Shown piece by piece: positions 1 through 26,753 of a DNA stretch of 26,753 nt. The notes beneath the pieces are model-generated. The model had not been told where the DNA came from. It searched no databases and saw nothing but the letters and a program-made list of their open reading frames with translations. This DNA is from a virus. Made by a program: the position numbers and the translations under genes. The DNA is taken from the IMG/VR virus record IMGVR_UViG_3300030104_000601, positions 1 through 26,753 of that record; one strand, 5' to 3'. Position 1 is the first letter of the stretch, and the number at the start of each line of letters is the position of its first letter.

Positions 1-35
1 TACACGAAACATTAACAAACGTAGAAATTACATAA
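1..35 (+). CDS. 3' end of the tail fibre gene, if the ends join
   Basis: The frame that is open at the last base of the window continues here when the ends are joined: the split codon A|TA, then ten codons reading H-E-T-L-T-N-V-E-I-T, and TAA at 33-35. The stop lies two bases before the ATG of the tape measure gene at 37, the same tight packing as elsewhere. The pattern of alternating hydrophobic residues ending in V-E-I-T suits the last beta strand of a phage fibre. That this is the fibre's end depends on the genome being circular or circularly permuted, which is inferred and not shown. Confidence 0.6.
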   Translation, partial: HETLTNVEIT

Positions 36-36
36 T

Positions 37-1971
37 ATGGCAACAGAAAATATAGACATAAATTTAAATATAATAGATGCAAAGGCACAAAATACGTTAG
101 GTGGATTAATTGAGAAATTAGACGCATTAAGAAATAAAATACAAGACGTAGAAATTGGTACAGAAGCATTTGAGAAACTGTCTAGAGAAATACAACAAAC
201 AAGTTCTGAAATAAAAGTTCTAGAAAAAAATCTAGAGGGTTTAGAACCACAACAAAAGGCTGAAGCCTTCTTAAAAATGGGTGAAGGTATCGCAGGTGGA
301 TTTATGGCGGCTCAGGGTGCTATGGGTTTATTGGGTGTAGAATCTGAAGATTTAGAAAAAATACAAGTAAAGGTACAATCTGCTATTGCTATAGCTATGG
401 GTATTCGTATGATGTCTGAGGCAGCTTTAATGGCTAAAACAGCAAAAAGGGTTATTTTAGAAAAGGCGAGTACAGTAGCGACAAAAGCTAATACAGTAGC
501 AACTTATGCAGCAGTCGCAGCACAAAAGTTTTTATCGAAAGGTCTAGGCATAACAATAAAAGGTCTAAAGGGTTTAAAAGTAGCTGTAATGACTACAGGT
601 ATTGGTGCATTAGTAATAGGTGTTACTAGCTTAGTATCAAAACTAACAGGTAGTAAAGGGGCAAATAAAGGATTAAGTGAGTTCGAAAAAAGAATGAATG
701 CTGTTAGTCGTGAACTTGAAGAAGCTAATAGATTACTAGGTCGTGATCGTGAAAAGATGTTACGTGATATAGGTGAGGTCGAAGAAAACCATGCAGACAC
801 AAGAAAACGTGAAGCAGAAGAACAAATAGAAGATAAAAAGGCATTAATTGAATTGCTAAAAGAAGAAAAAGGAAATGTACAATCTCAGATAAAGGCTTAT
901 AATCAAATAGAAGCGTTTTACGGTTCTGAAAAAGCTAATGAATACTGGCAAAACTTAAAAGATGCAGGTATAGTTAATATTGACGTAACACAAAGTTATG
1001 CAGGTGCTATTGAAGATTTACAAGACGAAATAATAGAACTAGGTAAAGTAACGGTCGATGCTCAAAAAGATAGTATTTTATTTAATAGAGCGCAAGAAAA
1101 TATAACAAATACACTAAAAAAAGTTACAGATGCTATTAAAGACCGTCAAAAAGAAGAAGATAAAGCACGAGAAAAAAGAAAAGAACAAAGAAAACAAGAC
1201 AAAGAAGATACGTTAGCATTAGAACAAGAACTAATTTTATTAAGAATAGAAGACGAAAATGACAGGGCACGTAAGGAACTCGAAATACAAAAAGAAAACG
1301 ACATAGCTAAATTAAAAGGGGCTTTGAATTTTAACGAACAAAAGAAACTAATTGAAGACAAATACAAACTATTAAATCAAGAACTTGAAGACGAAATAAA
1401 TGACGCATGGTGGGATAATTTTATAGCACAAAATGACGCATGGAATGAGGCACAATTAGAAGAGCAAGAAATGATTGCAAAAACAAAACAAGATGAACTT
1501 GACGCAATAGAAGAACGAAAAGCCGCAAGAGACACACTAACATCACATCAGTTAGCAGCCTTAGGACAAATAGCACAATTATTTGATCAAAATTCTGTTG
1601 CAGGTAAAGCGGCAGCGCTTGCAGAGATAGCAGCAAATACGGGTGTAGGATTTATACAAGCTTTACGAGTAGCGCAAGAAGGAGCGTTACAAAGTACACC
1701 GTTTGCTTTCCCTATATTTTATGCATCACAAATAGCAGCGGTATTAGGTGCAGCAAATCAAGCTAAATCTATATTAGGTGCAGGTGGTGGTACGTCAGGG
1801 CCTAGCGATATTGGTGCAGGTTCTGTACCTGACACAATGCAGCCAGCGTCAGGTGCATTTACATTAGGTGGTGGTATAGAACAAGAACCGTTAAAAGCCT
1901 TTGTAGTTACTGACGAACTTTCTGACAGTCAAGATATGTTAGCTAACATTAGAAGAAGATCAACTATTTAA
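37..1971 (+). CDS. Tail tape measure protein
   Basis: The 644-residue product is probably the tape measure protein, which fills the tail tube, sets tail length and leaves the tube at DNA injection. Residues 1-80 are helical with regular charged heptads. Residues 85-205 are alanine- and glycine-rich with long hydrophobic stretches (VAVMTTGIGALVIGVTSLV near 180-200). Residues about 345-480 form a highly charged coiled coil. Residues about 515-590 are again hydrophobic, with a glycine-rich tail. This hydrophobic/coiled-coil/hydrophobic layout is typical of Bacteroidota phage tape measures. At about 0.15 nm per residue it predicts a tail near 95-100 nm. Its gene lies downstream of the fibre (across the ends) and upstream of the head genes, which is an unusual place. 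The family call rests on composition and context; no catalytic motif is expected or seen. Confidence 0.8.
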   Translation: MATENIDINLNIIDAKAQNTLGGLIEKLDALRNKIQDVEIGTEAFEKLSREIQQTSSEIKVLEKNLEGLEPQQKAEAFLKMGEGIAGGFMAAQGAMGLLGVESEDLEKIQVKVQSAIAIAMGIRMMSEAALMAKTAKRVILEKASTVATKANTVATYAAVAAQKFLSKGLGITIKGLKGLKVAVMTTGIGALVIGVTSLVSKLTGSKGANKGLSEFEKRMNAVSRELEEANRLLGRDREKMLRDIGEVEENHADTRKREAEEQIEDKKALIELLKEEKGNVQSQIKAYNQIEAFYGSEKANEYWQNLKDAGIVNIDVTQSYAGAIEDLQDEIIELGKVTVDAQKDSILFNRAQENITNTLKKVTDAIKDRQKEEDKAREKRKEQRKQDKEDTLALEQELILLRIEDENDRARKELEIQKENDIAKLKGALNFNEQKKLIEDKYKLLNQELEDEINDAWWDNFIAQNDAWNEAQLEEQEMIAKTKQDELDAIEERKAARDTLTSHQLAALGQIAQLFDQNSVAGKAAALAEIAANTGVGFIQALRVAQEGALQSTPFAFPIFYASQIAAVLGAANQAKSILGAGGGTSGPSDIGAGSVPDTMQPASGAFTLGGGIEQEPLKAFVVTDELSDSQDMLANIRRRSTI

Positions 1972-1994
1972 AAATGAAACGAAAATAAATTATT

Positions 1995-2004
1995 TATATT
2001 ATAT
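1995..2004 (+). promoter_or_regulatory. TATATTATAT box 3 nt before the protease ATG
   Basis: An exact TATATTATAT ends three bases before the ATG at 2008, in the 36-bp gap between tape measure and protease. It is one of four copies with exactly this spacing. I read it as a promoter element, possibly giving a leaderless mRNA; a translation signal is the alternative. Confidence 0.5.
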
Positions 2005-2007
2005 CAT

Positions 2008-2619
2008 ATGAAGAAGAAACCAACAAAAATAACAGAACTTGTTATAAGTGAAGAAAACGAAGCACTAGCAATAGATGCAATTTCATTAGTAAGTTCACCA
2101 GCAATAGAAGTAGATTTTATATTTTTCGGTAAAGAAAAAAACAATCTTACATTTGCTAAAGTAGACGAAGAAAAACGTGAGCTTATATCACCAGCGCTTA
2201 TACCACTTAAACAAATATATAGATACGACCCTAATACAGACCAAGAATACTACGTATATTTTAGTAAGGACACTGTAAAAAAAGCAGCTTATAGTTACTT
2301 AAAAAATAACAATCACCACAAAGCTACATACGAACATCAACAAAGAGTAGCGGGTGTTTTAACTGTAGAATCATGGATTAAAGAAGGTGATCAAGACAAG
2401 TCTAAATTATACGGCTACGATTTAAGTGACGGTACATGGTTTGTAAAAATGAAGATTGAAAATGACGAACTTTGGCAAAAAATAAAAGAAGGTGAACTTA
2501 AAGGACTTTCAATAGAAGGTTACTTTGTAGATAAATTAGAAAACATGGGTAAACAATACACTGACGAAGACATAAGAAAAGCCTATAAAGAATTAGTAAA
2601 AGAAGGTAAAATAAAATAA
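2008..2619 (+). CDS. Prohead maturation protease (XkdF / Peptidase S78_2-like)
   Basis: The 203-residue protein resembles the PBSX XkdF-type putative serine protease (Peptidase_S78_2), which trims scaffold and capsid proteins inside the prohead. Visible signatures are ATYEHQ around His110, VESWIKE at 120-126, GTWFVKMKI at 142-150, and KGLSIEGYF at 165-173 with Ser168. His110 and Ser168 are the likely catalytic pair. The length suits a stand-alone protease with no fused scaffold. The next gene encodes an acidic coiled-coil scaffold-like protein and the one after it the capsid protein, the usual protease-scaffold-capsid order. No Shine-Dalgarno precedes the ATG; instead there is a TATATTATAT box three bases upstream. 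Confidence 0.85.
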   Translation: MKKKPTKITELVISEENEALAIDAISLVSSPAIEVDFIFFGKEKNNLTFAKVDEEKRELISPALIPLKQIYRYDPNTDQEYYVYFSKDTVKKAAYSYLKNNNHHKATYEHQQRVAGVLTVESWIKEGDQDKSKLYGYDLSDGTWFVKMKIENDELWQKIKEGELKGLSIEGYFVDKLENMGKQYTDEDIRKAYKELVKEGKIK

Positions 2620-2631
2620 AACTTAAACAAT

Positions 2632-2641
2632 TATATTATAT
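2632..2641 (+). promoter_or_regulatory. TATATTATAT box 19 nt before the scaffold ATG
   Basis: An exact copy of the recurrent box lies in the gap between protease and scaffold genes. It ends 19 bases before the ATG at 2661, the same distance as the near copy before the gene at 14238. If it is a -10-type element, the mRNA leader would be short but not absent. Confidence 0.45.
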
Positions 2642-2660
2642 ATTATAAAAACTAATAACA

Positions 2661-3368
2661 ATGGAACTAAAAACACAAATTTTAAACGCTTTAGGTCTTA
2701 ACAAAGACGAAGAAGTGAAGTTAGAGTACCAAGCTAAACTTATTGACGGTACTATTATTGTTTCTTCTGCAGACGTTTTAGCAGAAGGTAGCGATATATC
2801 AATACTTGCAGAAGATGGTACAACTATGCCATTGCCAGCGGGTTCATACGAAGTAGAAGACGGTACAACTTTCGAAGTAGTAGACGAAGGTATTATTGCT
2901 TCTATAGGTGAAACTGAAGAAGTAGAAGAAGAAGAAGACGAAACAGAAGCTAGAAAAGAAGAAGACGAATACTCTGAAGAACTTTTAGAAGAAGTAGTAG
3001 AACCTTCAGAAGTTACTGAAGAAGTAAGACATCCTAAAAAGATTAAAACTACTGAAGAAGTAGAATTTAACAAAGAAGCAGTTATTGAAGAAATAGGTGC
3101 AGTAATTAAAGAACTATTAACTGAAGTAAGAAACGACATTAGTAGACTTTCTGGTGAGCTTGACGAAATTAAAGGTGTAAACGAAAACCTTGAAATAGAA
3201 AAGGAGACATTATCAGCTCAATTAGAAGAACTATCTAAAGAACCAGCGTCTGATCCTATTACAGTAAATAAGTTTTCTGACGAAAAAACAAAAGAATTAA
3301 CACCAGTAGACTACAGAAACATGACTAGACAAGAAAAATACTGGTACAACATAAATAAAAATAAATAA
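2661..3368 (+). CDS. Scaffold-like acidic coiled-coil protein
   Basis: The 235-residue protein has a small ordered N-terminal domain (residues 1-90, with two similar segments carrying D-G-T motifs), a very acidic low-complexity stretch (about 88-125, runs of Glu) and a predicted coiled coil (about 140-200, heptads around IKELLTEVRNDISRLSGELD). The C-terminus is basic and aromatic (KYWYNINKNK). Position between prohead protease and major capsid protein, acidity and coiled coil all fit an internal scaffold that directs capsid assembly and is then cleaved. The N-terminal 60-90 residues resemble segments found in Bacteroidota phage scaffold or structural proteins, but I cannot name a family. The A-rich leader has no Shine-Dalgarno. 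Confidence 0.65.
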   Translation: MELKTQILNALGLNKDEEVKLEYQAKLIDGTIIVSSADVLAEGSDISILAEDGTTMPLPAGSYEVEDGTTFEVVDEGIIASIGETEEVEEEEDETEARKEEDEYSEELLEEVVEPSEVTEEVRHPKKIKTTEEVEFNKEAVIEEIGAVIKELLTEVRNDISRLSGELDEIKGVNENLEIEKETLSAQLEELSKEPASDPITVNKFSDEKTKELTPVDYRNMTRQEKYWYNINKNK

Positions 3369-3394
3369 TTAATTAACTAAAAAAATTAAAAACG

Positions 3395-4246
3395 ATGGCA
3401 TTAACAATCACGAGTAGCTCGTATGCTGGCAAACATGCAGGACTTTACGTAAATGCGGCTTTAAAAGCGGCAGATAGTTTAGAGTATATGACAGTACGAG
3501 AAAATGTTAATTACAAAGAAGTGATTAACAAGGTAGCAGGATCAAACCTAGTAAAAGACGCAACGTGTGACTTTACTGAAAATTCTGCAACATTAACATT
3601 AACAGAACAAGTATTAGAAGTAGAGCCGTTTCAAATTAATATTGACGTTTGTAAAAAGACTATGTTATCTGATTGGACTTACGATCAACAAGACGACTTT
3701 GTAGCTTATGCTATGACACATTTATCTGATAGTATTGCAGACAGTATTGAATTTAACATCTGGCAGGGTAACACATCTACGTCAGGACAATTTAACGCTT
3801 TATCTGCTTCAGGTATGACTACATCTTCTGCTTCTGCAGCTTATACAGCGGCTAACATTATCGCTAACTTAGGTACTTTAGCAGCTGACATACCAGCGGC
3901 AGTATATGGTAAAGATGATCTATATATCTACATGAATAAGAAGACTTACAGATTTTACATTTCTGCTATTTCTGCTTTATCTGCATTTCCTTTCAATCAC
4001 ATGGGCGAGTACACACCTGAGTTCGAAGGTATCAAAATTGCAGTTTGTTCAGGTGTAGCTGATAACGTAATGTTTGCAGGTCAAAAATCTAACGCATTTT
4101 TCGGCACATCACTTTCTAGTGATTTAACTGAAGTAAAAGTTTTAGATATGTCTGAAATTACAGGAAGTGACGTAGTAAGAATGGTTTGTAGATACACTGC
4201 AGGTGTTCAGGTAGGTGTACCTTCAGACTTCACGAAACAATCGTAA
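3395..4246 (+). CDS. Major capsid protein
   Basis: The 283-residue protein is the best candidate for the major capsid protein, forming the icosahedral shell and presumably of HK97 fold. Support comes from its place right after protease and scaffold, a length normal for such proteins, and its layout: a helical segment (about 105-125, DFVAYAMTHLSDSIADSIE), an A/S/T-rich region at about 137-170, and a C-terminal strand-rich part ending in YTAGVQVGVPSDFTKQ, similar to capsid proteins of flavobacterial phages. Codon use and a clean A-rich leader (TTAAAAACG before ATG) suggest strong expression. There is no separate decoration protein beside it. The HK97 fold is inferred from family resemblance, not shown. 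Confidence 0.8.
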   Translation: MALTITSSSYAGKHAGLYVNAALKAADSLEYMTVRENVNYKEVINKVAGSNLVKDATCDFTENSATLTLTEQVLEVEPFQINIDVCKKTMLSDWTYDQQDDFVAYAMTHLSDSIADSIEFNIWQGNTSTSGQFNALSASGMTTSSASAAYTAANIIANLGTLAADIPAAVYGKDDLYIYMNKKTYRFYISAISALSAFPFNHMGEYTPEFEGIKIAVCSGVADNVMFAGQKSNAFFGTSLSSDLTEVKVLDMSEITGSDVVRMVCRYTAGVQVGVPSDFTKQS

Positions 4247-4277
4247 ATATAAATATTAACTTAAAAACCTAAAAACA

Positions 4278-4841
4278 ATGGCTTGTAATTTAACAAAAGG
4301 ACGTAACATAACATGTAGAGACGGTATTGGTGGTGTAAAAGCTATATACCTTGTACAGCATGATGAACTTACGTCTTTCACAGCAGCAAGTGGTGAAGTT
4401 ACTGATTTAGATTTAGGTTCTGGTGACGATATTTATAAATACATTTTAAAACGTGGTACGGGAAGTGTTACAGAAACTATTAACGCATCTAGCGAAAATG
4501 GTACTGTATTTTACACACATTCTGTAAATATCAAGCTTCACAATTTAACAAAAGAAGATCAAAACGAAATTAAACTTTTAGCACAGCAAAGAATGGTAGT
4601 ATTTGCTGAACTTAACCAGTTAAACAGCACAGGTAAAAACACTATCGTAGCTTGTGGTTTAGATAACGGGTGTGAGTTATCAGCGGGTACATCAGTATCA
4701 GGTGTTGCTCTAGGTGATATGATCGGTTATGATTTTACTTTCGAAGCTCAAGAACCAAACCCTATGCAATTAGTAGCAGATTACACTACAACACCGTTTG
4801 ACAACGGCGCGTTTACATTTAATGAGATAGTACAAAACTAA
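4278..4841 (+). CDS. Probable major tail tube protein
   Basis: The 187-residue protein begins MACNLTKGRNITCRDGIGGV. This is a recognisable start of a protein common in Bacteroidota siphophages that is generally taken as the major tail (tube) protein. The rest is beta-rich, with a central EDQNEIKLLAQQRMVVF helix and strand, as in tube proteins of the gpV/Hcp fold. It lies directly after the capsid gene with a 31-bp A-rich leader and is followed by the strongest terminator in the window, as expected for an abundant virion protein. It is far from the other tail genes. Alternatives are a head decoration or head-tail joining protein. Confidence 0.65.
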   Translation: MACNLTKGRNITCRDGIGGVKAIYLVQHDELTSFTAASGEVTDLDLGSGDDIYKYILKRGTGSVTETINASSENGTVFYTHSVNIKLHNLTKEDQNEIKLLAQQRMVVFAELNQLNSTGKNTIVACGLDNGCELSAGTSVSGVALGDMIGYDFTFEAQEPNPMQLVADYTTTPFDNGAFTFNEIVQN

Positions 4842-4862
4842 ATGTAAATGTTTTATATAAAT

Positions 4863-4892
4863 AAAGGGGGGCATATAGCCTCCCTTTTTTTT
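4863..4892 (+). terminator. Rho-independent terminator after the capsid/tail-tube genes
   Basis: The arms 4863-4872 (AAAGGGGGGC) and 4878-4887 (GCCTCCCTTT) form a 10-bp stem with one G·U pair and an ATATA loop, running into a T tract to 4892. It is the only clear intrinsic terminator I find in the window. It closes the transcript carrying scaffold, capsid and tail tube genes. Confidence 0.92.
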
Positions 4893-4899
4893 AACTTTG
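4892..4899 (+). promoter_or_regulatory. Bacteroidota-type -7 box TAACTTTG
   Basis: TAACTTTG matches the Bacteroidota -7 consensus TAnnTTTG and lies 13 bases before the ATG at 4913, directly on the T tract of the terminator. The upstream -33 position falls in the terminator and shows no clear TTTG. It would restart transcription for the small structural genes, LamG protein and portal. Confidence 0.55.
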
Positions 4900-4912
4900 T
4901 AAAAAATAAACT

Positions 4913-5080
4913 ATGTACAAACTAAAAGATGAATATAAAGGTGTTACGGTTAATAAGACTGGTCGTATGATTATTTTAGATAACGTAAAACCTAACGAAG
5001 TAGAACTATTAGGTGTAGAACACTTCTTTACTAAGACAAAAACAAAGAAAAAACAAACACCACCACCAAGTCAGTTATAA
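4913..5080 (+). CDS. Small 55-residue protein of the structural region
   Basis: This short frame reads MYKLKDEYKGVTVNKTGRMI and continues to a lysine/proline-rich end (KTKTKKKQTPPPSQL). It starts 13 bases after a TAACTTTG box and fills an otherwise empty 277-bp gap. The N-terminal KLKDEYKG..V and the IILDNVKPNEVELL segment look like a small beta domain. Small proteins of this kind often sit between capsid/tail tube and connector genes in Bacteroidota phages, but I do not know the function. Codon use (GAC/GAA, GGT, TTA) matches the neighbours. Confidence 0.75.
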   Translation: MYKLKDEYKGVTVNKTGRMIILDNVKPNEVELLGVEHFFTKTKTKKKQTPPPSQL

Positions 5081-5105
5081 AAATAGAAAATAAAAAGAAC
5101 TTTTT

Positions 5106-5115
5106 TATATTATAT
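5106..5115 (+). promoter_or_regulatory. TATATTATAT box 3 nt before ATG 5119
   Basis: An exact copy of the recurrent box, preceded by a run of T, ends three bases before the ATG at 5119. The position relative to the start is identical to those at 2008, 17397 and 19091. Confidence 0.5.
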
Positions 5116-5118
5116 AGT

Positions 5119-5595
5119 ATGATAACAGGTGTTTATGGTAGTACAATAACGGCATATTTAACTTTAGAAGAAAAAAGAATAGATACAGCTAAGGCAATAT
5201 CTAAAGTACAATATCTTTTTAAGTTTACTAACGATATGACTAAAACAGTTAAGTATTGTTATGCAAGAAAAACTACACATAATGACAGATATGTTAAATG
5301 TGAGTTCATACATAATACAAGTGAAGACCCTTTTACATTTAAAATTAACTTTAAACCTTATGGATTTTGGAAGTATGAAGTTTACGAAGTGACATGGATA
5401 GGTGACGTAAATATTAGTTCAGATACAGCGCCAGATAGCGAAACAGAAACACTATCTGTAGCAGATACTAATGGTGTAGTAAAAGGTAAAGTAGAAGAAG
5501 GTAAAGTATTAATACAAGAAACATCAGGCAGTGAACAAGTGAGATATACACAACATTCAGAAACGACAACAAATTATTTATATACAGATTATTAA
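5119..5595 (+). CDS. Uncharacterised phage structural-region protein
   Basis: The 158-residue protein is beta-rich: residues 1-95 alternate aromatic and charged residues (VQYLFKFTND, FKINFKPYGFWKYEVYEV). After an acidic linker come a short NGVVKGKVEEGKVLIQE segment and a Thr/Tyr-rich end. The domain looks like an immunoglobulin- or beta-sandwich-like virion protein, and similar proteins occur beside tail tube and portal genes in Bacteroidota phages. No catalytic motif is visible. It probably heads a transcript from the box three bases before the start, shared with the two following genes. A head decoration or tail ornament role is possible; the exact role is unknown. Confidence 0.7.
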   Translation: MITGVYGSTITAYLTLEEKRIDTAKAISKVQYLFKFTNDMTKTVKYCYARKTTHNDRYVKCEFIHNTSEDPFTFKINFKPYGFWKYEVYEVTWIGDVNISSDTAPDSETETLSVADTNGVVKGKVEEGKVLIQETSGSEQVRYTQHSETTTNYLYTDY

Positions 5596-5607
5596 AAACA
5601 AAAAATT

Positions 5608-5892
5608 ATGAGTTTAATAGACAATAACAATATACTACTACGTGAACAATTAGGTAAAGGTGACGGTATAGTATTTACTACAGCAAACCAGACTACAAAA
5701 GACTTTTACGCAATACATTTTGTTACTGAAAGTGTAATAGCCTCTATTACTATGGCTAATTTAACAGGTGAAAGTGCATTACATACTACTATACCGGCGG
5801 GTACGGTCATTTTTGGTAGATGTACACAGGTACAACTGACTTCAGGTGTAGCTATAGGGTATACTGAGCATGACGGTAAAACTGGCGAATAA
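5608..5892 (+). CDS. Small beta-rich structural protein
   Basis: The 94-residue protein has the pattern FYAIHFVTESVIASITMANL then TIPAGTVIFGRCTQVQLTSG followed by a terminal aliphatic strand. This motif series (a variable residue block, then 'IPAGT.I.G..T...LTSG') recurs in short Bacteroidota phage virion proteins, possibly trimeric decoration or fibre-head proteins. There are no signal peptide or membrane segments. Its stop overlaps the start of the LamG-like gene (TAATG), so the two are probably translationally coupled. The 12-bp A-rich spacer before it has no Shine-Dalgarno. Function is inferred only from pattern and place. Confidence 0.65.
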   Translation: MSLIDNNNILLREQLGKGDGIVFTTANQTTKDFYAIHFVTESVIASITMANLTGESALHTTIPAGTVIFGRCTQVQLTSGVAIGYTEHDGKTGE

Positions 5893-6623
5893 TGAAACTA
5901 GGACTAGGACTAAGTATAAACAATAGAATAGACGCAGCGTGGACACCAGCTAAACTAGGCACAAACCTTAAAATGTGGCTACGTAAAGATACAGAAATAT
6001 TTGAAGCAGATGATGACTTAGCTGAAGATACAGACAATATTACTAAATGGGGTGATCAGTCAGGTAACGGTAACCACATGCTAGCGAGTAGTAATTATTT
6101 TGATTATGATAGTGCTACAGGTGGTGTAGAAAGTTTAGACAGTACAAATAGTCGTATGTATTTAGCTACAGATGGTTCTAAAAATTTAACCTTTTCAGGT
6201 CAATTTGCATTATATATGAGATGTTCGCTTTCTACAATTTCTTCAGGTGGTAATGATCTATTTGTATATGATAGTGACGCTACAGGTGAAGATTTTTTTA
6301 GGGCTCAATCTACTACAGAAATACGTGCAAAAATAAATAACAGTACAAAAATAGGATTTACACAAAGTACACAATCACTAGATACTTTTTATAATTTTGG
6401 CTTTGAACGTGATGGTAGTAATGTCGTTACTGCATATCGTGACGGTTCATCTTTAACTAAAATAACTAGCGGGAGTTACGAAACAGGGGCTGTGTCAGGT
6501 GATTTTGTACTAGACGCAATCGGTGGACTTTTTGACGGTATTATTAAAGAAGTAGTATGGTGTGATCGTGTACTAACTGCAGACGAGCGTACAAAGCTAG
6601 ATACATATTTAGATAAATTATAA
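5892..6623 (+). CDS. LamG / concanavalin A-like lectin-domain protein
   Basis: The 243-residue protein fits a LamG-like jelly roll: LKMWLRKDTEIF near 26-37, KWGDQSGNGNHM near 52-63 (the W.DQSGNGN motif of such domains), alternating strands, and a closing FDGIIKEVVWCDRVLTADE segment near 213-232, which corresponds to the conserved final strand plus helix. These domains usually bind glycans. In a virion they decorate the capsid or tail and may help the phage hold to host surface polysaccharide. It is coupled to the preceding small structural gene and lies two bases ahead of the portal gene. I see no catalytic glycosidase residues. Confidence 0.75.
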   Translation: MKLGLGLSINNRIDAAWTPAKLGTNLKMWLRKDTEIFEADDDLAEDTDNITKWGDQSGNGNHMLASSNYFDYDSATGGVESLDSTNSRMYLATDGSKNLTFSGQFALYMRCSLSTISSGGNDLFVYDSDATGEDFFRAQSTTEIRAKINNSTKIGFTQSTQSLDTFYNFGFERDGSNVVTAYRDGSSLTKITSGSYETGAVSGDFVLDAIGGLFDGIIKEVVWCDRVLTADERTKLDTYLDKL

Positions 6624-6625
6624 CT

Positions 6626-8737
6626 ATGAAAAAAAAGAAGTTAAAAGTACAAGACAATATTAACAACACAAAACAGCGTTTGTTAAATGTAAACTTAGAT
6701 ACACAGGTGTCACCATTAATACGTGAAGTAATGGGTAAAGACTATATAGAATACGGTACAGAAGACTATCGTAATTTATACCCACAATTTTTAATTGATC
6801 TTTACTACAACAGCTCGACACATGCGGCGATAGTAAATACTACAAGCGACATGATTGCAGGTGAGGGTTTAACAGTAGAAGAAGGCGACAACTTAAATGC
6901 ATACGTTAAATTAAAAAAGTTTTTAGCACATGCAAATAGTAAAGGTGAAAGTTTACACGACATAGTTAAAAAACTATCTTTTGACTTTAAATTACAAGGG
7001 GCGTACGCTTTAAACGTGGTATGGTCAAAGGATCGTACCTCTATATCAGAATTGTATCATATACCAGTAGAACGCATTAGAATGGGCAAACCAGACGTAA
7101 CAGGTAGGGTTAAAGAATACTATATAAGTGCTGATTGGAAACAACCAAGAAAACACAAACCACAAGCAGTACCAGCGTTTAGTTTAACAGATAGAACAAA
7201 CCCTAACGCTATTATATATGACGGTATGTACAGTCCTAACATGCAACTATATAAAACACCAGACTATGCAGCGGCTTGTAATTGGTGTTTAGTAGATCAA
7301 AAAGTAGCAGAATTTCATTTAGCTAATATAGAAAACGGTTTTGCAGGGTCTTACTTTATTAATTTCAGTAATGGAGTACCGACATTTGAAGAACGTAGAG
7401 AAATAGAAAACAGTATAAAAGATAAATTCACAGGTTCAAGTAACGCAGGTAAATTTGTACTTACTTTTAGTGACGATAAAAATAGAACACCAGAAATAAT
7501 ACCTATATCTGTAAGTGACGCAGATAAACAATATTTGGCACTCCAAGAACTTTTAACACAAAACATACTTACGGGTCATAGAATTACGTCACCAATGCTT
7601 TTTGGCATCAAAAACAATACTGGAATCGGTAATAATGCAGACGAAATGAACCAAGCTTACGAAATGTATCTAAATACAGTCGTAAAACCTTATCAGAAGA
7701 ACATATTAAGCTGTTTAAGCAAGTTATTTGAAGTAAACGATATGAACCTACCATTAGAGTTTGTTCAAGGTAAACCAATCACTACAAGATTTACTATAGA
7801 AGACATGAAAGAGGTTATGACGACTAGCGAAATACGTGAAGAACTAGGATTACCACCATTAGAAGAAGGTGTAGAACTAAGTAAAGATGACTTTGCTAAG
7901 GTAGGTAGTATGATTACAGACGGTAAAGAATTACCATTATACGACACTATAGAAGAAGCAGAAGAAGAAGCGTTAAGAATAGGTTGTAAAGGTTACCATG
8001 AACACACACAAGATGGCAAAACATACTATATGCCTTGTGAAAACCATGACCAGATTACAGAATTACAAAAGTGTGACTGTGAAAACCCTAGCAAAGAATG
8101 TGAAAAGGAATGTGACAGATATGAGAAACTAAGTAAAGAAGAAACACCAACATCAGAAGAAATTATAAATTATATTAAAAATCTTACAAAAGAAGATGAG
8201 TATGATTTGATAGATGATTACAATTTATTAGATGAAGAGCAAGCTGAAGATGAAAACCATAACTATGAGTTTGCAGCAAATACAGGTGTAATAAATCCAA
8301 CTGGAAAAGCAGGCAAATCAAATAAAGACAAATCATTATTTAAAATAAGATATGTATATAGAGGCGGTGCACCAAAAGAAACAACAAGAGACTTTTGCAG
8401 ACATATGATGAATAACGAATATACTAGTTTATTTACTCGTGAAGATATTACAGCAATGACAACAGCAAATCCTGAGTTCGGAATTTACAATGTATTTAGA
8501 TACAAAGGTTCGTATAATTGCAGACACTACTGGTTAAGGAGATTGTATGTACTTAAAAAAGCACCAAGAAAAATAACTATAAATGGTAAAGAATATAAAA
8601 AAGGTGATTATCTTCCAAAAGAGTTGAAAAATTATTATCCAAGAAACAAAGGTTATGTGCCTCAAGACGCAGGTGTACCACCTAAAAATTCAGCAGAAAT
8701 GGAGGCAGGAAATATTAATGACAAAGTAGTAAAATAA
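6626..8737 (+). CDS. Portal protein with a long C-terminal extension
   Basis: Residues about 20-430 fit a phage portal (dodecameric vertex ring through which DNA is packaged): early STHAAIVNTTSDMIAGEGL, a middle LYHIPVERIRMGKPD segment, and a helical stem/crown region with QELLTQNILTGHRITSPMLF and the helix before EEREELGLPPLEEG-type residues. Typical portals are 400-550 residues; this one is 703. The extra part holds a His/Cys motif (GYHEHTQDGKTYYMPC at about 452-470), an acidic linker with a four-cysteine cluster, and a separate domain at about 570-650 with RYVYRGG, DFCRHMM, REDI and YNCRHYW. I cannot name that domain; similar blocks occur in head proteins of Bacteroidota phages. It is far from terminase, which is unusual. 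Confidence 0.85.
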   Translation: MKKKKLKVQDNINNTKQRLLNVNLDTQVSPLIREVMGKDYIEYGTEDYRNLYPQFLIDLYYNSSTHAAIVNTTSDMIAGEGLTVEEGDNLNAYVKLKKFLAHANSKGESLHDIVKKLSFDFKLQGAYALNVVWSKDRTSISELYHIPVERIRMGKPDVTGRVKEYYISADWKQPRKHKPQAVPAFSLTDRTNPNAIIYDGMYSPNMQLYKTPDYAAACNWCLVDQKVAEFHLANIENGFAGSYFINFSNGVPTFEERREIENSIKDKFTGSSNAGKFVLTFSDDKNRTPEIIPISVSDADKQYLALQELLTQNILTGHRITSPMLFGIKNNTGIGNNADEMNQAYEMYLNTVVKPYQKNILSCLSKLFEVNDMNLPLEFVQGKPITTRFTIEDMKEVMTTSEIREELGLPPLEEGVELSKDDFAKVGSMITDGKELPLYDTIEEAEEEALRIGCKGYHEHTQDGKTYYMPCENHDQITELQKCDCENPSKECEKECDRYEKLSKEETPTSEEIINYIKNLTKEDEYDLIDDYNLLDEEQAEDENHNYEFAANTGVINPTGKAGKSNKDKSLFKIRYVYRGGAPKETTRDFCRHMMNNEYTSLFTREDITAMTTANPEFGIYNVFRYKGSYNCRHYWLRRLYVLKKAPRKITINGKEYKKGDYLPKELKNYYPRNKGYVPQDAGVPPKNSAEMEAGNINDKVVK

Positions 8738-9303
8738 TGGCAAATTACGTTTTATTTATAAGTGAACAAAAATTAAAAGATACGACAAGTATCAATCAAT
8801 CTGTTGATGTAGAATATTTGTTAGGCAGTATTAGGACTGCACAAAAGAAATACATAGAAACTAAATTAGGTACAGACCTATTTGAAAAATTACAATCAGA
8901 TATAACAGGTGGTTCATTAAGTGGAGCATACGAAACATTAGTAGAAGACTATATAGGCGACTCATTAGCGTGGTGGAGTTTGTACGAAGCTATGCCGTTT
9001 TTACGTTATAAAATAAATAACAATAACATAGTGTCTATGACTGCAGACAATACACAAACACTAAGTCGTGAAGAAGCACAAGACTTACGCGAGGAATGTA
9101 GAAATACTGCAGAGTTTTACACTGAAAGGTTAATAGACTATATTAAAAATAATCAATCTTCATATCCTGAATATTCTACAAATACAGGTGCAGATGTAAC
9201 ACCTGACAGTAACGCTTATTACTCAGGTATGAACTTAGAACACGATAGAAACAGACGTAAAGAAATTACAATAGATGACTTCTTAACACCTGACATTAAA
9301 TGA
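8737..9303 (+). CDS. Head-tail connector-like protein
   Basis: The 188-residue mostly helical protein follows the portal with a TAATG overlap. Residues 25-50 (EYLLGSIRTAQKKYIETKLGTDLFEKL) and the following LAWWSLYEAMPFLRYKI block near 73-90 resemble a Bacteroidota phage family thought to be adaptor or connector proteins (HK97 gp6-like position), which dock under the portal and seal the packaged head. The C-terminal third is polar and ends in a charged linear tail (NRRKEITIDDFLTPDIK). No enzyme motif is seen. Context and helix pattern support the call; the family link is from memory of similar proteins. Confidence 0.65.
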   Translation: MANYVLFISEQKLKDTTSINQSVDVEYLLGSIRTAQKKYIETKLGTDLFEKLQSDITGGSLSGAYETLVEDYIGDSLAWWSLYEAMPFLRYKINNNNIVSMTADNTQTLSREEAQDLREECRNTAEFYTERLIDYIKNNQSSYPEYSTNTGADVTPDSNAYYSGMNLEHDRNRRKEITIDDFLTPDIK

Positions 9304-9446
9304 TAAAGAAAATATACAAACCAAAAGCTAAGAACGAAACAGCTTTAAAAAAATACATAAAAAATGCCACTAAGAAAGGTAACGACAGACATAACAGAAA
9401 CACTAACAGTAAATGCGACAGTAGTAAGCGTCACGACATTTGCTGA
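9300..9446 (+). CDS. Doubtful 48-residue basic ORF
   Basis: An ATG overlapping the stop of the connector gene opens a 48-codon frame that is very basic (MIKKIYKPKAKNETALKKYI at the start). It would fill the 60-base space before the holin-like gene. Its second half overlaps that gene's frame and reads as a shadow of it (NRNTNSKCDSSKRHDIC). It could be a genuine small coupled gene or nothing; I lean against it. Confidence 0.25.
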   Translation: MIKKIYKPKAKNETALKKYIKNATKKGNDRHNRNTNSKCDSSKRHDIC

Positions 9447-9543
9447 TTTAGAATTAATACTTAAAGTAGTTTTATTGGTTTTGTCAATAGGCTATACTGT
9501 AGCAAGGTGGCGTACACACTGTCGTAACAATAAAAAAAAATGA
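9364..9543 (+). CDS. Holin-like single-TM protein
   Basis: A 59-residue frame starts MPLRKVTTDITETLTVNATV and has one hydrophobic helix at about 31-47 (ELILKVVLLVLSIGYTVARW), followed by a short basic tail (RTHCRNNKKK). The form of an extracytoplasmic N-terminus, one TM helix and a basic cytoplasmic tail, plus its stop overlapping the endolysin start (ATGA), points to a holin or a membrane partner of the lysis cassette. Such proteins open the inner membrane at the programmed time so the endolysin reaches the peptidoglycan. It is too short to appear among longer ORFs, but similar small proteins precede M15 endolysins in Bacteroidota phages. Topology is predicted by eye. Confidence 0.7.
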   Translation: MPLRKVTTDITETLTVNATVVSVTTFADLELILKVVLLVLSIGYTVARWRTHCRNNKKK

Positions 9544-9920
9544 CACTTAAATACTTTAACAAGTCAGAGTTTACTTGTCCTTGCGGATCACCAGATTGTA
9601 CAGGTGAAAAAATGAGTGAAGACTTTTTACAGTTACTTGACTTAGCACGAGACAAAGCCTCTATACCTTTTCATATTACCAGCGGGCTACGTTGTCAAGA
9701 ATACAATCAAGACCTTATAAAACGAGGATATAAAGCAAGTAAAACTAGCAGTCACTTAAAAGGTGTAGCCGCAGACATATCGTGTAAGAATAGTGCAGAC
9801 CGTTTTACAATTATTAACAGTCTATTGTTAGTAGGTTTTTCACGTATAGGTATAAGTGACACGTTTATACACGTAGATTTGGACAAAGAAAAACAACAAG
9901 AAGTTATTTGGACATATTAA
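9540..9920 (+). CDS. Endolysin, M15 zinc D-Ala peptidase (Peptidase_M15_3-like)
   Basis: The 126-residue protein matches the VanY/M15A-type metallopeptidase used as an endolysin, cutting peptide crosslinks in the cell wall. Zinc ligands are visible: His72 and Asp79 in SSHLKGVAAD and His111 in TFIHVDLD. HITSGLRC (45-52) precedes them, as in the family. The N-terminus has a short Cys motif (C13-P-C15, C20), common in the phage versions. No signal peptide is present, so export depends on the holin. The gene is coupled to the holin-like gene (ATGA) and followed by a second small membrane protein. Length is normal for this single-domain enzyme. Confidence 0.92.
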   Translation: MTLKYFNKSEFTCPCGSPDCTGEKMSEDFLQLLDLARDKASIPFHITSGLRCQEYNQDLIKRGYKASKTSSHLKGVAADISCKNSADRFTIINSLLLVGFSRIGISDTFIHVDLDKEKQQEVIWTY

Positions 9921-9948
9921 CGAAATATTAATCAAAACTATATATATT

Positions 9949-10140
9949 ATGAAACAGTTTATTTTAGCTAAACTATTATCTTCTAAAAAAGTGTGGTTAG
10001 GTATAGCATCTATAATTATACCTTTAATTGCAAAAAAACTAGAAGTAGACGAAACTAGCGTAAGTCAAATCTGGTGGAGTTTAATTGCTATGCTCACTGG
10101 TCAATCTTTAGCAGATTTCGGTAAGGAAGCAAAAAAATAA
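9949..10140 (+). CDS. Small membrane protein, possible holin
   Basis: The 63-residue protein has a hydrophobic helix at about 15-30 (VWLGIASIIIPLIAKKL) and a second weaker one at 42-54 (WWSLIAMLTGQSLADF), with a basic N-terminus and C-terminus. Two-TM proteins of this length beside endolysins are typical class II holins; it could also be an antiholin, working with the single-TM protein upstream. It lies 28 bases after the endolysin and directly abuts the phosphoesterase gene (next ATG at 10141). The upstream A/T tract (CTATATATATT) only partly resembles the recurrent TATATTATAT box. Confidence 0.65.
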   Translation: MKQFILAKLLSSKKVWLGIASIIIPLIAKKLEVDETSVSQIWWSLIAMLTGQSLADFGKEAKK

Positions 10141-10860
10141 ATGCGTAATAACCGTTACAGGTTAAAACCACATGAAATTGTGGCATTAAAAAAAATGAGG
10201 TCGGAGCAGGTTCGCAATGTATTAGTCATTGGGGACTTGCACGAACCTTTTTGTTTAGATGGATATTTAGATTTCTGTATAGAACAATACGAAAAATTCG
10301 CATGTAATCAAGTTATATTCATAGGTGATATAATAGACAATCATTATAGTAGTTATCACGAGACCGATCCTGACGGTTTATCAGGCGGTAACGAACTAGA
10401 ATACGCTATAAAACGTATAGCAAGGTGGTACGAAGTTTTTCCAAAGGCAACTGTAATAGTAGGTAATCATGATCGTATGGTCATGCGTAAAGGACAAACA
10501 GCTAACATACCAAAAAAGTGGATAAAGTCATATAAAGAAGTTTTAGAAGTGCCTAAATGGCAATTTGTAGATCATTTAATACAAGATAACGTACTTTATC
10601 AACATGGTGAAGGCGGCACAGCACGAACCGCTTGCAAAAATCACATGATAAATATAGTACAAGGACATTATCACACACAGTGTTATACTGAACACTACGT
10701 AGGTAAAAACTTTAGGACATTTGCCGTACAGTCGGGTTGTGGTATAAATTTTTCAGAATATTCATTTGCGTATGCAAAATTTGGTAAAAAACCAGCTATA
10801 GGTTGTGCTGTTATATTAGAAAACGGTACATTACCTATTAACCTTTTAATGCCTTTATAA
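10141..10860 (+). CDS. Calcineurin-like metallophosphoesterase
   Basis: The 239-residue protein carries all core motifs of the calcineurin-like superfamily: GDLHEP (31-36, with D32 and H34), GDIID (62-66), GNHDR (108-112), an isolated H155, and GHYHT (175-179). These bind two metal ions for phosphodiester or phosphomonoester hydrolysis. The fold family includes Mre11/SbcD nucleases, protein phosphatases and cyclic-nucleotide phosphodiesterases; the substrate cannot be told from sequence. It directly follows the lysis genes and ends before the main intergenic region, so it may be a late or moron-like gene. Possible jobs are DNA/RNA end processing or removal of host signalling nucleotides; both are inference. 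Confidence 0.88.
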   Translation: MRNNRYRLKPHEIVALKKMRSEQVRNVLVIGDLHEPFCLDGYLDFCIEQYEKFACNQVIFIGDIIDNHYSSYHETDPDGLSGGNELEYAIKRIARWYEVFPKATVIVGNHDRMVMRKGQTANIPKKWIKSYKEVLEVPKWQFVDHLIQDNVLYQHGEGGTARTACKNHMINIVQGHYHTQCYTEHYVGKNFRTFAVQSGCGINFSEYSFAYAKFGKKPAIGCAVILENGTLPINLLMPL

Positions 10861-10872
10861 GTGTCAGACACT
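10860..10872. repeat. 13-bp palindrome AGTGTCAGACACT
   Basis: A perfect inverted repeat with 6-bp arms around a central A lies at the stop of the phosphoesterase gene. The right arm (AGACACT) recurs about 80 bases later. It is too tight a loop for a terminator and has no T tract; an operator for a dimeric protein is possible. Confidence 0.4.
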
Positions 10873-10974
10873 ACTAAACTTAATATCTTTTATTTTATAT
10901 TAATACTGATTGTACTATATTTTGGTATATAGATACGATTTAAGACACTTTCTATATTAAAAGGTGTAATACCC

Positions 10975-10983
10975 TTATACACA
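10975..10983 (+). other. DnaA-box match TTATACACA
   Basis: TTATACACA fits the bacterial DnaA-box consensus TTATNCACA exactly and lies in the main gap, next to AT-rich DNA and upstream of a gene with a DnaA domain IV-like product. About one such match is expected by chance in a genome of this size and composition, so alone it is weak. Confidence 0.35.
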
Positions 10984-11025
10984 ACAAAAACTTCTTAAAT
11001 AAAAGATACTTACTAACATAGTAAA

Positions 11026-11057
11026 TGTTAATAACTTATATAAAAAAGTGTTAATAA
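11026..11057. repeat. Two direct repeats TGTTAATAA upstream of the early promoter
   Basis: TGTTAATAA occurs at 11026-11034 and 11049-11057, starts 23 bp apart, about two helical turns. The second lies 15 bp before the TACATTTG box. A third copy at 14178-14186 stands at nearly the same distance from the CATTTTTATATTATAA box before the NinG-like gene. They could be regulator sites or -33-type elements. Confidence 0.4.
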
Positions 11058-11072
11058 TTAAAAAAATAGTTC

Positions 11073-11080
11073 TACATTTG
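11073..11080 (+). promoter_or_regulatory. Early promoter -7 box TACATTTG
   Basis: TACATTTG matches the Bacteroidota -7 box TAnnTTTG, 29 bases before the ATG at 11110 and at the end of the longest gap. A TGTTAATAA repeat lies 15 bp upstream in place of a clear TTTG -33 box. It should drive the replication operon. Confidence 0.65.
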
Positions 11081-11109
11081 TATCATTATTAATCAAAACA
11101 TAAAAAAAT

Positions 11110-11358
11110 ATGTACGTAGTAAAACACAAAAGTTCAGGATTTAAACATTACTTTGATTCTGACCAATTTAAAAACTTTTATAAGACCACAGGCAGAAAGT
11201 TAATTAAACAAAAAAAGAATTTTACAGATATATATAGTGTGAGACAAATTAAAGAAGGTGGTGTACCTAATTGGTTTACTGATACATTTGCTTTTATTAC
11301 ATTTGTTATAATGATGACAGCTTTAGTATTAGGCTATGTATACTATTCAACTATATAA
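11110..11358 (+). CDS. Small protein with C-terminal membrane anchor
   Basis: The 82-residue protein, first gene of the early operon, has a soluble basic part (residues 1-55; FKHYFDSDQFKNFYKTTGRK) and one strong C-terminal TM helix at about 59-80 (FAFITFVIMMTALVLGYVYY). It would sit as a tail-anchored protein at the inner membrane. First early genes often act on the host at once, for example in superinfection exclusion or host takeover, but nothing in the sequence names a function. The A-rich leader follows a TACATTTG promoter. The next start, ATG 11360, directly follows its stop. Confidence 0.65.
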   Translation: MYVVKHKSSGFKHYFDSDQFKNFYKTTGRKLIKQKKNFTDIYSVRQIKEGGVPNWFTDTFAFITFVIMMTALVLGYVYYSTI

Positions 11359-11359
11359 T

Positions 11360-11566
11360 ATGAACGAACAAGATTACATAAAAGCAACACACGATTCATA
11401 CGGTACAGACCCTACATTATGGAATGGTCAAAACCCTAAATGCGAACTTTGTGATAAACAAGTAGAAAGAGATGACGAGTTTTGCGAAGATCACCAGCGT
11501 TGTTATTATTGTGGTGAACGTGAAGTGTGTGTAGATCAAGGTAAAAATTGTAAAGAACTAGAATAA
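11360..11566 (+). CDS. Cysteine-rich putative zinc-binding protein
   Basis: I start this gene at ATG 11360 (MNEQDYIKATHDSYG). A longer frame from 11336 would overlap the membrane-anchor coding sequence and adds only MYTIQLYN. The 68-residue product has C28-x2-C31, C42-x2-H45, C48-x2-C51, C57 and C64, which can form one or two zinc ribbons (CELC...CEDH..CYYC). Such mini-ribbon proteins are common in phage early regions and may bind nucleic acid or a host protein. I do not recognise a named family. It sits just before the SSB-like gene with an A-rich spacer. Confidence 0.65.
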   Translation: MNEQDYIKATHDSYGTDPTLWNGQNPKCELCDKQVERDDEFCEDHQRCYYCGEREVCVDQGKNCKELE

Positions 11567-11586
11567 TTAATTAAAAACTAAATAAA

Positions 11587-12027
11587 ATGAACAAAAAAAG
11601 TAAAGTAACAAACGTACAACCAAACGGTACTTGGGAAGGTAAATTTGGTATGATGTATAAATTTGAAGTATCATTCGAAAATGGTGATACAGGCGAATAT
11701 AGTAGTAAATCTAAAGATCAGACTAAATTCTTATGCGGTGTAGAAACTGAATACGAATATATAGACGGTAAATTTCCTAAAGTAAAACCAGTATGGACAC
11801 AGCAACAAACACAATTTACACAAAAACCACAACAAAACACAGTTAAAAGAAGTGACGATGTACAAGATTTAATAGTAAGGCAGTCAAGTTTAAAAGCAGC
11901 TGTAGACTTTTGTAATAGTGATTGTACTGTAGACCATATTATTGCTAACGCAGAGGTATTTTATGACTGGGTAATGAGAAACGAAAAAACAAATAATAAC
12001 AATAATAATAACGATTTACCATTTTAA
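11587..12027 (+). CDS. SSB-like single-stranded DNA-binding protein
   Basis: The 146-residue protein begins with a compact beta region (residues 1-65: KVTNVQPNGTWEGKFGMMYKFEVSF in part, then GEYSSKSKDQTKF), compatible with an OB fold. A Gln-rich linker (70-88), a helical segment (QDLIVRQSSLKAAVDF) and a poly-Asn stretch then lead to the final D-L-P-F. This acidic/hydrophobic tip is the mark of bacterial SSB tails, which recruit replication and repair proteins. It resembles SSB-like early proteins of Bacteroidota phages. The call is from layout and tail, since the OB-fold identity is not provable by eye. The next gene, a DnaA-like protein, follows one base after the stop. Confidence 0.65.
   Translation: MNKKSKVTNVQPNGTWEGKFGMMYKFEVSFENGDTGEYSSKSKDQTKFLCGVETEYEYIDGKFPKVKPVWTQQQTQFTQKPQQNTVKRSDDVQDLIVRQSSLKAAVDFCNSDCTVDHIIANAEVFYDWVMRNEKTNNNNNNNDLPF
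11992..12012 (+). repeat. AAT/AAC tandem repeat coding seven Asn
   Basis: Seven consecutive Asn codons (AAT/AAC) code the flexible linker just before the D-L-P-F tip of the SSB-like protein. Simple repeats of this kind can vary in copy number between isolates without changing the frame. Confidence 0.7.
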
Positions 12028-12028
12028 C

Positions 12029-12565
12029 ATGAAACCAGTAAATATAACAGATAAAGCAGAAGTAAATACCATTATGCAGATAGCGTGTCAAATATGTAAC
12101 ATATCTACAGAGCAAATTAGGAGTAATTCAAGAAAACAAGAATATCAATTACCACGTACAATAATATCTAATATAGCACGTATAGAAAAAAACATACATC
12201 ACAGTGTTATATCTGGTGTTATTAATCGTGGTCGCTGTAGTATAATACATTACGAAAACACACACACACAAAATTACGAAGGGTGGAAGTCTTATAGAAA
12301 GTACTTTAATAAAATTTATAATGCGTATACTGATATTAAATACAATAAACGTAAATTTTTAGACGAAATAGATTTAAGGTCATTTTTATTTGATAACGGT
12401 GTAGAAGAAACATTAAACCCTAGCGTATTTATAGATGTAAAGTGTGGTGACGTAAAATTAACTATAAAAACAAACTATAGGAATTTTTCAGATCAACTAG
12501 AATTAATTAGATTAGCACTAACAAATGACAATTACGAATATTCTTTAAATGTTAATTTAAAATGA
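12029..12565 (+). CDS. DnaA domain IV-like DNA-binding protein
   Basis: Residues about 10-80 align by eye with the C-terminal DNA-binding domain of DnaA (Bac_DnaA_C): a hydrophobic helix and ISTEQIRSNSRK (25-36, like 'v..l.skSR'), LPRTIISNIARI (41-52, like 'aRqiamyl'), HHSVISGVINRGR (57-69, the helix-turn-helix) and CSIIHYENTH (70-79, in place of the RDHSTVLHA signature). There is no AAA+ ATPase domain; residues 85-178 are a charged, unrelated region. It could bind DnaA boxes at a phage origin or act as a regulator or decoy of the host initiator. It is coupled to the winged-helix initiator gene by a stop/start overlap. Confidence 0.65.
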   Translation: MKPVNITDKAEVNTIMQIACQICNISTEQIRSNSRKQEYQLPRTIISNIARIEKNIHHSVISGVINRGRCSIIHYENTHTQNYEGWKSYRKYFNKIYNAYTDIKYNKRKFLDEIDLRSFLFDNGVEETLNPSVFIDVKCGDVKLTIKTNYRNFSDQLELIRLALTNDNYEYSLNVNLK

Positions 12566-13182
12566 AACCTAACTACTACGCAATATTAACAGCTGAAGTC
12601 AGATACAACAAGACTTTAACACCTAACGCTAAATTATTATACGCAGAAATAACAGCTTTAATAAATATGAATGGTGATTGTTTTGCTAGTAATAAATATT
12701 TTGCAGACTTGTACGGTAAATCTAAAACTACAGTAAGTAAGTGGGTTAGTGAGTTAGTAAAAGAAGGGTTTGTAGAAATTAAATTAACATACAAAGAAGG
12801 TAGCAAAGAAATTGACAATAGGTATATAAGAATACTTAAAGGGGGTATAGACAAAAAGTTAAATACCCCTATACTTAAAAACTTAAAGGATAATAATACA
12901 AGTATTAATAATAATACTACGTATAGTAATAAGAAGCCTTCTATTAATGAAATTAAAGATTATTGTTTAGAACGAAATAATGACATAGACGCAGAACAAT
13001 TTTATGACTTTTACGAGTCTAAAAACTGGTATGTAGGCAAAAACAAGATGAAAAACTGGCGGGCTTGCATGCGTACTTGGGAAAAAAGACAAGTTAAAAC
13101 TAAACCTACATCTAAAATAGATCAGCAATTAGACAGTTATCAAAAAGCAATTAATATAATAAAAAACAATAATGAAAATTAA
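12562..13182 (+). CDS. Winged-helix replication initiator / replisome organiser
   Basis: The 206-residue protein has an N-terminal winged helix (residues 1-95: KTLTPNAKLLYAEITALI, then CFASNKYFADLYGKSKTTVS as the recognition helix, then VSELVKEGFVEIK as the wing). A polar Asn/Thr linker (about 108-128) and a C-terminal domain (about 128-180: INEIKDYCLERN, AEQFYDFYESKNW, MKNWRACMRTWEKR) follow. This is the form of phage replication proteins (HTH_36 / DnaD-like) that bind the origin by the N-terminal domain and recruit host helicase by the C-terminal one. It lies in the early operon after the SSB-like and DnaA-like genes. The linker DNA holds inverted repeats, as with lambda O. Confidence 0.78.
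   Translation: MKPNYYAILTAEVRYNKTLTPNAKLLYAEITALINMNGDCFASNKYFADLYGKSKTTVSKWVSELVKEGFVEIKLTYKEGSKEIDNRYIRILKGGIDKKLNTPILKNLKDNNTSINNNTTYSNKKPSINEIKDYCLERNNDIDAEQFYDFYESKNWYVGKNKMKNWRACMRTWEKRQVKTKPTSKIDQQLDSYQKAINIIKNNNEN
12842..12926. repeat. Inverted repeats in the initiator linker, candidate origin
   Basis: Inside the linker-coding part of the initiator gene are GGGGTAT (12842-12848) facing ATACCCC (12863-12869); AGTATTA (12901-12907) facing TAATACT (12912-12918) around ATAA; and GTATAG in three places (12845-12850, reverse at 12869-12874, 12921-12926). The DNA between and after is very AT-rich. In lambda the origin lies in the same part of the O gene. No T tract follows, so it is not a terminator. 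An origin role is inference. Confidence 0.4.
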
Positions 13183-13543
13183 AGAATACGACATACAAGA
13201 TTTGCAACTAAAATGTGTAGAATTAATAAGCTTGACTTTAGTCGAGTTAGGACAAGTTAAAGACGAAAAACATATTGTAATACTTGCACAGTCTTTATCT
13301 AATGACCTTATAGAAGATTTTAGTAATTTATATTTCGAAGATATACAAGCTTCTTTTCGTCAAGGTGTGAGACACAGCGAACAATTTGTACTTAACGTAT
13401 CTACATATTACAAATGGATCAAAGCACATAGACAGTTAATATGGAACGAAGCAAGTAAAGAACCTGAACGACAAGACAAAAGACTAAAATATAGAAGTCG
13501 TAAAGGTACAGGTTTAATATCAATACAAAAAAAATTAAAATAA
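13172..13543 (+). CDS. Helical early protein, probable replication accessory
   Basis: The 123-residue protein is almost all helical: ELISLTLVELGQVKD, ILAQSLSNDLIEDFSNLYFEDIQASFRQGVR in part, and the block LNVSTYYKWIKAHRQLIWNEA, with a basic C-terminus. The 'L..DL.EDF.NL.FEDI..AFR.GVR' and 'YKWIKAHRQLIWNEA' patterns are familiar from proteins placed after the initiator gene in many Bacteroidota phages, but no function is established to my knowledge. Position suggests a helicase-loader or recombination-accessory role. Its start overlaps the end of the initiator gene by 11 bases, so the two are probably made together. Confidence 0.6.
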   Translation: MKIKEYDIQDLQLKCVELISLTLVELGQVKDEKHIVILAQSLSNDLIEDFSNLYFEDIQASFRQGVRHSEQFVLNVSTYYKWIKAHRQLIWNEASKEPERQDKRLKYRSRKGTGLISIQKKLK

Positions 13544-13544
13544 A

Positions 13545-13766
13545 ATGAACGATAAAAAACTTTTAGAAGAACTAAACCAATTAATAGAAAATATATTATG
13601 TCCTATGGATTTAATGGATAGTATAGACGAGTATGTAAGAATAAACATTTTAGAAGTGTTAAATGAAATCAAAAACGGCAAAATAAATCTAGAAGAAACT
13701 ATATACAAATTAGATTTTGACAAACGATTTGAAGATGATTTAAAACAATATGAAAATGAAAACTAA
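13545..13766 (+). CDS. Small acidic hypothetical protein
   Basis: The 73-residue product is acidic and helical (LLEELNQLIENI, SIDEYVRINILEVLNEI, YKLDFDKRFEDDLKQYENEN). It starts one base after the preceding stop and overlaps the next gene by 17 bases, so it is part of the early operon. There are no Cys pairs, membrane segments or known motifs. Small acidic helical proteins of phages may be DNA mimics or inhibitors of host enzymes, but nothing here proves that. Confidence 0.55.
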   Translation: MNDKKLLEELNQLIENILCPMDLMDSIDEYVRINILEVLNEIKNGKINLEETIYKLDFDKRFEDDLKQYENEN

Positions 13767-13938
13767 AAGTCCTATAGAAAAGTCATGTGAAATAGCTGAC
13801 GAACTTACTAAAGGATTTAAACAGTCTTTAGTTCGTGCAATAGTTTTAACCGCTATAACAAATTTAGACGACCACGATCATAACAGATTATATGAACAGC
13901 TTTTTATAAAAGATATAAATAATAATAAAACAAAATAA
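13750..13938 (+). CDS. Small hypothetical protein
   Basis: The 62-residue protein starts at ATG 13750, with a second ATG two codons later at 13756; either could be used. The body is one predicted helical hairpin (SCEIADELTKGFKQSLVRAIVLTAI, DHNRLYEQLFI) and a poly-Asn/Lys tail. I see no known family. It lies between an acidic small gene and an HTH gene in the early operon. Confidence 0.5.
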   Translation: MKMKTKSPIEKSCEIADELTKGFKQSLVRAIVLTAITNLDDHDHNRLYEQLFIKDINNNKTK

Positions 13939-13940
13939 AA

Positions 13941-14177
13941 ATGAAAACAATTAAAGAAAACGAAGTAAAGAACCAAACAGACGCAGTATTATGGCACTTA
14001 CAAAATTTAGGAGGCATAACAAGCTGGCAAGCAATTCAAGAATATGGCATTACGAGACTGTCAGACAAAATACATAAACTAAGAAGAAGGGGTTACGACA
14101 TTAGTAGTACATACTATAAAAAACGTACTAGATTTGGACATAAGACTACTGTAGCACAATACTTATTAAGTATGTAG
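13941..14177 (+). CDS. Winged-helix protein (HTH_39-like)
   Basis: The 78-residue protein resembles the short phage helix-turn-helix family: NQTDAVLWHLQNLGGITSWQ (helix 1 and turn), AIQEYGITRLSDKIHKLRRRGY (helices 2-3, 'A...YGI.RLS..I..LR..G'), then a DISSTYYKKRTRFGHKTTV wing. It probably binds DNA as a transcriptional regulator or helps replication. It is the last gene of the first early block: directly after its stop come a TGTTAATAA repeat and the near copy of the TATATTATAT box before the NinG-like gene, so it may act on those sites. The last point is inference. Confidence 0.75.
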   Translation: MKTIKENEVKNQTDAVLWHLQNLGGITSWQAIQEYGITRLSDKIHKLRRRGYDISSTYYKKRTRFGHKTTVAQYLLSM

Positions 14178-14208
14178 TGTTAATAAATAAAAATAAATCG
14201 TTCATTTT

Positions 14209-14218
14209 TATATTATAA
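14209..14218 (+). promoter_or_regulatory. Near copy of the TATATTATAT box before the NinG-like gene
   Basis: TATATTATAA (one mismatch at the last base) ends 19 bases before the GTG start at 14238, the same distance as the exact copy before 2661. A TGTTAATAA repeat at 14178-14186 lies upstream as it does at the early promoter. It probably starts the second early/middle transcript. Confidence 0.5.
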
Positions 14219-14237
14219 TATATGTAAACTTGTAAAT

Positions 14238-14636
14238 GTGAAAACAATAAGTAAACTAAAAAAAGAACTTGACAAATGGTTTAGTCTTTATATACGTTTA
14301 CGAAATTCAACACCGCAAGGCATGGTACAATGTTGGACTTGTGGAGCTTCAAAACACTATAAAAAAATGCATGCAGGTCACTTTATGAGTAGAAAACATT
14401 TATCTACAAGGTGGCACGAAGATAACGTACAGGTACAGTGTCCTAAATGCAATTTATTCGGACAAGGTGAACAATATACTTTCGGTAAACTATTAGACGT
14501 GAGAATAAAAGAAGGCTTAGCAGACAGTTTAGAAGAACTTAGTAAGACAACTGTAAAAATTATGCGTCACGAATACAAAGAACTAATTACTAAATACAAA
14601 CAAAAAGTAAAACATGAAGAAGCCTGTTTGTCTTAG
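14238..14636 (+). CDS. NinG/Rap-like recombination protein
   Basis: The 132-residue protein matches the lambda NinG (Rap) family of Holliday-junction/recombination nucleases. It has CWTCG (C32, C35), MHAGHFMSR (H45, H48), RWHEDNVQVQCPKCN (C68, C71, N72) and a G-rich segment, then a C-terminal helix region. The two Cys pairs make a zinc site around an HNH-like core. The start is GTG at 14238; the ATG at 14236 is out of frame and meets TGA at once. It heads the second early block after a 60-bp gap with promoter signals. NinG normally boosts recombination and repair of phage DNA. Its end overlaps the next gene by 23 bases. Confidence 0.85.
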   Translation: MKTISKLKKELDKWFSLYIRLRNSTPQGMVQCWTCGASKHYKKMHAGHFMSRKHLSTRWHEDNVQVQCPKCNLFGQGEQYTFGKLLDVRIKEGLADSLEELSKTTVKIMRHEYKELITKYKQKVKHEEACLS

Positions 14637-14976
14637 TATACAACACGAACTATTGTTACATGATTATTTAGAAGCAATAGATTTATACGTAGAAGATGTT
14701 ACAAGCACAAAAGAAAAGTACGAAGATTTTTTAGAAATAAGCAACATAATAATAGAACACCACAATAATTACCAGTCTAATAATTTAGGTCAAGCAAACT
14801 ATAGTGACTTTATGTCTATAATACCTACACATTTTTCATGTATGGTAAACGGTTATTTGACAGGTTTAGAAAATAAAAGAAATAGAAGTAAGGTACGATT
14901 ATACAAACATGTAATAAGTGAAAAGTCGCATGAGTTAATAGAAGACATATCTAAACTACAAACAATATATGAATAA
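14614..14976 (+). CDS. Hypothetical helical protein
   Basis: The 120-residue protein is polar and helical, with HELLLHDYLEAIDLYVED and EKYEDFLEISNIIIEHHNNY in the first half and GYLTGLENKRNRSKVRLYKH in the second. I find no catalytic or metal motif and no TM segment. The gene overlaps the NinG-like gene by 23 bases and the sigma-like gene by 8, so it is made from the same transcript. Function unknown. Confidence 0.55.
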   Translation: MKKPVCLSIQHELLLHDYLEAIDLYVEDVTSTKEKYEDFLEISNIIIEHHNNYQSNNLGQANYSDFMSIIPTHFSCMVNGYLTGLENKRNRSKVRLYKHVISEKSHELIEDISKLQTIYE

Positions 14977-15526
14977 AATATATAAGATAATAGCAGACCT
15001 TAGAGAAAAGTTTGTGACTATGACTTACGGTTTAACTACAGACAAAAACGAAATAGACGAAGTAGTACAAGAACTTATGTTATACTTTTTACAGATGAAC
15101 CCTGAAACACTAAAAAACATATATAAAAAAGACGGTAAAAAAGGTATTATAAGCTACGGCGCTGTGGTAATTAGAAGGTCACTACAAAGTAAACACAGTC
15201 CTTATTATTATAAGTATAAAAAATATTATACACGTTTAGACGACAGCTGTAATATTTCTAGAGAAACTATTGACGGTGAAATAATACCAGCTAAATACAT
15301 ATATAATTTACCACAGGAAGAACAAGACAAAAAACATATAAAACTACAAAACATAGATAAAGAAATAAACACTATGTACTGGTATGATCGTGAACTATTT
15401 AAGTTATATTATTATGAAGACAATACATTAGATAGTTTAGCAAAAAAAACAGGTATAGGTAGAAACAGTTTGTTTAACACAATAGACAATGTCAGAAACA
15501 TATTAAAAGCAAAGTTAAATGAATAA
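14969..15526 (+). CDS. Sigma factor-like protein
   Basis: The 185-residue protein looks like a small sigma-70-type factor. Residues 1-80 (LREKFVTMTYGLTTDKNEIDEVVQELMLYFL in part, then SYGAVVIRRSLQSKHSPYYYK) correspond in pattern to region 2. Residues 135-182 (LFKLYYYEDNTLDSLAKKTG, then a recognition helix GRNSLFNTIDNVRNILK) correspond to the region 4 helix-turn-helix. Proteins of this type are found in flavobacterial phages. It would direct host RNA polymerase to phage promoters, and the TATATTATAT boxes are its natural candidates, but that link is inference. A terminase-small-like or general HTH protein is less likely. It overlaps its neighbours by 8 bases on each side. Confidence 0.65.
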   Translation: MNKIYKIIADLREKFVTMTYGLTTDKNEIDEVVQELMLYFLQMNPETLKNIYKKDGKKGIISYGAVVIRRSLQSKHSPYYYKYKKYYTRLDDSCNISRETIDGEIIPAKYIYNLPQEEQDKKHIKLQNIDKEINTMYWYDRELFKLYYYEDNTLDSLAKKTGIGRNSLFNTIDNVRNILKAKLNE

Positions 15527-15926
15527 GTTTTTAGTAGACAAAAAAACCTATAAAGAACGATTAGACATATGTAGAGGTTGTAAACATTATTTTAAATATA
15601 CAGGTAATTGTGGTATTTGCGGTTGCTTTATGAGAATAAAAGCAAGTATGTCAATTATGGAGTGTGCAGACGATCCAAAAAAATGGATAGCGACGCAAGA
15701 ATACGAAACACCAAAACAGTTACCTAAACATTTAATAAAAGAAGTAATAGAAATAATGCCAGATTTAAAAAATGGTAAAATAAAAGATCACGAAACAAAA
15801 AAGAAATTAATTGAATTGTATAATACTATATATGACTTTAACTACAAAGTAACAACAAATTGTGCTTCGTGTTTAAGTACAGTGTATAATGGAATAAAAA
15901 AAGTATATGACGAAAACAAAAAGTAA
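15519..15926 (+). CDS. Cysteine-rich zinc-ribbon protein (DUF6171-like)
   Basis: The 135-residue protein has an N-terminal zinc cluster: ERLDICRGC (C18, C21), then GNCGICGCFM (C31, C34, C36), then C49 in MECADDPKKW. This arrangement is found in a small family seen in many phages. The C-terminal half is separate: an LPKHLIKEVIEIMPDLKNGK helix, a basic helix and a final NCASC pair near 114-118. It may bind nucleic acid or the transcription apparatus. Function is unproved. It is coupled to the sigma-like gene by an overlap, and that association suggests a role in gene control. Confidence 0.6.
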   Translation: MNKFLVDKKTYKERLDICRGCKHYFKYTGNCGICGCFMRIKASMSIMECADDPKKWIATQEYETPKQLPKHLIKEVIEIMPDLKNGKIKDHETKKKLIELYNTIYDFNYKVTTNCASCLSTVYNGIKKVYDENKK

Positions 15927-16260
15927 ATATTATTACGATACAGAAAGAAACATTGACATTAACTGTAAAAATGAAATAAACCCAAAAATGTTAATGACTA
16001 AAGAACAGCTAGGACTGAATAAAACTAAAACAGGTGGATTGCATAATGATAGTAGAGTACCTAAATATTATAAAGGCAAAGAAGGCTATGAAGCTAGAAA
16101 AGTTTGTGACAATTTTGATTTGTCGTATCATTGCGGAACAGCAGTTACATATATATTAAGAGCATATAAAAAACATGATAAACCAATAGAATGCTTAAAG
16201 AAAGCAATAGCACATTTAGAATTTGAAATAGATAAATATGACGAAAATAATAAGAGGTAA
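15907..16260 (+). CDS. DUF3310-domain protein
   Basis: Residues about 45-110 fit the DUF3310 family: SRVPKYYKGKEGYEARKVC, then DNFDLSYHCGTAVTYILRAY, then IECLKKAIAHLEFEID. These match the pattern 'HYk.g..e.......f.l....GNAvKYilRa..Kg...eDL.KA..yle'. In many phages this domain stands alone or is fused to nucleotide-metabolism proteins, and its exact activity is not known. In this copy, the usual His of the first motif is Tyr, and Asn of G-N-A is Thr (C-G-T-A-V). The gene overlaps both neighbours by about 20 bases. Confidence 0.78.
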   Translation: MTKTKSKYYYDTERNIDINCKNEINPKMLMTKEQLGLNKTKTGGLHNDSRVPKYYKGKEGYEARKVCDNFDLSYHCGTAVTYILRAYKKHDKPIECLKKAIAHLEFEIDKYDENNKR

Positions 16261-16465
16261 AAAAATAGGTAGACACAAAGAAACTAAATACTTGAGTATA
16301 TTTCCTGACTATGACGATAGAGACTTAAGCAAAAAGATAATGAAAATACCTAAAATAATAAAGCATGATATTAGCTGGGAACTAATTACGGGTATGAAGT
16401 ACAAAACAGAACGTCAAGAAGTTCAATATTTAAGAACTAAACACACACCAGAAAACCCTGTATAA
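16238..16465 (+). CDS. Small hypothetical protein, first of a related pair
   Basis: The 75-residue protein is basic. Residues 38-58 (KIIKHDISWELITGMKYKTE) are clearly similar to residues 4-20 of the next, shorter gene product (IKNDISYELMFGVQKLN). This suggests a tandem duplication. There is no known domain. Its start overlaps the DUF3310 gene by 23 bases. Confidence 0.55.
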   Translation: MTKIIRGKKIGRHKETKYLSIFPDYDDRDLSKKIMKIPKIIKHDISWELITGMKYKTERQEVQYLRTKHTPENPV

Positions 16466-16615
16466 ATGAAAACAATAAAAAACGATATAAGCTACGAACT
16501 AATGTTTGGTGTGCAAAAGTTAAATAAAAAACCAATAGTTAAATATACTGAAAATAAGTACACAAAAAACATTATGAAATTCTATAAACTAAATGAAAAG
16601 AAGAAAACTAAATAG
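16466..16615 (+). CDS. 49-residue protein, second of the related pair
   Basis: ATG 16466 comes directly after the stop of the preceding gene, with no bases between. The 49-codon frame reads MKTIKNDISYELMFGVQKLN and then a basic end (KFYKLNEKKKTK). The segment IKNDISYELMFG matches IKHDISWELITG in the upstream gene, which supports a real protein rather than a chance frame. Function unknown. Confidence 0.6.
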   Translation: MKTIKNDISYELMFGVQKLNKKPIVKYTENKYTKNIMKFYKLNEKKKTK

Positions 16616-16718
16616 TAAGAACCCTAGATATTTACCAAAAGAAAAAATGAAGAAACAAAAAAAGGTATTAATGAAAGAAACAAAATTATTTAAAATGTAT
16701 TTTTGTTATGAACTATAG
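16593..16718 (+). CDS. 41-residue basic micro-protein
   Basis: The frame starts MKRRKLNSKNPRYLPKEKMK and ends CYEL. It overlaps the upstream gene by 23 bases and the HNH gene by 11, the same type of overlap seen between real genes here, and it fills the gap. It is very Lys-rich; composition alone could make such a frame in A-rich DNA, so it is uncertain. Confidence 0.4.
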   Translation: MKRRKLNSKNPRYLPKEKMKKQKKVLMKETKLFKMYFCYEL

Positions 16719-16719
16719 A
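16705..16719 (+). repeat. 15-bp direct repeat GTTATGAACTATAGA, copy 1
   Basis: This sequence covers the start codon of the HNH gene and the stop of the micro-ORF before it. The same 15 bases occur at 20429-20443 over the start of another gene. In both, the upstream micro-ORF ends Y-E-L-stop and the downstream protein starts M-N-Y-R. Confidence 0.6.
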
Positions 16720-16923
16720 CAACTTTACGAAAAACACATAGAGAAAATACCTAAAGGTTGGCACGTACACCATATAGATTTTAACCACAATAATAATAGT
16801 TTAGATAATTTAATAGCAGTGCCAGAAAAAGTACACACGGTAATTCATCAGTATGGATATATGCCAAAAGACGAAATACAAAATTTAATACAGATATATA
16901 AAGAAAATGAAATATTATTGTAA
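16708..16923 (+). CDS. Mini HNH-type endonuclease domain protein
   Basis: The 71-residue protein is an HNH core: IPKGWHVHHIDFNHNNNSLDNLIAVPEKVHTV (14-45), with H21, H22, D24, N26, N34 and H43 in the places of the ββα-metal site. It lacks the extra DNA-binding (AP2 or zinc) domains of homing endonucleases. HNH proteins encoded near terminase take part in DNA packaging in several phages; this one is six hundred bases upstream of the small terminase gene. It could instead be a remnant of a free-standing homing enzyme. The start overlaps a micro-ORF. Confidence 0.75.
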   Translation: MNYRQLYEKHIEKIPKGWHVHHIDFNHNNNSLDNLIAVPEKVHTVIHQYGYMPKDEIQNLIQIYKENEILL

Positions 16924-17149
16924 TATATGTGGTAACACAAAAGAATTGTTTAAGTTTAAACTAACATTTGACGAAACATTAAATAAATTAGTAAATAAAG
17001 AAGCTATGTGTTGTGATAAAGAAATGGAATGTACAACAAAAGATGACGGTATACCGACTATCATACGAAACGAAATGAAACATAGTTACAGTGAAAGTAA
17101 AAAACATGTAGACAGAATAATGAAAGGTAACAATGCAAAAGAATTATAG
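16907..17149 (+). CDS. Small zinc-ribbon-like protein
   Basis: The 80-residue protein begins MKYYCNICGNTKELFKF, with C5-x2-C8, and has AMCCDKEMEC (C35, C36, C42), a possible zinc ribbon. A basic C-terminal half follows with NEMKHSYSESKKHVDRIM. The pattern occurs in short phage proteins of unknown role. It overlaps the HNH gene by 17 bases and the next gene by 17. Confidence 0.55.
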   Translation: MKYYCNICGNTKELFKFKLTFDETLNKLVNKEAMCCDKEMECTTKDDGIPTIIRNEMKHSYSESKKHVDRIMKGNNAKEL

Positions 17150-17375
17150 AACCGAAGCACAAAATAAATATTACTTTAAATGTATTGTAATACCGTTGGG
17201 TAAGTTCTTAGGTTACCATAAGTACGAAATGCACGAAGAACTAAAGAGACTATTTATAGAAGATACAAGTAAAGAACTTAATACAGTCGATTTTAACGAC
17301 TATTGTGAACAAATACGTATCTGGTCTTATAATGAATTTAATATTGTCTTAGAAGAACCAGAAACAAACAAATAA
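17133..17375 (+). CDS. Small phage protein of a common unknown family
   Basis: The 80-residue protein has the pattern RTEAQNKYYFKCIVIPLGKF, then GYHKYEMHEELKRLF, then TVDFNDYCEQIRIWSYNEF. The arrangement 'RT..QN.YYw..v...a..lG....E.H..lk..f' with 'st..F..yi..i..wa...' is widespread in phages and is at times compared with NinB-type ssDNA-binding proteins. The specific role is not established. It is the last gene before the terminase transcript and ends 21 bases before its ATG. Confidence 0.65.
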   Translation: MQKNYRTEAQNKYYFKCIVIPLGKFLGYHKYEMHEELKRLFIEDTSKELNTVDFNDYCEQIRIWSYNEFNIVLEEPETNK

Positions 17376-17383
17376 GAAGTTTT

Positions 17384-17393
17384 TATATTATAT
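17384..17393 (+). promoter_or_regulatory. TATATTATAT box 3 nt before the small terminase ATG
   Basis: An exact copy after a T run ends three bases before ATG 17397, identical in spacing to those at 2008, 5119 and 19091. It probably starts the packaging transcript. Confidence 0.5.
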
Positions 17394-17396
17394 ACT

Positions 17397-17753
17397 ATGG
17401 AAAACGAACAAAAACGAACACAAAGCAATAAAAAGAAACTAATAGAAGCACTAGAAAAGTCATTAGGTATTGTAACAGAAGCGTGTGAGAAAGCACAACT
17501 AAGTAGAACACAGTTTTACAAATGGTACAAAGAAGACAAAGACTTTAAGAAACAGGTAGATAGTATAGAAGGTAAATTTATAGACTTTGCAGAAACACAC
17601 TTAAAAGAACAAATTAAAAACAATAACACACAAGCTACTATATTCTATTTAAAGACACGTGGACGTAAAAGAGGTTACGGTGATAGTCTTGATATTACAA
17701 GTGGTGAAGAACCTATTACAATAAACGTAAAGATTAATGGCGTTGAATATTGA
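17397..17753 (+). CDS. Terminase small subunit
   Basis: The 118-residue protein has an N-terminal homeodomain-like helix-turn-helix (KKKLIEALEKSLGIVTEACE, then AQLSRTQFYKWYKEDKDFKK), a central helix (IDFAETHLKEQIKNNNTQATI) and a short ending ITINVKINGVEY. It resembles phBC6A51-type terminase small subunits, which bind the packaging start site and load DNA onto the motor. The C-terminal part matches 'ATIFYLKTRGRKRGYG', typical for the family. Its end overlaps the large subunit start by 17 bases, the usual pairing. Whether it defines pac or cos is not visible. Confidence 0.85.
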   Translation: MENEQKRTQSNKKKLIEALEKSLGIVTEACEKAQLSRTQFYKWYKEDKDFKKQVDSIEGKFIDFAETHLKEQIKNNNTQATIFYLKTRGRKRGYGDSLDITSGEEPITINVKINGVEY

Positions 17754-19053
17754 TGCTAAGTTTACTAAGACACAAGAACAAGCATTAGAATACTTATTTG
17801 ACAATAAGACTACTGAAGTATTATACGGCGGTGCAGCGGGTGGTGGTAAATCATTTATCGGTTGTGCATGGATAATACTATTTTGTTTAAAATATCCTAA
17901 GACAAGATACTTAATAGGTCGTAGTAAATTAGACACATTAAAAAAGACGACTTTAAATACATTATTTGAAGTATGTAGTTTGTGGGGCTTGAAGTCAAGT
18001 GACCATTATAATTTTAATGGTAGTACAAATGTAATTACTTTTATGAATGGTAGTGAGGTTATATTAAAAGATTTATTCTTATACCCTTCAGACAGAAACT
18101 TCGACAGTCTAGGATCATTAGAAATTACAGCAGCATTTATAGACGAAGCTAATCAAATAACAGAAAAGGCTAAAAACATAGTAGCGTCACGTATAAGATA
18201 CAAGCTTGACGAACATAAATTAATACCTAAAATATTATTAACATGTAACCCTTCTAAAAACTGGGTATATACAGAGTTTTATAGACCAGCTAAAACAAAT
18301 ACATTACAATCATATAAAAAATTCATACAGTCATTAGTAGACGATAACGAATATATAAGCATGCATTATAAAGGACAATTAGAGAAACTAGACAGACTTA
18401 GTAAAGAACGTCTGTTATATGGTAACTGGGAGTATGACGCATCAGACGATAACTTAATAGAGTATAACAGCATATTAAATCTATTTAATCAAAACGGTGT
18501 AGAAGGTCAGAAATATATTACTTGTGACGTAGCAAGGTTCGGTAATGATAAATCAGTAGTAATGTTATGGTCAGGTAAAACAGTTACAAATATTAAAACA
18601 TTTGACACTAACACAATAACAGAACTAGCTGACTACATAAAGACATTACAACAAAAAGAAGCTGTAAGTTTAAATAACATTATAGTAGACGAAGACGGTG
18701 TAGGTGGAGGTGTAAAAGATATAATAAGGTGTAAAGGGTTTGTCAATAATAGTAGACCATTAAAAAATGAGAATTACCAAAACTTAAAAACACAATGTTA
18801 TTATAAATTATCTGACGAAATAAATAAAGGTCAGATAGGTATTAACACAGATAATATCACAGTACGACAAAACATAATAGAAGAACTAGAACAAGTAAGA
18901 AGTAAAGATCAAGACAAAGATACTAAACTAAGAATAGTAGACAAAGACACAGTAAAAGCAATTATAGGTAGGTCACCTGACTATGCCGATTGTTTAGCTA
19001 TGCGTATGTATTATGAAATAGATAGTAACTTCGGTAAATACTACATACAGTAA
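17737..19053 (+). CDS. terL: Terminase large subunit
   Basis: The 438-residue protein is the DNA-packaging motor and nuclease. The ATPase domain has Walker A GGAAGGGKS (31-39) and Walker B AAFIDEA (132-138), with the following TCNPSKNW (169-176) as the coupling motif. The nuclease domain has acidic residues of the RNase H-like fold: D264 in TCDVARFGND, D318 in IVDEDGVGGG, and D415/D418 in SPDYADCL. The domain order and length are normal. It docks to the portal, whose gene lies in a quite different place (6626). Codon use is like that of the neighbours. A 37-bp gap with the recurrent box separates it from the tail genes. Confidence 0.96.
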   Translation: MALNIDAKFTKTQEQALEYLFDNKTTEVLYGGAAGGGKSFIGCAWIILFCLKYPKTRYLIGRSKLDTLKKTTLNTLFEVCSLWGLKSSDHYNFNGSTNVITFMNGSEVILKDLFLYPSDRNFDSLGSLEITAAFIDEANQITEKAKNIVASRIRYKLDEHKLIPKILLTCNPSKNWVYTEFYRPAKTNTLQSYKKFIQSLVDDNEYISMHYKGQLEKLDRLSKERLLYGNWEYDASDDNLIEYNSILNLFNQNGVEGQKYITCDVARFGNDKSVVMLWSGKTVTNIKTFDTNTITELADYIKTLQQKEAVSLNNIIVDEDGVGGGVKDIIRCKGFVNNSRPLKNENYQNLKTQCYYKLSDEINKGQIGINTDNITVRQNIIEELEQVRSKDQDKDTKLRIVDKDTVKAIIGRSPDYADCLAMRMYYEIDSNFGKYYIQ

Positions 19054-19077
19054 ATTTTAAACTAAATATCAATTTAT

Positions 19078-19087
19078 TATATTATAT
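19078..19087 (+). promoter_or_regulatory. TATATTATAT box 3 nt before the tail chaperone ATG
   Basis: An exact copy ends three bases before ATG 19091 in the 37-bp gap after terminase. It probably opens the tail transcript, which may run to the end of the window and, by the circular reading, on into the tape measure gene. Confidence 0.5.
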
Positions 19088-19090
19088 ATT

Positions 19091-19708
19091 ATGAAAGTAA
19101 ATGTCATAGAAAACAAAACTACTAAAACATACAACGTGCCAGCTACATGGAACGAATTAACATTAGGTCGTTATATGCGTATTATGAAAGTTTTAAAAGA
19201 CGAAGAAGAAACGTCAGACATAGAAAGACTTGTTAGAATAATTAACTGTTTGTCTAAAATACCTAAGAAACACATTTATAGTTTAGAAGTTAATAGTTTA
19301 AAAAAATTAGGTAAACATATAACAAGCTTTTTAGAAAGTGAACCTAATGATGAGTTAGAACACTTTGTTACTATAGAAGATATAGAATACGGTTTTCATC
19401 CTAAATTATTTGATATGACATTAGGCGAGTTTGTAGACTTAGAAACATATATGAAAGACATAGACAATAACATGCATAATATCATGTCTATATTATACAG
19501 ACCAGTAACACAGAAAGACGAAGAAAATAAATATTTAATTGAAGAATACGAGCCTAGCGAAGAACGGGCAAACCTGTTTAAAAAACATTTAACAGTAAGG
19601 GAGTTTAACGGGGCTTCGGTTTTTTTTTCGGATTTAGAAAGACAACTTTCGAACAATTTGCTCAGGTCTTCAATACAGAAATTGAAGAAGAAGAAGAAAA
19701 AAACATAG
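19091..19708 (+). CDS. Tail assembly chaperone, short (G-like) form
   Basis: The 205-residue unshifted product resembles Bacteroidota phage tail chaperones: NVPATWNELTLGRYMRIMKV, EHFVTIEDIEYGFHPKLFDM, TLGEFVDLETYMKD, then MSILYRPVTQKDEENKYLIE, and NGASVFFSDLERQL near the end. It should bind the tape measure protein during tail assembly. The last part (residues 180-205) becomes Lys-rich (KLKKKKKKT), with rarer codons (TCG, TTG, CTC, AGG) than the neighbours. This suggests that the frame after residue 179 is the less selected one. A T9 run at 19620-19628 permits the -1 shift to the longer form. Confidence 0.8.
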   Translation: MKVNVIENKTTKTYNVPATWNELTLGRYMRIMKVLKDEEETSDIERLVRIINCLSKIPKKHIYSLEVNSLKKLGKHITSFLESEPNDELEHFVTIEDIEYGFHPKLFDMTLGEFVDLETYMKDIDNNMHNIMSILYRPVTQKDEENKYLIEEYEPSEERANLFKKHLTVREFNGASVFFSDLERQLSNNLLRSSIQKLKKKKKKT

Positions 19709-19884
19709 ATAGTCTAAACGCTAAGTGGGGGTGGTATCAAGCGGTGTTTTCATTAGCAAACGAAAATTTATTAGACTTCGATAAAATAGTAAAAAAACCA
19801 GCTTACGAATGTTTAACATTTATGGCATATAAACAGGACTTAAACAAAAAAAGACAAGATGAGTACAGACAGTATAAGGTTTAA
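19091..19884 (+). CDS. Tail assembly chaperone, frameshifted (GT-like) form
   Basis: After a -1 slip at T TTT TTT (19621-19627), reading continues from TTC (19627) to TAA at 19882-19884. This gives 264 residues, the last 85 of which read FGFRKTTFEQFAQVFNTEIE, an acidic run, then AKWGWYQAVFSLANENLLDF, KPAYECLTFMAYKQD, and a basic end. The 'WGWY..v..LAn......d.i...p...cL..m..K.d' pattern is typical of the T part of such chaperones, and codon use is phage-like. There is no separate start for it. A 10th T missed in sequencing would make one continuous gene instead; that is the main alternative. The end overlaps the next start by 26 bases. Confidence 0.7.
19618..19650 (+). promoter_or_regulatory. 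Programmed -1 frameshift signal
   Basis: In frame, codons GTT TTT TTT give the slippery heptamer T-TTT-TTT at 19621-19627. Nine bases on is a hairpin GAAAG-ACAA-CTTTC (19637-19650), a weak stimulator at normal spacing. Upstream is AAGGGAG (19597-19603), an SD-like element that is otherwise rare here. All three parts suit -1 recoding in tail chaperones. Confidence 0.65.
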
Positions 19885-20368
19885 AAGTTACAATAACGTA
19901 ATAGATACAATAAAGTGTATAGGTGAACAACACTTAAATATTAAGACAGTTACAAATGGTGATATTTGGGAAATTGACTTAGAACGTACTAATATATTTC
20001 CATTGTTTCACATTAACCCAGTATCAGTAAATATTAATCAAGGTCAAAGGGTTTTTAACTTTCAGTTATTTATAATGGATTTAGTAGAACCTAACGAGGC
20101 AAACGAACAAGAAGTAATGTCTGATACATTAGAAATAATGACTGATATAATAGCTGTATTTAAACACGGTGAAATACTATACACGTATGACGCTTCACAC
20201 GGCGAAGAACCTAGATACTTTATTAATAATGATTTTACATGTGAACCATTTACAGAACGGTTTGCAAATAGTGTTACGGGTTGGGTAATGGACATACAAG
20301 TTATTGTAGAAAGTGAATTGAATAGCTGTAACGTACCAATAGACAACACAACTATATGCGTAAAATAA
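19859..20368 (+). CDS. Probable tail terminator / tail completion protein
   Basis: The 169-residue protein starts inside the end of the frameshifted chaperone and has helix-strand order like tail terminators: SYNNVIDTIKCIGEQHLNIK, DIWEIDLERTNIFPLFHINP, NFQLFIMDLVEPNEANEQEV, EIMTDIIAVFKHG, and a final SVTGWVMDIQVIVESELN. Similar proteins occupy this place in Bacteroidota siphophages. Such proteins cap the tail tube and join it to the head. The usual order would place it nearer the tail tube gene, which here is elsewhere. It could also be another tail-assembly factor. Confidence 0.55.
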   Translation: MSTDSIRFKSYNNVIDTIKCIGEQHLNIKTVTNGDIWEIDLERTNIFPLFHINPVSVNINQGQRVFNFQLFIMDLVEPNEANEQEVMSDTLEIMTDIIAVFKHGEILYTYDASHGEEPRYFINNDFTCEPFTERFANSVTGWVMDIQVIVESELNSCNVPIDNTTICVK

Positions 20369-20442
20369 AAAGACTACTAACATTTAAAATAGGCAAAATA
20401 AAAATACAAATAATACCACCAAAAATAAGTTATGAACTATAG
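20356..20442 (+). CDS. 28-residue basic micro-ORF
   Basis: The frame MRKIKRLLTFKIGKIKIQII...PPKISYEL overlaps the upstream gene by 13 bases and the next by 11. It bridges the gap as the 41-codon ORF does before the HNH gene, and ends with the same Y-E-L-stop. It may serve only to couple translation. Very short, so uncertain. Confidence 0.35.
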   Translation: MRKIKRLLTFKIGKIKIQIIPPKISYEL

Positions 20443-20443
20443 A
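20429..20443 (+). repeat. 15-bp direct repeat GTTATGAACTATAGA, copy 2
   Basis: Second copy of the repeat at 16705-16719, again over a start codon (ATG 20432) and the stop of a micro-ORF. Confidence 0.6.
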
Positions 20444-20785
20444 GAATTTTACAACGATTTAAAAACATACTTAAAAGAAGAACTAGAAAGCTATACAGAT
20501 TATCCACAAAGTGCAAGTAATAACGCTAAACGCGCTATTGAATGGAAGGAAAAAAACGGCAGTAATTGTGGTACACGTGTAGGATGGACAAGGGCAAGAC
20601 AATTAGCAGACAGAAAACCAATTAGTAGAGACACTATAGCACGTATGGCAAGCTTTAAAAGACACCAGCAACATAAAGACGTACCTTATAGTGAAGGTTG
20701 TGGCGGTTTAATGTGGGATGCGTGGGGTGGTACAAGTGGTATAGAATGGGCAATAAATAAATTAAAACAAATAGATAATAAATAA
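20432..20785 (+). CDS. Uncharacterised conserved phage domain protein
   Basis: The 117-residue protein has a recognisable domain from about 20 to 115: YPQSASNNAKRAIEWKEKNG, RVGWTRARQLADRKPISRDT, IARMASFKRHQQH, then GLMWDAWGGTSGIEWA. The order 'A...A......r...G.......GW.Ra..LA....is.dti.rMa.F.rH...' and 'WGGt.G..Wa' is common in phages, alone or fused to head protease or other structural proteins. Its function is not established to my knowledge. Here it is alone in the tail module. It starts MNYR within the 15-bp repeat shared with the HNH gene. A TTATCCACA match inside it (20500-20508) is probably chance. Confidence 0.7.
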   Translation: MNYREFYNDLKTYLKEELESYTDYPQSASNNAKRAIEWKEKNGSNCGTRVGWTRARQLADRKPISRDTIARMASFKRHQQHKDVPYSEGCGGLMWDAWGGTSGIEWAINKLKQIDNK

Positions 20786-20787
20786 TT

Positions 20788-21240
20788 ATGGCAGATTTAA
20801 CAACAACAATTACAGAAAGTGTTACAATAAATGGTTCTACTAGAGGATCAACAAACACACTAACTACTACAGGTATTGTAGATACATTAGAGCGTACAAT
20901 ATCTTGTACACATTCACAGACTACTACTATTGCTGAGTTTGGCGCAACACCACATGCAGCAGCTAGTAATATAGACCGTGATAATGTTAAGTATATTAGG
21001 GTTACTAATTTAGACGACACAAACGAATGTATGTTAGGTGTAGTGTCAGGTGCTTCTAATTATCAAGTACGACTAAGAGCGGGGGCGTCACATATATTGT
21101 ACAACGGTGACGACATATTCGTAGCAGAAGAAGATACAACACCAGCATTTGCAGCGATAACAGCTGATTTAGCATCTTTACAAATTAGACCTAGTTCAAG
21201 TAATGACATACAGGTAGAAATGTTTATAGCTAGTGTATAA
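20788..21240 (+). CDS. Small beta-rich tail-region structural protein
   Basis: The 150-residue protein is Ser/Thr/Ala-rich and beta-like: TTTITESVTINGSTRGSTNT, TLERTISCTHSQTTTIAEFG, RDNVKYIRVTNLDD, then VRLRAGASHILYNGDD and a final NDIQVEMFIASV strand. This 'V.YIRVTNLD....v.l.v' and 'L.aG.s...' pattern is seen in small virion proteins of flavobacterial phages. No enzyme motifs. It is followed by the gp10-like gene with a TAATG overlap. The exact part (tail decoration or minor tail protein) is unknown. Confidence 0.65.
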   Translation: MADLTTTITESVTINGSTRGSTNTLTTTGIVDTLERTISCTHSQTTTIAEFGATPHAAASNIDRDNVKYIRVTNLDDTNECMLGVVSGASNYQVRLRAGASHILYNGDDIFVAEEDTTPAFAAITADLASLQIRPSSSNDIQVEMFIASV

Positions 21241-21791
21241 TGGCTAGAATATTTGGACTTGACTTTACTAATGTAGAAAAGTATTTAGACAGCTACGGTG
21301 CTTATTTAGTGAGGCAGGGGCAAAGTCGTTTAAATAAACGTAGAGCCACTGGAAACTTACGAAGCTCATTAAGACATAAACTTTTTAAAACAAGAGAAAA
21401 ATATGTACTAATGTTATTGTCAGCAAGGTATGGTGAGTTTGTAGAAAAAGGTGTAAGCGGAACGCAAACAGTAAGATCATATATTGATAGATATGGCAAG
21501 CGTAAAACATCGCCGTTTAAATTTAAACTTAAACAGCCACCTACTAGATCACTAGAATTTTACATAAGATCAAAAGGTATAAAAGGTAGAGACAAAAAAG
21601 GTAGATTTATAAAAAACAAATCATTAGCATATCTTTTTGCACGAAGTATTAAAAAGAAGGGTATAAAAGCGGCTAGCTATTACACACAGCCTTTAAGCTA
21701 TAGTTACAAATATTTCAAAAGAGAATTGTTAGCAAACTTTAAACAAGACGCATTAAAAGCAGTAAAATTAATATATAAAGATAGAGACTAA
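21240..21791 (+). CDS. HK97 gp10-like minor tail/head-tail protein
   Basis: The 183-residue basic protein has the gp10-like core LRSSLRHKLFKTREKYVLML, then ARYGEFVEKGVSGTQTV, the usual '...a.YA.yvE.G..g' motif, and a C-terminal helix LANFKQDALKAVKL. HK97 gp10-type proteins act at head-tail joining and tail completion. It is unusually Arg/Lys-rich, with a linker RGRDKKGRFIKNKS-like basic segment near 117-128. The stop is one base before the ATG of the large tail gene. A capsid-linked role is possible, but its place in the tail module fits tail completion. Confidence 0.75.
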   Translation: MARIFGLDFTNVEKYLDSYGAYLVRQGQSRLNKRRATGNLRSSLRHKLFKTREKYVLMLLSARYGEFVEKGVSGTQTVRSYIDRYGKRKTSPFKFKLKQPPTRSLEFYIRSKGIKGRDKKGRFIKNKSLAYLFARSIKKKGIKAASYYTQPLSYSYKYFKRELLANFKQDALKAVKLIYKDRD

Positions 21792-21792
21792 A

Positions 21793-23232
21793 ATGGCATT
21801 AATAATAGAACAGCAACCAAAATACAACTTATTACCAGTAGGACAAGAAATAATATACACAGTACACGACAATACAGCTATAAGTGGTAATTTTAAAATA
21901 AAATATATAGCAGAAATATATGTAAATAACGTGTCTAGTAATTTAATGGTAACAGCTAACAGGGTCGCAGTATTAAAAGCGTCACCTAACGCACAAGGAC
22001 GTGGTATATTTGACTTACAATCTATATTACAGTCTTATGTATCACCAGATTATGAAGGTGGTGTAGTACACAATTCTACTACTAGCTTTTTTTCACAATA
22101 TAACGGTACTAATTATTCAGACACAACACCACATACAATACATCAAATAGACGACTTTAGTACAAACAGAAATTCAGTTAGGTACGTTAGGGTACGATTT
22201 AAAATTGAATTTGCTACAAGTGCTACGGGTACAGTTAGTACAGCATTAGGCAGTGTAGATGGTAACAAAATATTAGTATTTAATGGTGTCTTATATGAAA
22301 CCGATATACTAAAAATGGACACTAACGGTAAATTTGGTTACCATTTAGGTCATCAAGGTTTAATAATGAATGCTAGCGGTGACAAGTTTTTAACTAATTC
22401 ACCTACTACACAATATATAAGACTAAACGATTATATGACGTTACCATTTTTTAGTCAATATAATGACGATTTTAGAGTAGGTGTCTCAGGTTTAACAAGT
22501 CCTTCTATAAAGTTTATTAAAATACAATTCTATTACAATGGTGCTACTACAGGGTCTTTAATAACTAAAACTATATCACCAAGTACAGGCGGTCATTCAG
22601 GTTATATGTCAGATAGTAATAACAAACTACAATTTGCAGGTGTAGGTACAGGAAATTTAGTAGGATCAGGTGTTTCGTTGCCAGCTAATTGGGATTACTA
22701 CACAGTCGTAGCACACGATAGTGGTGATAATTTAGTAAGTGATACATATAAGATATACAAGCAAGAAGATGATTGTAAAGGTTTTGAAACAATACGTCTA
22801 ACATGGTTAAATAAATACGGTGTATGGGATTATTACAACTTTACTAAAAAGTCTACAAGAACATACAATATAAATAGAAAACAATACAAACAAGTTAGCG
22901 GTACATGGAACGAAAACATATATAGAACAAAAGACCATAAAGGCGGTACTAAAAACTTTAGCGGTTCAATAAGTGAACAAATAGCAATTAATACAGATTA
23001 CATTACAGAAGCAGAAGCACAATGGTTAGAAGAACTATTTATAAGTACAGATGTTTTCATATTAAATAAAAGAAGTACAGATAGTGCAGACGAAGGCTAC
23101 ATAAGAAAATACATAGAACCTGTTACAATTACTAACACGTCACATACAAGAAAAACTACAGCTAATGATAGGTTAATACAGTATAACTTTACATTACAAA
23201 AAACAAGAACTAAAAAAACACATAGAATATAA
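21793..23232 (+). CDS. Distal tail / baseplate-like structural protein
   Basis: The 479-residue protein is beta-rich. Its N-terminal 150 residues resemble a Bacteroidota tail protein family (ALIIEQQPKYNLLPVGQEII, then NRVAVLKASPNAQGRGIFDL and the following QSILQSYVSPDY). The middle (about 150-320) is Gly/Ser/Thr-rich and may be a strand-rich insertion. The C-terminal third contains FETIRLTWLNKYGVWDYYNF, a conserved block in this family. It lies between gp10-like and hub genes and is joined to the latter by TAATG. It is probably a distal tail or baseplate component at the tail tip. Its exact counterpart in model phages is not clear. Confidence 0.65.
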   Translation: MALIIEQQPKYNLLPVGQEIIYTVHDNTAISGNFKIKYIAEIYVNNVSSNLMVTANRVAVLKASPNAQGRGIFDLQSILQSYVSPDYEGGVVHNSTTSFFSQYNGTNYSDTTPHTIHQIDDFSTNRNSVRYVRVRFKIEFATSATGTVSTALGSVDGNKILVFNGVLYETDILKMDTNGKFGYHLGHQGLIMNASGDKFLTNSPTTQYIRLNDYMTLPFFSQYNDDFRVGVSGLTSPSIKFIKIQFYYNGATTGSLITKTISPSTGGHSGYMSDSNNKLQFAGVGTGNLVGSGVSLPANWDYYTVVAHDSGDNLVSDTYKIYKQEDDCKGFETIRLTWLNKYGVWDYYNFTKKSTRTYNINRKQYKQVSGTWNENIYRTKDHKGGTKNFSGSISEQIAINTDYITEAEAQWLEELFISTDVFILNKRSTDSADEGYIRKYIEPVTITNTSHTRKTTANDRLIQYNFTLQKTRTKKTHRI

Positions 23233-25964
23233 TGAGTGTACAACTTGTAATATATCCACAAAACTATGAAGGTCAATTTACAGAAATAGCTGTACCTTTT
23301 TTTAACCAGCATGTATCTAATTTTTCTTTTAATAGTGGTTACTTAGGTACTGGTTATTCTTTAACTACAGCAAACCCAGTAGACACAGTAATGTCGAATG
23401 TACAACCTAACAATAGTTGGAATACATGGAATAGTACGGGTGGTGTGTGGGGCGCAGTATCTACACCGTCAATAGCTAGTAATAAAATTACATTAGACAG
23501 TGCTAGTTCTACATCTTCTACTGGTATATTTCAACTTATAAGTAATTTAGTAGTAGGTTTACAATATGAATTAAAAATAGAAATGCTAGCAGGTACGACA
23601 GGTACATTAATTATAGGTCACCATACTAACTGGACTTTTAACAATGTAGTTTACGAGCCTATTTTATTTAATTCTATTACACCTTCAGTAAGTACGCAAA
23701 CATTTACATTTACAGCAAATAGTGCTGACATGGTTTTAGTATTGAATTACTTAAATGATGACAATACTAATTTAGAAATAGGTAGTGTATCTATAAAAGA
23801 AACCACAACAAGTGCGCCTACGACTTACGAGTATACAGACGGTTCTGTAATTGTAGATTTATACGGTGACGAAACAATACCACTAACATTATCAATAGAC
23901 AATTTTAAAAACTTTGCAGAAAAGTCACAGAGTTATAGTAAGTCTTTTGATTTGCCAGCAACTAAAAGAAACAATAAAATATTTAGTAGTTTATTTGAGG
24001 TGACAAGATCAGTTAAAAATGATGTCTATGCATTTAACCCTTATAGAAAAACAAAGGCTATTTTAAAAGAAGATAGCTACACAGTTTTCGATGGTTATTT
24101 AAGACTAACAGAAATAAAAGACAAAGACGAAGAAATAAGCTACACAGTAAATTTATATAGCGATACAATTACATTAGCTGACACACTAAAAGAAAAGAAA
24201 TTTAAAGACATAGATTTTAGCGAGTTAAACCACACTTACAATAAAACAGTAATAAAAAACAGTTTTGACGGTGAACTAGACTTAGACAATTCACTATCTA
24301 CAGATAGTTTTGCATATACTGCTAGTTTAGGTGTAGACAAAACAGACGTTTTAAAATATCCTTTTTGTAAATGGAATGGTAACAGTTTTTTAGACGCAGG
24401 ACAAGTTAAACTAACAAGACTAGAAGACGCATTTAGACCGTGGCTACGTTGTAAATATTTAGTAGACAGGATAATATCAGAAGCGGGTTTTACATATAGT
24501 TCTGACTTCTTAAATAGTAGTGACTTTACACGTCTATTCATGGATTTTAATTTCGGTTCAGACACAGTAATAGAGTCTACACAGGGTAATATGGATACAG
24601 CCTTAGTAACTGGTTCAACTTCAGTAGTAGGTACTTCATATACTAATTTGCAAGTAAATGGTTTCACATCAGCTTACGGTCAAGCGTCAAGTTCGTTAAA
24701 TTGGAATTTTAGTACACATAAATTTACAGCTACACAAAACAATCAGACACATTCTTGTGCAAGTTATTCTGTAATTATTAAAAATCATGACAGTTCTACT
24801 AGAGACGTCACGTTTAGGTGGGTACACAAAGACAGTTCAGGTAACGAATTAAACGAAATAGATTTAGCGGTAGAATCAATTAACGCAGGTGCTACACATA
24901 CATTTCAAGGTACTTTTCAACAAGTATTAAATGACACAGATACACTAGAAGTACAGGCTAAGTCAAGTTCTGGATCGTTAGTAAAACAAGCGGGCGGTAC
25001 TTTTGCAATGCACGTACAAGTAACAGATAAAATACATACAGACATATTAAATGCAAAACGTGGTGATTTAGGACAGTGGCAATTTATAAAAGGTTTATTT
25101 ACAATGTTTAATCTTTTAATATTACAAGATAAAAGCGACCCTAGAAATTTAATTATAGAACCGTATAAGTCAGTGTTTATAGACGACAGTTTAAGTCAAT
25201 ACATAAATATAGAACAGCACGACTGGACTGATAAAGTAGATATATCAGAAATTAAGCTAAAACCATTACCATTAAAAAAGAGTTTAGAAATAAAATACGC
25301 AGAAGAAAATGACGACTATGCTTTACGGGTATATAAAAACGCTACGGGTTACGATTACGGTAAACAAGAAATAGACGCTACAGATTTTACAATTATAGAC
25401 GGTGAACAAAAAATAGAAGCTACACCATTTTCATCAACTTTTATAAAACCTATATTTGAAGCTTTTACAAACGAAATGACAATACCTGTAATTTACAAAG
25501 GTAATGAAGACGGGTCGTTTGTAGGTTTTGACAATAAACCACGTATATTGTATGACGTATCACACACTACTAATGTTAGTTTAGGATCGTCTACATATTA
25601 TATACCACCACAAAATGGTCAAAGTAGTGAAAATCAGAGTAATTTTTGCCAGTTTGCACACGTAACAGATATACCTACTACAGTAACAAGTAAAGATTAT
25701 AACTTCGGACAAGGTCAAATGGTAGGTAATATAGGTAGTCCACCTGTAGACAATCTATTTAATACATACTGGTTACCATATTACGATGAACTATATAACC
25801 CTGACACTAGAATAATGTCTTTAAGGGTGTTTTTAAAACCATCTGAAGTGTCTAATTTTAACTTTTACGACAAGGTAATTATAAAAAATAGACAATATAG
25901 GGTTAATAAGATAGACTATAAACCGAACGAATTAAGTAATGTAGAATTTATATTGATAGGATAA
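23232..25964 (+). CDS. Large tail hub / tip protein with beta-sandwich inserts
   Basis: The 910-residue protein is the largest in the window. After a short start (VQLVIYPQNYEGQF) comes a likely carbohydrate-binding beta sandwich (about 45-190, ending SVSIKETTTSAPT). Next is the core YEYTDGSVIVDLYGDETIPL, LSIDNFKNFAEKSQSYSKSF, DLPATKRNNKIFSSLFEV and NPYRKTKAILKED, a pattern of Bacteroidota tail hub proteins. A second beta-rich insert follows at about 450-600 (TSTLEVQAKSSSG-like end), then a conserved core with HTDILNAKRGDLGQWQFIKG and a last strand block (VIIKNRQYRVNKIDYKPNEL). It probably forms the central hub between tube and fibre. It is joined by TAATG at both ends. Confidence 0.7.
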   Translation: MSVQLVIYPQNYEGQFTEIAVPFFNQHVSNFSFNSGYLGTGYSLTTANPVDTVMSNVQPNNSWNTWNSTGGVWGAVSTPSIASNKITLDSASSTSSTGIFQLISNLVVGLQYELKIEMLAGTTGTLIIGHHTNWTFNNVVYEPILFNSITPSVSTQTFTFTANSADMVLVLNYLNDDNTNLEIGSVSIKETTTSAPTTYEYTDGSVIVDLYGDETIPLTLSIDNFKNFAEKSQSYSKSFDLPATKRNNKIFSSLFEVTRSVKNDVYAFNPYRKTKAILKEDSYTVFDGYLRLTEIKDKDEEISYTVNLYSDTITLADTLKEKKFKDIDFSELNHTYNKTVIKNSFDGELDLDNSLSTDSFAYTASLGVDKTDVLKYPFCKWNGNSFLDAGQVKLTRLEDAFRPWLRCKYLVDRIISEAGFTYSSDFLNSSDFTRLFMDFNFGSDTVIESTQGNMDTALVTGSTSVVGTSYTNLQVNGFTSAYGQASSSLNWNFSTHKFTATQNNQTHSCASYSVIIKNHDSSTRDVTFRWVHKDSSGNELNEIDLAVESINAGATHTFQGTFQQVLNDTDTLEVQAKSSSGSLVKQAGGTFAMHVQVTDKIHTDILNAKRGDLGQWQFIKGLFTMFNLLILQDKSDPRNLIIEPYKSVFIDDSLSQYINIEQHDWTDKVDISEIKLKPLPLKKSLEIKYAEENDDYALRVYKNATGYDYGKQEIDATDFTIIDGEQKIEATPFSSTFIKPIFEAFTNEMTIPVIYKGNEDGSFVGFDNKPRILYDVSHTTNVSLGSSTYYIPPQNGQSSENQSNFCQFAHVTDIPTTVTSKDYNFGQGQMVGNIGSPPVDNLFNTYWLPYYDELYNPDTRIMSLRVFLKPSEVSNFNFYDKVIIKNRQYRVNKIDYKPNELSNVEFILIG

Positions 25965-26753
25965 TGGAATTTAGAAAAGGATTTAAAATAAAACCTAAAG
26001 AAGTAGCATTAGACGGTAGGGTAAAGTTTACAGACGGTACTAATGATATAGTACCAGATCAAATATCATGTGAAGCATACGGCTATAAGTTCGATAATTC
26101 AACTGGTACGTGTTATGCATTTAAAAACAAGATACAATTAGAAGAAGAATTAAAAGAACCTTCAAATACTAAACGTGGTGACAATAATAAAATAATGTCA
26201 GGTACAGCAAATACACTTATTTACGGTGTAGATAACGAATCTAAAGGGTACAATAGAAATAGTTTAGTAGTAGGTAAAAATAACACCTTAAATAACGGTT
26301 TAAACGAAGCTACAGTATTAGGTGGTTTTGGTCGTGCTTTACGTTACGGTGAATTTGTAGTAGGTGGGGGTGCAAATGGTGGTCGTAATACAGATAATGT
26401 ACCGCAGTTTTCAGTAGTACAATTAAGTCAAAATACTACAGATAATACAGCTACTGATTTATTAGTAAACGGTCAAGCAAACCAATATATAAACACACAG
26501 GCAAATTCAATAATAGGTTTTGAAGTGTTTGTAACAAGATTAGAGACAGGCGGGTCTAGTGGTACTGTAGGTAATTTTAGCTATAGACATATTAAAGGTG
26601 TCATTAGAGTTAAAAACAACCTATCTACAGACATAACTACTTTTAACAGTAGAATAATTGGCAAAGACGGTGTAAATGGTAATGCGTCAGTAGTAGACGT
26701 AGCAGCGGGTACAGTATCTATACAGTGTTCAGATAGGAATAACGTAAATAACA
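25964..26753 (+). CDS. Tail fibre/appendage protein, runs off the end
   Basis: ATG 25964 overlaps the hub stop (TAATG), and the frame is open to the last base: 263 full codons. With the ends joined it gains 11 residues and stops at 33-35, for 274 in all. Residues 1-60 are an N-terminal attachment part. Residues 75-125 have YadA-head-like repeats (NSLVVGKNNTLNNGLNEATV, then LGGFGRALRYGEFVVGGGAN). The rest is a beta-rich tip (IKGVIRVKNNLSTDIT and the final strands). These 'G..N...s.v.G..N' repeats usually form trimeric fibres that touch the host receptor. No intramolecular chaperone protease motif is visible. Confidence 0.75.
   Translation, partial: MEFRKGFKIKPKEVALDGRVKFTDGTNDIVPDQISCEAYGYKFDNSTGTCYAFKNKIQLEEELKEPSNTKRGDNNKIMSGTANTLIYGVDNESKGYNRNSLVVGKNNTLNNGLNEATVLGGFGRALRYGEFVVGGGANGGRNTDNVPQFSVVQLSQNTTDNTATDLLVNGQANQYINTQANSIIGFEVFVTRLETGGSSGTVGNFSYRHIKGVIRVKNNLSTDITTFNSRIIGKDGVNGNASVVDVAAGTVSIQCSDRNNVNN

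Follow-up and report, generated by a model that had tools for sequence, protein, structure and literature searches.

What does a run of nine T near the end of a small gene do, if the coding sequence on its 3' side continues in another frame? The gene in question lies in a stretch of 26,753 nt, positions 1 to 26,753 of the IMG/VR virus record IMGVR_UViG_3300030104_000601, which was analysed as a whole and which we call the window. The initial annotation had read a zero frame that ends at 19708 after a Lys-rich stretch and a -1 frame that is open to 19884. Direct reading of the sequence confirms both, since the Lys-rich zero-frame tail stops at a TAG (19706-19708) and the -1 frame continues without a stop across the T9 run up to a TAA (19882-19884). 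The short product consists of a shared N-domain and a 26-residue zero-frame tail 3' of the T run, and the long product of 264 amino acids joins the N-domain to the -1 extension (Table 1). All other positions in that annotation were also correct, except for those of an A7 run, which is found at 19697-19703 and not at 19695-19701. No other T run in the 26.7-kb window reaches nine, a length for which 0.36 runs would be expected.

Table 1. Positions in the window of the recoded gene, its parts and the genes discussed with it.
Feature	Position	Strand	Basis
Candidate tape-measure protein, possible chaperone partner	37..1971	+	length, composition; homologues in 8/12 relatives
Terminase large subunit, immediate upstream neighbour	17737..19053	+	PF03237 and phrog_2
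Short zero-frame product, 205 aa, candidate tail assembly chaperone (G-like)	19091..19708	+	ORF
Putative T9 slip site	19620..19628	+	sequence; at least nine T in 179/179 sequences
-1 frame extension, 85 aa, T-like domain with W-G-W-Y motif	19627..19884	+	open frame, conserved C-domain, third-position bias
Putative dual-coding overlap of short and long products	19627..19708	+	substitution pattern, open zero-frame tails
Next gene, overlaps end of -1 extension, conserved neighbour	19859..20368	+	in 12/12 related genomes or records tested

The T run in related phages

Searches with the joined protein recovered 14 relatives from IMG/VR, and tblastn recovered the two isolated Nonlabens phages P12024L and P12024S. 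Profile scans added more IMG/VR contigs as well as five contigs of Bacteroidota genomes (Winogradskyella, Flavobacteriaceae, Bacteroidetes and Dysgonomonas). The resulting set comprises 179 sequences, including the window; L027, which is cut off before the site, was left out. These 179 sequences form 91 clusters at 80% amino acid identity and have a median pairwise identity of 32%.

A pure T run is present at the junction in all of them, with nine T in 152 sequences, ten in 26 and twelve in one; runs of eleven do not occur among the 179. In every case where there is a second half and it was framed, it is found in the -1 frame, and fused frames were seen in none of the 179 sequences, the two isolates included. 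The C-domain encoded by the -1 frame is nearly constant in length (78-95 amino acids in untruncated relatives), and the zero-frame tail is variable. In the 91 representative genes no other T run is longer than six, and the junction run has at least nine T in each of the codon phases in which it is found (2, 1 and 0). The single T12 run (L136, 3467-3478) stands in place of T9, which amounts to exactly one extra codon and keeps the -1 relation. Thus, the search for the same split in related phages, which the initial annotation had suggested, places it at the same site in 179 of 179 sequences, and the programmed -1 frame change with two products that had been claimed is borne out. As judged on the assembled sequences, neither ten T that unite the frames nor a relative with a continuous frame was encountered. 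From this comparison we consider it almost certain that a frame change at the T run is conserved.

Constraint on both frames after the run

Substitutions were compared in 42 independent pairs of relatives. Before the run, changes are concentrated at the third positions of the zero frame (0.27 vs 0.10 and 0.05), and after the zero-frame stop at the third positions of the -1 frame (0.19 vs 0.08 and 0.05). The overlap shows a mixed pattern, with 0.14, 0.07 and 0.15 at -1 positions 1, 2 and 3, as expected when two frames code. Moreover, the zero-frame tails are open for 51 codons on average, compared to 10 under random synonymous recoding of the -1 protein, and in this recoding test their openness reaches p<0.05 in 66 of the 91 clusters. 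That the tails are open so far beyond expectation suggests that the short form is a real product too. Short and long proteins therefore both appear to be made from one start, in the pattern of gpG and gpGT.

These results bear on two explanations in which the frames of the window would be split by accident or only in some genomes. The first, raised in the initial annotation, is a sequencing or assembly undercall of T10 in what is one continuous gene. Errors in homopolymers are generally frequent, and the frames of the window would be continuous if a single T were added. However, the same state is found in all 179 sequences, which come from many samples and include two isolates, relatives with T10 and T12 are also out of frame, and the substitution pattern together with the avoidance of stops indicates constraint on both frames after the run. 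An undercall is thus refuted, and we assign it next to no probability. The second explanation is a phase-variable contingency locus, at which DNA slippage would toggle the long product between genomes. A homopolymer inside a coding region would fit such a locus, but the fused (on) state was seen in 0 of 179 sequences and both frames are constrained, which makes it very unlikely.

It is also conceivable that the two halves are separately translated genes, the -1 ORF having a start of its own. This is how the Nonlabens phages have been annotated: in JQ823123.1 and JQ823122.1 (2492-3186 in both) the halves are listed as two CDS, P12024L_40/41 and P12024S_38/39, all of them hypothetical proteins. 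Conserved -1 coding, however, starts at the run itself, with FF[L/F].F[R/K], and a separate start would leave the conservation of the T run unexplained. Moreover, one relative (L079) has a -1 stop immediately 5' of the run, which means that the 5' limit of the shift is the run itself and that the long reading must begin inside it. Separate translation is therefore highly improbable, and P12024L_40/41 and P12024S_38/39 are probably one recoded gene each. Annotation could be corrected accordingly for such genes, which are now split into two 'hypothetical proteins'.

Ribosome or polymerase as the source of the frame change

The two-form tail chaperone is textbook ribosomal recoding in long-tailed phages, and in phage lambda gpG and gpGT result from ribosomal slip at GGGAAAG. 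The window gene shares with lambda the two-product -1 logic and a long form that is extended by a C-domain, but differs in gene order, and the searches made gave no family match to the lambda proteins. Programmed -1 ribosomal frameshifting would here mean that two tRNA-Phe slip back on T TTT TTT without stimulators. The slippery T TTT TTT of the initial annotation is indeed correctly phased in the window, and the run is long enough to imply a T TTT TTN heptamer in every relative, so that ribosomal slip is possible. Known frame changes in tail chaperone genes are ribosomal, some of them without stimulators (PMC5009743, PMC3091744), and the N-domain weakly resembles the P2 gpE family (PF10109). 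The feature that is conserved, however, is a run of at least nine T in any phase.

Three further elements had been put forward as signals. An SD-like AAGGGAG (19597-19603) lies upstream of the T9 run, and a 5-bp hairpin (GAAAG 19637-19641 / CTTTC 19646-19650) starts 8-9 nt 3' of it; both are present in the window. None of the 91 representatives, however, has a strict SD-like 5-mer within 20 nt upstream of the run, and no conserved RNA structure was detected up- or downstream, the mean downstream folding z being about zero (-0.01 to -0.14). Thus, neither of the elements that often, but not always, stimulate ribosomal shifts recurs in the family. The A7 run, proposed as a second slip place, is absent in two relatives (L003 and L005). 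As none of the three is conserved, we rejected them as functional signals, and they are probably incidental. Bacteroidetes mRNAs are known to lack SD sequences (PMC6847099). What the compared sequences conserve as a signal is the homopolymer itself, at least nine long and in any codon phase.

This conservation fits better with slippage of RNA polymerase. On the T9 run, the polymerase would at times insert one U to give U10, and ordinary ribosomes would read such a transcript straight into the -1 frame and make the long form. Tail assembly would be chaperoned by the short form; the long form would carry an added domain that recruits tail-tube subunits. Ribosomal slip, in contrast, needs neither nine T nor a kept length in the other codon phases. 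Changes that break the run, are silent in both frames and keep the in-frame heptamer would be possible in 83 of the 91 clusters. About 17-18 broken runs were expected in these and none was seen, and at position 8 of the run a doubly silent C, giving TTC, is used in 0 of 62 clusters, compared to C at 33 of 93 (35%) doubly silent T/C sites just downstream, although common descent of the clusters means that the probabilities of both results are overstated. When clusters were drawn at 50% identity, 5.2 broken runs were expected and none was seen (P about 7e-4). If efficient ribosomal slip required the final T of T TTT TTT, flanking hydrophobic residues would account for T9 in those clusters that have the commonest phase; the clean test would then be confined to about eight clusters whose run has another phase.

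We also surveyed 511 neighbouring ORFs. Runs of at least nine T occur in none of them, with 4.4 expected, and T8 occurs three times, with 12.7 expected; T7 is only mildly reduced. In-frame T TTT TTN heptamers, on the other hand, are tolerated 83 times. The length that is avoided in these ORFs is thus the length that is used at the junction. Runs of at least nine A are also depleted (10 vs 43 expected), and in general long A/T runs are avoided in the coding sequences of the related loci, their numbers falling sharply at T8-T9 and at A9. Such avoidance is consistent with slippage-prone transcription or replication in the hosts, and replication slippage could also account for it. Baranov et al. 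(2005, PMC1088944) found that nine is the length avoided in many genomes, and they state that a 9A/9T run very likely serves transcriptional slippage if homologues have kept its length. The junction run shows the features described there (PMC1088944): it is an A/T homopolymer of about nine, its length is conserved and it joins two frames. Genes in which transcriptional slippage is known include Thermus dnaX (A9), bacterial IS elements (conserved 9A/9T) and type III secretion genes of Shigella (PMC1088944, PMC5009743); as in these, a conserved A or T homopolymer of about nine joins the frames in the window gene and ribosomal stimulators are unneeded.

The closest ribosomal counterpart is the gpE/gpE+E' pair of phage P2. 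It resembles the window gene in that a small tail gene undergoes a -1 change at a T-rich site close to its end, that a short and a long product result and that downstream structure is lacking, and the N-domains have a weak profile similarity, which is below cutoff. P2 differs in that its site is TTTTTTG (T6) and ribosomal, the shift in the gpE family having been established experimentally (PMC3091744 and its citations), whereas the family of the window has at least nine T in every relative. We examined 15 P2-type loci as a control, of which L184, L185, L200, L269 and L270 were not framed correctly by the automatic procedure. The sites are TTTTTTG, TTTTTTC, TTTTTTT, GGGAAAG or AAATTTT, TTTTTTG having been read directly in P2 and by pattern in the near-identical set L185-L264. 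P2-type ribosomal sites thus vary, and their T runs are at most seven long.

Taken together, the length and phase behaviour of the run leads us to infer that the frame change is probably due to programmed transcriptional slippage by RNA polymerase rather than to ribosomal slip, which appears possible but less likely. According to a review (PMC5009743), both mechanisms may act at one such site. Slightly less firmly, we favour the reading that in this family of Bacteroidota phages, which is both large and diverse, the two forms of the tail chaperone arise because RNA polymerase slips on at least nine T, and not by ribosomal frameshifting. Transcriptional slippage in a tail chaperone gene was not reported in the literature searched, which included few subscription papers. 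If this reading is true, the two-form outcome of the chaperone gene is conserved while the mechanism that produces it is replaceable: the two-product logic of lambda and P2 would have moved from the ribosome to the polymerase, in hosts that seldom rely on SD signals, and we infer that the product ratio would be set during transcription in a widespread group of phages. Tools that look for ribosomal heptamers, SD elements or structure signals may misjudge such genes.

Identity of the gene and its neighbourhood

An AlphaFold2 model of the short product, built with 45 homologues, has a pLDDT of 91; that of the -1 domain alone has a pLDDT of 66 and was left out of the fold search. The family phrog_32199 was matched by 44 of the 45 homologues. 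PF10109 (Phage_TAC_7, the P2 gpE family) is the Pfam model most often touched, weakly and in seven of 45 homologues (best E 0.0019, below cutoff), and phrog_166 ('tail protein') was touched weakly in 19 of 45 (best 3.8e-6). The C-domain gave neither a PF10109 match nor any other consistent Pfam match. In the fold search, all good matches of the short product are uncharacterised Caudovirales proteins, a Nonlabens protein among them; the match at rank 45 in Foldseek is annotated 'Tail assembly chaperone' (E 0.066, probability 0.99) and falls below the threshold. PDB relatives were found neither by sequence profile nor by fold. The G/GT-like two-product layout, the weak PF10109 and phrog_166 matches and the sub-threshold fold match together make it likely, though not proven, that the gene encodes a tail assembly chaperone. 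The initial annotation as a tail chaperone gene is therefore plausible, but the gene adjoins the terminase gene and not a tape-measure gene. In sum, the locus is a real conserved two-product recoding site, as seen across the relatives, in a probable tail chaperone gene of Bacteroidota phages.

The position next to terL distinguishes the gene from the P2 type, and the usual place of a chaperone gene, between the tail tube and tape-measure genes, is not where it is found here. The candidate chaperone gene follows directly after terL, and in two relatives (G002 and G004) the tape-measure candidate lies about 7 kb downstream. Chaperones of the G/GT type bind the tape-measure and tail tube proteins while the tail is assembled and do not occur in the virion. 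The tape-measure model PF10145 had no match in 12 relatives or records. The gene order of the window is unusual: terminase, candidate chaperone and tail genes form one block (17737-25964), and the tape-measure candidate is located at the opposite end of the contig, beside protease, scaffold and capsid genes. A candidate tail tube gene lies at 4278-4841. Circular permutation of the contig is possible, but no end repeat was found in it.

A distant fold relative of the candidate chaperone (R9VW65) is present in Flavobacterium phage 6H. Its gene (L181, 10352-10927, minus strand), which was assigned to R9VW65 by length and by the ending RCFFY, ends with only T6, in an in-frame T TTT TTC. In its -1 frame, a TAG follows two codons after the T6 site, and then a C-domain-like ORF. 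With its short run and early -1 stop, phage 6H must join or express the two halves in some other way. A survey of Flavobacterium phages 6H and 11b and Cellulophaga phage phi10:1 for other A or T runs of at least nine that join frames yielded one candidate, an A9 run on the minus strand of 6H (30534) that is followed by a long -1 frame. It was rejected, as this frame matches the neighbouring annotated amidase and was taken to be an adjacent gene.

Two further features of the window were observed. The portal ORF (6626-8737) is long (703 amino acids). On the C-terminal side of the portal domain, its residues 439-474 match DUF3721 (E 4.8e-10), possibly as a fused extra domain. Finally, an A9 run (9532-9540) lies exactly at the stop/start junction of the ORFs 9364-9543 and 9540-9920.
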